Assembly: GCF_000190375.1 (NCBI RefSeq)
Contig: NZ_AEWG01000076.1
Coordinates: 62,001 to 126,000 of the forward strand
Direction: 5' to 3'
DNA: 64,000 nt
Origin: Rubrivivax benzoatilyticus JA2 = ATCC BAA-35
GTDB taxonomy: Bacteria; Pseudomonadota; Gammaproteobacteria; Burkholderiales; Burkholderiaceae_C
A program made the translations under genes and the position numbers. Positions within the stretch are counted from its first letter, which is position 1. Every line of letters starts with the position of its first letter. Shown here piece by piece: positions 1-64,000 of the stretch. A model generated the notes under the pieces. That model did no database searches. It had not been told where the DNA came from and was given only the letters and a program-made list of their open reading frames with translations.

Positions 1-1173
1 ATGGACCGAGCCGAGACGAGGCCGCAGGCCGGGCCGCGCCGTTCCCCGACGCTGGCCGAACGCTTTCGCGACTGGAAGCACCGCACGATCGCCCGCCCCG
101 GGTTCCAGAAGTGGGCCGCGGCCTTCCCGCTGACCCGCCCGGTGGCGCGCAAGCACGCCCGCGAGCTCTTCGACCTGCTGGCGGGCTTCGTCTATTCGCA
201 GATCCTGCTGGCCTGCGTGCGCCTGGACGTGTTCCGCATGCTGGCCGACGGCCCGCTGCCGCTGGCCACCGTCGCCGAGCGCTGCGGCCTGAGCCTGGAG
301 GCGACACGTCGCCTGGTGGCGGCTGCCGACTCGCTCGAGCTGCTGGACCTGCAGAGCGGGGACCTCGTCACGCTGGGGCGCCTGGGTGCGCCGCTGGTCG
401 CCAACGAGGCGATCACGGCGATGGTCGAGCACCACGCGACGCTGTACGGCGACCTGACCGACCCCGTGGCGCTGCTGCGCGGCCAGGGGCGTCCGGCGAT
501 GGCCGGCTACTGGCCGTATGCCGCGGCCGCCGATGCCGGCCCCGGCCTGCCGGCGACGCTGGCCACCGAGAAGGTCGCCGAGTACTCCAAGCTGATGACG
601 GCCTCGCAGCCGCTGGTGGCGCGCGAGGTCATCGCCGCCTACCGCTTCGGCCGGCACAAGGTGCTGATGGACGTCGGTGGCGGCGAGGGCGCTTTCGTGC
701 GCTGCGTGGCCGCCGAGGTGCCGGGTGTCGAGCTGCGGGTCTTCGACCTGCCGGCCGTCGCCGAGCGTGCCAACGAGAACTTCCGGCGCTGGGGTCTGGC
801 CGGCCGCGCCCAGGCTTTCGGCGGCGACTTCTTCGCCGACGAGCTGCCGCGTGGTGCCGACGTGATCTCCCTCGTCCGCGTGGCCTTCGACCATCCGGAT
901 GAACGGGTGTTGACGCTGTTCAAGAACGTGCGCCGGGCCTTGCCGGACAACGGCACGCTCGTGCTCGCCGAGGCGATGGCCGAGGTGCCCGGCGTCGAGC
1001 CGATCGGCGACGCGTACTTCGGCTTCTACCTGCTCGCGATGGGCCGCGGCCGTCCGCGTTCGGCGGCCCGCCTGACGCAGCTGCTGCACGAAGCCGGCTT
1101 CGCCAGCGTCCGTTCCCTGCCCACGCACATGCCGCTGCAGGCGGGTGTCCTGGTGGCGCGCTGCACTGCTTAA
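1..1173 (+). CDS. crtF: Hydroxyneurosporene O-methyltransferase (CrtF)
   Basis: SAM-dependent O-methyltransferase that methylates the C-1 hydroxyl of hydroxylated carotenoids, giving the methoxy group of spheroidene and spirilloxanthin. The protein has 390 residues: an N-terminal winged-helix dimerisation part, then a Rossmann methyltransferase domain with the glycine-rich SAM loop DVGGGEGAF near residue 224 and the acidic ribose-binding end FDLPAV. It lies directly upstream of bchC, as crtF does in Rhodobacter and Rubrivivax, which supports the assignment. The ATG is the first base of the window, so its promoter, its ribosome site and the expected upstream crtE cannot be seen. A longer N-terminus cannot be excluded. 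Confidence 0.9.
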   Translation: MDRAETRPQAGPRRSPTLAERFRDWKHRTIARPGFQKWAAAFPLTRPVARKHARELFDLLAGFVYSQILLACVRLDVFRMLADGPLPLATVAERCGLSLEATRRLVAAADSLELLDLQSGDLVTLGRLGAPLVANEAITAMVEHHATLYGDLTDPVALLRGQGRPAMAGYWPYAAAADAGPGLPATLATEKVAEYSKLMTASQPLVAREVIAAYRFGRHKVLMDVGGGEGAFVRCVAAEVPGVELRVFDLPAVAERANENFRRWGLAGRAQAFGGDFFADELPRGADVISLVRVAFDHPDERVLTLFKNVRRALPDNGTLVLAEAMAEVPGVEPIGDAYFGFYLLAMGRGRPRSAARLTQLLHEAGFASVRSLPTHMPLQAGVLVARCTA

Positions 1174-1192
1174 GGTTTCCTGATCTAAGGCA

Positions 1193-1210
1193 TGTCCAGC
1201 CACCTTGACA
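1193..1210. promoter_or_regulatory. PpsR/CrtJ operator 1 upstream of bchC
   Basis: A perfect TGT-N12-ACA palindrome, the consensus bound by PpsR/CrtJ. The half-sites are TGT at 1193-1195 and ACA at 1208-1210. The right half overlaps a consensus -35 hexamer TTGACA (1205-1210). With a 16 bp spacer a -10-like TAAGAT follows at 1227-1232. A repressor bound here would cover the -35 region of a bchC promoter. Confidence 0.8.
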
Positions 1211-1218
1211 CACTGAAC

Positions 1219-1236
1219 TGTCAGCTTAAGATGACG
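1219..1236. promoter_or_regulatory. PpsR/CrtJ operator 2 upstream of bchC
   Basis: A second palindrome, TGT-N12-ACG, starting exactly 8 bp after operator 1 ends. It covers the proposed -10 box. Two sites 8 bp apart are the classic arrangement for cooperative CrtJ binding at the Rhodobacter capsulatus bchC promoter. Confidence 0.75.
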
Positions 1237-1324
1237 TCGTGATGTTGAAGCCGATGAAGCACCGTTCGCCGACGTGGCCTGTGATGCCGCCGATGGTCCG
1301 TCCGCTCTCGGCATGGAGGGCTGC

Positions 1325-2278
1325 ATGAAGACTCAAGCCATCGTGCTCGAGCAGCCCGAGCGCCTGGTTCTCCGTGAACTCGAGCTGACGCCGCCGACCG
1401 GCGAGGATCTGGTCGTCGACATCGAGTACAGCGGGATTTCCACCGGTACCGAGAAGCTGCTGTGGAGCGGCCGCATGCCGGCCTTCCCCGGCATGGGCTA
1501 TCCGCTGGTGCCTGGCTACGAATCCGTCGGCCGCGTCGTGCAGGCCGGCGCCGATGCGCACCACAAGGTGGGCGAGCGCGTCTTCGTGCCCGGCGCCCGT
1601 TGTTACGGCGAGGTGCGTGGCCTGTTCGGCGGTGCCGCGTCGCGGGTCGTCGTCGCGGACTCGCGCGTCTGCGCCGTGTCCGACAGCCTGGGTGAACAAG
1701 CCGTGCTGCTGGCGCTGGCCGCGACCGCCTACCACTCGGTGGCCGGCGGCGGCAAGCGCACGCCGATCGTGCCGCCCGACCTGATCGTCGGCCACGGCGT
1801 GCTCGGCCGTCTGCTGGCGCGCATGACCGTCGTCGCCGGTTTCCCGGCGCCGACCGTCTGGGAAACCAACCCGCTGCGTGCCGAGGGTGCCACCGGCTAC
1901 ACGGTCGTGCATCCCGACGAAGATCCGCGCCGCGACTACCGCGCGATCTTCGACGTCAGCGGCGACTCGTCGATCCTTGATCGTCTCGTCGAGCGCCTGG
2001 CGCGCGGTGGCGAGATCGTGCTGGCCGGCTTCTACACCGAGCCGCTGCACTTCAATTTCGCGCCGGCGTTCATGCGCGAAGCCCAGATCCGGTGTGCTGC
2101 CGAATGGCAGCGCCCCGACCTGCTGGCCGTGAAGGAACTGGCCGAGACCGGGCGCCTGTCGCTCGACGGCCTGATCACCCACCACGCCAGCCCGTCCGAC
2201 GCCGACGCCGCCTACCGCACGGCTTTCGGCGATCCGGACTGCCTGAAGATGGTCCTCGACTGGAGCAGTACACGATGA
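1325..2278 (+). CDS. bchC: Bacteriochlorophyllide a dehydrogenase BchC
   Basis: Zinc-dependent alcohol dehydrogenase-like enzyme that oxidises the 3-hydroxyethyl group of 3-hydroxyethyl bacteriochlorophyllide a to the 3-acetyl group. The protein has 317 residues. The N-terminal GroES-like half includes GISTGTEKLLW and the PGYESVGRV segment, and the C-terminal half is a nucleotide-binding fold. I chose ATG 1325 (MKTQAIVLEQPE) because a GGAGGG ribosome site lies 4 bp upstream. An upstream in-frame ATG at 1274 would put the start 51 bp earlier without such a site. It is the first gene of the bchCXYZ-puf unit and its TGA overlaps the bchX ATG by 4 bp. Confidence 0.95.
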   Translation: MKTQAIVLEQPERLVLRELELTPPTGEDLVVDIEYSGISTGTEKLLWSGRMPAFPGMGYPLVPGYESVGRVVQAGADAHHKVGERVFVPGARCYGEVRGLFGGAASRVVVADSRVCAVSDSLGEQAVLLALAATAYHSVAGGGKRTPIVPPDLIVGHGVLGRLLARMTVVAGFPAPTVWETNPLRAEGATGYTVVHPDEDPRRDYRAIFDVSGDSSILDRLVERLARGGEIVLAGFYTEPLHFNFAPAFMREAQIRCAAEWQRPDLLAVKELAETGRLSLDGLITHHASPSDADAAYRTAFGDPDCLKMVLDWSSTR

Positions 2279-3279
2279 GTCAGACCACCTCGCCCGTCAT
2301 CCTCATGCGCGACGAGCGCCTGAAGAACGAGGCGGCGATCGAACCGGATGCGGTATCCACGGCCCCGGTGACCAAGACCACGCAGATCATCGCGATCTAC
2401 GGCAAGGGCGGCATCGGCAAGAGCTTCACGCTCGCCAACCTGAGCTACATGATGGCTCAGCAGGGCAAGAAGGTCCTGCTGATCGGCTGCGACCCGAAGA
2501 GCGACACGACGAGCCTGCTGTTCGGCGGCAAGGCCACGCCGACGATCATCGAGACCAGCTCGAAGAAGAAGCTGGCCGGCGAGGCCGTCTCGATCGGCGA
2601 CGTCTGCTTCAAGCGCGACGGCGTGTTCGCGATGGAGCTCGGCGGCCCCGAGGTCGGCCGCGGCTGCGGCGGGCGCGGCATCATCCACGGCTTCGAGACC
2701 CTGGAGAAGCTCGGCTTCCACGACTGGGGCTTCGACTACGTGCTGCTCGACTTCCTTGGCGACGTGGTCTGCGGCGGCTTCGGTCTGCCGATCGCCCGCG
2801 ACATGTGCCAGAAGGTCATCGTCGTCGGCAGCAACGACCTGCAGTCGCTGTACGTGGCCAACAACGTCTGCAACGCGGTCGAGTACTTCCGCAAGCTCGG
2901 CGGCAACGTCGGCGTGGCGGGCATGGTGATCAACAAGGACGATGGCACGGGCGAGGCCCAGGCCTTCGCCGCCAACGTCGGCATCCCGGTGCTGGCCGCG
3001 ATCCCGGCCAACGAGGACATCCGCCGCAAGAGCGCCGCCTACGAGATCGTCGCCCGTCCGGGCACGACCTGGGGCCCGCTGTTCGAGCAGCTCGCGACCA
3101 ACGTCGCCGAGGCGCCGCCGGTGCGTCCGACGCCGCTGTCGCAGGACGCGCTGCTGGGCCTGTTCTCCTCGGAGAGCACCGGCCGCGACGTCGTGCTCGA
3201 GCCGGCGACCGTGCAGGACATGCTCGGCAAGGACGAGATCGTCCGCCCGACGCTCGAAGTCGTCTACGACGCCGCCTGA
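2275..3279 (+). CDS. bchX: Chlorophyllide a reductase (COR) iron protein BchX
   Basis: NifH-like ATPase subunit of chlorophyllide a oxidoreductase, which reduces ring B of chlorophyllide a to make the bacteriochlorin. The protein has 334 residues, with a P-loop YGKGGIGKS at 42-50, switch region GCDPKSDTT near 71, and two cysteines (131 in GRGCGGRG and 166 in DVVCGGFG) placed to bridge a [4Fe-4S] cluster between two subunits. It differs from the paralogous BchL in its N-terminal extension (about 35 residues before the P-loop) and its C-terminal third. The start overlaps the bchC stop (ATGA), so translation is probably coupled. Confidence 0.97.
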   Translation: MSQTTSPVILMRDERLKNEAAIEPDAVSTAPVTKTTQIIAIYGKGGIGKSFTLANLSYMMAQQGKKVLLIGCDPKSDTTSLLFGGKATPTIIETSSKKKLAGEAVSIGDVCFKRDGVFAMELGGPEVGRGCGGRGIIHGFETLEKLGFHDWGFDYVLLDFLGDVVCGGFGLPIARDMCQKVIVVGSNDLQSLYVANNVCNAVEYFRKLGGNVGVAGMVINKDDGTGEAQAFAANVGIPVLAAIPANEDIRRKSAAYEIVARPGTTWGPLFEQLATNVAEAPPVRPTPLSQDALLGLFSSESTGRDVVLEPATVQDMLGKDEIVRPTLEVVYDAA

Positions 3280-3287
3280 GACCCGCG

Positions 3288-4820
3288 ATGAGCGAGCAAC
3301 ACGTCTCCAATCCTGGTGCGCCCGTGGCCGACGACGGCCTGGGTTGCCACGCGGGTCGGGAACAGATGCTGGCCGCGGCCGCCGCTTCGGGCAACGGCGA
3401 GATGCTGCAGCAGTACGCCCGCGACTATCCGATGCCCGAAGGCGCCGGCCCGCACGACCAGCCGCAGAGCATGTGCCCGGCCTTCGGTTCGCTGCGTGTC
3501 GGCCTGCGCATGCGCCGCACCGCGACCGTGCTGTCGGGCTCGGCCTGCTGTGTCTACGGCCTGAGCTTCACGGCCCACTTCTACGGCGCGCGCCGCTCGA
3601 TCGGCTACGTGCCGTTCAGCAGCGAGACGCTGGTCACCGGCAAGCTGTTCGAGGACATCCGCGAGGCCGTCCACAAGCTCGCCGACCCGAAGCAGTACGA
3701 CGCCGTCGTCGTCATCAACCTCTGCGTGCCCAGTGCCTCGGGCGTGCCGCTGCGCCTGCTGCCCAAGGAAATCGACGGCGTGCGCATCATCGGCATCGAC
3801 GTGCCGGGTTTCGGCGTGCCGACGCACGCCGAAGCCAAGGACGTGCTCGCCGGCGCGATGCTGCGCGTGGCGCGTGGCGAAGCCGAGGCCGGCCCGGTGG
3901 CCGCGCCGCGCGGCGGCGTCAGCGAGAAGCCGACCGTCACGCTGCTCGGCGAGATGTTCCCGGCCGACCCGGTGGGCATCGGCATGATGCTCGAGCCGAT
4001 GGGCCTGGCCGCCGGCCCGGTGGTGCCGACGCGTGAGTGGCGCGAGCTGTATGCCGCGCTGGACTGCGCCGCCGTCGCCGCGATCCACCCGTTCTACACC
4101 GCCAGCGTGCGCGAGTTCGAGACCGCCGGTCGCCCGATCGTGGCTTCCGCACCGGTCGGTCACGATGGCACCGAAGCCTGGCTGCAGGCCGTCGGCCGCG
4201 CCTGCAACGTGCCGCAGGCGATGATCGACGCGTCGAAGAACAAGTGGCTTCGCGCGATCAAGGGCGCGCTGGCCGCCACGCCGATCAAGGGCCGTGTCGT
4301 CGTCTCCGGCTACGAAGGCTCGGAGCTGCTGGTCGCGCGCCTGCTCGTCGAGAGCGGCGCCGAGGTGCCCTATGTCGGCACCGCCTGCCCGAAGACGCCC
4401 TGGAGCGCGCCCGACCTCGAATGGCTGCAGGCGCGCGGCGTGCACGTGCAGTACCGCGCCTCGCTCGAGCAGGACATCGCCGCGGTGCGCGAATGCCGCC
4501 CCGACCTGGCGATCGGCACGACGCCGGTCGTGCAGGCCGCCAAGCAGGCGACGATCCCCGCGCTGTACTTCACGAACCTGATCTCCGCGCGTCCGCTGAT
4601 GGGCCCGGCCGGGGCTGGTTCGCTGGCCCAGGTCATCAACGCGGCCATCGCCAACAAGTCGCGCTTCCAGCAGATGCGCGAGTTCTTCGGCGAGGTCGGC
4701 ACCGGCGACAACGCCGGTGTCTGGGAAGACGTTCCGCAGTCGCGCCCCGAGTTCCGGGCCGACACGCGCCGTCAGGTCATCAAGCTCCAGAAGCGCCGCA
4801 AGGCCGAGGAGATGATCTGA
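3288..4820 (+). CDS. bchY: Chlorophyllide a reductase subunit BchY
   Basis: NifD-like catalytic subunit of chlorophyllide a oxidoreductase, which pairs with BchZ and receives electrons from BchX. The protein has 510 residues. Cysteines that can ligate the catalytic-component [4Fe-4S] cluster are seen in QSMCPAFG (near 62), SGSACCVYG (near 86) and VINLCVPS (near 145). The ATG lies 8 bp after the bchX stop, and longer in-frame upstream extensions would run back into bchX. Its stop overlaps the bchZ start as TGATG. Confidence 0.96.
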
Positions 4821-6283
4821 TGTACGTGATCGACCACGACCGCGCGGGCGGCTACTGGGGCGCGGTGTACGTCTTCACCGCGATCAAGGGGCTGCAGGTC
4901 GTCATCGACGGCCCGGTGGGCTGCGAGAACCTGCCGGCCACCGCCGTGCTGCACTACACCGACGCGCTGCCGCCGCACGAGCTGCCGATCGTCGTCACCG
5001 GTCTCGGCGAAGAGGAACTGGGCCGCGAAGGCACCGAAGGCGCGATGAAGCGCGCCCACGCGGCGCTCGACCCGGACCTCCCGGCCGTCGTCGTCACCGG
5101 CTCGATCGCCGAGATGATCGGCGGCGGCGTGACGCCCGAAGGCACGACGATCCAGCGTTTCCTGCCGCGCACGATCGACGAAGACCAGTGGCAATGCGCC
5201 AACCGCGCGATGTTCTGGCTGTGGAGCGAGTACGGCCTGCGCAAGATCCCGCAGCGCACCCCGTTCGAGCAGCGCCCGGCCGGCGAGAAGCCACGCGTGA
5301 ACATCATCGGCCCGAGCTACGGCACCTTCAACATGCCGAGCGACCTGGCCGAGATCCGCCGCCTGGTCGAAGGCATCGGTGCCGAGGTGAACATGGTGTT
5401 CCCGCTCGGCAGCCACCTGGCCGACGTGCCCAAGCTGGTCGACGCCGACGTCAACGTCTGCATGTACCGCGAGTACGGCCGCATGCTGTGCGAGGCGCTG
5501 GAGCGCCCGTACCTGCAGGCGCCGATCGGCATGCACAGCACGACCGCGTTCCTGCGCGAGCTCGGCCGCCTGCTGAACCTGGACCCCGAGCCCTTCATCG
5601 AGCGCGAGAAGCACACCACGCTCAAGCCGATCTGGGATCTGTGGCGCTCGGTGACGCAGGACTTCTTCGGCACCGCCAACTTCGGCATCGTCGCCGGCGA
5701 GACCTACGCCCGCGGCATCCGCCACTTCCTCGAAGACGAGCTGGGCCTGCCGTGCAACTTCGCCGTCGCCCGCAAGGCCGGCGAGAAGACCGACAACGAA
5801 AGCGTGCGCGAGCTGGTGCACTCGAAGACGCCGCTGGTGCTCTTCGGCAGCTACAACGAGCGCATGTACCTGGCGGAAACGACCTCGGGCCATGGTCCGA
5901 AGCCGGCCTATATTCCGGCCTCGTTCCCCGGCGCGATCATCCGCCGTCACACCGGCACGCCCTTCATGGGCTACGCCGGCGCGACCTACCTGGTGCAGGA
6001 GTTCTGCAACGCGCTCTTCGACGCGCTGTTCAACATCCTGCCGCTGGGCACCGAGCTCGACCGCATCGACGCGACGCCGTCGCGCCGCGGCGACTCCAGG
6101 CCCTGGGACGACGAGGCCCAGCAGGTGCTGCGCGACTACGTCGCCCGCCAGCCGGTGCTGGTCCAGATTTCCGCTGCCAAGCAGCTGCGCGACCGCGCCG
6201 AACGCGAAGCCGGCGCCGCCGGCGAGGAACGCGTCACCGCGGCCCGCGTGCGCCAGCTGCTCGGCCAGAAGGAGCCCGCGTGA
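4820..6283 (+). CDS. bchZ: Chlorophyllide a reductase subunit BchZ
   Basis: NifK-like second catalytic subunit of chlorophyllide a oxidoreductase. The protein has 487 residues and begins [16 protein letters not shown]. The early cysteine in [10 protein letters not shown] (near residue 35) is the expected cluster ligand contributed by this subunit. The start codon shares its first base with the bchY stop. The gene ends 135 bp before pufB. In Rubrivivax and Rhodobacter transcripts of the bch genes read through into puf, and nothing terminator-like in this gap argues against that. Confidence 0.96.
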
Positions 6284-6384
6284 TCAAGGGCTCCATTCAC
6301 CAGTTCCTGTCCGCGATCAGTGGACAAACCGAATGTCGTGGCACTCTGCCGCGGCTGCCCACCGTGCGCGGGTCTTGTGCGCAC

Positions 6385-6400
6385 GCGGCCATCTGGCCGC
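6385..6400 (+). promoter_or_regulatory. Hairpin in the leader just upstream of pufB
   Basis: A perfect 7 bp stem (GCGGCCA / TGGCCGC) with a 2-base spacer, ending 5 bp before the pufB ribosome site AAGGAG (6406-6411). It is followed by neither a T tract nor a gene end, so it is more likely an mRNA 5' stabiliser or processing signal than a terminator. The rest of the 6284-6418 gap shows no convincing sigma-70 promoter to me. Confidence 0.4.
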
Positions 6401-6418
6401 TTATGAAGGAGTTTCCTC

Positions 6419-6565
6419 ATGGCTGAAAGAAAGGGCTCGATCTCCGGGCTTACCGACGACGAGGCCCAGGAGTTCCACAAGTTCTGGGTTCAGGGTTTCG
6501 TGGGTTTCACGGCGGTCGCCGTGGTCGCTCACTTCCTGGTCTGGGTCTGGCGTCCCTGGCTCTAA
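6419..6565 (+). CDS. pufB: LH1 (B870) antenna beta subunit PufB
   Basis: Small single-helix inner-membrane protein that binds bacteriochlorophyll a and carotenoid in the light-harvesting 1 ring around the reaction centre. It has 48 residues. The N-terminus is acidic and cytoplasmic, with TDDEAQEFH, then a transmembrane helix. His38 is the bacteriochlorophyll Mg ligand and His20 is the conserved N-side histidine. The C-terminal WVWRPWL is the typical LH beta end. A strong AAGGAG lies 7 bp before the ATG. The gene is too short for most gene callers. Confidence 0.97.
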
Positions 6566-6600
6566 GTACCTGATAGCTTGACCCGTCATTGGGGAGCGTT

Positions 6601-6825
6601 ATGGCCCATCTTGAATCTGCAATGCCGAAGCCGGTCGCGGCGGGTGACTCCAGAAGTTTCTGGATCATCTTCGCGCTCAGCTACGTGGCGTTTCTGATCA
6701 TTGCCCTCATCGGGCAATTGCTTGGTTGGCACTGGCGTTCCTGGTTGCCGGGTGCTGAAGGTGTGAAATCTATTTTTGGCGGCGTCAAGGCAGCGGTTTA
6801 TACCTTCATGTCGCATTTGCTATAG
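6601..6825 (+). CDS. Small membrane protein between pufB and pufA, LH1-beta-like but without its histidines
   Basis: I do not recognise this 74-residue protein as a named puf product. It starts at ATG 6601 behind GGGGAG (6591-6596), 35 bp after pufB, and its TAG is overlapped by the pufA ribosome site AGGAG (6824-6828), so it is coupled to pufA. It has one predicted transmembrane helix (about 20-42). Aligned without gaps, PufB 19-48 and residues 20-49 here share about 10 of 30 positions, including the W-x-W-R-x-W-L end. Both PufB histidines are replaced (His20 by Trp21, His38 by Gln39). A 25-residue tail follows with a predicted amphipathic stretch. Size and topology also recall PufQ and PufX, but I see no convincing sequence match to either. 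Third codon positions are visibly more AT-rich than in the bch genes, as in pufA. Confidence 0.75.
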   Translation: MAHLESAMPKPVAAGDSRSFWIIFALSYVAFLIIALIGQLLGWHWRSWLPGAEGVKSIFGGVKAAVYTFMSHLL

Positions 6826-6836
6826 GAGCTTGGATT

Positions 6837-7040
6837 ATGTGGAGAATTTGGCGTCTGTTCGATCCGATGCGCGCCATGGTGGCCCAGGCGGTGTTCCTTC
6901 TCGGTCTCGCCGTTCTGATTCACCTGATGCTGCTGGGCACGAACAAGTACAACTGGATGGACGGCGCGAAGAAGGCGCCGGCGGCGACGGCTGTTGCCCC
7001 GGTTCCTGCCGAAGTGACGTCCCTGGCGCAGGCGAAGTAA
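6837..7040 (+). CDS. pufA: LH1 (B870) antenna alpha subunit PufA
   Basis: Single-helix inner-membrane antenna polypeptide that pairs with PufB to form the LH1 ring. It has 67 residues and begins MWRIWRLFDP, the typical LH1 alpha N-terminus. The transmembrane segment is about 13-36, with the bacteriochlorophyll-ligating histidine in LAVLIHLMLL (His29). A soluble Ala/Pro-rich C-terminus follows (KKAPAATAVAPVPAEV). The ribosome site AGGAG lies at 6824-6828. Confidence 0.97.
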   Translation: MWRIWRLFDPMRAMVAQAVFLLGLAVLIHLMLLGTNKYNWMDGAKKAPAATAVAPVPAEVTSLAQAK

Positions 7041-7060
7041 AAAGCGCCACGCCAGTGCAT

Positions 7061-7095
7061 GCGGGCGAGACCGGTCTTGACCGGTTTCGACCCGC
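7061..7095 (+). promoter_or_regulatory. Strong hairpin in the pufA-pufL intercistronic region
   Basis: Arms 7061-7075 and 7080-7095 pair over 15 bp with one bulged A, one G-T pair and a 4-base loop. It sits in the 115 bp gap between the antenna and reaction-centre genes. Known puf operons carry a hairpin here that protects the upstream antenna mRNA from 3'-5' decay, so antenna transcript outlasts reaction-centre transcript. There is no T tract, which fits a decay barrier better than a terminator. Confidence 0.75.
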
Positions 7096-7155
7096 TGCAA
7101 CAACAAACTCGCCGTTCGGGTTGTCGGTGGCGACCCGTCGGTTGGAGGAATCAAT

Positions 7156-7995
7156 ATGGCAATGCTGAGTTTCGAGAAGAAATACCGGGTGCGCGGCGGC
7201 ACGCTGGTCGGGGGCGATCTCTTCGACTTCTGGGTCGGACCGTTCTACGTCGGTTTCTTCGGCGTGACGACGCTCTTCTTCTCGGTCCTGGGAACCGCGT
7301 TGATCATCTGGGGCGCTTCGCAGGGGCCGACGTGGAATCTTTGGCAGATCAGTATTGCGCCCCCTGACCTGAAGTACGGGCTGGGCGTGGCACCGCTGAT
7401 GGAAGGCGGTCTCTGGCAGATCATCACGGTGTGCGCCATCGGGGCATTCGTCTCTTGGGCGCTGCGTGAAGTCGAGATCTGCCGCAAGCTCGGCATGCAG
7501 TACCACGTGCCGATCGCATTCAGTTTCGCGATCCTGGCCTACGTCACGCTGGTCGTCATCCGCCCGGTTCTCATGGGCGCTTGGGGCCATGGCTTCCCGT
7601 ACGGCATCTTCAGCCATCTGGACTGGGTGTCGAACGTGGGCTACCAATATCTGCACTTCCACTACAACCCGGCACACATGCTGGCGATCTCGTTCTTCTT
7701 TACGACGACGCTGGCGATGTCGATGCACGGTGGCCTGATCCTGTCGGCGGCCAACCCGAAGAAGGGTGAGCCGATGAAGACGACGGACCACGAAGACACG
7801 TTCTTCCGCGACGCGGTCGGTTATTCGATCGGTTCGCTGGGTATCCACCGCCTGGGTCTGTTCCTGGCGCTGTCGGCGGCCTTCTGGAGCGCGGTCTGTA
7901 TCGTGATCAGCGGTCCGTTCTGGACCCGCGGCTGGCCGGAGTGGTGGGGCTGGTGGCTGAATCTGCCCGTCTGGAGTCAGTGGCCGCTCAACTGA
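7156..7995 (+). CDS. pufL: Photosynthetic reaction centre L subunit
   Basis: Core subunit of the type-II reaction centre, binding half the special pair, the active-branch cofactors and the non-haem iron. The protein has 279 residues and five transmembrane helices. Visible ligands are His154 (accessory bacteriochlorophyll), His174 in HYNPAHM (special pair), and His191 and His231 (iron). Glu105 matches the conserved Glu near the bacteriopheophytin. GGAGGA lies 6 bp before ATG 7156. A second ATG two codons on (7162) is possible. Confidence 0.98.
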
Positions 7996-8014
7996 GCTGC
8001 TCAGGAGAAACCCA

Positions 8015-8992
8015 ATGGCTGAGTATCAAAACATCTTCACGCGTGTGCAGGTCGCAGGACCGGCGCACATGGGTGTGCCGCTGCCCGAGAGGGACAGCCC
8101 GCGCACCGGCAAGAAGCCTTGGCAGATCCACCTGCTGGGTCGTCTGGGCATGGCGCAGATCGGGCCGATCTACCTCGGTCCCCTGGGCATCCTGTCGGCG
8201 GTCTTCGGCGCGCTGGCGATCATGATCATGGGCTTCAACATGCTGGCCCAGGTCGGCTGGAACCCGATCGAGTTCGGCCGCCAGTTCTTCTGGCTGGCGC
8301 TGGAGCCGCCGTCTCCGAAGTACGGCCTGAACCTGCCGCCGCTGAACGACGGTGGCTGGTGGCTGATGGCCGGTCTGTTCCTGACGATCTCGATCCTGCT
8401 GTGGTGGGTTCGCATGTACACCCGGGCCCGCGCCCTGGGCATGGGCACGCACGTCGCCTGGGCCTTCGCTGCGGCCATCTGGCTGTACCTGGTCCTGGGC
8501 TTCATCCGCCCGATCGCCATGGGCAGCTGGTCGGAAGGTGTGCCGTTCGGCATCTTCCCGCACCTGGACTGGACCGCCGCGTTCTCGCTGCGCTACGGCA
8601 ACCTGTTCTACAACCCGTTCCACGCGCTCTCGATCGCCTTCCTGTACGGCGCGACGCTTCTGTTCGCGATGCACGGTGCGACGATCCTGGCCGTCAGCCG
8701 CTTCGGTGGCGAGCGTGAACTGGAGCAGATCGCCGACCGTGGCACCGCCTCGGAACGCGCCCAGCTGTTCTGGCGCTGGACGATGGGCTTCAACGCGACG
8801 ACCGAGTCGATCCACCGCTGGGCGTGGTGGTTCGCCGTGCTTTGCCCGCTGTGCGGCGGCATCGGCATCCTGCTGTCGGGTACCGTCGTCGACAACTGGT
8901 ATCTGTGGGCCGTGAAACACGGCGTGGCACCGGCCTACCCGGCGGTGTTCGCGCCCACGATCGACCCCGCCACCCTGCAGGGAGTCAAGTGA
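8015..8992 (+). CDS. pufM: Photosynthetic reaction centre M subunit
   Basis: Second core subunit of the reaction centre, carrying the QA site. The protein has 325 residues. His183 (accessory bacteriochlorophyll), His203 (special pair), His220 and His267 (iron) and Glu235 (bidentate iron ligand) stand where the Rhodobacter M subunit has them, each shifted by one. An AGGAG lies 7-11 bp before the ATG. The stop overlaps the pufC start as TGATG. Confidence 0.98.
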
Positions 8993-10092
8993 TGGCACTC
9001 GCGGCTCGTTTTACGACCCTTACCGTCGCCGTGACCGCGGCGGTCCTGCTCGCGGGATGCGAGCGTCCGCCGGTGGAATCGGTGCAGCGGGGCTACCGCG
9101 GCACCGGCATGCAGCACATCGTCAACCCGCGCACGCTGGCCGAGCAGATCCCGACTCAGCAAGCCCCGGTGGCAACGCCGGTGGCCGACGATTCGGGCCC
9201 GCGCGCCAATCAGGTGTTCCAGAACGTCAAGGTTCTGGGCCACCTGTCGGTCGCGGAGTTCACGCGGCAGATGGCGGCGATCACCGAATGGGTGTCGCCG
9301 ACCGAGGGCTGCAACTACTGCCATACCGAGAACCTCGCCGACGACTCGAAGTACCAGAAGGTCGTCTCGCGTCGGATGCTCGAGATGACGCAGAAGATCA
9401 ACGCCCAGTGGACGCAGCACGTCGCCGCTACCGGCGTCACCTGCTACACCTGCCACCGTGGTCAGCCGGTCCCGAAGGAGATCTGGTTCACCGCTGCGCC
9501 GCAGAACAAGCGTTCGGACTTCATCGGCAACCTCGACGGCCAGAACCAGGCCGCCAAGGTCGTCGGGCTGACCTCGCTGCCGTACGACCCGTTCACGACC
9601 TTCCTGAAGGAAGACACGAACGTCCGGATCTACGCGACGACGGCGCTGCCGGCGGGCACTTCGACGGCCGACATCAAGCAGGCCGAGAAGAGCTACGGTC
9701 TGATGATGCACTTCTCGGGCGCGCTGGGTGTCAATTGCACGTACTGCCACAACACCAACGGCTTCGGCAGTTGGGAGAACGCCGCGCCGCAACGCGCGAC
9801 GGCCTGGTACGGCATCCGCATGGCGCGTGACCTCAACAACAACTTCATGCAAGGGCTGACCTCGGCCTTCCCGGCCCACCGGCTGGGCCCCACCGGGGAC
9901 GTGGCGAAGATCAACTGCGCCACTTGCCACCAGGGCGCCTACAAGCCGCTGTACGGCGCGCAGATGGCCAAGGACTACCCGGGCCTGAAGCCGGCTCCGG
10001 CGGCCCCCGCCGCCTCTGCCGTGGAAGCCGCTCCGGTCGACGCCGCCGCGTCGGCTGCTCCGGTCGCCACGGTGGCCACCGCCGCGAAGTGA
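8992..10092 (+). CDS. pufC: Reaction-centre tetrahaem cytochrome c subunit PufC
   Basis: Periplasmic lipoprotein bound to the reaction centre that re-reduces the photo-oxidised special pair. The protein has 366 residues. The signal peptide ends in lipobox LLAGC, so Cys23 should be lipidated and anchored in the membrane. Four haem motifs are present: C107-x2-CH, C151-x2-CH, C249-x2-CH and C309-x2-CH. After the fourth haem comes an Ala/Pro/Val-rich tail (about 334-366) of no obvious function. The start overlaps the pufM stop by one base. Confidence 0.97.
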   Translation: MALAARFTTLTVAVTAAVLLAGCERPPVESVQRGYRGTGMQHIVNPRTLAEQIPTQQAPVATPVADDSGPRANQVFQNVKVLGHLSVAEFTRQMAAITEWVSPTEGCNYCHTENLADDSKYQKVVSRRMLEMTQKINAQWTQHVAATGVTCYTCHRGQPVPKEIWFTAAPQNKRSDFIGNLDGQNQAAKVVGLTSLPYDPFTTFLKEDTNVRIYATTALPAGTSTADIKQAEKSYGLMMHFSGALGVNCTYCHNTNGFGSWENAAPQRATAWYGIRMARDLNNNFMQGLTSAFPAHRLGPTGDVAKINCATCHQGAYKPLYGAQMAKDYPGLKPAPAAPAASAVEAAPVDAAASAAPVATVATAAK

Positions 10093-10099
10093 CGTGTTG

Positions 10100-10130
10100 A
10101 ACGGCGGCCGCGGCACCCGCCGCGGCCGTT
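10100..10130 (+). promoter_or_regulatory. GC-rich hairpin between pufC and crtA
   Basis: Imperfect inverted repeat in the 42 bp gap: AACGG plus CCGCGG on the left pair with CCGCGG plus CCGTT on the right, with a 3-base bulge. It has no T tract. It could slow decay of the puf mRNA or attenuate read-through into crtA. Confidence 0.4.
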
Positions 10131-10134
10131 CCGC

Positions 10135-10905
10135 ATGACGAACGAACTCAGCATTGCCGCCGGCGCCTCGCAACAGGCCCCGGCGGCTTCTTCTTTGTCG
10201 AGCGAGGCGTTGCCGCGGGTCACCGCCGGTGGCGACGTGCTCGTTCTGCTGCTCATCGACGTGGCGCCCGCCTCGCGGCTGTGGGGTTACGGGCGTTTCA
10301 TCGCCGGCAGGGCGCCAGCCCGTCGCGAGCCTGGCGCCCGCTTCGCCAAGCAACTCGGCACCGGCTACGAAGGCGGCTTCGGGCTGCGGCCCAGCGCCAC
10401 GCGCCAGGGCCTTTTCGTGCTTTTCGAGGACGAGGCCGCGGCCGATGCTTTCATCGGGCACTCCGAGCTCGTCCAGGAATACCGCCGCCACGCGCGCGAG
10501 CTCTGCATCGTCAAGGCGCGGCCGTACGCGGCGCGCGGCACCTGGGATGGCCAGCAGCCGCGTGTCGGCGCACCGGCGCCGGTGGACGGCCCGGTCGCGG
10601 CGCTGACGCGAGCGTCGATCCGGCTGTCGCGGGCGCACCGTTTCTGGCCCAACGCCGGGCCTTCGCAGGTTTCGCTCGAGCGCGCGAGTGGCTGCCGGCT
10701 GGCCGTCGGCCTGGGCGAGGCGCCGTTCCTGCGCCAGGCCACCTTCAGTGTCTGGGACAGCGTCGCCGCGATGGACGCCTACGCGCGCACCGGCGCGCAC
10801 CAGCGCGCGATCCAGGCCTCGCGCGACTTCTTCTCCGAATCGATGTTCGTGCGCTTCGTGCCGCTGGCGATCGAAGGCGTCTGGAAGGGGCGCCGTTATG
10901 GCTGA
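10135..10905 (+). CDS. crtA: Spheroidene monooxygenase CrtA
   Basis: Adds the C-2 keto group to spheroidene, giving spheroidenone when oxygen is present. The protein has 256 residues. CrtA-family landmarks are an early LLLIDVAPASRLWGYGRF-like segment near residue 40, SLERASGC near 182 and the C-terminal VPLAIEGVWKGR. No clear ribosome site precedes the ATG, so translation may depend on the upstream reading or be weak. Its last 8 bp overlap crtD. Confidence 0.93.
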   Translation: MTNELSIAAGASQQAPAASSLSSEALPRVTAGGDVLVLLLIDVAPASRLWGYGRFIAGRAPARREPGARFAKQLGTGYEGGFGLRPSATRQGLFVLFEDEAAADAFIGHSELVQEYRRHARELCIVKARPYAARGTWDGQQPRVGAPAPVDGPVAALTRASIRLSRAHRFWPNAGPSQVSLERASGCRLAVGLGEAPFLRQATFSVWDSVAAMDAYARTGAHQRAIQASRDFFSESMFVRFVPLAIEGVWKGRRYG

Positions 10906-12475
10906 TGTCTCCCGCACCCATCGTGTCGTCGTCGTCGGCGCCGGCATCGCCGGGCTGACCAGCGCGTTGCTGCTGGCCGCACGCGGGCTCGACGTCACGC
11001 TCGTCGACAAGTCGGCGACGCCGGGCGGCAAGATGCGCCAGGTGATGGTCGACGGCGCGCCGGTGGACGCCGGCCCGACGGTCTTCACGATGCGCTGGGT
11101 CTTCGACCAGATCTTCGCCGCCGCCGGCGCCAGGGTCGAGGACCACCTGAAGCTGCAGCCGCTGGGCGTGCTCGCACGCCACGCCTGGCGCGGGCACGAG
11201 CCCCGCCTGGACCTGTTCGCCGACATCCAGCGCTCCGCCGAGGCGATCGGCGAGTTCAGCGGCCCGCAGGAGGCCCAGCGTTTCCTCGGCTTCTGCCGCC
11301 AGGCTCGCCAGCTCTACGACCATCTCGAGGGCCCGTACATCCGCTCCGAGCGCCCGACGCTCGGCAGCATGGTCGGCGACCTGGGCCCGCGCGGCCTGAT
11401 GGTGCTGATGCAGATCGGGCCGTTCTCCAATCTCTGGCGCTCGCTGTCGCGGCACTTCCGCGACCCGAAGCTGCAGCAGCTGTTCGCGCGCTACGCGACC
11501 TACTGCGGCGCGTCGCCTTGGATGGCGCCGGCGACGCTGATGCTCGTCGCCCAGGTCGAACTCGACGGCGTCTGGGCCGTCGAGGGCGGCATGCATGCCG
11601 TCGCCCGGGCCTTCTCGGCGCTGGCCGAGGCGCGCGGCGTCAAGCTGCGCTACGGCTGCGGCTGCGAGCAGGTGCTGGTGCGCGATGGCCGCGCCGTCGG
11701 CGTGCGCCTGTCCGACGGCGAGGAGATCGCCGCCGACTCGGTGGTGTTCAACGGCGACGTCAACGCGCTGGCCCAGGGGTTGCTAGGCGACCCGGCGCGG
11801 CGGGCGTCGGCGCCGGTCGCGCCGGCGCGGCGCTCGCTGTCGGCGCTGACCTGGCTGGTCAACGCGCGCACCAGCGGCTTCCCGCTGGTGCGCCACAACG
11901 TGTTCTTCGACGAGGACTACGCGTCCGAGTTCGACGACATCTTCCGCCAGCGCCGCCTGCCGCGGCGCGGCACCGTCTACGTCTGTGCGCAGGATCGCAC
12001 CGACGAAGGAATCGGGTCGGACGCCCCCGAGCGCCTGCTGTGCCTGGTCAATGCACCAGCCGACGGGGACCGGCGACCCTTCGACGTTTCGGAGACCGAA
12101 CCATGCGAGCAGCGGAGTCTGGCGCTGATGCGCGAGTGCGGCCTGTCGATCGAGTGGAGCCCGCAGACGCACCGGCTGGTGACGCCGGCGGACTTCGAGC
12201 GGCTGTTCCCGGCGACGGGGGGAGCGCTCTACGGCCCGGCGACACACGGCTGGATGTCCTCGTTCCATCGGGCGTCGTCGACGAGCCGGCTGCCGGGGCT
12301 GTATCTGGCGGGCGGGAGTGTCCACCCGGGGCCGGGCGTGCCGATGGCGGCGATGTCCGGCCGGTTGGCGGCCGAGACGCTGATGGCGCACCTCGATTCG
12401 ACCAGCCGGTCCCGCCGGGTGGTTATCTCTGGTGGTATGTCGACGCGGTCAGCGACGACGGGCGGCATGGCCTGA
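10898..12475 (+). CDS. crtD: Hydroxyneurosporene / methoxyneurosporene C-3,4 desaturase CrtD
   Basis: FAD-dependent carotenoid desaturase that introduces the 3,4 double bond after hydration and methylation of the psi end. The protein has 525 residues. The N-terminal dinucleotide fold VVVGAGIAGLTSA is near residue 10. The conserved C-terminal FAD segment GLYLAGGSVHPGPGVP is near 467. Residues after about 502 (SRSRRVVISGG...) are not conserved-looking. The start lies inside the end of crtA. Its last 373 bp overlap the crtC reading frame as called here. Confidence 0.92.
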   Translation: MADVSRTHRVVVVGAGIAGLTSALLLAARGLDVTLVDKSATPGGKMRQVMVDGAPVDAGPTVFTMRWVFDQIFAAAGARVEDHLKLQPLGVLARHAWRGHEPRLDLFADIQRSAEAIGEFSGPQEAQRFLGFCRQARQLYDHLEGPYIRSERPTLGSMVGDLGPRGLMVLMQIGPFSNLWRSLSRHFRDPKLQQLFARYATYCGASPWMAPATLMLVAQVELDGVWAVEGGMHAVARAFSALAEARGVKLRYGCGCEQVLVRDGRAVGVRLSDGEEIAADSVVFNGDVNALAQGLLGDPARRASAPVAPARRSLSALTWLVNARTSGFPLVRHNVFFDEDYASEFDDIFRQRRLPRRGTVYVCAQDRTDEGIGSDAPERLLCLVNAPADGDRRPFDVSETEPCEQRSLALMRECGLSIEWSPQTHRLVTPADFERLFPATGGALYGPATHGWMSSFHRASSTSRLPGLYLAGGSVHPGPGVPMAAMSGRLAAETLMAHLDSTSRSRRVVISGGMSTRSATTGGMA

Positions 12476-13323
12476 CCTTCATCGCCTTCGTCGGCAGCGT
12501 CTTCTCGCCTTACTACGCCTGGGCCGGCGGCCCGAACGCCGACCGCGCCGACCCGGAGAACCACTGCGCGCTGAACCTCGCGCTGTACGGCGACGCCGGC
12601 AAGCGCTGGACGATGACCGAACGCGGCCGGCGCTGGATGCGCCGCAGCCGCGACGAGTTCGTCATCGGCCCGAGCCGGCTGCACTGGGACGGCGAATCGC
12701 TGCTCGTCGAGTTCGACGAGATCGGCGTGCCGATCCCGCGCCGCGTGAAGGGCAGGGTGCGGGTCTGGCCGAAGGCGCTGTGCCGCTTCGTCACCTCGCT
12801 GGACAGCGGCGGGCGCCACCGCTGGGGCCCGATCGCGCCGTGCAGCCGCATCGAGGTCGAACTCGACAGCCCGCGCGTGCGCTGGAGCGGCCACGCCTAC
12901 CTCGACTCGAACGAGGGCGACGAGCCGATCGACCGGCCGTTCCACGAATGGGACTGGTCGCGCGCGACGATGGCCGACGGCAGCACCGCGGTGATCTACG
13001 ACGTGCGCCAGAAGCGCGACGGTGACCGCGTCATCGCCGAACGCTTCCTGCTCGACGGCAGCACCGAGAGCTTCGAGGCGCCGCCGCGCCAGCCGTTGCC
13101 GACGACGCTGTGGCGCATCGGCCGCACGATGCGCACCGAGCCGGGGGTGCCGGCGGTCGTCGAGCAGACGCTCGAGGACACGCCGTTCTACGCGCGCTCG
13201 ATGGTGCGTTCGGGGCTGCTCGGCGAGGTCGTGACCTCGGTGCACGAGACCATGCTGCTGCCGCGCGTGATCACGCTGCCGGTGCGGCTGATGCTGCCCT
13301 GGCGCATGCCGCGCCGGGGGTGA
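12103..13323 (+). CDS. crtC: Carotenoid 1,2-hydratase CrtC
   Basis: Adds water across the terminal 1,2 double bond of neurosporene or lycopene, the entry step of the spheroidene/spirilloxanthin branch. The conserved domain begins at GGYLWWYVDAVSDDG near 12420 and contains the hallmark FIAFVGSVFSPYYAW. No ATG, GTG or TTG exists in this frame between 12154 and that domain. The best start is ATG 12103, with GGAG 8 bp upstream, giving 406 residues. About 44 kDa is the size I recall for the Rubrivivax enzyme. The first roughly 100 residues are Gly/Ala/Pro-rich and lie wholly inside crtD in another frame. A shorter product from a non-standard codon such as CTG 12472 is the alternative. Confidence 0.85.
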   Translation: MRAAESGADARVRPVDRVEPADAPAGDAGGLRAAVPGDGGSALRPGDTRLDVLVPSGVVDEPAAGAVSGGRECPPGAGRADGGDVRPVGGRDADGAPRFDQPVPPGGYLWWYVDAVSDDGRHGLTFIAFVGSVFSPYYAWAGGPNADRADPENHCALNLALYGDAGKRWTMTERGRRWMRRSRDEFVIGPSRLHWDGESLLVEFDEIGVPIPRRVKGRVRVWPKALCRFVTSLDSGGRHRWGPIAPCSRIEVELDSPRVRWSGHAYLDSNEGDEPIDRPFHEWDWSRATMADGSTAVIYDVRQKRDGDRVIAERFLLDGSTESFEAPPRQPLPTTLWRIGRTMRTEPGVPAVVEQTLEDTPFYARSMVRSGLLGEVVTSVHETMLLPRVITLPVRLMLPWRMPRRG

Positions 13324-13348
13324 CGGCGGGGCCGGCCGGGGGGCCGGC

Positions 13349-13615
13349 TCATTCCTGGTGGTCGTCGGCGCGGCGGCCGTTGAACGAGCTGGGGCGGTAG
13401 ACGTTGCCCTCGCGCTTGACGTTCGGGGCCCCGCGGCGGGCGCGTTCGATGACCTCGACCGCTTCGCGCTCGGCGTGCCGGCGCTGGCGGCTCCAGCGCC
13501 AGGCGCTGCGCGTGCGTTGCAGCATCGCGCTCACACGCTGGCGGCCGACCAGCATGCCCAGCAGCAGGGCCATGCAGACGGCCAGACCGATCGCGGCGAA
13601 TACCTTCTCGAGCAT
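13349..13615 (-). CDS. Small membrane protein of unknown function downstream of crtB
   Basis: An 88-residue protein I cannot name. It has one N-terminal transmembrane helix (about 6-24, LAVCMALLLGMLVG), then a strongly basic helix rich in Arg (about 26-58) and a polar tail ending RRADDHQE. It lies 116 bp after crtB on the same strand and would be the last gene of the bchF-to-crtB superoperon, meeting crtC tail to tail 25 bp away. The gap 13616-13731 shows nothing else. Confidence 0.6.
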   Translation of the reverse strand: MLEKVFAAIGLAVCMALLLGMLVGRQRVSAMLQRTRSAWRWSRQRRHAEREAVEVIERARRGAPNVKREGNVYRPSSFNGRRADDHQE

Positions 13616-13731
13616 GGTGACAATCTAGCGCGCTTCGCCGTCGGCGTCGCGCAAGTTGTGCACGGCGCGGGACGCGGTCTTGATCATTGTCGGCCGCAAT
13701 CCCGCGAACATCGGGCGCCGGTGCGCCGCCT

Positions 13732-14769
13732 TCAGACGCCGCGGCGTGCCGCCTGGCGTTCCATCAGCTCGAGCACCCAGCCCAGCCGCTCGTTGAACGA
13801 GCGCGGCAGCGGGCGGTGGGTGGCCGAGGCGCCGGAGGTCGAGGCGACCGAGGCGTCCACCAGGTACTGGATGGCCGGCAGCGGCGGGATCGAGGCGTGG
13901 GCCCGCCCGGGGCTGTTCAGCGCCGCGGACGCGGCGACGGCCATCAGCGCGGCCTTGCGGCGGGCCGGCACGACGACCCGGCGGTTGACCGAATCCAGGC
14001 CGTCGCGCTCGAGGCGGTGGCCGATCTCGGCGTAGACCAGCCGGGCGGCGCGGATCGCCGGGCGGCAGTCGCGCGGCAGCGCGGCGATGCCGTGCTCGGA
14101 GCGTTCGTACAGCTCGTCGGCAGCCCGCAGCAGCCGGCGCACGGTCTGCGCCACCTCGGGGCAGTGCACGGGGTTCTTCAGCCAGGCGTCGACGTCCAGT
14201 CCGGCCTCGCGCAGCCACTGCCGCGGCAGGTACAGGCGGCCGTTGCGGGCGTCTTCGCCGACGTCGCGCGCGATGTTCGTGAACTGCATCGCCACGCCCA
14301 GCTCGCAGGCCCGGGCCAGCGCCTGCGGCGAGCGCACGCCCATGATCACCGCCATCGCGGCGCCGACGGTGCCGGCGACGCGTGCGCCGTAGGCCTCGAC
14401 GTCGGCGACGGTCTCGTAGCGGCGGCCCTCGGCGTCCCAGAGGAAACCTTCGAGCAGCGCGTCGAGCAGCACGCGCGGCAGGCCGTGCCGGTGCACGGTG
14501 CAGGCCAGCGCGCGGTCGGCGGCGATCGGCTCGGGCGTGCCGGCGTAGACCTTGTCCAGCCGCGACCGCAGCTCGGCCATCGCGGCGTGCGGGTCGCCGC
14601 TCAGATCGACGGCGTCGTCGGCGACGCGGCAGAACGCGTACAGCGCGGTGGCCGGCGCGCGCACGCGTTGCGGCAGCAGCAGCGAGGCGGCGAAGAAGGA
14701 CTTGGAGCCGCCGCGCATCAGTTCGCGGCAGGCCTGCAGTTCGGTCGAGACGCGCAAGTCAGCGGGCAT
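13732..14769 (-). CDS. crtB: Phytoene synthase CrtB
   Basis: Condenses two geranylgeranyl diphosphates to 15-cis-phytoene, the first committed carotenoid step. The protein has 345 residues of the trans-isoprenyl diphosphate synthase (squalene/phytoene synthase) family. The two aspartate-rich motifs are DDAVD near residue 52 and NIARDVGED near 167. YLPRQWL follows. It overlaps puhE by 11 bp. The C-terminal 50 residues are less conserved. Confidence 0.95.
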   Translation of the reverse strand: MPADLRVSTELQACRELMRGGSKSFFAASLLLPQRVRAPATALYAFCRVADDAVDLSGDPHAAMAELRSRLDKVYAGTPEPIAADRALACTVHRHGLPRVLLDALLEGFLWDAEGRRYETVADVEAYGARVAGTVGAAMAVIMGVRSPQALARACELGVAMQFTNIARDVGEDARNGRLYLPRQWLREAGLDVDAWLKNPVHCPEVAQTVRRLLRAADELYERSEHGIAALPRDCRPAIRAARLVYAEIGHRLERDGLDSVNRRVVVPARRKAALMAVAASAALNSPGRAHASIPPLPAIQYLVDASVASTSGASATHRPLPRSFNERLGWVLELMERQAARRGV

Positions 14770-15592
14770 GGAGCAGGTTGTTGTCGGGCGGGGGCACCAG
14801 CATCGGCGGCGGGTCGCGCGGCTCCCCCGGTTCGCGCGAACGCAGCGCCCAGCGCCACAGCGCGGCGACGGGCAGCGGCAGCACCATCATCCAGTGCTCG
14901 ATGACGGCCATGCCGAGCATCGTGGCCACGAGCAGCAGGCCGACATGCATCGCCGGGCTGGTGCCGGGCAGCAGCGCCTCCTGGACCATCAGGCCGGCCA
15001 CGATCGTCGGCACGGTGACCGAGATCGGGAACAGCAGGTTCATCGCGCGCCGACGGAAGAAGCTGACGAGGTACTTCAGGTGCTCCGGCAGGAACTCCTC
15101 GCTCAGGTTGCGCACGCCCAGGAACAGGTTCAGCTTGGCGCTGGCGCGCATCGTCCAGAGCACGAGGTAGGTCCAGGTGCCGACCTGGTTGGGCTCGCCC
15201 CAGGTGACGGCGATGATCGCGATGCCGACGCCGATGATCGCGATCTCGTGCCACAGGATGGCCTGGATGGCGTGGATGAAGCGTGTCCAGGTGCTCGCGC
15301 CGGGCGGCGTCGCGGTCTTGCGCGGGCCGGTGATCCAGCCGGTCAGGAAGGCCAGCTCGTGCCAGCCCCAGACCAGCAGCGCGCAGGTGAAGGCGCAGTA
15401 CGCGTCGGCCGGCGTCGTGTTGCCGGCGGTGTGGACCAGGGCGCCGAAGGCCGTCACCGCCAGAGCGGTCGAGATGACCAGGCTCCAGCGGAAGGTCTTC
15501 CGCGGCAGACCGTCCAGCAGCAGGATCAGCCCGGTGCTGAACCACCAGACGAACACCGCGAACAGCACCGGGATCGCCACGCTCAGCATCAT
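14759..15592 (-). CDS. puhE: Photosynthetic complex assembly protein PuhE
   Basis: Membrane protein of the DUF3623/PuhE family, linked to assembly or accumulation of the photosynthetic complexes. The protein has 277 residues with about seven hydrophobic segments and a soluble Pro-rich C-terminus. In many purple bacteria puhE lies near puhABC-acsF, as here (acsF, 10 bp upstream). Its exact biochemical role is not known. Confidence 0.85.
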   Translation of the reverse strand: MMLSVAIPVLFAVFVWWFSTGLILLLDGLPRKTFRWSLVISTALAVTAFGALVHTAGNTTPADAYCAFTCALLVWGWHELAFLTGWITGPRKTATPPGASTWTRFIHAIQAILWHEIAIIGVGIAIIAVTWGEPNQVGTWTYLVLWTMRASAKLNLFLGVRNLSEEFLPEHLKYLVSFFRRRAMNLLFPISVTVPTIVAGLMVQEALLPGTSPAMHVGLLLVATMLGMAVIEHWMMVLPLPVAALWRWALRSREPGEPRDPPPMLVPPPDNNLLHAR

Positions 15593-15602
15593 GTCCTCGC
15601 TT

Positions 15603-16679
15603 TCACCATGCCGGTGCCATGCGCACCTGCGCCGGCAGCGCGTGACGGCGCACCGGGATCAGGTACATGCGGGCGAAGGTCGCGGCACCCGCCACGGCCC
15701 AGACACCCTGCTGCAGGCGGCCGACGAGGCCGCCCCGCTTCTTCGCGGCGTCGAACGCCGTCTTCACGCGCACCAGGCGCTCCATGCCGGCACGGAAGGC
15801 CGGATGGTCGATGTCCAGCGAGATCGGGAAGACCTGCTTGGAGATCTCGTTGGTGATCTCGAACACGCGGTAGTCGTAGTCGGTCGACTCCAGCCCCATC
15901 GCCTCGTGAAGCAGCGGCCGCATGTGGTCGCGCACGTACATCGTCGTGTAGACGGCGAGCAGGAAGAAACGCACCCACAGAAGGTTGGCGCCCGAGACCA
16001 GGTGCGGGTTGGCACGCAGGATCAGCGCGAACGATTCGCCGTGGCGGAATTCGTCGTTGCACCAGCGTTCGAACCAGCGAAAGATCGGGTGGAAGCGCTT
16101 GTCGGGGTGGCGTTCGAGCTGGCGGTAGATCGTGATGTAGCGCGCGTAGCCGATCTTCTCGGACAGGTAGGTCGCGTAGAAGATGTACTTCGGCTTGAAG
16201 TACGTGTACGCCTTGGTGCGCTTCAGGCCGCCCAGGTCGATGCCCAGGCCGAAATCGCGCAGCGCCTGGTTGATGAAGCCCGCGTGGCGCGACTCGTCGC
16301 GCGCCATGAAGCGCATCAGCGCCTTGACGTCCGGGTTCTCGACGTTCTTCTGGATCTCGTTGTAGAGCACGCAGCCCGAAAACTCGGAGGTCACCGACGA
16401 GATCAGGAAGTCCAGGAACTCCTGGCGCAGTTCCGGAGACACCTGGGAGAAACGCTCGGCCACCTCCTGCGCGAACTCGGGCGTGCGCTGGAAGTGGTCG
16501 TGGTTGTTGTCGCCCTCGTACTCGGCCAGCATCGCGTCCCATTCCGCGCGGATCGACGAGACGTCGATCGCGTTCATCGCGGCGTAGTCCGTGGTGTAGA
16601 AGCGCGGGCTCAGGAGCGTGCTCTCCTTGGCCCGGCGGGCGGCCTCTTCGGGTGATTCGATCGTCGGGGTCGCGAGCAT
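15603..16679 (-). CDS. acsF: Aerobic Mg-protoporphyrin IX monomethyl ester oxidative cyclase AcsF
   Basis: Oxygen-dependent di-iron enzyme that closes ring E to give protochlorophyllide. The protein has 358 residues. Di-iron ligands are visible as Glu99, the pair Glu129/His132 in DESRH, and Glu210/His213 in NDEFRH. This gene family was first defined in Rubrivivax gelatinosus. Its presence shows that bacteriochlorophyll can be made under oxygen. The anaerobic cyclase gene bchE is not in this window. It lies 18 bp after puhC. Confidence 0.97.
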
Positions 16680-16697
16680 GAGGGTCTCCGTGGTGTT

Positions 16698-17162
16698 TCA
16701 GCGGGCCGAAGCCGGCTGGGGTTCGACGTTCAGCAGGCGCGCGAACACGCCGGCGTTGGTCGGGCCGAAGGACTCCAGGTCGATGCGCTCACCCGTTGCC
16801 GGGTCCATCAGCGTCAGTCGGCCATCGTTCCGGGCGACGAGTTCGAACGCCTGCTCGGGGCCGAGGCCCCGCTTCATGCGTTCGCGGGCGAGTGCACGCA
16901 GGGCCCCACGGAGGAACCCGGCCTCGCCCTGGACCGATTCGAGCAGCGCGCCGTCGCGCGCATCGATGACGGCGATGCTGCCGTCGGGTCGATCCTCGAA
17001 CCGGAGGGCACGCGTCGCGACGGCATCGCCGTCGGGCGCGCGGATCGACTGCCCGCTCAGGCGCACCGCGGCAACGCCGACGATGACGGCCACGAGCAGC
17101 ACGCCGATGGCGATCAGCGGCGTGCGGGGCAGGTCGTTGGAACGGGACGTGGTGTCGCTCAT
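16698..17162 (-). CDS. puhC: Photosynthetic complex assembly protein PuhC
   Basis: Single-pass membrane protein needed for full reaction-centre/LH1 levels. The protein has 154 residues: a short cytoplasmic N-terminus, a transmembrane helix at about 14-33, then a periplasmic domain with paired DGS/DARDG beta-like repeats (about 55-80) and a tail ending RLLNVEPQPASAR. I chose ATG 17162 (MSDTTSRS) because it overlaps the puhB stop as ATGA. Longer upstream starts would run deep into puhB. Confidence 0.88.
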   Translation of the reverse strand: MSDTTSRSNDLPRTPLIAIGVLLVAVIVGVAAVRLSGQSIRAPDGDAVATRALRFEDRPDGSIAVIDARDGALLESVQGEAGFLRGALRALARERMKRGLGPEQAFELVARNDGRLTLMDPATGERIDLESFGPTNAGVFARLLNVEPQPASAR

Positions 17163-17842
17163 GCAGCGGCACCCTGGCCCGCGAGATTGCCGGCGGCAGG
17201 CTTGCCGTCGGCCGCCGCGGCAGGCACGGCGGGCAGCTCGTTGGCCCGCGACCAGGCCTCCGACAGCTGCCGGGCCACCGCCTCGGCATCGGGAACGCAG
17301 CGCAGCATCGGCTCCGGCTTGGCGTAGCGCCACGGGCGGGCGTGCGGCCAGAGGTGCAGATACGCGATGCGATCCGTTCCGAGCAGCGTGATCGGGATGT
17401 CGCCGCTGCCGTCGCGATGACGGCGCAGGCCGGCGGCCGCGATGCGCTTGAACGGAATGTTGAAGGTCACCGTCAGCACGATGCCGATGCGCATGACCAC
17501 GCGCCGGTCGGTGATGGTGTAGACGGCGCCGCGCGCCGTCAGCCAGGCGAGCCCGGTGATCAGCACGAGCGCGAAGACGACCAGAGGCAGCAGCAGCACG
17601 AGCGCGCGCAGTGCGTCGCCGGCGCTGCCGCCCTGGCTCAGCACGTAACCGGCACGGGCCGCCAGGACGGCGGCGAAGTACAGCACCAGCGCAGGCACGT
17701 GAAAGGCGCGCCGTGCGAGGGCGCGCCAGTCAGGACTGCCCTGCCAGAGGATGTGCTCCTCGGCAGGGAGGACCTCCGGCAGTCCGTGCACGGGCTCGTA
17801 TTCGTGCTCGTGCCCGGTGGTGTGCCGGTGGCCGTGTGTCAC
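17159..17842 (-). CDS. puhB: Photosynthetic complex assembly protein PuhB
   Basis: Membrane protein with a PH-like domain that supports reaction-centre assembly. The protein has 227 residues. The N-terminus is histidine-rich (MTHGHRHTTGHEHEYE). Two or three hydrophobic segments lie at about 48-68 and 82-104, followed by the domain with YTITDRRVVMRIG and FNIPFKRIAAAGL. The Ala-rich C-terminus is poorly conserved. It overlaps both puhA and puhC by 4 bp. Confidence 0.9.
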   Translation of the reverse strand: MTHGHRHTTGHEHEYEPVHGLPEVLPAEEHILWQGSPDWRALARRAFHVPALVLYFAAVLAARAGYVLSQGGSAGDALRALVLLLPLVVFALVLITGLAWLTARGAVYTITDRRVVMRIGIVLTVTFNIPFKRIAAAGLRRHRDGSGDIPITLLGTDRIAYLHLWPHARPWRYAKPEPMLRCVPDAEAVARQLSEAWSRANELPAVPAAAADGKPAAGNLAGQGAAA

Positions 17843-18600
17843 AGCAGGGGCTCCTGCCGCGACGGCTCGGCGTACAGCGTGCCGGCGCCGTAGTAGGCGC
17901 AGATCTTCTCTTCCTCGAGCATCGTGACCTGCTCGGGATGCTTGGTCGCCGGGACGTCGGCGAACTGGCCGGCCAGCAGCGCCGTGACCTTGACCGCGTC
18001 ACGCTTGAGGATCGCGAAGTTGATCGGCAGCAGCACCTTGCGGGCCCCGTCGTTCAGCTCGACCTCGATGTAGCGGAACAGGTTTTCCGGCGTGTCGACC
18101 CACAGGTCGGTCACCGTGCCGGCCTGCACGCCGTCGGCGCCGAAGACCGGCTTGCCGCGCGGGTCGCTGTCCTGCTTGGCGACGTCGAAACCTTCGACGA
18201 GGCGCAGCGGCAGGATGCGGGCGTTGCCGTCGGCGTCCGTGTCGGGACGGTCGGCACGCTCGGCCCAGGCGCCCGGGCCGACGCCGGCCAGCAGCGGGTT
18301 GCCGGTCGGGACCAGCGGGGCACCGATCCAGCCGTGGGCCGGTTCGGCGGCGAGGTTGTCCTGCGACGGCTCGGCCTTCGGCACGACGTGCTCGTGGCCG
18401 TCGGCCAGCTTGAACGTCTTGGGCTCGGGGACCGGCCAGCCGGTGATGACACCGCGGCCCGTGCCGCTGTCCATCTCGGGGTAGCCCTCGCGATGGTTCT
18501 CGCGGATCAGGTAATAGCAAAGGCCCGCGAAGAACGCCCAGAAGGCGTACAGCACGAGCTGCGCAACGTCGACATAGGATGTGATGGCACCGGATTCCAT
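17839..18600 (-). CDS. puhA: Photosynthetic reaction centre H subunit
   Basis: Caps the cytoplasmic face of the reaction centre and shapes proton delivery to QB. The protein has 253 residues. One transmembrane helix lies at about 11-31, followed by the YLIRENHREGYP motif and a large cytoplasmic beta-rich domain with the PRGKPVFGADG and GTVTDLWVDTPE segments. It lies 25 bp after lhaA. The lhaA-puhA-puhB-puhC order is common in purple bacteria. Confidence 0.97.
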   Translation of the reverse strand: MESGAITSYVDVAQLVLYAFWAFFAGLCYYLIRENHREGYPEMDSGTGRGVITGWPVPEPKTFKLADGHEHVVPKAEPSQDNLAAEPAHGWIGAPLVPTGNPLLAGVGPGAWAERADRPDTDADGNARILPLRLVEGFDVAKQDSDPRGKPVFGADGVQAGTVTDLWVDTPENLFRYIEVELNDGARKVLLPINFAILKRDAVKVTALLAGQFADVPATKHPEQVTMLEEEKICAYYGAGTLYAEPSRQEPLL

Positions 18601-18625
18601 GGGGTTCTCCTTCTCGCGAATCTCG

Positions 18626-20074
18626 CTAGCCGGGGAAATCGGCCAGTCCGAATTGGTTTTGGTCAGGCTGCTGCCGCCGCCCCGAGCGGCGCACCAGCGG
18701 GCCGATCGCGACCAGGGCCGCGAACAGCAGGATCATCTCGAGGTGATACACGAAGCTGTAGCCGGTCACGGGGCTGACCAGCACCTGGCCCAGCAGGCCT
18801 TGCGTCGCCATGCTCGACACGAGGTCGCGCATCGCGCCGCCGGCTGCAACCGCACCGCCGGCAGCCGTGGCCTGAACGGCGCCCCAGGCGCCGAGGGCCA
18901 GACCGACGTGCTCCTTGCGCTCCATTCCCATCGCCGCCGTCAGCGTGCCGACCGAGAACAGACCGCCTCCGAAACCGATCATCACCGTGCCGATGCGGAA
19001 CATCGCCGGTGAATCCATCGGCGCGGCGAAGACCACCAGCGCGAACGCCGGCAGCCCGCAGACCGCACCCAGCGCCGCGACGCGCAGCGGATCCCAGCCG
19101 CGCGCCAGCATGCGTGCGGCGAGCGCGAACGCGACCAGCGCACCGCCGGCCAGCAGGGCCGTCAGCGTGCTCGTGGCGGCGACGCTCAGCTTCAGGATCT
19201 CGCCGCCGTAGGGCTCGAGCACGATGTCCTGCATGTTGAACGCCGCGGTGCCCAGGCCGACCATCCAGAGGAAGCGCCGGGCCTGCGGCTGCTCGATGAA
19301 GCCGCGCCACATGGTGCGGAATTCCGGCGCGGGCTGGTCCTTGCTGCGGCGGCGGTTCGGGTCGCGCGCCTCCTGCTTCCAGACGGCGATCAGGTTCAGC
19401 GCGACGGTCAGCACGGCGGCGCCCTGGACGACCTCGACCAGGCGCTGCTCGGAGAAGTCCGACAGCAGGGCCGAGCAGGTCATGCCGCCGCCGACCAGGC
19501 CGACCAGCAGCATCACGTACATCAGCGCGACGACACGCGGGCGGGACTCCTCGCTGGCCAGGTCGGTGGCCAGGGCCAGCCCGGTGGTCTGCGTGGTCTG
19601 CAGGCCGGCGCCGACGAGCAGGAAGGCGACGGCGGCGAAGATCTGGCCGACCCAGCCCATGCCGAGGTGGCCCTGGCCGGTCAGCACCAGCAGCGCGAAC
19701 GGCATGATCGCCAGGCCACCGAACTGCATCAGCGTGCCCAGCCAGATGTAGGGCACGCGGCGCCAGCCGATGACCGAGGCGTGGATGTCCGAGCGGAAAC
19801 CGACGAAGGCGCGGAACGGCGCCGCCAGCATCGGCAGCGCGACCATCATCGAGACGATCCAGGCGTGCACGCCCAGCTCGACGATCATCACGCGATTGAG
19901 CGTGCCGACGAGCAGCGCGGTGGCCAGGCCGACCGACACCTGGAACAGCGCCAGGCGCAGCAGGCGCGACAGCGGCAGGCCGGGGCTGGCCGCGTCGGCA
20001 AAAGGCATCAGGCGCGGCACGACACGCTGCAGCCATTCGCGCAGCGGGTCGGGCAGGGCCGGGGTCGCCTTCAC
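18626..20074 (-). CDS. lhaA: LH1 assembly protein LhaA (PucC family, BCD transporter family)
   Basis: Twelve-helix membrane protein of the PucC/LhaA major-facilitator-like family that promotes LH1 assembly. The protein has 482 residues. Near the N-terminus FQVSVGLATALLVGTLNRVMIVELG is the family signature region. I chose the GTG at 20074 because it overlaps the bchM stop as GTGA. A GTG five codons earlier and a longer ORF starting at 20140 are also open but lie inside bchM. A paralogue is encoded at 33989-35305. Confidence 0.9.
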   Translation of the reverse strand: MKATPALPDPLREWLQRVVPRLMPFADAASPGLPLSRLLRLALFQVSVGLATALLVGTLNRVMIVELGVHAWIVSMMVALPMLAAPFRAFVGFRSDIHASVIGWRRVPYIWLGTLMQFGGLAIMPFALLVLTGQGHLGMGWVGQIFAAVAFLLVGAGLQTTQTTGLALATDLASEESRPRVVALMYVMLLVGLVGGGMTCSALLSDFSEQRLVEVVQGAAVLTVALNLIAVWKQEARDPNRRRSKDQPAPEFRTMWRGFIEQPQARRFLWMVGLGTAAFNMQDIVLEPYGGEILKLSVAATSTLTALLAGGALVAFALAARMLARGWDPLRVAALGAVCGLPAFALVVFAAPMDSPAMFRIGTVMIGFGGGLFSVGTLTAAMGMERKEHVGLALGAWGAVQATAAGGAVAAGGAMRDLVSSMATQGLLGQVLVSPVTGYSFVYHLEMILLFAALVAIGPLVRRSGRRQQPDQNQFGLADFPG

Positions 20075-20772
20075 GAGCGTTTCCACTCCGTGGCCTGGGA
20101 GGTGTAGAAGCCGCTGGCGACGCGTTCGCTGCGGCCCCACTGCCAGTCCTTCAGCCCGGGGTGCGCGGCCATCAGCGCACGCAACTGGTCGGGCGCGACC
20201 GGCACGATGGCCGGCGAGCGGTCACCGCGAGGGAACAGCTTGCCGACGGTCCACATCAGCGACAGCAGCGCGGTGCGCGGCGCGAAGGTGAAGACCATCG
20301 AGGTCGAGGTGCGCTCGGCGAGCCGCGACAGCGCCGCGACGGCGTCCGGCGCGTCGTAGTGGATCACCGAGTCCATCGCGATGACGTGGTCGAAGCGGCC
20401 CAGCGCCGCATCGAGCATGTCGCCGCTGCGGAAGTCGATCGAGCCCGGACCCAGCGACTCGGGCAGGCGCTCGCGGGCGTAGCCGACCAGCGTCGGCGAC
20501 AGGTCGATCGCGACGACCTCGGCGCCGCGGCGCGCGAGTTCGATCGAGGCCGCGCCGGTGCCGCAGCCTGCGTCGAGCACACGCCGGCCGCGCAGGTCCT
20601 GCGGCAGCCACGACAGCAGCGTCGTGCGCATGCGGTCGCGGCCGGCGCGCACGGTGGCGCGCACGCCGCTGACCGGGGCGTCGGACGTCAGCCGCGCCCA
20701 GGTCTGGGCGGCGGTGCGGTCGAAGTAGTGCTCGACCTCGCCGCGGCGGTTCTGATAGCTGGTGTTGTCCAT
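20071..20772 (-). CDS. bchM: Mg-protoporphyrin IX O-methyltransferase BchM
   Basis: SAM-dependent enzyme that methylates the C-13 propionate of Mg-protoporphyrin IX. The protein has 233 residues. The SAM loop VLDAGCGTGAAS is near 65-76, and IDLSPTLVGYARERLP is the following acidic loop. The ATG (MDNTSYQNRRGE) is 5 bp after bchL. Longer upstream reading would lie inside bchL. It follows Mg chelatase in the pathway and precedes the AcsF cyclase step encoded further on in the same unit. Confidence 0.95.
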   Translation of the reverse strand: MDNTSYQNRRGEVEHYFDRTAAQTWARLTSDAPVSGVRATVRAGRDRMRTTLLSWLPQDLRGRRVLDAGCGTGAASIELARRGAEVVAIDLSPTLVGYARERLPESLGPGSIDFRSGDMLDAALGRFDHVIAMDSVIHYDAPDAVAALSRLAERTSTSMVFTFAPRTALLSLMWTVGKLFPRGDRSPAIVPVAPDQLRALMAAHPGLKDWQWGRSERVASGFYTSQATEWKRS

Positions 20773-20777
20773 GGCGA

Positions 20778-25411
<4,634 letters not shown>

Positions 25412-25440
<29 letters not shown>

Positions 25441-27031
25441 ACAGCGTTTCCACGGTGATGGTCGCGAGGCCGCGTTCGGCGGCGAATCGCTCGGTGTTGC
25501 GACGGGCCTTGCCGCGCACGAAGAACGGGATCTTCTGCAGTTCCTTCTGCGCGTCGGGTGCCCATTGGGCGACGGCGATCGGAGCGGAGGCGGCGGGCGC
25601 GGCCGTGACGGCCGCAGCGGGGGTGTCGGGGGCGGGCTCGGGGGCTTCGGCGGCGGCGGGCGCAGCGGCCGGCGCCGGCACGGCGGCACGCCCGAGGTGC
25701 GAGGCCGCGGCGCCGTCGTGGAACTCGAAGTCGCCGCGGAACATCGTCAGCAGGTGTTCCTCGAGGCCCATCATCAGCGGGTGGACCCAGCTGTCGAACA
25801 GGACGTTGGCGCCCTCGAAGCCCATCTGCGGCGAGTAGCGCGCGGGGAAGTCCTGCACGTGCACCGGCGACGAGATCACCGCGCAGGGCACGCCCAGGCG
25901 CTTGGCGATGTGGCGCTCCATCTGGGTGCCCAGCACCAGCTCGGGGTGCAGCTCGGCCACCTTGGCCTCGACTTCCAGATAGTCGTCGGTGATCAGCGCC
26001 TCGACGCCGTAGAGCTTGGCCGCCTCGCGCACGTCGCGGGCGAACTCGCGGCTGTAGGTGCCCAGGCCGACGACGGTGAAGCCCATCTCCTGGTGCGCCA
26101 CGCGCGCCGCAGCGACGACGTGCGTGGCGTCGCCGAAGATGAACACGCGCTTGCCGGTGAGGTAGGTCGAGTCGACCGAACGCGAGTACCAGGGCGAGCG
26201 CGACAGCGCGTCGGGCAGCGGCGTGTCGGCCGGCAGGCCGGCCAGGCCGAGCACCTCGGCGATGAAGTCCTTGGTCGCGCCGACGCCGATCGGGATCGTC
26301 TTCGTGAACGGCTGGCCGAAGAAGCGCTGCAGCCAGCTCGCCGCCTGTCCGCCCGTCTCGGGGTAGAGCACGACGTTGAAGTCGGCCTCGCCCAGGCGGG
26401 CGATGTCGTCGGCCGAGGCGCCCAGCGGCGCGACGGTGCGGACCTCGATGCCGAGCTCGTTCAGCAGGCCGGTGATCTCGCGCACGTCGTCGCGGTGGCG
26501 GAAGCCCAGCGCGGTCGGGCCGAGGATGTTGCAGCTCGGCTTGGCGCCGGGCTCGCGTGCGGGCCGCGGCGTGCCGGGCGCGGGGGCGTTCGGGCCGGCC
26601 AGCGTGCGCACGACCTGGTAGAAGGTCTCGGACGCGCCCCAGTTCTCCTTGCGCTGGTACGACGGCAGCTCCAGCGGGACGACGGGGATCGGCAGCGCCA
26701 GCGCACGGGCGAGGCCGCCCGGATCGTCCTGGATCAGCTCGGCCGTGCACGAGGCACCGACCAGCAGCGCGTTCGGGCGAAAGCGCTCGACCGCCTGGGC
26801 GCAGGCGGTCTTGAAGAGTTCGGCGGTGTCGCTGCCCAGGTCACGCGCCTGGAAGGTCGTGTACGTGACCGGCGGGCGGCGCGGCAGCCGTTCGATCATC
26901 GTGAACAGCAGGTCGGCGTAGGTGTCGCCTTGCGGCGCGTGCAGCACGTAGTGCACGTCGTCCATCGCGGTGGCGACCCGCATCGCGCCGACGTGCGGCG
27001 GGCCTTCGTAGGTCCAGAGCGTCAACTGCAT
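25412..27031 (-). CDS. bchB: Dark-operative protochlorophyllide reductase subunit BchB
   Basis: NifK-like catalytic subunit of the light-independent protochlorophyllide reductase. The protein has 539 residues. Asp36 (in [10 protein letters not shown]) is the unusual aspartate ligand that BchB gives to the [4Fe-4S] cluster shared with BchN; Cys95 lies in GASCTAEL. The C-terminal domain (about 490-539, [15 protein letters not shown]) is separated from the core by a roughly 40-residue Ala/Pro linker (about 449-489). The start is 2 bp after bchN. Confidence 0.96.
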
Positions 27032-27032
27032 G

Positions 27033-28822
<1,790 letters not shown>

Positions 28823-28829
28823 GACGCAG

Positions 28830-28858
28830 AATCTAGACGGGGACACCCCTGATGTCAA
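28830..28858 (-). promoter_or_regulatory. Promoter of the bchF superoperon
   Basis: Reading the minus strand, a consensus -35 TTGACA (complement of 28853-28858), a 17 bp spacer and a -10 TAGATT (complement of 28830-28835, 4 of 6 matches). The -35 is one arm of the PpsR palindrome. Confidence 0.65.
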
Positions 28859-28870
28859 CAGGGGTTGACG
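28853..28870. promoter_or_regulatory. PpsR/CrtJ operator between bchF and aerR
   Basis: Palindrome TGTCAA-N6-TTGACG, that is TGT-N12-ACG. Its two arms serve as -35 hexamers for the two diverging promoters (TTGACA toward bchF, TTGACG toward aerR). I see no second copy at the 8 bp spacing found at the other two loci. Confidence 0.75.
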
Positions 28871-28893
28871 TCATGCGAGCCTGACACTACTCT
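28865..28893 (+). promoter_or_regulatory. Putative aerR-ppsR promoter
   Basis: -35 TTGACG (28865-28870), 17 bp spacer and a weak -10 TACTCT (28888-28893). The -35 lies in the PpsR operator, so ppsR would regulate its own operon. The leader to the preferred aerR start would be about 150 bp and shows no other ORF I would defend. Confidence 0.45.
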
Positions 28894-29054
28894 TGACTCA
28901 TGCGGGTTCAGTTCGCCCGCGCCAGGGGAGTCGCTCGCATGATGGACGCCGGAAAAGCCGGTCCGCAGACGCGTTTCACGCGCGCGGCGGCAGGTGCGTC
29001 CGTGTCGCGGGCCCCGCGCTCCCGGCAATGCCTTTCGCGACGCGGAGAGCGGCC

Positions 29055-29894
29055 GTGAGCCCGGCCGCCTGCGCCGCGAGGGTCGATCCGGCATCGGCTG
29101 TCGACGGTGTCCAGGTGTTGTCTCCCGATGGTCGTCTCGTGCTGCCGCCGGCGCGTGCCGGCCGCCCCCTCGAAGGCGAGGTGGTGCCGTTGCTGGGGCG
29201 TGGCGGGCGCGTCGACCCGTCGGCCCGCGTGGCCGACGACGACCTGTCGCGCTTCATCGAGTTCGCGCTCGCTCCGGGGGATGCGGGCTGGCTCGAGATG
29301 ATCGCCGATCTGCGCGAGCGCGGCGTCCCCGTCGAGACCCTCTATCTTGATCTTTTGGCGCCGGCTGCCCGGCGGCTCGGCGAGATGTGGGAGCAGGACC
29401 TGGTGATGTTCAGCGACGTCACCGTCGCGCTGGGCCGCCTGCACCGCATCATGCGCGGGCTGAGTCCCTCGCTCGGCCACGATCTGCATCTGCCCGCCGA
29501 GGGCCGCCGCGCGCTGCTGCTGCCGGCCCCGGGGGAACAACACACTTTCGGCCTGTCGATGGTCGCCGAGTTCTTCCGCCAGTCCGGCTGGGAGGTGGTC
29601 TGCGAACTCGACAGCCGCAGTGTCGACCCCGTGCGCCGGGTGCGCCGGGAGTGGTTCGATGTCGTCGGCGTGTCCGTCGGCGTTGAGGCGCGGCTGGATT
29701 GGCTGCGCGACGGCATCACGACGATGCGCCGTGCGTCCCGCAACCGCGGGTTGGCGGTCATCGTCGGCGGCCCGGTCTTTGCGCTGCACCCTGAGCGTGC
29801 TGTCGAACTCGGCGCCGATGGCACCGCGCATGACGCGCGCGAGGCCCCGGCACTGGCAGCGCGCCTGGTGGCCGCGAAAGCGGTGCGGCCATGA
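29055..29894 (+). CDS. aerR: AerR/PpaA-type cobalamin-binding photosynthesis regulator
   Basis: Predicted B12-binding partner of PpsR/CrtJ that adjusts its repression by light and oxygen. The C-terminal half has a B12-binding fold with EQHTFG, matching the histidine that coordinates cobalamin in AerR, and the SVGVEARLDWL segment. The N-terminal half includes LSRFIEFALAPGDAGW and a helical region with LYLDLLAPAARRLGEMWEQD. I chose GTG 29055, which has GGAG 7 bp upstream (279 residues). ATG 29028 and TTG 28893 are in-frame alternatives without good ribosome sites. Long and short isoforms are known in R. capsulatus AerR. It lies immediately upstream of ppsR, the usual pairing. Confidence 0.85.
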   Translation: MSPAACAARVDPASAVDGVQVLSPDGRLVLPPARAGRPLEGEVVPLLGRGGRVDPSARVADDDLSRFIEFALAPGDAGWLEMIADLRERGVPVETLYLDLLAPAARRLGEMWEQDLVMFSDVTVALGRLHRIMRGLSPSLGHDLHLPAEGRRALLLPAPGEQHTFGLSMVAEFFRQSGWEVVCELDSRSVDPVRRVRREWFDVVGVSVGVEARLDWLRDGITTMRRASRNRGLAVIVGGPVFALHPERAVELGADGTAHDAREAPALAARLVAAKAVRP

Positions 29895-29995
29895 GCGGGC
29901 GACGCCACGAACCTGATTTCGGGAAGCTGCTGCATGAACCAAGTGCTGCTGTTTCGATCAACGCAGTTTTTATGAGCTGAAAGGCGGGTCTCCGA

Positions 29996-31453
29996 ATGAG
30001 ACCGTTTGGAGCACCGGAGAAGACGTTCGGCGGCGTGACCGCCGCGACGGCCGGGTCGCTGCTGTCGGTTGCGAACGACATTACGCTGGTCATCGATGCC
30101 CAGGGTGTCGTGTGCGACCTCGCCTGTGGTGGCGAGGACTTCGCCCGCGAGGCCGGCGCCGAGTGGATCGGCAAGCGCTGGATCGACATCGTCACGCCCG
30201 AGAGCCGTGACAAGGTCGAGGCGCTGCTGCGCGAGGCCGCGCCCGACGCGGTCGGCGCGATCCGCTGGCGCCATCTGAATTTCGTCCTCCCCGGTGACCG
30301 CGAGATCCCGCTGCTGTTCGTCGCCGTGCGGCTGAACGGCGTCGACGGCGACCGGCCGGGTTCGATCCTCGCGTTCGGCCGCGACCTGCGTGCCGTGGCG
30401 GCGCTGCAGCAGCGTCTGGTCGAGGCCCAGCAGGCGATGGAGCGCGACTACTGGAAGTTCCGCCACGCCGAGACGCGCTATCGCCATCTCTTCCAGGTGG
30501 CGTCGGAAGCGGTGCTGGTCGTCGACGCGACGACGCAGAAGATACTCGAGGCCAACCCGGCCGCGGCCCGGTTGCTGGCCGACGGCGGCGCCGCAAGCCT
30601 CGTCGGGCTGACCTTCCCGACCGGTGTCGATCCCCGCACGGCCGAGCAGCTGAACCTGTTGCTGGCCGGCGTGCGCGCCACCGGTCGCGCCGACGAAGGC
30701 CGGGCGGAGCTGGTCGACGGCCGCGGCGAGGTCAGTGTCGCGGTGTCGACCTATCGCCAGGATCTGGTCTCGCACTTCCTGGTGCGCCTGTCGCGTGTGC
30801 AGTCGCAGGTGGTCGCCGAGATGGCGCCGTCGACCGGGTCGATGCTGCTCAAGCTCGTGCAGAGCGCGCCCGACTGCCTGGTCGTCACCGACCTCGAAGG
30901 CCGCGTGATCTCGGCCAACCCGGCGTTCGTCGAGCTGGCCCAGCTGACGACCGAGGAGCAGGTGCGCGGCGAGACGCTGGACCGCTGGCTGGGCCGCACC
31001 GGCGTCGACCTGAGCGTGATGATCTCCAACCTGCGCCAGCGCGGCCAGGTGAGGCTGTTCGCGACGACGCTGCGCGGCGAATACGGTGCCGTCACCGACG
31101 TCGAGATCTCGGCGACGATGGTCGGGCAGGGTGACCGGCCCTTCCTCGGCTTCACGATCCGCGACGTCGGCCGCCGTCTGGCGGGCCACGACGCGCGCAC
31201 GACGCGCGAGCTGCCCCGTTCGGTCGGTCAGCTGACCGAGCTCGTCGGCCGCCTGCCGCTGAAGGACATCGTCGGCGAGACGACTGACCTGATCGAGCAG
31301 CTGTGCATCGAGGCCGCGCTCGAGCTCACGCGCGACAACCGCGCGTCGGCGGCCGAGATGCTCGGCCTGTCGCGTCAGAGTCTGTACGTGAAGCTGCGCC
31401 GCTACGGCCTGGGTGACCTGGGCAGCAGCACCACGGCCGAAGCCGAGAAGTAG
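29996..31453 (+). CDS. ppsR: Photosynthesis gene regulator PpsR/CrtJ
   Basis: Redox-responsive DNA-binding regulator of bch, crt and puc genes. In Rubrivivax gelatinosus it is reported both to repress and to activate. The protein has 485 residues: an N-terminal domain, a Q-linker helix, two PAS domains (about 162-280 and 285-400) and a C-terminal FIS-type helix-turn-helix (NRASAAEMLGLSRQSLYVKLRRYGL, about 445-470). Cysteines are few: two near 37-41, one in the second PAS domain (SAPDCLVV) and one just before the helix-turn-helix (EQLCIEAA), which matches the redox cysteine of CrtJ. The 101 bp gap after aerR holds no terminator, so the two are probably co-transcribed. Confidence 0.95.
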   Translation: MRPFGAPEKTFGGVTAATAGSLLSVANDITLVIDAQGVVCDLACGGEDFAREAGAEWIGKRWIDIVTPESRDKVEALLREAAPDAVGAIRWRHLNFVLPGDREIPLLFVAVRLNGVDGDRPGSILAFGRDLRAVAALQQRLVEAQQAMERDYWKFRHAETRYRHLFQVASEAVLVVDATTQKILEANPAAARLLADGGAASLVGLTFPTGVDPRTAEQLNLLLAGVRATGRADEGRAELVDGRGEVSVAVSTYRQDLVSHFLVRLSRVQSQVVAEMAPSTGSMLLKLVQSAPDCLVVTDLEGRVISANPAFVELAQLTTEEQVRGETLDRWLGRTGVDLSVMISNLRQRGQVRLFATTLRGEYGAVTDVEISATMVGQGDRPFLGFTIRDVGRRLAGHDARTTRELPRSVGQLTELVGRLPLKDIVGETTDLIEQLCIEAALELTRDNRASAAEMLGLSRQSLYVKLRRYGLGDLGSSTTAEAEK

Positions 31454-31454
31454 A

Positions 31455-31476
31455 ACGGCCGGCAGCCGCCGGCCGT
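31455..31476. terminator. Hairpin between convergent ppsR and crtI
   Basis: Perfect 9 bp stem (ACGGCCGGC / GCCGGCCGT) with a 4-base loop, 2 bp after the ppsR stop and 11 bp before the crtI stop. There is no clear T run on either side, so it may act as a bidirectional 3' end stabiliser or a weak terminator. Confidence 0.5.
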
Positions 31477-31487
31477 CGTCCTGCGCT

Positions 31488-33029
31488 TCAGCGGCGGAAT
31501 GTCGCCGGGTCGGGCAGCACCGACTCCAGCGCCTTGGCTGACATGATGACGCCCGGCACGCCGGCGCCCGGGTGGGTGCTGGCGCCGACCATGAACAGGT
31601 TCTTCACGTCCTCGCTGCGGTTGTGCGGGCGGAAGTAGGCGCTCTGCAGCAGCAGCGGCTCCAGGCCGAAGCCGGCGCCCTTGTACGACAGCAGCCGGTG
31701 CTGGAAGTCCAGCGGCGTGGTGCAGAACGAGACGCGCAGGTGCTGCCCCAGCCCCGGCAGCACGGTGCGCTCCAGCGCCTCCTGGATCGCCTGGCGATAG
31801 GGCTCGGCCTGCGTCGTCCAGTCGGTGCCGCTGTCCAGGTGCGGCACCGGCGACAGCGCGTAGAAGGTGTCGCAGCCCTCGGGGCCCATCGACGGATCGG
31901 TGGCCGTCGGGCGGTGCAGGTAGATGCTGAAGTCGCCGGCCAGCTTCTTCTTGCGGAAGATGTCGTCCAGCAGCTCGCGGTAGCGCGGGCCCAGCACCAT
32001 CATGTGGTGCGGCACGTCGTCGTAGCGGCGGTCGGTGCCGAAGTACCAGACGAACAGGCCCATCGAGTAGTGGCCGCGTTCGATGCGGTTGTCGGTCCAG
32101 TGCTTGCGCCAGCGTGCGTCGACGAGGTTCTTGTACAGGTAGCCGGTGTCGCCGTTGCAGACCACGATGTCCGCCGGGATGCGCTCGCCGTCGGCCAGCG
32201 TGACGCCGGTGGCGACGCCGTTGTCGATCTCGATGCGCTTGACCTCGGCCTTCAGCCGCACCGTGCCGCCCATGCCCTCGAAGACATTGACCAGGCCGCG
32301 GATCAGCTCGCCGGTGCCGCCCATCGCCCAGTGCACGCCCCACTGGCGCTCGAGCGCGTTGACCAGCGCGTACATGCTGGTCACCGAGAACGGGTTGCCG
32401 CCGATGAGCAGCGACTGCAGGCTCATCGCGACGCGCAGCTTGGGGTGCTTCAGGTGGCTGGACACCATCTGGTGCAGGCTGCGCCAGCCACGCAGCTTGA
32501 TGATCAGCGGCGCGGCCTTGATCAGGTCGCCGACGGTGTCGAAGGCCTTGTCGCCCAGCGAGCGGAAGCCCAGCTCGTAACACTGGTCGGCCTCGCGCAT
32601 GAAGCGTTCGAAGCCCTCGGCGTCCGACGGGCTGATGCGCCGCACCTCGGCCCGCATGCGCGCCGGGTCGCCGCTGTAGTCGAAGTGGTCGCCGTCGTCG
32701 AAGCGGATGCGGTAGAACGGGTCGAGCGACTTCAGCTCGATGTCGTCGCTGAACTTGCGCCCGGCCAGCGCCCACAGCTCGTCGAAGAGATAGGGCACGG
32801 TGACGATGGTGGGCCCGGCGTCGAAGACGTGGCCTTCGCGGCGGTGCACGTAGGCCCGGCCGCCGGGGGCGTCGAGCTTCTCGAGAACGGTGACGCGGTA
32901 GCCTTTGGCGGCCAGACGCACCGCGGCGGCCATGCCGCCGAACCCGCTGCCCACGACCAGCGCCACCGGCGCCTGGGGATCCTGCTTTCCGGCCGCGCCC
33001 GTGGCTGCGGCATCCGACTTCATCAGCAT
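31488..33029 (-). CDS. crtI: Phytoene desaturase CrtI
   Basis: FAD-dependent desaturase that converts phytoene to neurosporene and, in Rubrivivax, also to lycopene, so it sits at the branch of the two carotenoid end products. The protein has 513 residues, with the N-terminal FAD fold VVGSGFGGMAAAVRLA near 26 and the C-terminal carotenoid oxidoreductase motif FMVGASTHPGAGVPGV near 480. The start is ATG 33029; a second ATG lies two codons on. It is divergent from bchG across the tandem PpsR operators. Confidence 0.96.
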   Translation of the reverse strand: MLMKSDAAATGAAGKQDPQAPVALVVGSGFGGMAAAVRLAAKGYRVTVLEKLDAPGGRAYVHRREGHVFDAGPTIVTVPYLFDELWALAGRKFSDDIELKSLDPFYRIRFDDGDHFDYSGDPARMRAEVRRISPSDAEGFERFMREADQCYELGFRSLGDKAFDTVGDLIKAAPLIIKLRGWRSLHQMVSSHLKHPKLRVAMSLQSLLIGGNPFSVTSMYALVNALERQWGVHWAMGGTGELIRGLVNVFEGMGGTVRLKAEVKRIEIDNGVATGVTLADGERIPADIVVCNGDTGYLYKNLVDARWRKHWTDNRIERGHYSMGLFVWYFGTDRRYDDVPHHMMVLGPRYRELLDDIFRKKKLAGDFSIYLHRPTATDPSMGPEGCDTFYALSPVPHLDSGTDWTTQAEPYRQAIQEALERTVLPGLGQHLRVSFCTTPLDFQHRLLSYKGAGFGLEPLLLQSAYFRPHNRSEDVKNLFMVGASTHPGAGVPGVIMSAKALESVLPDPATFRR

Positions 33030-33058
33030 TCGCAGAGCTTGTCCTAAGGCAGGGATTG

Positions 33059-33076
33059 TGTCAACGATAATTGACG
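33059..33076. promoter_or_regulatory. PpsR/CrtJ operator 1 between crtI and bchG
   Basis: Palindrome TGTCAA-N6-TTGACG (TGT-N12-ACG), with the same arms as the bchF-aerR operator. On the minus strand it gives a consensus -35 TTGACA toward crtI. Toward bchG it gives TTGACG with a weak CAAGAT 17 bp on. Confidence 0.75.
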
Positions 33077-33084
33077 CTCTGTTT

Positions 33085-33102
33085 TGTCAAGCGCAAGATT
33101 CA
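33085..33102. promoter_or_regulatory. Degenerate PpsR/CrtJ operator 2 between crtI and bchG
   Basis: TGT-N12-TCA starting exactly 8 bp after operator 1 ends. The left half-site (TGTCAA) is intact and the right one has one mismatch. The spacing repeats that of the bchC tandem pair, which is the main reason to believe it. Confidence 0.5.
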
Positions 33103-33107
33103 GCCCC

Positions 33108-33992
33108 ATGGCAAGGCCCGCGTTGTCCGCTGTAGCGGAGTTGCTCAAACCGATCACCTGGTTCCCTCCGATGTGGGCCTTCTCGTGCGGCGTCGTCGCA
33201 TCGGGACAGTCGATCACGGCGAACTGGTTTCTCGTCTTCCTCGGCGTGCTGCTCGCCGGGCCGCTGGTCTGCGCGACCAGCCAGGCCGTCAACGACTGGT
33301 TCGACCGTCACGTCGACGCGATCAACGAACCCAACCGTCCGATCCCCTCGGGCCGCATCCCCGGCCGCTGGGGGTTGTACATCGCGATCGGCTGGACGGC
33401 GCTGTCGCTGCTCGTCGCCACGCAACTCGGGCCCTGGGGCTTCGGTGCCGCGGTGCTGGGGCTGATCCTGGCCTGGGCCTACAGCGCGCCGCCGGTGCGC
33501 CTCAAGCAGAACGGCTGGTGGGGCAACGCCGCCTGCGGCATCTCCTACGAAGGCCTGGCCTGGGTGACGGGCGCGGCGGTGATGGCCGGCGGCGCGATGC
33601 CGGCTTCGCACTCGCTGGCGCTGGCGCTGCTCTACAGCATCGGCGCGCACGGGATCATGACGCTCAACGACTTCAAGGCCATCGAGGGCGACAAGAAGAT
33701 GGGCGTCGGCTCGCTGCCGGTGCGCCTGGGCGTCGACGGCGCGGCGCGCACGGCCTGCATCGTGATGGCGGTGCCGCAGGTCGTCGTCATCGGCATGCTG
33801 GTGCAGTGGGGGGCCGTCTGGCACGCCGCGGCGATCGGCGCGCTGCTGGTCGCGCAGTTCGTGCTGATGGCCTGGTTCCTGAAGGACCCGGTCAAGCGCG
33901 CGCTGTTCTACAGCGGCTTCGGCGTGCCGCTGTTCGTCAGCGGCATGATGGTCAGCGCCTTCGCGCTGCGCGCGACCGGGGGCCTGGTGTGA
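33108..33992 (+). CDS. bchG: Bacteriochlorophyll synthase BchG
   Basis: UbiA-family prenyltransferase that esterifies bacteriochlorophyllide a with geranylgeranyl or phytyl diphosphate. The protein has 294 residues and about nine transmembrane helices. The first aspartate-rich motif is NDWFDRHVDAINEPNRPIPS (near 64) and the second is NDFKAIEGD (near 186). The ATG (MARPALS) lies just past the operators. Its stop overlaps the next start as GTGA. Confidence 0.96.
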   Translation: MARPALSAVAELLKPITWFPPMWAFSCGVVASGQSITANWFLVFLGVLLAGPLVCATSQAVNDWFDRHVDAINEPNRPIPSGRIPGRWGLYIAIGWTALSLLVATQLGPWGFGAAVLGLILAWAYSAPPVRLKQNGWWGNAACGISYEGLAWVTGAAVMAGGAMPASHSLALALLYSIGAHGIMTLNDFKAIEGDKKMGVGSLPVRLGVDGAARTACIVMAVPQVVVIGMLVQWGAVWHAAAIGALLVAQFVLMAWFLKDPVKRALFYSGFGVPLFVSGMMVSAFALRATGGLV

Positions 33993-35305
33993 GCGCCGCG
34001 CACTTCGGCTGGTTCACCGTCTTCCGCCTGGGTCTGGTGCAGGCCTGCATCGGCGCGATGGTGGTGCTGACGACCTCGACGCTGAACCGCATCATGGTCG
34101 TCGAGCTGGCGCTGCCGGCGCTGCTGCCGGGGCTGCTGGTGGCGGTGCACTACATGGTGCAGATGATGCGTCCGCGCATGGGCTTCGGCTCCGACGTCGG
34201 CGGCCGGCGCACGCCGTGGATCGTCGGCGGCCTGGCGGTGCTGGCCGCCGGCGGCATCGGCGCCGCGGCCTCGGTGGCGCTGATCCCGGTGGCGCGCGTG
34301 CCCGGCATCGCTGCGGCCTTCGTGTCCTTCGTCGTCATCGGCCTGGGCGTCGGCGCGGCCGGCACCTCGCTGCTGGTGCTGCTGGCGCAGCGTGTGCCCG
34401 AGCATCGCCGCGCGCCGGCCGCGACCATCGTCTGGATGATGATGATCCTCGGCCTGGCGGTGACCGCCGGCGTGGCCGGCAAGCTGCTCGACCCGTACTC
34501 GCCGGCGCGGCTGATGGTCGTCGTCACCGGGGTGGCCGTCGCCGCGTTCGTCGTCGCCACGCTCGCGCTGTGGCGCGTCGAGGGCGAGGGCCGGCCGGCG
34601 CCGGCCGAGGCCGAGGCCAAGCCCGACTTCCGCCAGGCGCTGGCCGAGGTCTGGGCCGAGACCGATGCCCGCCGCTTCACGATCTTCATCTTCGTGTCGA
34701 TGCTGGCGTTCAGCGCGCAGGACCTGATCCTCGAGCCCTTTGCCGGCACCGTCTTCGGCTTCACGCCGGGCGAGTCGACCTCGCTGTCGGGCATGCAGCA
34801 CGGCGGCGTGCTCGCCGGGATGATCCTGGTGGCGCTGGCCGGCCAGCGCCTGGGCACGCTGCGCACCTGGTCGATCGGCGGCTGCCTCGCCTCGGCGCTG
34901 TGCCTGCTGTCGCTGGCCGGTGCCGGCATCGTCGGCCCGGGCTGGCCGTTCAAGGCCACGGTGTTCCTGCTCGGCGTGGCCAACGGCGCGTTCTCGATCG
35001 CCGCGGTCGGCTCGATGATGCGCCTGGCCGGCGAGGGCAAGGAACGCCGCGAGGGCGTGCGCATGGGGCTGTGGGGTGCGGCGCAGGCCGTCGCCTTCGG
35101 CCTGGGCGGCGTGATCGGCACCGGCGCGAGCGACCTCGCGCACTGGCTGCTGGGCGAGCCCTCGGTCGCCTATTCCAGCGTCTTCGCTGCCGAAGCGCTG
35201 CTGTTTGTCGTGTCCGCCTTCCTGGCGGCCAAGATCGATGCCCGGCCTCGCGCCACCGCGACGCCGCGCCTTTATGCTGAACCCGCGGTGGCAAAGGTGG
35301 AGTGA
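33989..35305 (+). CDS. PucC/LhaA-family membrane protein between bchG and bchP
   Basis: Twelve-helix protein of the same family as LhaA (BCD transporter family), known from R. capsulatus as the ORF428-type gene of the bchG-bchP cassette. The protein has 438 residues. The family N-terminal signature TSTLNRIMVVELALPALLPG is clear, as is GSDVGGRRTPWI. I chose the GTG overlapping the bchG stop. Proposed roles include bacteriochlorophyll delivery or antenna assembly; the sequence alone does not tell which. Confidence 0.85.
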   Translation: MSAAHFGWFTVFRLGLVQACIGAMVVLTTSTLNRIMVVELALPALLPGLLVAVHYMVQMMRPRMGFGSDVGGRRTPWIVGGLAVLAAGGIGAAASVALIPVARVPGIAAAFVSFVVIGLGVGAAGTSLLVLLAQRVPEHRRAPAATIVWMMMILGLAVTAGVAGKLLDPYSPARLMVVVTGVAVAAFVVATLALWRVEGEGRPAPAEAEAKPDFRQALAEVWAETDARRFTIFIFVSMLAFSAQDLILEPFAGTVFGFTPGESTSLSGMQHGGVLAGMILVALAGQRLGTLRTWSIGGCLASALCLLSLAGAGIVGPGWPFKATVFLLGVANGAFSIAAVGSMMRLAGEGKERREGVRMGLWGAAQAVAFGLGGVIGTGASDLAHWLLGEPSVAYSSVFAAEALLFVVSAFLAAKIDARPRATATPRLYAEPAVAKVE

Positions 35306-35306
35306 G

Positions 35307-36509
35307 ATGCAACTGGAGACCTTCGATGTCGTCGTCGTCGGCGGCGGTCCGGCTGGCGCCACGGCGGCCACGGAGATCGCGCGGCAGGGCCGCAGCGTGC
35401 TGCTGCTGGACCGTGCCGGCCGCATCAAGCCCTGCGGCGGGGCGATTCCGCCGCGCGCGATCCGCGACTTCGGCATTCCCGACGAGCTGATCGTCGCCAA
35501 GGCCTTGTGCGCCCGGATGATCTCGCCGAGCGACGTCAAGGTGGACATCCACATCGAGAACGGCTACGTCGGCCTCGTCGACCGCGAGCACTTCGACGAG
35601 TGGCTGCGCGAGCGTGCGCGCCAGTGCGGCGCCGAGCGCCGCACCGGCACCTTCGAGCGCATCGACCGCGACACCGACGGCTGCGCCATCGTGCGCTACC
35701 GCCCGCACGACAAGGGCGAGCGCGGCGAAGGCCAGGAGGCCGCGGTGCGCGCCCGCGCGATCATCGGTGCCGACGGCGCCCGCTCGGAGGTCGCGCGCCA
35801 GCAGATCGCCTGCGCCAACGAGATCGAGTACGTCTTCGCCTACCACGAGATCATCGAGGCGCCCGAGCCCGGCCACCCCGACTACGACCCCAACCGCTGC
35901 GACGTCTACTACCGCGGCACGATCTCGCCGGACTTCTACGGCTGGGTGTTCCCGCACGGCAAGACGATGAGCGTGGGCACCGGCAGCGCCGACAAGGGCT
36001 TCTCGCTGCGCAACGCGACCGCCAAGCTGCGCGAGGACGCCGGCCTGGCCAACTGCAGGACGATCCGCCGCGAAGGCGCGCCGATCCCGCTGAAGCCGCT
36101 GCGCTGCTGGGACAACGGCCGCGACGTCGTGCTCGCCGGCGACGCCTCGGGCGTCGTCGCGCCGGCCTCGGGCGAGGGCATCTACTACGCGCTGGCCGGC
36201 GGCCGCTTCGCCGCCGAGGCGGTGCTGGAGATGCTGCGCACCGGCGACGCCAAGGCGCTGGCCGGCGCGCGCCGCAACTTCATGCGCGAGCACGGCCGCG
36301 TGTTCTGGATCCTCGGCGTCATGCAGCGCTTCTGGTACTCCAGCGACAAGCGCCGCGAGCGTTTCGTCAGCATCTGCAAGGACAAGGACGTGCAGCAGCT
36401 GACCTTCGACTCGTACATGAACAAGCGGCTGACGCGGCGCAAGCCGATGGCCCACGTGCGCATCTTCTTCAAGGACATCGCGCACCTGCTGGGCCTGGCC
36501 CGGGTCTGA
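35307..36509 (+). CDS. bchP: Geranylgeranyl reductase BchP
   Basis: Flavoprotein that reduces the geranylgeranyl tail of bacteriochlorophyll to phytyl. The protein has 400 residues. The FAD-binding motif VVVVGGGPAGATAAT is near 8-22, and GDASGVVAPASGEGIYYAL near 280 is the second FAD segment of the geranylgeranyl reductase family. GGAG lies 4 bp before the ATG. It is the third gene of the bchG cassette. Confidence 0.95.
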   Translation: MQLETFDVVVVGGGPAGATAATEIARQGRSVLLLDRAGRIKPCGGAIPPRAIRDFGIPDELIVAKALCARMISPSDVKVDIHIENGYVGLVDREHFDEWLRERARQCGAERRTGTFERIDRDTDGCAIVRYRPHDKGERGEGQEAAVRARAIIGADGARSEVARQQIACANEIEYVFAYHEIIEAPEPGHPDYDPNRCDVYYRGTISPDFYGWVFPHGKTMSVGTGSADKGFSLRNATAKLREDAGLANCRTIRREGAPIPLKPLRCWDNGRDVVLAGDASGVVAPASGEGIYYALAGGRFAAEAVLEMLRTGDAKALAGARRNFMREHGRVFWILGVMQRFWYSSDKRRERFVSICKDKDVQQLTFDSYMNKRLTRRKPMAHVRIFFKDIAHLLGLARV

Positions 36510-36519
36510 CGACGGCGGC

Positions 36520-36765
36520 GTGGCGCTCGTCGACATCGTCATCGCCGTCACGCTGCTCGAGGGCCTGGCGCTCTGGGTCTGGCACGCGCGCACTGGGCGC
36601 GGCCTGGCGCCGCGCGAGTTCGTCGCCAACCTCTGCGCCGGCCTGGCGCTGATGCTGGCGGTCAGGGCGGCCCTGTCAGGTGCCTCCTGGACCTGGGTGG
36701 CCACCGGCCTGGCCGCCGCCGGCGTCGCGCACCTGCTGGACCTGCGCCGGCGCTGGCGCCGCTGA
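36520..36765 (+). CDS. Small membrane protein of unknown function downstream of bchP
   Basis: An 81-residue protein with a GTG start 10 bp after bchP and two or three hydrophobic segments (about 4-20, 34-53 and 56-71), ending in the basic LDLRRRWRR. The spacing suggests co-transcription with bchGP. I do not recognise a family. It ends 3 bp before the convergent histidine kinase gene. Confidence 0.6.
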   Translation: MALVDIVIAVTLLEGLALWVWHARTGRGLAPREFVANLCAGLALMLAVRAALSGASWTWVATGLAAAGVAHLLDLRRRWRR

Positions 36766-36768
36766 GGC

Positions 36769-39006
36769 TCAGGCGTCTTCCTCGGGCGCCTGGAAGTCGG
36801 GCACGAGGACCTCGCAGACGATGCCGCGCGGCGTGTTCTCGCGCCAGCGCACCTCGCCGGCCAGCAGCTTCACGCGCTTGCGCACGCCGCCCATGCCCAG
36901 GCCGTGGGCCCAGGACTGCGGGTCGCGGCCGTCGCCGTCGTCGCTGACGGCCAGCGTCAGCCGCGCGCCGGCAAGCATCACCTGGACGTCCACGCGCGTG
37001 GCGTGGCCGTGGTACAGCGCGTTCGTCACCAGCTCGCGGATCACGCGCGTGATCGCCGACCACTGCACGACGGTCAGGCGGACGTCGCGGTCGTACTCCA
37101 CCGACCAGCCGAGCTGCACCTGGGCTGCCGTCAGGCGCTGGGTCAGGTCGGCCTTCCACTCGGCCGCGGCGTGCGACAGCCGGTGCTCGGCTGCGGCCAG
37201 GCCGCGCGTCAGGGTCTTCAGGTCCAGCAGCGTGTGGCGGATGTAGTCCTCCATCTCCGGTGTCGGCGACTGGTACATCAGCGTCAGCAGGCGGGCCCCG
37301 ATGTCGTCGTGCAGGTCCTGGGCGATGCGCAGCCGTTCCTCGTTGCGTCCGCGTTCGACGGCCTGGTCATAGGCCACCGCACGGCGCAGCTGTTCGACGA
37401 CACGCTCGGCCAGTCGCGCGTCGTCGCGCGAGAACAGGCGCTGGCCGCGGCGCGCGAAACGCAGCACCAGCGACAGCGGCCGGCTGCCGCCGCGGGCGCC
37501 GCGCACCGGCACGATCAGCGCGGCGCCGCCGCCGACGACCGAGGCACGCGGCGAGTCGCGTTCCAGGCGCAGCACCTCCAGCGGCTCGAACAGGTCGCGC
37601 AGCAGCTCGGCGACCAGCGTCGAGTAGCGTGCCGGCTGCTTCTGCAGCTCGCGTGCGACGCGGTAGAGCTGCTCGAAGCTGCGTTCGGTGGTCAGCACCT
37701 CGGCGCCGATCGTCTGGTTCAGGATCCATTGGCGCGAGACGGTGTAGGCCCCCAGCGCCAGCAGAACCGCCAGCGTCAGCGACGTCAGCTGGCCGAGCGA
37801 GAAGATGGCGACGAACAGCAGGTCCAGCGAGATCGCGATCGTGCCGATGCCCGCCAGCATCGCGAGCTCGCGCAGCGCCAGCCGCGAGCGCGACAGAAAG
37901 GGCACCAGCAGCAGCAGCGAGCTCAGGAACAGCGTCCAGATCAGCGAGCCGGCCGCGGCGATCGTGCCGGGCGGCCCCGGCGTGCCGGCGGCAGCGGCCA
38001 TGCCCAGCGTCACGAGGGCGAAGGCGCCGACGGCGATGAAGCCCAGCCGCCGCAGCACCGCCGAGAACGGATTGGGCTCCAGGCGGTACGACCAGCTGAT
38101 CGTCGCCAATGCCGCCGCGCCTTGCGCCAGCATCGTGCCCTGGGTCCACCACCAGACCTGCTGCAGCCCGCCCGCGTGCGCCAGCGCCGGCAGCAGCAGC
38201 ACCGGCAGCCAGCCGGCCGCCGCGATGACCAGCCGGTGCGGCAGCGGGCGCGGGTGCAGCGTGAAGGCGTGCAGCACCGCGGCGCCGGTCGCCAGGTCCA
38301 GCGCCATGCGCGCGATGGGCTCCAGGGTGGCGAATCCGGCCGGCAGTCCCAGCCCCCGCATCGAGCCGACGGCGATGATCAGCAGCGTCGCTGCCTGGCA
38401 CAGCACGACCGTCAGGTACAGCAGGTTGCGCCCCTGGGGCCGGGCGAGCACGACGAAGGCGCCGACCAGCGCGACGGCCAGCGCCAGCCCGGCGAGCGGC
38501 CAGAACAGCAGCCCGAGGCCGCCGTAGCCGCGCGGCCGCGCGGGCACCGGCACCTCGATGCCGTTGCGGAACTCGACGAAGACCTCGCGGCCCTCGAGCA
38601 CCGCGGCCAGCGCCTCCTGCCGGGCGATCAGCTGGGCGCGCATGGTGTCGTCGACCTGCCAGCGCGGCGAGCGCTCGGTCAGCATCTCGTCGACCTGCAG
38701 TTCCCGGCCGTCGGCGTTGCGCAGCACGATCGGTGCGCGTCCGACCATCGGCTCGAGCGCCGGGATCGAGGTCGACAGCACCGTCGGCGGGCCGCTGACG
38801 GTGGGCAGCAGCACGATGTCCAGCGACGGGATCGCCGCCAGCCAGCGCGCCAGCGCGAGGATGCCCAGGACGCCCGCCACGGCCAGCAGCACCAGCAGCT
38901 GGCGCCGCCAGCCCGGGCGCTGGACGGGCAGCTCGCCGCCGAGCGCCGGCTCCAGCGGGGTGTTGTCGAAACTCGAATCGCCGGGGACGGCGGGACGTTC
39001 CGTCAT
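36769..39006 (-). CDS. Membrane sensor histidine kinase (NarX/LiaS-type, HisKA_3)
   Basis: Sensor partner of the LuxR-type regulator encoded just upstream. The protein has 745 residues. An N-terminal transmembrane helix lies at about 34-56, then a periplasmic region of about 110 residues, then roughly seven further helices (about 165-420), a GAF-like cytoplasmic region (about 440-545), the dimerisation/phospho-acceptor box with His566 in QDLHDDIG, and a C-terminal ATPase domain with VTNALYHGHA (N box) and DGDGRDP / GLGMGGVRKR. The architecture resembles 7TM sensor kinases. The signal is unknown. Confidence 0.85.
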   Translation of the reverse strand: MTERPAVPGDSSFDNTPLEPALGGELPVQRPGWRRQLLVLLAVAGVLGILALARWLAAIPSLDIVLLPTVSGPPTVLSTSIPALEPMVGRAPIVLRNADGRELQVDEMLTERSPRWQVDDTMRAQLIARQEALAAVLEGREVFVEFRNGIEVPVPARPRGYGGLGLLFWPLAGLALAVALVGAFVVLARPQGRNLLYLTVVLCQAATLLIIAVGSMRGLGLPAGFATLEPIARMALDLATGAAVLHAFTLHPRPLPHRLVIAAAGWLPVLLLPALAHAGGLQQVWWWTQGTMLAQGAAALATISWSYRLEPNPFSAVLRRLGFIAVGAFALVTLGMAAAAGTPGPPGTIAAAGSLIWTLFLSSLLLLVPFLSRSRLALRELAMLAGIGTIAISLDLLFVAIFSLGQLTSLTLAVLLALGAYTVSRQWILNQTIGAEVLTTERSFEQLYRVARELQKQPARYSTLVAELLRDLFEPLEVLRLERDSPRASVVGGGAALIVPVRGARGGSRPLSLVLRFARRGQRLFSRDDARLAERVVEQLRRAVAYDQAVERGRNEERLRIAQDLHDDIGARLLTLMYQSPTPEMEDYIRHTLLDLKTLTRGLAAAEHRLSHAAAEWKADLTQRLTAAQVQLGWSVEYDRDVRLTVVQWSAITRVIRELVTNALYHGHATRVDVQVMLAGARLTLAVSDDGDGRDPQSWAHGLGMGGVRKRVKLLAGEVRWRENTPRGIVCEVLVPDFQAPEEDA

Positions 39007-39043
39007 GGCGATGGGGCAGCGGCGGTGCGGCGCCGCCGCGGGC

Positions 39044-39781
39044 TCAGACCAGGCCCTGCTTGCTCGCCAGCACCGCGGCCTCGGCGCGGCTGGAGACGTT
39101 CAGCTTCTTGTAGATGGACTTGATGTGGTCGTTGACGGTGAACCACTTGATGCCCATCAGGCTGGCGATCTCCTTGATCGTGAAGCCCTTGCTGAGGTAG
39201 GTGAGCACTTCGCTCTCGCGCGGCGTCAGGCGCTCGTGCTCGGGCAGCGCCTTCTCCATCGGCACCGGCCGGCTGGTCGTGAAGCCGGTCGTGCTGACGA
39301 AGCCGCTGTCCGGCGGCAGGTCGGGGCCGGCGCCCTGGCGGAAGTGGGTCAGCAGGCGGCGTGCGATCGCCGGCGACAGCGGCGGCTGGCCACGCACGAT
39401 CTTCTGCAGCTCCTCGACCAGGACCTCGAAGCGGTCCACCTTCAGCAGGTAGCCGTCGGCGCCGTGCTGCAAGGCGGGGAAGAGATGCTCGTCGTCGGAG
39501 TACAGCGTCGTGACGATCTTCGTCGCCGGGTAGTGCGCCAGCTCGGCCAGCAGCTCCATGCCGTTGCCGTCGGGCAGTTCCAGGTCGATCAGGATGAGCT
39601 TGAACGGATCGACGCCGTGCAGCCCGGTGGCGCCGCCGGCCAGCGTGATCTGGCGGCGCGCCGACTCGAGATCGCCGGCCTCGGTGATGTGGTTCGCATC
39701 GCTGAAGCTCTCGCGAACGACCCGGCAAAGGAAGCTGCGCGCCACCGGGTTGTCTTCCAGGATCAGCACCTTGACGGCCAT
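39044..39781 (-). CDS. LuxR/NarL-family response regulator
   Basis: Two-component response regulator paired with the histidine kinase that follows it after 37 bp. The protein has 245 residues. The receiver domain has Asp66 in LILIDLELPDG as the phosphorylation site and acidic EDN at 9-11. The LuxR helix-turn-helix is at about 185-245 (LTPRESEVLTYLSKG, then TVNDHIKSIYKKL). I chose ATG 39781, which has GGGAGG 8-13 bp upstream. Confidence 0.88.
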   Translation of the reverse strand: MAVKVLILEDNPVARSFLCRVVRESFSDANHITEAGDLESARRQITLAGGATGLHGVDPFKLILIDLELPDGNGMELLAELAHYPATKIVTTLYSDDEHLFPALQHGADGYLLKVDRFEVLVEELQKIVRGQPPLSPAIARRLLTHFRQGAGPDLPPDSGFVSTTGFTTSRPVPMEKALPEHERLTPRESEVLTYLSKGFTIKEIASLMGIKWFTVNDHIKSIYKKLNVSSRAEAAVLASKQGLV

Positions 39782-39857
39782 AGCCGACCTCCCCCTTATT
39801 CGCTCGGCCGTCATCCTAGCGCGTTCGCTTCGCGCCCGGACAGGTGCACCCCCTGCC

Positions 39858-40838
39858 TCAGTTGCCGCAGTCGACCAGCAGCTTGCCCAGGGCGCGCCGT
39901 GAGGCCATGCGTTCGTAAGCCTGGGGCAAGTCTTCGAGGGCGAAGCGGGCGCCGACGACTGGCTTGACGCGGCCCTCGGCGTACCAGCGCGCGAGCTGGC
40001 CGATCGCCGCGGCGCTGGCCTGCGGTTCGCGGCGCACGAACTCGCCCCAGAAGACGCCGACGATGGACGCGCCCTTGAGCAGCGCGAGGTTCCACGGCAG
40101 CGCCGGGATCGTGCCGGCGGCGAAGCCGACGACGAGGTAGCGCCCGCGCCAGGCGATCGAACGCAGCGCCGGCTCGGCCAGGTCGCCGCCGACCGGGTCG
40201 TAGACGAGGTCCGGCCCGCGGCCGCCGGTCAGCGCCTTCAGCGCGTCGCGCAGCTTGTCCACCGAGTAGTCGATGGTCGCGTCGGCGCCCAGCTCGCGGC
40301 ACAGCGCGCATTTCTCGGCGCTGGACGCGGCGGCGATGACCCGCGCCCCGGCCGCCTTGGCGATCTGCAGCGCCGCGCTGCCGACGCCCCCGGCGGCCCC
40401 CAGCACCAGCACCGTCTCGCCGGCGACGAGGCCGCCGCGGTCGATCAGCGCGTGGTGCGAGGTCCCGTAGGTGAAGGCGAAGGCCGCCGCGTCCTCCAGC
40501 ACGAAGCCCGGCGGCAGCGCGATCGCCCGGCCGGCGTCGACGCAGGCGTGGGTGGCGAAGCCGCCATGCGTGCCGATCACGGCCACCGGCTGGCCGACGG
40601 CCAGCGTCGTCACGCCCTCGCCGAGCGCCTCGACGACGCCGGCGAACTCGGCGCCGGGCACGAAGGGCAGGGCAGGCCGCGCCTGGTACTTGCCCTCGAC
40701 GATCAGCAGGTCGGGGAAGTTCAGGCTCGCGGCGCGGATCGCCACGCGCACCTCGCCGGGTGCCGGCTCGGGTGTCGGCAGTTCGCGCCATTGCAGGCCG
40801 GCCACGCCGTCCAGCGATTCACAGAGCCAGGCCTTCAT
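39858..40838 (-). CDS. NADPH:quinone oxidoreductase family protein (zinc-free MDR)
   Basis: Medium-chain dehydrogenase/reductase of the quinone oxidoreductase branch. The protein has 326 residues: a GroES-like N-terminal half ([29 protein letters not shown]) and a Rossmann half with the NADPH loop [17 protein letters not shown] near 144. Catalytic-zinc cysteines are absent, as expected for this branch. The substrate is not evident. It is a single gene, divergent from surE, with 96 bp between the start codons. Confidence 0.85.
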
Positions 40839-40934
40839 CGTCGTCTCCTGTCGAGTGCCGCGGGCATCTTAGGCAGCGCGGCACCGGCAGGCCGTCGCGA
40901 AGGCGACGTCCGGGCGACTCCCTACAATGCTCCG

Positions 40935-41702
40935 ATGCGCATCCTGATCGCCAACGACGACGGTTATCTGGCCCCCGGCATCGCCGCGCTGGTCAAGGCC
41001 TGCGAGGGCCTGGGCACGATCGACGTCATCGCCCCGGAGCAGAACGCCAGCGGCACCTCCAACGCGCTGACGCTGAACCGGCCGCTGTCGGTGTTCGAGG
41101 CGCGAGGCGAGCCGGTGCAGGGCTTTCGCGTCGTCAACGGCACGCCGTCGGACTCGGTGCACGTCGCGCTGACCGGGCTGCTGCCGCACAAGCCCGACCT
41201 GGTGCTCTCGGGCATCAACCAGGGTGCCAACATGGGCGACGACACGCTGTACTCGGGCACCGTCGCTGCGGCGATGGAAGGCTACCTGTTCGGCATCCCG
41301 GCGATCGCCTTCTCGCAGGTGGAGAAGGGCTGGACCCACCTCGACGCCGCCGCCGCGACGGCACGGGCCATCGTCGAGCAGGTGCTCGCCGGCGGCCCGC
41401 CCAGCGGGCCCTGGCTGCTGAACGTCAACATCCCCAACCGCGCCGACGCGGCGTCGCTGCCGCGCCTGGTCACGCGGCTGGGCCGCCGCCACGCCAGCGA
41501 GCCGGTGATCCACCAGACCAACCCGCGTGGCGAGCCGATCTACTGGATCGGCCCGGCCGGCGACGCGCGCGACGCCGGCGAAGGCACCGATTTCCACGCC
41601 GTCGCCCACGGCGCGGTGTCGATCACGCCGCTGCAGGTCGACCTCACCGACCACGCGATGCGTGGCGCCTGGGCGTCCCGGCTGGGTGTGCCGCTGGCAT
41701 GA
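40935..41702 (+). CDS. surE: 5'/3'-nucleotidase SurE
   Basis: Metal-dependent survival-protein phosphatase acting on nucleoside monophosphates. The protein has 255 residues. The N-terminal IANDDG holds the two metal-binding aspartates, SGT..N (near 40) is the third ligand region and [12 protein letters not shown] is near 95. TACAAT at 40923-40928 is a good -10 only 6 bp before the ATG, so the mRNA may start at or very near the start codon. It is first in the surE-pcm-nlpD-rpoS cluster. Confidence 0.95.
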
Positions 41703-41841
41703 GCCCGCAGGACATGTCCGGGGCTCATTCCCGCTCGGCGGGACCGGCCGCCAGGCCGAAGGGTGCCCCAGCGAGCCCGCAGGACTTGTCCGGGGCTCGT
41801 TCCCGCCTGGCGGGACCGGCCGAAGGCCGAGGGGTGCCCCG
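41701..41841. repeat. Two tandem palindromic repeats between surE and pcm
   Basis: Two near-identical copies, 41701-41772 and 41773-41841, fill the whole gap from the surE stop to the pcm start. Each holds an imperfect GAGCCC...GGGGCTC hairpin, a TCCCGC...GCGGGA hairpin and ends in GGTGCCCC. The second copy has small changes and deletions. This looks like an extragenic palindromic (REP-like) element. Confidence 0.75.
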
Positions 41842-42654
41842 GTGACCACCAAGCCGCCGCGCTTTCCGCTCGGGCTGCACCACGTGCAGCCGCGTTCACC
41901 GGCGCGGCCGGCCACCGACGTGCTGCGCCCGCAGCGCCTGCTGCACGACGCGGCGCGCGACGCCGCACGCCGCGTCGCACCCAGCGGGCTGGGGCTGGAC
42001 TCGCCCGCGGTGCGCGAGCGCATGGTGGCCCGCCTGCACGCCGACGGCCTGCGCTGCGAGCCGGTGCTGCGCGCCTTTGCCGCGGTGCCGCGCCACCACT
42101 TCGTCGACAGCGCGCTGGCGATCCAGGCCTACGAGGACACCAGCCTGCCGATCGGCCTCGGCCAGACGATCTCCAAGCCTTCGGTGGTCGGCCGCATGCT
42201 CGCGCTGCTGTTCGGCGGCGAACGTGCCGCGGCCGCCGGCCAGCTCGGCCGCGTGCTGGAGATCGGCACCGGCTGCGGCTACCAGACGGCGCTGCTGGCG
42301 CATCTGTCGCGCCGCGTCGTCTCGATGGAGCGTCTGAAGCCGCTGCACGACAAGGCCCGCGAGAACCTGGCCGCACTGCGCCTGCCCGGCGACCTGCGCC
42401 TGCTCTACGGCGACGGCCGCCTCGGGCATGCGCCGCTGGCCCCTTACGACAGCATCGTGGCCGCCGCCGGCGGCGAGGACATCCCGGCCGCCTGGCTCGA
42501 CCAGCTGGCCGAAGGCGGGCGCCTCGTCGCCCCGATGCACGATCCGGCCCTGGGCGGACAGGTGCTCGTCGTCGTCGACCGCCGCCCCGAAGGGCTGAGG
42601 CGCCAGATTCACGATGCCGTCCATTTCGTCCCTCTAAAATCCGGCACGGCATGA
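41842..42654 (+). CDS. pcm: Protein-L-isoaspartate O-methyltransferase
   Basis: SAM-dependent repair enzyme for isoaspartyl residues. The protein has 270 residues. The family region ...QAYEDTSLPIGLGQTIS is near 100, and the SAM loop VLEIGTGCGYQTALLA near 140. I chose GTG 41842; the frame is open upstream into the repeat and surE, so the true start is uncertain, and the first 45 residues are Arg/Pro-rich. Its stop overlaps the nlpD start. Confidence 0.88.
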   Translation: MTTKPPRFPLGLHHVQPRSPARPATDVLRPQRLLHDAARDAARRVAPSGLGLDSPAVRERMVARLHADGLRCEPVLRAFAAVPRHHFVDSALAIQAYEDTSLPIGLGQTISKPSVVGRMLALLFGGERAAAAGQLGRVLEIGTGCGYQTALLAHLSRRVVSMERLKPLHDKARENLAALRLPGDLRLLYGDGRLGHAPLAPYDSIVAAAGGEDIPAAWLDQLAEGGRLVAPMHDPALGGQVLVVVDRRPEGLRRQIHDAVHFVPLKSGTA

Positions 42655-43574
42655 CCTACGACGCACCCCAAGAGTTGAATCGTCGCGTGACCCGGGGCCG
42701 CCCCGCGTCCGCCCTGCTGCCGATGGCCGTCCTCGCCGCCCTGGTGGCCGGCTGCGCCAGCCCGACGCATCGCGCCCCGGTCGAGGACCGCGGCGGCCGC
42801 GGCACCGCGCCTGTCGCCGCCGCCGACGCCGCAGTGAAGCCGCCGCCCGGCCAGGAGAACCTCGGCAAGCCCGGCTACTACGCCGTCAAGCCCGGCGACA
42901 CGCTGATCCGCATCGGCCTGGAGAACGGCCAGAACTGGCGCGACATCGCCCGCTGGAACAACCTCGAGAACCCCGACCGCATCGAGGTCGGGCAGGTGGT
43001 GCGCGTGGTGCCGCCGGCGGCCGAGACCTCGGCCGTCGTCGTGCGCCCGGTGCTGCCGCCGGGCCGCACCGAGGCCCGGCCGGTGGGCGCGCCGGCCTCC
43101 GGTGCGTCGACCGCCGCGTCGTCGGCGACGCCGTCGACGAGCGCGCCCTCCGCGGTCGCCACCCCGGCACCGTCGTCGCCGCCTCTGGCCGCGCGTGACG
43201 GTGACGACGACCTGAACTGGACCTGGCCGGCTTCGGGCCACGTGGCCGCCGGCTTCGACGAGCTGCGCAGCAAGGGCCTAGCGATCACCGGCAAGGCCGG
43301 CGATCCGGTCTTCGCCGCCGCCGACGGCCGTGTCGTCTATGCCGGCTCCGGCCTGCGCGGCTACGGCAACCTCATCATCGTCAAGCACAACGCCACCTTC
43401 CTGTCCGCGTACGCGCACAACCAGACGCTGCTGGTGAAGGAAGACCAGGTCGTGCGCCGCGGCCAGAAGATCGCCGAGATGGGCTCCAGCGACGCCGACC
43501 GGGTGCAGCTGCACTTCGAGATCCGGCGCCAGGGCAAGCCGGTCGATCCGGCGAAGCTGCTGCCCTCGCGGTAG
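42651..43574 (+). CDS. nlpD: NlpD-like LysM/M23 lipoprotein
   Basis: Envelope lipoprotein of the NlpD family, expected to activate amidases for cell separation. The protein has 307 residues: signal peptide and lipobox LVAGC (Cys35), LysM domain ([10 protein letters not shown], about 76-120), an Ala/Ser/Pro/Thr linker (about 125-180) and a LytM/M23 domain (about 195-305). The domain keeps LHFEI but lacks the first zinc ligands (the usual H-x3-D is replaced around [12 protein letters not shown]), so it is probably non-catalytic, like E. coli NlpD. A TAAAAT box lies about 11 bp before the ATG. Confidence 0.9.
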
Positions 43575-43593
43575 TGCACGCGGAGCCGGGCGG

Positions 43594-44556
43594 ATGGTCA
43601 CGCGGCGCGATGCGCACGACGGCCCCGCCGAAGGCTCCGACACGTTCGAACCGGGCGCCGCCCCCGAGGCGCCCGAACTCGCGGCGTCCCCGCCGCCCGC
43701 CGACGGCGAGGCCGAGCACGGCAACACGCTGCAGAGCTATCTGCGCGACATCCGCCGCGCGCCGCTGATGAGCGCCGAGGAGGAGCACGCGACCGCGGTG
43801 CGTGCACGCGCCGGCGACTTCGCGGCGCGCCAGACGATGATCGAGCGCAACCTGCGCCTCGTCGTCAGCATCGCCAAGCACTACGTCGGCCGCGGCATGC
43901 CGATGATCGACCTGATCGAGGAAGGCAACCTCGGCCTGATGCACGCCACCGGCAAGTTCGAGCCCGAGCGCGGTTTCCGCTTCTCGACCTACGCCTCGTG
44001 GTGGATCCGGCAGAGCATCGAGCGGGCGATCATGCACCAGGCCCGGCTGATCCGGCTGCCGGTGCACGTCGTGCGCGAGCTCAACCAGGTGCTCAAGGCG
44101 CGCCGGGCGCTGGAGTCTTCGCGCCATGGCGAGGCCGAGCGGCCGGTCTCGGTCGACGAGGTCGCCGCGGCGCTGGGTCGCCCGGTCGACGAGGTCGCCG
44201 AGCTGCTGAAACTCGCCGAGCAGCCGACCTCGCTGGACATGCCGCTGGAGCGCGAAGGCGGCGAGTCGATGCTCGACACGGTGGCCGACGACGATGCCGT
44301 CGACCCGCTCGGTCTGACGCTCAGCCGCGAGGCCGTGCACCTGCTGGACCACGGTCTGGCCGAGCTCAACGAGCGCGAGCGCGAGGTGCTTGCCGGCCGC
44401 TTCGGCCTGCACGATCGCGAGCCCGAGACGCTGGAGGAACTGGCCGTGCGACTGGGCCTCACGCGCGAGCGCATCCGCCAGATCCAGCAGGAAGCCCTGC
44501 TCAAGCTCAAGCGCCGCATGATGCGCCGTGGCGTCGATCGCGACGCGCTGTTCTGA
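43594..44556 (+). CDS. rpoS: RNA polymerase sigma factor RpoS
   Basis: Stationary-phase/general-stress sigma factor. The protein has 320 residues: an acidic N-terminus, region 1.2-2 ([20 protein letters not shown], then [16 protein letters not shown] and [20 protein letters not shown]), region 3 and region 4 with the helix-turn-helix [21 protein letters not shown]. Position after nlpD matches the enterobacterial and Burkholderia order, where rpoS promoters lie inside nlpD. Confidence 0.95.
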
Positions 44557-44586
44557 GTCGGGGCGCCGGCCCGGGATAATCGGGGC

Positions 44587-46008
44587 ATGAGTTCAGGTAC
44601 GGATTGGCTGCAGGTCGAGTCGCTCGACCTCGAGGCCCAGGGCGTCGCGCATCGCGCCGACGGCAAGGTGGTGTTCATCGAAGGCGCGCTGCCGGGCGAG
44701 ACCGTGCAGGTGCAGGTCGCGCGGCGCAAGAACCAGTGGGAGCAGGGCGTGCTCTCCGCGCTGGCACGCGAGAGTTCGCAGCGCGTGCGCCCGGGCTGCC
44801 CGCACTTCGGCTTGCATGCCGGCGCTTGCGGCGGCTGCAAGATGCAGCACCTGCATCCGTCGGCCCAGGTCGCCGTCAAGCAGCGGGTGCTGGAGGACAA
44901 CCTCTGGCATCTCGGCAAGGTCAAGCCCGAGCGGCTGCTGCGCCCGGTTCACGGGCCGGCCTGGGGGTATCGCTGGCGCGCGCGGCTGTCGGTGCGCTAC
45001 GTGCCGAAGAAGGGCACGGTGCTGGTGGGCTTTCACGAGCGCAAGTCGCGCTACGTCGCCGACATGCTCGAGTGCCCGGTGCTGCCGGCCCAGGTCAGCG
45101 CGATGCTGCCGGCGCTGCGCGAGCTGGTCGGCGCGATGGAGCAGCGAGACCGCCTGCCGCAGATCGAGCTGGCCGCCGGCGACGAGGTCGTCGCGCTGGT
45201 GCTGCGCCACCTCGAGCCCTTGTCGGCCGGCGATGCGGCCAGGCTGCGCGCCTTCGGTGCTGAGCACGGTGTGCAGTGGTGGCTGCAGCCCAAGGGGCCG
45301 GAGACCGTTCACCGTCTCGACGACGGTGGGCCGCAGCTCTCTTACTCGCTGCCGGAGTACGGCGTGACGATGCCGTTCAAGCCGACCGACTTCACGCAGG
45401 TGAACCCGCAGATCAACCGCGTGCTCGTCGACCGCGCGGTGCGGCTGCTCGACCCGAAGCCGCACGAACGTGTCGTCGACTGGTTCTGCGGCCTGGGCAA
45501 CTTCACGCTGCCGCTGGCGCGGCGTGCGGCCGCGGTGCACGGCATAGAAGGCAGCGAGACGCTGGTGCAGCGGGCGCGCGACAACGCCGCCGCCAACGGC
45601 CTCGCGGCCAACACCAGCTTTGCCGCGCGCAACCTGTTCGAGATGAGCGCCGACGAGCTGATGACCAGCGGCGCCGCCGACGCCTGGCTCGTCGACCCGC
45701 CGCGCGAAGGCGCGTTCGCGCTCGCCAAGTCGCTGGCCGAGCTGCGCGGCCGCGAAGGCTGGACGCCGCCGCGGCGCATCGTCTACGTCAGCTGCAACCC
45801 GGCGACGCTGGCGCGCGACGCCGGGCTGATCGTGCACCTGGCGGGCTTCCGCTGCGTCGCCGCGGGCGTCGTCAACATGTTCCCGCACACCGCCCACGTC
45901 GAGAGCGTCGCGGTGTTCGAGCGCACCGAGGCGGCGCTCGGCCCGCGCCCCGAGGGCGAGGCGCAGCCGGAGCTCGCCGGGGTGGAAGTCGCGCCCGAGG
46001 CTGGCTGA
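44587..46008 (+). CDS. rlmD: 23S rRNA (uracil-1939-C5)-methyltransferase RlmD
   Basis: TRAM-domain RNA methyltransferase. The protein has 473 residues: an N-terminal TRAM domain (about 5-60), [4Fe-4S] cysteines Cys71, Cys81, Cys84 and Cys163, the SAM-binding [13 protein letters not shown] region near 302 and the catalytic cysteine in [12 protein letters not shown] near 405. GATAAT stands 8 bp before the ATG, another very short leader. Confidence 0.95.
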
Positions 46009-46029
46009 CGCGTCCGCGACGCACAAGAA

Positions 46030-46051
46030 AAACGGGGCCCTCGGGCCCCGT
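46030..46051. terminator. Bidirectional terminator between rlmD and the YccA-like gene
   Basis: Perfect 9-10 bp stem ACGGGGCCC / GGGCCCCGT with a short loop, preceded by a run of A and followed by TTCTCGTT, so it can work for both converging genes. Confidence 0.85.
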
Positions 46052-46071
46052 TCTCGTTGCTCGTGCGAGCG

Positions 46072-46767
46072 TCAGTCGCGTTCGCCGCCGAAGATGCCCA
46101 GCAGCATCAGCAGGCTCTGGAACACGTTGTAGATGTCCAGGTAGATCGCCAGCGTGGCGCTGATGTAGTTCGTCTCGCCGCCGTCGATGACACGCTTGAC
46201 GTCGACCAGCATGAAGGCCGAGAAGATGCCGATCGCGGCGACCGACAGCGTCAGCATCAGCGCGCTGGACTGCACGAAGATGTTGATGACGCCAGCGACC
46301 AGCAGCAGGATCGCGCCGACGAACAGGAACTTCGACAGGTTCGACAGGTCGCGCTTGACCACCGTGGCCAGCGAGGCCATCGCGAAGAACACCGCCGCGG
46401 TGCCGCCGAAGGCGGTCATGATCAGCGACGCGCCGTTCGAGAAGCCGAGGATGGCCGCCAGCATGCGCGACAGCATCAGGCCCATGAAGAACGTGAAGCC
46501 GAGCAGCACGCCGACGCCGGCCGCCGAGTTCTTGGTCTTCTCGATCGCGAACATGAACGCGAACGCGCCGCCGAGGAAGACCAGCGCGCTCATGCCCATG
46601 CCGAGGCTGGCCGTGATGCCGGTGGTGACGCCGATCCAGGCACCGAGCACGGTCGGCACGAGAGACAGCGCGAGCAGCGCATAGGTGTTGCGCAGGACGC
46701 GGTTGCGCTGCGCGGTCAGAACGCCGCCGCCTGCGAAACCGCCGTAGGTGGGCGAAGTGCGATCCAT
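46072..46767 (-). CDS. Bax inhibitor-1/YccA family membrane protein
   Basis: Seven-helix inner-membrane protein of the BI-1 family; E. coli YccA modulates FtsH. The protein has 231 residues. The family signature is near the C-terminus (LYLDIYNVFQSLLMLLGIFGG), and the hydrophobic segments are evenly spaced from about residue 28. ftsH is encoded 7 kb away. No operon partner. Confidence 0.9.
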   Translation of the reverse strand: MDRTSPTYGGFAGGGVLTAQRNRVLRNTYALLALSLVPTVLGAWIGVTTGITASLGMGMSALVFLGGAFAFMFAIEKTKNSAAGVGVLLGFTFFMGLMLSRMLAAILGFSNGASLIMTAFGGTAAVFFAMASLATVVKRDLSNLSKFLFVGAILLLVAGVINIFVQSSALMLTLSVAAIGIFSAFMLVDVKRVIDGGETNYISATLAIYLDIYNVFQSLLMLLGIFGGERD

Positions 46768-47080
46768 CAGACCTCCGAAGGGGGTTGTGACAAAGACGAC
46801 TCTTTGAGTCGGAAAGCAATTGTAGGTTCCGTCATTCGTCGAATGGCCCCGCGGCGCCCTGGGCTGTTCTCCTGGCGGGGCAGGCGGCGGGAAGTGCCGC
46901 CTCCGCGGCTGCGGCCACGGGGCTGTATCACGATCGTTGACCGGTGGGTGCCACGAATCGGCTATACTCAGCAGGTTTACCCGCCATCACCGCAGCCCTA
47001 GCGAAACTCCGTCGTCGGTTTCCCCCTCGGACCACCCTTCACCGGGTGGCGCTGGGCGCGCGAATCCCGGAGCTTTTCAC
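46768..47080. other. Intergenic region between the YccA-like gene and carA
   Basis: 313 bp without a gene I can support. It holds a good -10 TATACT (46963-46968) reading toward carA with only a badly spaced TTGACC (46937-46942, 20 bp) as -35, then a leader of about 105 bp. A GC-rich stretch with short inverted repeats lies at 46870-46920. No start peptide or attenuator was recognised. Confidence 0.5.
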
Positions 47081-48235
47081 TTGCTGCCCGTCCTGCCCCC
47101 CGCACTCCTCGCACTCGCAGACGGCACGACCTTCCTCGGTACCTCGATCGGCGCGCCCGGTCGGACCGTCGGCGAGGTGGTGTTCAACACCGCGCTCACC
47201 GGCTACCAGGAAATCCTCACCGACCCGAGCTATTGCCGGCAGATCGTCACGCTGACGTATCCGCACATCGGCAACGTCGGCGTCAACGAGGAAGACGTCG
47301 AGGCCGCCAAGGTTCACGCCGCCGGCCTGGTCATCAAGGACCTGCCGCTGCGCGTCTCCAACTTCCGCGCCACGCTGTCGCTGGCGCAGTACCTCGAGCG
47401 CGAGGGCACGGTGGCCATCGCCGGCATCGACACCCGCCGCCTGACGCGCGTGCTGCGCACGACCGGCGCGCAGAACGGCTGCATCGTCAGCTTCGTGCCC
47501 GGCACCGTCGTCGGTGAAGCCGAGATCGCCGCCGCCGTCGCCGCCGCCCAGGCCGCGCCGTCGATGGCCGGGCTGGACCTGGCTCAGGTCGTGTCGGCCG
47601 ACGCGCCCTACGAGTGGACCGAGACCTCCTGGCAGCTCGGCCGTGGCCACGGCACGCTGACCGACGCGAAGTTCCACGTCGTCGCCTACGACTTCGGCGT
47701 CAAGCGCAACATCCTGCGCCTGCTGGCCGACCGCGGCTGCCGCGTCACCGTCGTGCCGGCGAAGACGCCGGCCGCCGAGGTGTTCAAGCTGAAGCCCGAC
47801 GGCGTCTTCCTCAGCAACGGCCCCGGGGACCCGGAGCCTTGCGACTACGCCATCGCCGCGGCGCGCGAGATCATCGACGCCGGCGTGCCGACCTTCGGCA
47901 TCTGCCTGGGCCACCAGATCATGGCCCTGGCCTCGGGTGCGAAGACCTTCAAGATGAAGTTCGGCCACCACGGCGGCAACCATCCGGTGAAGGACCTGGA
48001 CAGTGGCCGCGTCAGCATCACCAGCCAGAACCACGGCTTCGCGGTCGACGAGAAGACGCTGGGTGCCAACCTGCGCCCCACGCACGTCAGCCTGTTCGAC
48101 GGCACGCTGCAGGGCCTGGCCCGCACCGACCGCCCGGCCTTCTGCTTCCAGGGACACCCCGAGGCCAGCCCCGGCCCGCACGACATCGGCTACCTGTTCG
48201 ACCGCTTCGTGGCGCTGATGCAAGAGAGAGCCTGA
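47081..48235 (+). CDS. carA: Carbamoyl-phosphate synthase small subunit
   Basis: Glutamine amidotransferase subunit that supplies ammonia to CarB for arginine and pyrimidine synthesis. The protein has 384 residues, close to E. coli. The class I amidotransferase cysteine is in FGICLGHQ, and the HPE of [10 protein letters not shown] supplies His and Glu. I chose TTG 47081, with GGAG 8 bp upstream. The conserved [12 protein letters not shown] begins 14 residues later, and no ATG lies between. Three bases separate it from carB. Confidence 0.93.
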
Positions 48236-48238
48236 CCC

Positions 48239-51484
<3,246 letters not shown>

Positions 51485-51501
51485 ACTCCGGCCCTTCGCT
51501 G

Positions 51502-51539
51502 ATCCGCCGCAGGCGCCCGACCGGGCCCCTGCGGCGGAT
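51502..51539 (+). terminator. Terminator after carB
   Basis: Perfect 12 bp stem (ATCCGCCGCAGG / CCTGCGGCGGAT) enclosing a smaller GCCC/GGGC hairpin, followed by TCACTTTG. It begins 18 bp after the carB stop, so greA needs its own promoter or read-through. Confidence 0.8.
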
Positions 51540-51568
51540 TCACTTTGTCCGAACACAAGACGCTCACC

Positions 51569-52046
51569 ATGGCCACCATCCCCCCTGACCCGGCGCGGCG
51601 CCGAAAAGCTGAAGGAAGAACTGCAACGCCTGAAGACCGTCGAGCGCCATGCGGTCATCCAGGCCATCGCCGAGGCTCGTGCCCAGGGCGACCTGTCCGA
51701 GAACGCCGAGTACGACGCGGCCAAGGACAAGCAGGGCTTCATCGAAGGCCGGATCAAGGAGCTCGAGGGCAAGCTCGCCGCGGCCCAGGTCATCGACCCG
51801 TCGGCGCTGGACGCCGGCGGCAAGGTCGTCTTCGGCGCCACGGTCGACCTCGCCGACGAGGACACCGGGGCCGAGGTCACCTACCAGATCGTCGGTGACG
51901 ACGAGGCCGACCTGAAGGAAGGCCGGATCTCGATCAGCAGCCCGATCGCGCGCGCGCTGATCGGCAAGATGGCCGGCGACGTCGCCGAGGTGCAGGCGCC
52001 GGGCGGCGTCAGGCACTGGGAGATCGTCGAGGTGAAGTACCTCTGA
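51569..52046 (+). CDS. greA: Transcription elongation factor GreA, frameshifted near its start
   Basis: GreA rescues backtracked RNA polymerase by stimulating transcript cleavage. The body is unmistakable: [14 protein letters not shown], then [19 protein letters not shown] with the acidic coiled-coil tip, and the C-terminal FKBP-like domain ending WEIVEVKYL. But the start ATG 51569 (MATIP) is in a different frame from the body. A run of six C at 51580-51585 carries one base too many; five would give [14 protein letters not shown], the normal family N-terminus. The body frame has no ATG, GTG or TTG of its own upstream. Read as written, translation from the ATG ends at 51898. Either a sequence error, a broken gene or +1 slippage at CCC-C. 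Confidence 0.8.
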
Positions 52047-52048
52047 CG

Positions 52049-52489
52049 ATGGCGCTGCAGCGCTGGAGTCGCCTGCTGCCGGGCCTGTGGGCCGGCTGGC
52101 TGCTGTGCGTCGCGCTGCTGGCAACGCCGGCGGGGTTCGCGCTGCTGCCGCAGGCCGACGCCGGCCGGCTGGCCGCGCGCATGCTGGCGCAGGAAGCCTA
52201 TACCAGCCTCGCGCTGGGCGTCGTGATGGTGCTGCTGGAGCGTGCCTGCGTGCGGCGTGATGGCGGCGCGCAGTTCTCGTGGGGCTTCGGCCTGGCGCTG
52301 GGTGCGATCTTCTGCACCGTCGCCGGCTACTTCGTCATCCAGCCGATGATGCCGGCGGCGCGCCTGGGGCAGGGGCCGTTGTCGTTCGGCGCCCTGCATG
52401 CGATCAGCAGCGCGTTCTACGCGCTCAAGTGCATCCTCGTGATGGTGCTGGCCTGGCGCGCGACGCTCAGTCCGAGACCTTCTTCTTGA
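52049..52489 (+). CDS. DUF4149-family membrane protein
   Basis: A 146-residue integral membrane protein with four hydrophobic segments (about 10-30, 48-64, 78-97 and 115-137). It starts 2 bp after greA and looks like the DUF4149 proteins often found beside greA or yhbY in Burkholderiales. Function unknown. Its 3' end overlaps the convergent yhbY by 23 bp. Confidence 0.75.
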
Positions 52490-52940
52490 CGCTGGTGGCG
52501 CGCGGCTTCACGCGCTTGATCTGGCCGCCGGCGGTGACCCGCTGGTTGCCATAGACCTTGACCTTCGTGACCGTCGCGCGGTGGTTGCCGCTCTTGGAGA
52601 ACTTGACCAGCTTGACGACACGCGGCCCCGGCTTGCGGTCCTCGCGCTCGGTCTTCTCCTTGGCCGGGATCGGGCGCCACAGCACCAGCAGCTTGCCGAT
52701 CTGCTGCACCGGCGCGGCGTTCAGCTCGCCGGCCAGCTGGGCCATCATCGCCGCACGGGCGTTGCGGTCGTCGGAGAAGATGCGGACCTTGATCAGTCCG
52801 TGGGCGTTCAGCGCCGCGTCGGTCTCCTTGACCACCGCGGGGGTCAGGCCGTCGGCTCCGATCAGGACGACCGGGTCGAGGTGGTGGGCGTCGGCGCGGT
52901 GTTGCTTGCGCTCGGCAGGCGTGAGTTCAATGGCGGGCAT
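52467..52940 (-). CDS. yhbY: CRM-domain RNA-binding protein YhbY
   Basis: RNA-binding protein associated with the pre-50S ribosome. The protein has 157 residues. The CRM fold occupies about 3-98 ([43 protein letters not shown]). A basic Lys/Arg/Val-rich tail follows (about 110-157). It is divergent from rlmE across 21 bp, the same head-to-head order as in E. coli. Confidence 0.9.
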
Positions 52941-52961
52941 CGCCGTATTATCGACCGACGA

Positions 52962-53642
52962 ATGAAATCATCGAAGAGCAAACGCGTCAATCGAGCCTGG
53001 CTGCACGATCACCTGACCGATCCGTACGTGAAGGCAGCCCAGCGCGACGGCTATCGTTCGCGTGCCGCCTACAAGCTCAAGGAGATCGACGAGGCCCTCG
53101 GGCTGATCAAGCCCGGCCAGGTGGCCGTCGACCTGGGTGCCACGCCCGGCGCCTGGAGCCAGTACCTGCGCCGCCGCTTCGCACCCGAAGGCGCCGCGGC
53201 GGGCGCGCTCGACGGCACGATCATCGCGCTGGACATCCTCGACTTCGAGCCGATCGAAGGCGTCACCTTCCTGCAGGGCGACTTCCGCGAGGACGAGGTC
53301 GCCGCCCGCCTGGCCGCCGAGCTCGCCGGCCGTCCGGTCGACATCGTGGTCTCGGACATGGCGCCCAACCTGTCGGGCATTCCGGTGTCGGACGCGGCGC
53401 GCATCGCGCACCTGGTGGAACTGGCGGTCGAGTTCGCGCTCCAGCACCTCAAGCCCGAAGGGGCGCTGGTCTGCAAGGCCTTCCACGGCAGCGGCTACAG
53501 CCAGCTCGTCAAGCTCTTCAAGGACAGCTTTCGCGTCGTCAAGCCGATCAAGCCCAAGGCCTCGCGCGACAAGTCGGCCGAGACCTTTCTGGTCGGCATC
53601 GGCCCCAAGAACGGCAAGGGCGTCGCCGACAGCGGAAAATGA
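52962..53642 (+). CDS. rlmE: 23S rRNA (uridine-2552-2'-O)-methyltransferase RlmE (FtsJ)
   Basis: Heat-shock-linked rRNA methylase. The protein has 226 residues. Family landmarks are [23 protein letters not shown] site [14 protein letters not shown] near 50, and the K-D-K-E tetrad (Lys in the N-terminal YRSRAAYKL, Asp in [11 protein letters not shown], Lys in CKAFHG, Glu near the C-terminus). TATTAT lies 10 bp before the ATG. It is followed by ftsH, as in most proteobacteria. Confidence 0.95.
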
Positions 53643-53690
53643 CGCTGTCCGGTGGTGTTTCACCCGGTTTTTCTCGTCCAGGCCCATACC

Positions 53691-53718
53691 CTTGTGTCGA
53701 ATAGAATGATCCCCACCT
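53691..53718 (+). promoter_or_regulatory. Sigma-32-like heat-shock promoter of ftsH
   Basis: CTTGTGT (53691-53697), a 13 bp spacer and CCCCACCT (53711-53718), close to the sigma-32 consensus CTTGAAA-N13-CCCCATNT. It is placed 65 bp before the ftsH GTG. ftsH is a classic sigma-32 target. Confidence 0.6.
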
Positions 53719-53782
53719 ACCGTGGAATTCGGTTGGCCCGCGTGGTGGCCTTCCGCGCCGTTGAACTGGAGAAGGAGCCGCG

Positions 53783-55687
<1,905 letters not shown>

Positions 55688-55704
55688 GCTCGCACGACGC
55701 CGGG

Positions 55705-55730
55705 AACGCGGGGCCTTCGGGCCCCGCGTT
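55705..55730 (+). terminator. Terminator after ftsH
   Basis: Perfect 11 bp stem AACGCGGGGCC / GGCCCCGCGTT around a TTCG tetraloop, followed by CGTTTCC, 17 bp after the ftsH stop. Confidence 0.88.
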
Positions 55731-55754
55731 CGTTTCCGCTGAGCGCCGGCATTC

Positions 55755-55856
55755 GGGGTCAGGTCTCACGAGACCTGACCCCAGCTGAAGAACGGGGTCA
55801 GGTCTCGTGAGACCTGACCCCTGAGTTCGGCCGAGACCTGACCCCTGAGTTCGGCG
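55755..55856. repeat. REP-like palindromic repeat cluster between ftsH and folP
   Basis: Two perfect 28 bp palindromes with arms GGGGTCAGGTCTC and GAGACCTGACCCC (55755-55782 and 55794-55821), then a half unit. A 24 bp tandem direct repeat (55809-55832 and 55833-55856) spans the right arm plus CTGAGTTCGGC. No ORF or transposase is nearby. Confidence 0.85.
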
Positions 55857-55922
55857 GCCCGTCCCGCCTCCGCGCCACCAAGGCACACTGCCTCTCTCGA
55901 CGACTCAACCGCTCCACCCAGG

Positions 55923-56780
55923 ATGTCCGCTTCCGCCACCGTCTGGCAGACCGCACGTTTCCGCATCGACCTGTCGCGCCCGCGCGTGATGGGCATCGTC
56001 AACGCCACGCCCGACTCGTTCTCCGATGGCGGGCGCTACCGTGACGCCGACGCGGCCCGGGCGCACTGCGACGCGCTGGTCGAGCAGGGCGTCGACATCC
56101 TGGACATCGGCGGCGAGTCCACCCGGCCCGGCTCGGTGGCGCCCGGCGTCGACGAGGAACTGGCGCGCGTGCTGCCCGTGGTGCGCCACGCCGTGACGCT
56201 GGGCGTTCCGGTCTCGGTCGACACGAGCAGCCCGGAGGTCATGCGCGCGGTGCTGGCGGCCGGGGCGGACATCGTCAACGACGTGCGCTCGCTGCTGCGC
56301 CCCGGTGCCCTCGAGGCGGTGGCGGCGCACCCGACGGCCGGCGTCTGCGTCATGCACATGCGCGGCGAGCCGGCCACGATGCAGTCGCTGACCGACTACG
56401 ACGACGTCGTCGCCGAGGTCGCCGGCTTCCTGCGCGAGCGGGCGGCCGCGCTGGAGGCCGCCGGCATCGCGCGCGAGCGCATCGCCGCGGACCCCGGCGT
56501 CGGCTTCGCGAAGACCGCCGCGCACAACCTCGAGCTGCTGGCGCGCCAGCGCGAGCTGCTGGACCTGCAGATGCCGCTGCTGGTCGGCTGGTCGCGCAAG
56601 GGCACGCTCGGCCAGCTGACCGGCCGGCCGGCCGGCGAGCGCCTGGCGGCCAGCGTCGCCGCGGCGCTGATGGCCGTCGAGCGCGGGGCGCGCATCGTGC
56701 GCGTGCACGACGTCGGCGCCACCGTCGATGCGCTCAAGGTCTGGTCGGCGGTGGCCTGCTGCCGCCGCCCGGCCGCCTGA
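55923..56780 (+). CDS. folP: Dihydropteroate synthase
   Basis: Folate pathway enzyme and sulfonamide target. The protein has 285 residues. Family signatures are [15 protein letters not shown] near 23, [10 protein letters not shown] near 61, and the C-terminal GWSRKG with the catalytic lysine and arginine region. The ATG is 67 bp after the repeat cluster; the promoter, if any, is not clear. Confidence 0.95.
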
Positions 56781-56842
56781 GCCGGCTCAAATCCACGCTT
56801 GCGGGGGCGCCGGGCGCCGCCGCCAACCGCGACAATCACCCC

Positions 56843-58177
56843 ATGAGCAGAACCTATTTCGGCACCGACGGCATCCGCGGCACCGTCGGCCGCGCCCCGA
56901 TCACGCCGGACTTCATGCTGCGCCTGGGCCACGCGGTCGGCCGCGTGTTGCGCCGCAGCAGCGCACGCCCGACGGTGCTCGTCGGCAAGGACACCCGCAT
57001 CTCGGGCTACATGATCGAGTCGGCGCTGGAAGCCGGCTTTGCCTCGGCCGGTGTCGACGTGCTGCTGAGCGGCCCGCTGCCGACCCCCGGCGTCGCCTAC
57101 CTGACGCGCGCGCTGCGGCTGGATCTGGGCGTCGTCATCAGCGCCTCGCACAACCCGTTCGCCGACAACGGCGTCAAGTTCTTCTCCGCCGCCGGCGAGA
57201 AGCTGCCCGACGAGTGGGAACGCGAGGTCGAGGCCGCGCTGCAGGAGCCGGCGCAGTGGGTCGACTCCGCCGGTCTGGGCAAGGCGCGCCGCCTCGCCGA
57301 CGCCAGCGGCCGCTACATCGAGTTCTGCAAGAGCACCGTGCCGCACAGCCTGTCGCTGCGCGGGCTGAAGATCGTCGTCGACGCCGCGCACGGCGCCGCC
57401 TACCACGTCGCCCCCGACGTCTTCCACGAGCTCGGCGCCACGGTCGTGAAGATCGGTTGCGAGCCCGACGGCCTGAACATCAACGCCGGCGTCGGCGCGA
57501 CCTCGCCGAAGGCGCTGGTGGCGGCCGTCGCCGAGCACTGCGCCGACTACGGCGTGGCGCTGGACGGCGACGCCGACCGGCTGCTGATGGTCGACGCCCA
57601 GGGCCGGCTCTACAACGGCGACGAACTGCTGTACGTGCTGGCCCACGACCGCCTGACGCAGGGCCAGGTGGTGCCGGGCGTCGTCGGCACGCTGATGACC
57701 AACATCGCCGTCGAGCAGGCGCTGCAGCGCCGCGGCGTGCCGATGGTGCGCGCCAAGGTCGGCGACCGCTACGTGCTCGAGGAACTGGCCGCGCGCGGCT
57801 GGCAGCTCGGCGGCGAAGGCTCCGGCCATCTGCTGGCGCTGGACCGCCACACCACCGGTGACGGCATCGTCAGCGCGCTGCAGGTGCTGCAGGCGGTGCG
57901 TCGCGCCGGCCGGCCGCTGGCCGCGCTGCTCGAAGGCGTGGACCTGTTCCCGCAGACGCTGCTCAACGTCCGCCTGCCCGAGGGCAGCGACTGGACGCGC
58001 AACGCCGCGCTGCAGGACGTGCGCGAGACCGTCGAGCGTGAACTCGGCGACGGTGGCCGGGTGCTGATCCGCGCCTCGGGCACCGAGCCGGTGCTGCGTG
58101 TGATGGTCGAGGCGCGCGACGGCGAACTGGGCCGCCGCTGCGCCGAGCGCCTGGCCGCGGCCGCCGTGCGCGGCTGA
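56843..58177 (+). CDS. glmM: Phosphoglucosamine mutase
   Basis: Converts glucosamine-6-P to glucosamine-1-P for UDP-GlcNAc. The protein has 444 residues. The phosphoserine is Ser102 in ISASHNPF, the Mg loop [11 protein letters not shown] is near 242, and the C-terminal phosphate loop [12 protein letters not shown] near 410. It directly follows folP as in many proteobacteria. GACAAT lies about 8 bp before the ATG. Confidence 0.96.
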
Positions 58178-58229
58178 ACGCACGACGAGCCGCGGGCCGG
58201 GAGGCCGGGCGGCTCGTCATCGTGCGACA

Positions 58230-58252
58230 GGGCCGCCTCGGGCGGCCCTTTT
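58230..58252. terminator. Bidirectional terminator between glmM and the fasciclin gene
   Basis: Perfect 8 bp stem GGGCCGCC / GGCGGCCC with a 3-base loop and TTTT after it on the plus strand, between two converging genes. Confidence 0.85.
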
Positions 58253-58255
58253 CAA

Positions 58256-58747
58256 TCACTTCTTCGGCGGCATCAGCACGCGGTCGACGACGTGGATCAC
58301 GCCGTTGGTCGCCGGCACGTCGGCCTTCTGCACCAGCGCCTCGTCGACGGTGACGAAGTCGCCGGCGTGCGAGACGGCGACCTTGGCGCCCTGCAGCGTC
58401 GCGACCTGGCCGTCCTTGACCTCGGCGGCCGTCACCTTGCCCGGCAGCACGTGGTAGCCGAGCACCGACTTCAGCAGTTCCTTGTTCGTCGACAGCTCGG
58501 CCATGGTCTTGGCCGGGACGGCCTTGAAGGCCTCGTCGCTGGGCGCGAAGACGGTGTACGGGCCGGCGCCGCGCAGCGTGTCGGCGAGGCCGGCTTCCTG
58601 GATCAGGCGGTTCAGCGTCGACAGCTCGGGCGTGCGCGCCGCGGTGTCGGCGATCGTCGTCGGCGCCGGCGTGGTGGCGCAACCGGCGAGCCAGGCCGAG
58701 GCGGTCAGCGCCAGGGCGCCGAGAAAGAGGCGGGGAGTGCGGGTCAT
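58256..58747 (-). CDS. Fasciclin-domain lipoprotein
   Basis: Secreted, lipid-anchored protein with a single FAS1 domain. The protein has 163 residues: signal peptide with lipobox WLAGC (Cys22), then FAS1 with the conserved GPYTVFAPSDEAF near 62, YHVLPGKV near 100 and NGVIHVVDRVLMP at the C-terminus. I chose ATG 58747, behind GGAGACC. FAS1 proteins are adhesive or matrix proteins; the exact role is unknown. Upstream are Pho-box-like repeats in its direction. Confidence 0.85.
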   Translation of the reverse strand: MTRTPRLFLGALALTASAWLAGCATTPAPTTIADTAARTPELSTLNRLIQEAGLADTLRGAGPYTVFAPSDEAFKAVPAKTMAELSTNKELLKSVLGYHVLPGKVTAAEVKDGQVATLQGAKVAVSHAGDFVTVDEALVQKADVPATNGVIHVVDRVLMPPKK

Positions 58748-58800
58748 CGAAAGGTCTCCGGTCTGAAGGGAAATCGTCCGGCGCAAGGCTAGGCGGCGTT

Positions 58801-58829
58801 CGTGACGTTCCCGTGACCTCCGCGTGACG
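58801..58829 (-). promoter_or_regulatory. Pho-box-like repeats toward the fasciclin gene
   Basis: Three 7-mers CGTGACG, CGTGACC and CGTGACG at 58801, 58812 and 58823, each 11 bp apart. On the minus strand they read (C/G)GTCACG, similar to the PhoB 7-mer repeated every 11 bp. Confidence 0.5.
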
Positions 58830-58859
58830 GGATCGCGTCGATGACAGTCCTTTCGGCAG

Positions 58860-58893
58860 GTGTCACAGCGCCGTCACGAAGCCTTTCTAGAGT
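58860..58893 (+). promoter_or_regulatory. Pho box and -10 of pstS
   Basis: GTGTCAC (58860-58866) and CCGTCAC (58871-58877), 11 bp apart, match the PhoB repeat. TAGAGT follows at 58888-58893, 10 bp after the second repeat, as in Pho-activated promoters where the last repeat replaces the -35. Confidence 0.75.
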
Positions 58894-58941
58894 CCAGCCC
58901 GAACGTCAGGACCTCACCCCACCCTCCACAAGGTGCAATCG

Positions 58942-59982
58942 ATGACTCTGAATCTGTCCCGCGGTATCGCGCTGGCCGCCACGATGGCGCTCGGCACCTC
59001 CTTCGCCTGGGCCCAGGACGTGACCGGCGCCGGCGCCTCGTTCCCCGCCCCGATCTACGCCAAGTGGGCCGACGCCTACAACAAGGCCACCGGCGTGCGC
59101 ATCAACTACCAGTCGGTGGGCTCGGGTGCCGGCATGCGCCAGATCCGCGGCAAGACCGTCGACTTCGGCGCCAGCGACGCACCGCTGGCCGACGCCGAGC
59201 TCGCCAAGGACGGCCTGATCCAGTTCCCGACGGTGATCGGCGGCGTCGTGCCGGTGGTCAACGTCGCCGGCATCAAGCCGGGCCAGCTCAAGCTCACCGG
59301 CCAGGTGCTGGGCGACATCTACCTGGGCAAGGTCCAGAAGTGGAACGACCCGGCGATCGCCGCGCTGAACCCGGGCGTGTCGCTGCCCGACACCAAGATC
59401 GCCCCGGTGCGCCGCGCCGACGGCTCCGGCACCAGCTTCCTGTTCACCAACTACCTGTCGAAGGTGAACGCCGAGTGGAAGGCCAAGGTCGGCGAAGGCA
59501 CGGCCGTGAACTGGCCGACCGGCGCCGGCGGCAAGGGCAACGAAGGCGTCTCGGCCTTCGTGCAGCGCCTGCCGAACTCGATCGGCTACGTCGAATACGC
59601 CTACGCCAAGCAGAACAAGATGGCGCACGTGCTGCTGAAGAACCAGGCCGGCAGCTTCGTCGCCCCGGACGACACCGCCTTCAAGGCCGCCGCCGCCGGT
59701 GCCGACTGGGCCAAGAGCTTCTATCAGGTGCTGACCGAGCAGCCCGGCAAGGACAGCTGGCCGATCACCGGCGCGACCTTCATCATGATGCACAAGGCGC
59801 AGGACAAGCCGGCCAGCGCGGCGGCCTCGCTGAAGTTCTTCGACTGGGCCTACACCAACGGCGACAAGATGGCCGAGGAACTCGACTACGTGCCGCTGCC
59901 GGCCTCGGTCAAGGACCTGATCCGCAAGCAGTGGGCGGCCGAGCTGAAGGACGGCGCCGGCAAGGCGATCGCCTTCAAGTAA
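58942..59982 (+). CDS. pstS: Phosphate-binding protein PstS
   Basis: Periplasmic phosphate receptor of the high-affinity PstSCAB transporter. The protein has 346 residues. A signal peptide ends at ...FAWA-QDV. Then [16 protein letters not shown] and the phosphate loop residues [11 protein letters not shown] near 152. I chose ATG 58942 rather than the GTG three codons before. First gene of pstSCAB-phoU-phoB. Confidence 0.97.
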
Positions 59983-60025
59983 TCGCCTGTCCGATCGTCA
60001 CGTCACCAGGGAACCGGAGCTCCTC

Positions 60026-61048
60026 TTGGCCGCTACACTCCCCGCGACTCCCTACGAGCAGGATCGCGACATGGCACGAGCGGCCCCGAAGGGCCAGCCG
60101 CCGCGCAAGCGGCGGGACGGTCCCTGGGCCGACGCGCTGTTCTCGGCGCTGGCCCATGGCGCCGCGCTTCTCACGCTGGCGCTGCTGGCCGGCATCATCA
60201 TCTCGCTGCTGATCGGCGCTGCGCCGGCGATCCAGGAGTTCGGCCTGGGTTTCCTCTGGTCCAAGGACTGGGACCCGGTGCAGCAGAAGTTCGGCGGCCT
60301 GGTGATGATCTACGGCACGATCGCCACCTCGCTGATCGCGCTGCTGATCGCGGTGCCGGTGAGCTTCGGCATCGCGCTGTTCCTCACCGAGCTGGCGCCC
60401 AAGTGGCTGAAGCGGCCGCTGGGCACGGCCATCGAGCTGCTCGCCGCGGTGCCGTCGATCGTCTACGGCATGTGGGGTCTGCTGGTCTTCGGGCCGATCC
60501 TGGCCACCTACGTCCAGGGCCCGCTGCAGTCGCTCTTCGGCGAGGTGCCGGTGCTCGGCGCGCTGTTCAGCGGCCCGCCGGTGGGCATCGGCATCCTGTC
60601 GGCGGGGATCATCCTCGCGATCATGGTGATCCCGTTCATCGCCGCGACGATGCGCGACGTCTTCGACGTCACGCCGCCGCTGCTCAAGGAATCGGCTTAC
60701 GGCCTGGGCGCGACGACCTGGGAGGTCGTCTGGAAGGTCGTGCTGCCCTACACCAAGACCGGCGTCGTCGGCGGCATCATGCTCGGCCTGGGCCGCGCGC
60801 TCGGCGAGACGATGGCCGTCACCTTCGTCATCGGCAACTTCAACCAGCTCGACTCGCTGTCGCTGTTCGAGGCCGCCAACAGCATCACCTCGGCGCTGGC
60901 CAACGAGTTCGCCGAAGCCGAGGCCGGCCTGCACCAGGCCTCGCTGATCTACCTGGGCCTCGTGCTGTTCCTCATCACCTTCGTCGTCCTGGCCTTCTCG
61001 CGCCTGCTGCTGGTGCGGCTGCGCAAGGGTGAAGGGAGCCGTTCATGA
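60026..61048 (+). CDS. pstC: Phosphate ABC transporter permease PstC
   Basis: Inner-membrane permease of the phosphate transporter. The protein has 340 residues with about six to eight hydrophobic segments and the EAA-loop region ...[21 protein letters not shown] near 225. I chose TTG 60026, which has GGAG 6 bp upstream and gives MAATLP, similar to the E. coli start. ATG 60071 is an alternative, 15 residues shorter. ATGA overlap with pstA. Confidence 0.94.
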
Positions 61049-61914
61049 GCCTCGCCGACTCCTTCGGCGCCGGCCGCCTGGCCATGCACGCGCGGCGCAA
61101 GCGCGTCAACGTCATCGCGCTGACGCTGGCGCTGGCGGCGATGGCCTTCGGCGTCTTCTGGCTGGTCTGGATCCTCGTCGAGACCGTGCGCCTGGGCTAT
61201 GCCGGGCTGACGCTGCAGGTCTTCACCGTCTCGACGCCGCCGCCGCTGGCCGAGACCGGCGGCCTGGCCAACGCCATCGTGGGCTCGCTGGTCATGGTCG
61301 GTCTGGCGACGCTGCTGGGCACGCCGATCGGCGTGCTCTGCGGCATCTACCTCTCCGAGTACGGCCAGCGCACCTGGCTGGGCCGCACCACCGAGTTCAT
61401 CAACGACATCCTGCTGTCCGCGCCGTCGATCGTCATCGGCCTGTTCGTCTACTCGGCGGTGGTGGCGCACACCCGCAGCTTCTCGGCCTTCGCCGGCGTG
61501 CTGGCGCTGGCGCTGATCGTCATCCCGGTCGTCGTGCGCACGACGGCGACCATGCTCGGCCTGATCCCGAACTCGCTGCGCGAAGCCGCCTACGCGCTGG
61601 GCACGCCGAAGTGGAAGGTCATCGCCTCGGTGACGCTGAAGGCCTCGCTGGCCGGCGTCGTCACCGGCGTGCTGCTGGCGCTGGCGCGCATCTCCGGCGA
61701 GACCGCACCGCTGCTGTTCACCGCGCTGTCCAACCAGTTCTTCACGCTGGACGTCAGCCAGCCGATGGCCAGTCTGCCGGTGACGATCTTCAAGTTCGCG
61801 ATGAGCCCCTACGAGAACTGGCAGAAGCTCGCGTGGGCCGGCGTCTTCCTCATCACGCTGGGCGTGCTCGGGCTGAACATCCTCGCCCGCGTGCTGTTCC
61901 GCAACAAGCAATAA
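61045..61914 (+). CDS. pstA: Phosphate ABC transporter permease PstA
   Basis: Second inner-membrane permease of PstSCAB. The protein has 289 residues with six transmembrane segments and the EAA loop [21 protein letters not shown] near 178. Starts within the pstC stop and ends 11 bp before pstB. Confidence 0.96.
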
Positions 61915-61925
61915 GGCTCTCCGCG

Positions 61926-62711
61926 ATGGACCGACCCGTCGACCTGCCGACCACCGAGAAGGTCAAGATCTCGGTGCGCGACCTGAACTTCTATTACGGC
62001 AACTTCCATGCGTTGAAGCGCATCAACCTCGACATCCCCGAGCGCAAGGTCACGGCCTTCATCGGCCCGTCGGGCTGCGGCAAGAGCACGCTGCTGCGCA
62101 CCTTCAACCGCATGTTCGAGCTCTACCCGGAGCAGCGCGCCGAGGGCGAGATCCTGCTCGACGGCGAGAACATCCTCGGCAGCAAGACCGACGTCTCGCT
62201 GATCCGCGCCAAGGTCGGCATGGTGTTCCAGAAGCCGACGCCGTTCCCGATGTCGATCTACGACAACATCGCCTTCGGCGTGCGGCTGTTCGAGTCGCTG
62301 CCGCGCGTCGAGATGGACGAGCGTGTCGAGTGGGCGCTGAAGAAGGCGGCGCTGTGGAACGAGGTCAAGGACAAGCTCGGCCAGAGCGGCGCCGGCCTCT
62401 CGGGCGGCCAGCAGCAGCGCCTGTGCATCGCGCGCGGCATCGCCATCAAGCCCGAGGTGCTGCTGCTCGACGAACCCTGCTCGGCGCTGGACCCGATCTC
62501 CACCGGCAAGATCGAGGAGCTGATCCACGAGCTCAAGGCCGACTACACGGTGATGATCGTCACCCACAACATGCAGCAGGCGGCGCGCTGCTCCGACTAC
62601 ACCGCCTACATGTACCTCGGCGACCTGGTCGAGTTCGGCGCCACGACCGACATCTTCATGAAGCCGAAGAAGAAGGACACCGAGGACTACATCACCGGCC
62701 GCTTCGGTTGA
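61926..62711 (+). CDS. pstB: Phosphate ABC transporter ATP-binding protein PstB
   Basis: ATPase of the phosphate transporter. The protein has 261 residues: Walker [10 protein letters not shown] near 50, signature LSGGQQQR near 160, Walker B LLLDEP and the switch His in [10 protein letters not shown]. The family SPFPM-like [13 protein letters not shown] stretch is present. 25 bp before phoU. Confidence 0.97.
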
Positions 62712-62736
62712 TGCCCCCCGCGTCGAGGACCCGACC

Positions 62737-63444
62737 ATGACCGACAAACACCTTTCGACGCAATTCGACGCCGAGCTCAGCGGCATCTCCAACCGCGTGC
62801 TGGAGATGGGCGGCCTCGTCGAGGCCCAGGTCGCGCAGGCGATCTACGCGCTGACGCAGTTCAGCGGCGAGACCGCCTCGCAGGTGCTGCAGCAGGAGGA
62901 GCGGGTCAACCAGTTCGAGGTCGAGATCGACCGCGACCTGTCGGCGATCATCGCCCGCCGCCAGCCGACCGCGCGCGACCTGCGCCTGCTGATCGCCGTC
63001 AGCCGCACGATCGGCAACCTCGAGCGTGTCGGCGACGAGGCCGCGCGCATCGCGCGCACCGTGCAGCGCCTGATCAACACCGGCGTCTCCAGCCGGCTGC
63101 GCCTGCCGGTGGCCGACCTGGACTTCGAGGCCAACCTGGCGCTCGCCCAGCTGCGCAAGGCCCTCGACGCCTTTGCCCGCCTGGACACCGCGCGTGCGCT
63201 CGAGGTACTCAAGCAGGACGACCAGATCGACCAGGAGTTCGACGGCCTGCTGCGCAAGCTGATCACCTACATGATGGAAGACCCGCGCACGATCTCCTCG
63301 AGCATCGACCTGGTCTTCGTCGCCAAGGCCATCGAGCGGGTGGGCGACCACGCCAAGAACCTCGCCGAAGCCATCATCTACGTCGTCAAGGGCACGGACG
63401 TGCGGCACGCCTCGGTCGAGGCGGTCGAGAACGTCGTGCGCTGA
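62737..63444 (+). CDS. phoU: Phosphate signalling protein PhoU
   Basis: Negative regulator linking PstSCAB to the PhoR/PhoB two-component system. The protein has 235 residues: two PhoU three-helix bundles with the repeated metal-binding E-x3-D-x3 motifs (residues near 70-90 and 175-200). Confidence 0.96.
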   Translation: MTDKHLSTQFDAELSGISNRVLEMGGLVEAQVAQAIYALTQFSGETASQVLQQEERVNQFEVEIDRDLSAIIARRQPTARDLRLLIAVSRTIGNLERVGDEAARIARTVQRLINTGVSSRLRLPVADLDFEANLALAQLRKALDAFARLDTARALEVLKQDDQIDQEFDGLLRKLITYMMEDPRTISSSIDLVFVAKAIERVGDHAKNLAEAIIYVVKGTDVRHASVEAVENVVR

Positions 63445-63460
63445 GGCACAAGGAGGCACG

Positions 63461-64000
63461 ATGAGCCACGTTCTCGTCGTCGAAGACGAATCGGCGATCG
63501 CCGAACTCATCTCGATCAACCTGCGCCACGCCGGCTACGAGGTCACGGTCGCCGCCACGGCCGACCAGGCCCAGGCCGCCGTCGACCGCGTGCTGCCCGA
63601 CCTGGTGCTCGTCGACTGGATGCTGCCCGGCCAGAGCGGGCTGCAGCTGGCGCGCCGCTGGCGTGCCGAGACGCGCACGCGCGAGATCCCGATCATCATG
63701 CTGACGGCGCGCAACGAGGAGGCCGACAAGATCGCCGGCCTCGACGCCGGCGCCGACGACTACCTGACCAAGCCGTTCTCGCCGAAGGAGCTGCTGGCGC
63801 GCATGCGTGCCGTGCTGCGGCGCAAGGCGCCCGAGGCGCTGGACAGCCCGGTCGAGGTCGCCGGCCTGCGCCTGGACCCGGCCACGCGCCGCGTCACGCG
63901 CCGCGTCGACGGCGAGCTGCGCGAGGTCAAGATGGGCCCGACCGAGTTCCGCCTGCTGCACTTCCTGATGACGCACCCCGAGCGTGTGCACAGCCGCGCG
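63461..64000 (+). CDS. phoB: Phosphate response regulator PhoB (cut by window end)
   Basis: OmpR-family response regulator of the phosphate regulon. The first 180 codons are visible: receiver domain with acidic pair VEDE at 8-10, phospho-acceptor Asp52 in VLVDWMLPG and TKPFSPKELL, then the winged-helix domain beginning around 135 (GPTEFRLLHFLM). AGGAGG lies 5 bp before the ATG. phoR is expected next, beyond the window. Confidence 0.95.
   Translation, partial: MSHVLVVEDESAIAELISINLRHAGYEVTVAATADQAQAAVDRVLPDLVLVDWMLPGQSGLQLARRWRAETRTREIPIIMLTARNEEADKIAGLDAGADDYLTKPFSPKELLARMRAVLRRKAPEALDSPVEVAGLRLDPATRRVTRRVDGELREVKMGPTEFRLLHFLMTHPERVHSRA

Follow-up and report, generated by a model that had tools for sequence, protein, structure and literature searches.

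A histidine-less relative of the LH1-beta subunit encoded between pufB and pufA in Rubrivivax and other Burkholderiales

The window analysed here, meaning the whole 64,000-nucleotide stretch of Rubrivivax benzoatilyticus JA2, carries photosynthesis genes on its forward strand in the order bchC-bchX-bchY-bchZ-pufB-ORF2-pufA-pufL-pufM-pufC. Of these, pufB and pufA were assigned by Pfam, and pufL and pufM by PF00124; the remaining named genes are, judging by their translations, what we take to be bchC, bchX, bchY, bchZ and pufC. The features of the segment around ORF2 are as follows.

6284 to 6418, + strand: gap between bchZ and pufB, 135 nt, too short for PufQ or an upstream-type partner
6419 to 6565, + strand: pufB, encoding a short (tailless) LH1-beta with both histidines present (Pfam LHC)
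6591 to 6596, + strand: ORF2 ribosome site GGGGAG, computed Shine-Dalgarno (SD) pairing -8.3 kcal/mol
6601 to 6825, + strand: ORF2/ORF74, histidine-less LH1-beta paralogue of 74 aa (ATG, 74 codons, TAG)
6649 to 6723, + strand: predicted transmembrane helix of ORF2, residues 17-41 (AlphaFold2 model)
6715 to 6717, + strand: Gln39 of ORF2, at the column of the bacteriochlorophyll-ligand histidine (alignment columns)
6733 to 6750, + strand: W-R-S-W-L-P of ORF2, the end common to LH1-beta, presumably on the periplasmic side as in beta
6772 to 6819, + strand: predicted amphipathic tail helix of ORF2, residues 58-73, with 4 of the 8 invariant residues
6824 to 6828, + strand: pufA ribosome site AGGAG, overlapping the ORF2 stop
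6837 to 7040, + strand: pufA, encoding LH1-alpha (Pfam LHC)
7056 to 7099, + strand: strong RNA hairpin in the pufA-pufL gap (z-score -4.4 when 7030-7150 is folded)

These coordinates bear out the sequence-only reading in its description of a 74-codon ORF that has its own ribosome site and a stop overlapped by the site of pufA. SD pairing with the 16S tail is equal for ORF2 and pufB in the window, at -8.3 kcal/mol each, and the family medians are -6.4 kcal/mol for ORF2, -8.3 for pufB and -7.3 for pufA. Together with pufB and pufA, ORF2 lies upstream of the 7056-7099 hairpin, and hairpins of this kind have a known protective effect on the pufBA portion of puf messages. By Pfam LHC, the antenna genes of the genome amount to one puf pair and one puc pair. 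The window's PufA has no close counterpart in the PDB, its best match being 6z5s from Rps. palustris (E 4.9e-18), so the PDB seems to contain no Rubrivivax complex. A perfect 7-base inverted repeat, ATTGCCC/GGGCAAT with a 5-base loop, occupies positions 6700-6718 within ORF2.

The same reading took the place between pufB and pufA to hold no gene in any known puf layout, which is contradicted by print. The Rvi. gelatinosus puf operon has two ORFs of unknown function, with ORF2 upstream of pufA (excerpt of PMC12817894, citing Nagashima 1994), and Roseateles depolymerans has ORF74, which its locus number places between pufB and pufA (excerpt of PMC10037100). The latter is co-transcribed with pufB and pufA in the major 1-kb puf transcript, and ORF74, pufB and pufA are the loci with the greatest changes (both in the excerpt of PMC10037100, the former citing Suyama 2002). 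The window's ORF shares with these two genes its place and a length of about 74 codons, and is equated with them here by place and organism. In the excerpt of PMC12817894, ORF2 was compared with alpha chains alone, at 10.1-14.5% identity to PufA2, with the conclusion that pufA2 of Gemmatimonas was not derived from it. No statement that ORF2 or ORF74 is a relative of beta was found in searches of open-licence PMC papers, including the excerpts of PMC12817894 and PMC10037100. Hence the gene is already known as ORF2/ORF74, and its kinship with beta, its loss of the ligand, its ancestral tail and the lack of room upstream of pufB are what is new here.

ORF2 is a real gene, maintained under purifying selection between pufB and pufA in relatives. 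A scan of contigs returned 103 relatives, of which the best 80 came mostly from Rubrivivax, Piscinibacter, Limnohabitans and other Burkholderiales; these 80 and further loci, all picked by their similarity to ORF2, make up a set of 111 loci encoding 78 distinct ORF2 proteins. Conservation in related Burkholderiales, which the sequence-only reading had proposed checking, was found in this set, with PufB before and PufA after ORF2 in 105/111 loci when called automatically, at distances of 18-54 nt from pufB (105 loci) and 9-26 nt from pufA (111 loci). Median pairwise dN/dS, taken from 1607 non-independent pairs of 104 loci, was 0.31 for ORF2, 0.24 for PufA and 0.14 for PufB. At the protein level, ORF2 shares 95-96% identity with its counterparts in the records of Rvi. 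gelatinosus DSM 1709 and IM 151. Within the genus, matches at E 1 were found in 63/81 genomes, a count that includes PufB cross-matches and chance; 39/81 had a match at E <=1e-9, as counted by eye. The PufB of Piscinibacter aquaticus (L008, 4811-4960) has an end unlike that of its relatives (...HVLVWAPAPLALN) that looks like a frame change, perhaps through sequencing error.

Standard family models gave little on the origin of this protein. Searched singly against Pfam and NCBIfam, ORF2 returned just a weak beta match, to NCBIfam pufB (NF040862; E 0.01, with 15.8 bits lying below the curated cut-off of 61), and one chance match. At E 1, the same model was matched by 26/47 members of the family, and PF00556 by 1/47 (E 0.19). 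Because the Pfam and NCBIfam matches were weak, we built our own profiles, the ORF2 family profile, A1, being made from 47 representatives. An ungapped comparison of ORF2 19-49 with PufB 18-48 has 10/31 identities, counted by eye, much as the sequence-only reading had it (about 10 of 30), and this likeness goes beyond chance: ORF2 alone matched a solved LH1-beta chain in phmmer at E 1.9e-10, 25 of the 27 PDB matches listed at E 10 being light-harvesting chains, and A1 matched 8z81_B at E 6e-16, in an alignment that extends into the tail (WIPGAEGYGSVIEGV). In hhalign comparisons, ORF2 aligned over nearly its full length with long-tailed PufB (E 4.2e-22), and with short PufB at E 4.7e-8; column shuffles reached the real score in 0/60 cases for each of these, compared with 51/60 for alpha. 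Judged by these profiles, ORF2 is a true LH1-beta paralogue, unrelated to alpha. An alpha origin was rejected, with an hhalign probability of 0.9% and 51/60 shuffles as good, in line with the conclusion on pufA2 in the excerpt of PMC12817894. A Foldseek search with the ORF2 model returned one meaningless match.

A1 scores the long PufBs of the order Burkholderiales at 4e-22 to 8e-25, far better than those of other groups (4e-10 to 5e-16), which fits ORF2 having arisen as a tandem copy of a long PufB in this order or close to it. A combined tree (74 rows over 74 columns, a small number for that many rows, with 24 of the 47 ORF2 representatives used) places ORF2 in one group (SH-aLRT 97), and the upstream ORFs that we label UQ, the histidine-less ORFs between bchZ and pufB, in another (98). 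Candidates for the sister of ORF2 in this tree are UQ (85, not starred), the order's long PufB (p 0.82) and short PufB (p 0.43).

The residue that binds pigment in PufB is missing throughout. In alignment columns, the ligand histidine is present in 197/197 PufBs (164/164 and 33/33 in two PufB profiles, with genomes or loci reached twice counted twice), compared with 0/158 ORF2 copies. The proposal of a duplicated antenna beta without pigment is thereby supported, as it is by the beta profiles, and on the alignments, loss of the ligand histidine is a trait of the ORF2 family. The accompanying claim that both histidines are gone needs qualifying. In the window, His20 of PufB faces Trp21 of ORF2 and His38 faces Gln39, and the loss of the latter is family-wide; the cytoplasmic-side histidine, however, is present in 6/158 copies, with 18 that could not be aligned there. 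If Gln39 itself ligated bacteriochlorophyll, ORF2 would be a special beta that still carries pigment, and Gln is indeed the commonest residue at this column (32/47 representatives). Yet Ser, Ala, Glu, Thr, Lys, Gly and Arg occur there as well, a variety that argues against Gln as a ligand, and the neighbouring Trp positions are relaxed, with Trp at 43 in 21/47 and at 48 in 38/47. A pigmented ORF2 is therefore very improbable.

Unlike the ligand, the tail has been kept. The sequence-only reading regarded its 25 residues as an addition to the beta plan, but long-tailed LH1-beta carries the same tail, and it now appears inherited. Five genomes of the order encode a single, long PufB with both histidines and an ORF2-type tail (for example ...WRPWLPGSEGYTSMYEGIKAAVYNVVPYAFMG, in L148), and have no ORF between pufB and pufA. 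The long-tailed chains (8z81_B, 9m8m_B and 7xxf_B, and the order's long PufB) align with ORF2 through the helix, the W-R-x-W-[LI]-P and the tail; ORF2 differs in having lost both the histidine ligand and the N-terminal segment conserved in PufB, which these chains retain. Because long-tailed PufBs share it, the tail is probably old, and most likely ancestral to ORF2 and lost from today's short PufB. Conservation in ORF2, as the mean share of the commonest residue, is 0.81 in the tail and 0.83 in W-R-x-W-L-P, compared with 0.61 in the helix and 0.27 at the N-terminus, and Gly51, Ala52, Glu53, Val66, Tyr67, Phe69 and Met70 are invariant in 47/47 representatives. The mean helical moment of the tail is 0.31, against 0.17 for shuffled tails. 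The AlphaFold2 model of ORF2 has a moderate mean pLDDT of 66, with the blocks over residues 21-40 at 77-78. The usual charge count on ORF2 did not settle its orientation.

The distribution of tails and partners was followed in a scan of the order, in which A1 matched 47/399 genomes at 1e-4, and reaction-centre genes were present in 48/399. As long-tailed PufB also matches A1, at E about 1e-20 to 1e-22, the former is not a count of ORF2, and all 47 loci were classified: 39, from nine families, have a short PufB and ORF2 (including G132, whose contig ends before pufA); 5 have a long PufB alone (L147, L148, L155, L157 and L158); and 3, from one genus, pair a short PufB with a histidine-less ORF lying before pufB. 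Hence a histidine-less partner accompanies 42/42 short PufBs but 0/5 long PufBs. Two genomes with reaction-centre genes gave no A1 match: the contig of G227 ends before pufBA, and the same probably applies to G381, given its cut PufL match. One genome, G355, has ORF2 and no reaction-centre match. On a tree of PufL, which 87 of 90 loci possess (L165 being put with the UQ kind by eye), only two independent pairs have branches with support, and in a mean fraction of 0.3 of these the partner changes together with the tail. The association between short tails and partners is thus suggestive, and may reflect descent. Outside the order, long PufB and a histidine-less upstream partner occur together in 10 loci, with L165 an eleventh by eye, and no partner was found for four short PufBs (L167, L168, L174 and L179); donation of the tail is therefore no general rule. 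A divergent type of LH1 (PufA starting MWRYWRIVDPRKAI or MWRYWRVVDPRKAI, and PufB with NPSGLTD) occurs at L150, L151, L156 and L186-L190, with ORF2 in the same place.

The upstream ORFs, UQ, resemble ORF2 in combining a beta-like helix with a tail, and differ from it in standing before pufB, in forming a separate tree group and in the pattern at the end of the tail. They occur both in this order and in puf clusters of Alphaproteobacteria and Gammaproteobacteria, such as those of Methylobacterium and Thiodictyon, and their place, between bchZ and pufB, is that of PufQ in the Rhodobacterales records examined. Further loci with upstream ORFs, mostly histidine-less, are L143, L163, L164, L170, L172, L173, L175-L178, L183, L184 and L192-L194. 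Of 14 mapped UQ copies, one has His at the ligand column; in L163 (709-1023, genome G503), an upstream-type ORF with His there is a possible intermediate. Genome G062, which belongs to the same genus as the window, carries two distinct upstream-ORF/pufB/pufA clusters, each on a contig of its own (L193 and L194). The copy on Thiodictyon pTs485 is annotated as a hypothetical protein:

L209, 2453 to 2677: UQ of Thiodictyon pTs485, WP_100923003.1, with WRPWPP still readable

A PufQ is named for Thiodictyon in the excerpt of PMC5944118; the upstream ORF there, WP_100923003.1, is of the UQ kind.

PufQ is the source of the strongest rival explanation, which overlaps with the reading of ORF2 as a subunit or partner at the rim of the core complex. 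It holds that ORF2 acts in assembly rather than as a lasting subunit, helping to deliver or regulate bacteriochlorophyll, and replaces the upstream PufQ or PufQ-like gene of other purple bacteria. Like ORF2, PufQ belongs to the puf operon and is small, with one helix and a conserved C-terminus, and its deletion leaves 6% of wild-type bacteriochlorophyll (excerpt of PMC5725709, in which an assembly-only role is proposed for it). Distribution is in favour of this rival. Among loci with bchZ and pufB in view, some of them from the same genome, the two genes are at most 207 nt apart in 145 ORF2 loci, compared with 366-558 nt for 18 UQ loci and 343-431 nt for 7 PufQ loci, so the ORF2 loci lack room for a partner upstream of pufB, and no locus was seen with both ORF2 and UQ. 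The Rubrivivax genome, moreover, has no PufQ over the cut-off.

Sequence similarity may also link ORF2 to PufQ, though weakly, and through UQ rather than directly. The UQ profile matched ORF2 at E 9e-15, a value favoured by the UQ set having been partly chosen by similarity to ORF2, and long PufB at 6e-12; one of eight UQ proteins matched NCBIfam pufB at 5e-4. With 12 PufQ and 18 UQ sequences, UQ aligned with PufQ at E 2.3e-6 over 60 columns, and shuffles were as good in 0/60 and 0/150 cases; with the first 7 PufQ sequences this was not significant (E 0.0026, probability 12%). When 18,842 six-frame ORFs from the loci were ranked by a PufQ profile, PufQ itself took ranks 1-12, and 24 of ranks 13-40 went to ORF2 or UQ, none of these with a single E-value better than 0.035 and several being duplicates. 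UQ, being at the place of PufQ and related to both, would therefore bridge the families. However, a direct profile alignment of ORF2 with PufQ is near noise (2/60 shuffles as good), and the Bradyrhizobium/Methylobacterium subset of UQ (7 rows, retrieved with the UQ profile or blast) alone has no link to PufQ and weak links to all families. Pfam PufQ (PF05398) matched neither ORF2 at E 10 nor eight UQ proteins at E 1, and it was absent from the 16 Pfam families listed at E 1 for the 47 ORF2 members; no relation was detectable between PufQ and beta directly, with 33/60 shuffles as good.

Position and ends further separate the two proteins. PufQ lies between bchZ and pufB, whereas ORF2 follows pufB, and the C-terminal pattern common to the 12 PufQ sequences is absent from ORF2. 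The C-terminus of LH1-beta is periplasmic. That of PufQ, in contrast, is predicted to be cytoplasmic (excerpt of PMC5725709). Several phototrophs carry neither of the two genes. PufQ-like function had been named in the sequence-only reading as the main alternative, and this still stands, with the distribution and the bridging UQ family in its favour, and the missing Pfam match and weak direct profile against it; a PufQ-type role for ORF2 is, on this evidence, a serious but rather doubtful candidate. The broader idea, that ORF2, the UQ-type ORFs of many purple bacteria and PufQ all belong to a single superfamily of assembly proteins derived from LH1-beta by loss of the pigment ligand, is tentative and somewhat less likely than not. 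Were it true, a pigment-free relative of the antenna would belong to the antenna-building machinery of purple bacteria, and what has long been called "cytochrome PufQ" would turn out to be a degenerate beta subunit. The ORF2 and UQ data are a lead, still weak, on the origin of PufQ.

ORF2 could instead open or cap the ring, as the sequence-only reading had suggested, working like PufX or protein-W, with one copy replacing a beta and keeping the ring from closing as a gate for quinones. By reasoning alone, a pigment-free beta-like helix could end an array, and the role is free in this genome, in which the PufX profile (PF11511) had 0 matches at E 1. PufX, protein-U and the gamma-like polypeptides are, like ORF2, extra membrane peptides of some RC-LH1 complexes. 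No sequence relation of ORF2 to any of these was detected, however, and none of the 27 PDB matches listed for it was a chain named PufX, protein-U or protein-W. The position differs too, as pufX follows pufM, and gamma-like peptides are oriented oppositely to beta (both in the excerpt of PMC9640540). A gate of this kind is thus improbable, and identity with PufX itself was rejected on the whole-genome profile search.

The reading we prefer, with about even confidence, is that ORF2 is a pigment-free beta that serves the core complex along its periplasmic rim, as a subunit or as an assembly partner. An ancestral long-tailed PufB would have been duplicated in tandem. One copy would have become today's PufB, keeping the bacteriochlorophyll histidine and losing the tail, the order of these events being conjectural; the other would have become ORF2, keeping the helix, W-R-x-W-L-P and amphipathic tail, and losing the ligand and the N-terminal segment. 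ORF2 would share one transcript with PufB and PufA, as reported for Roseateles and presumably so here, and would be oriented as beta is, with its N-terminus inside. It would then pack through its conserved periplasmic half on the rim of RC-LH1, and may do the job of the long-tailed beta's tail in shaping or building the ring. An unnamed gene of a well-studied photosynthesis operon is thus assigned to a family, with a probable origin and a role that experiments can test, and the pigment-holding and tail functions of long-tailed beta appear to be separable onto two proteins. As Limnohabitans and other freshwater phototrophs carry ORF2, the result is relevant to the construction of their core complexes. 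Separately, a Skermanella genome paper names pufE, a light-harvesting component beside pufBA (excerpt of PMC11767975).
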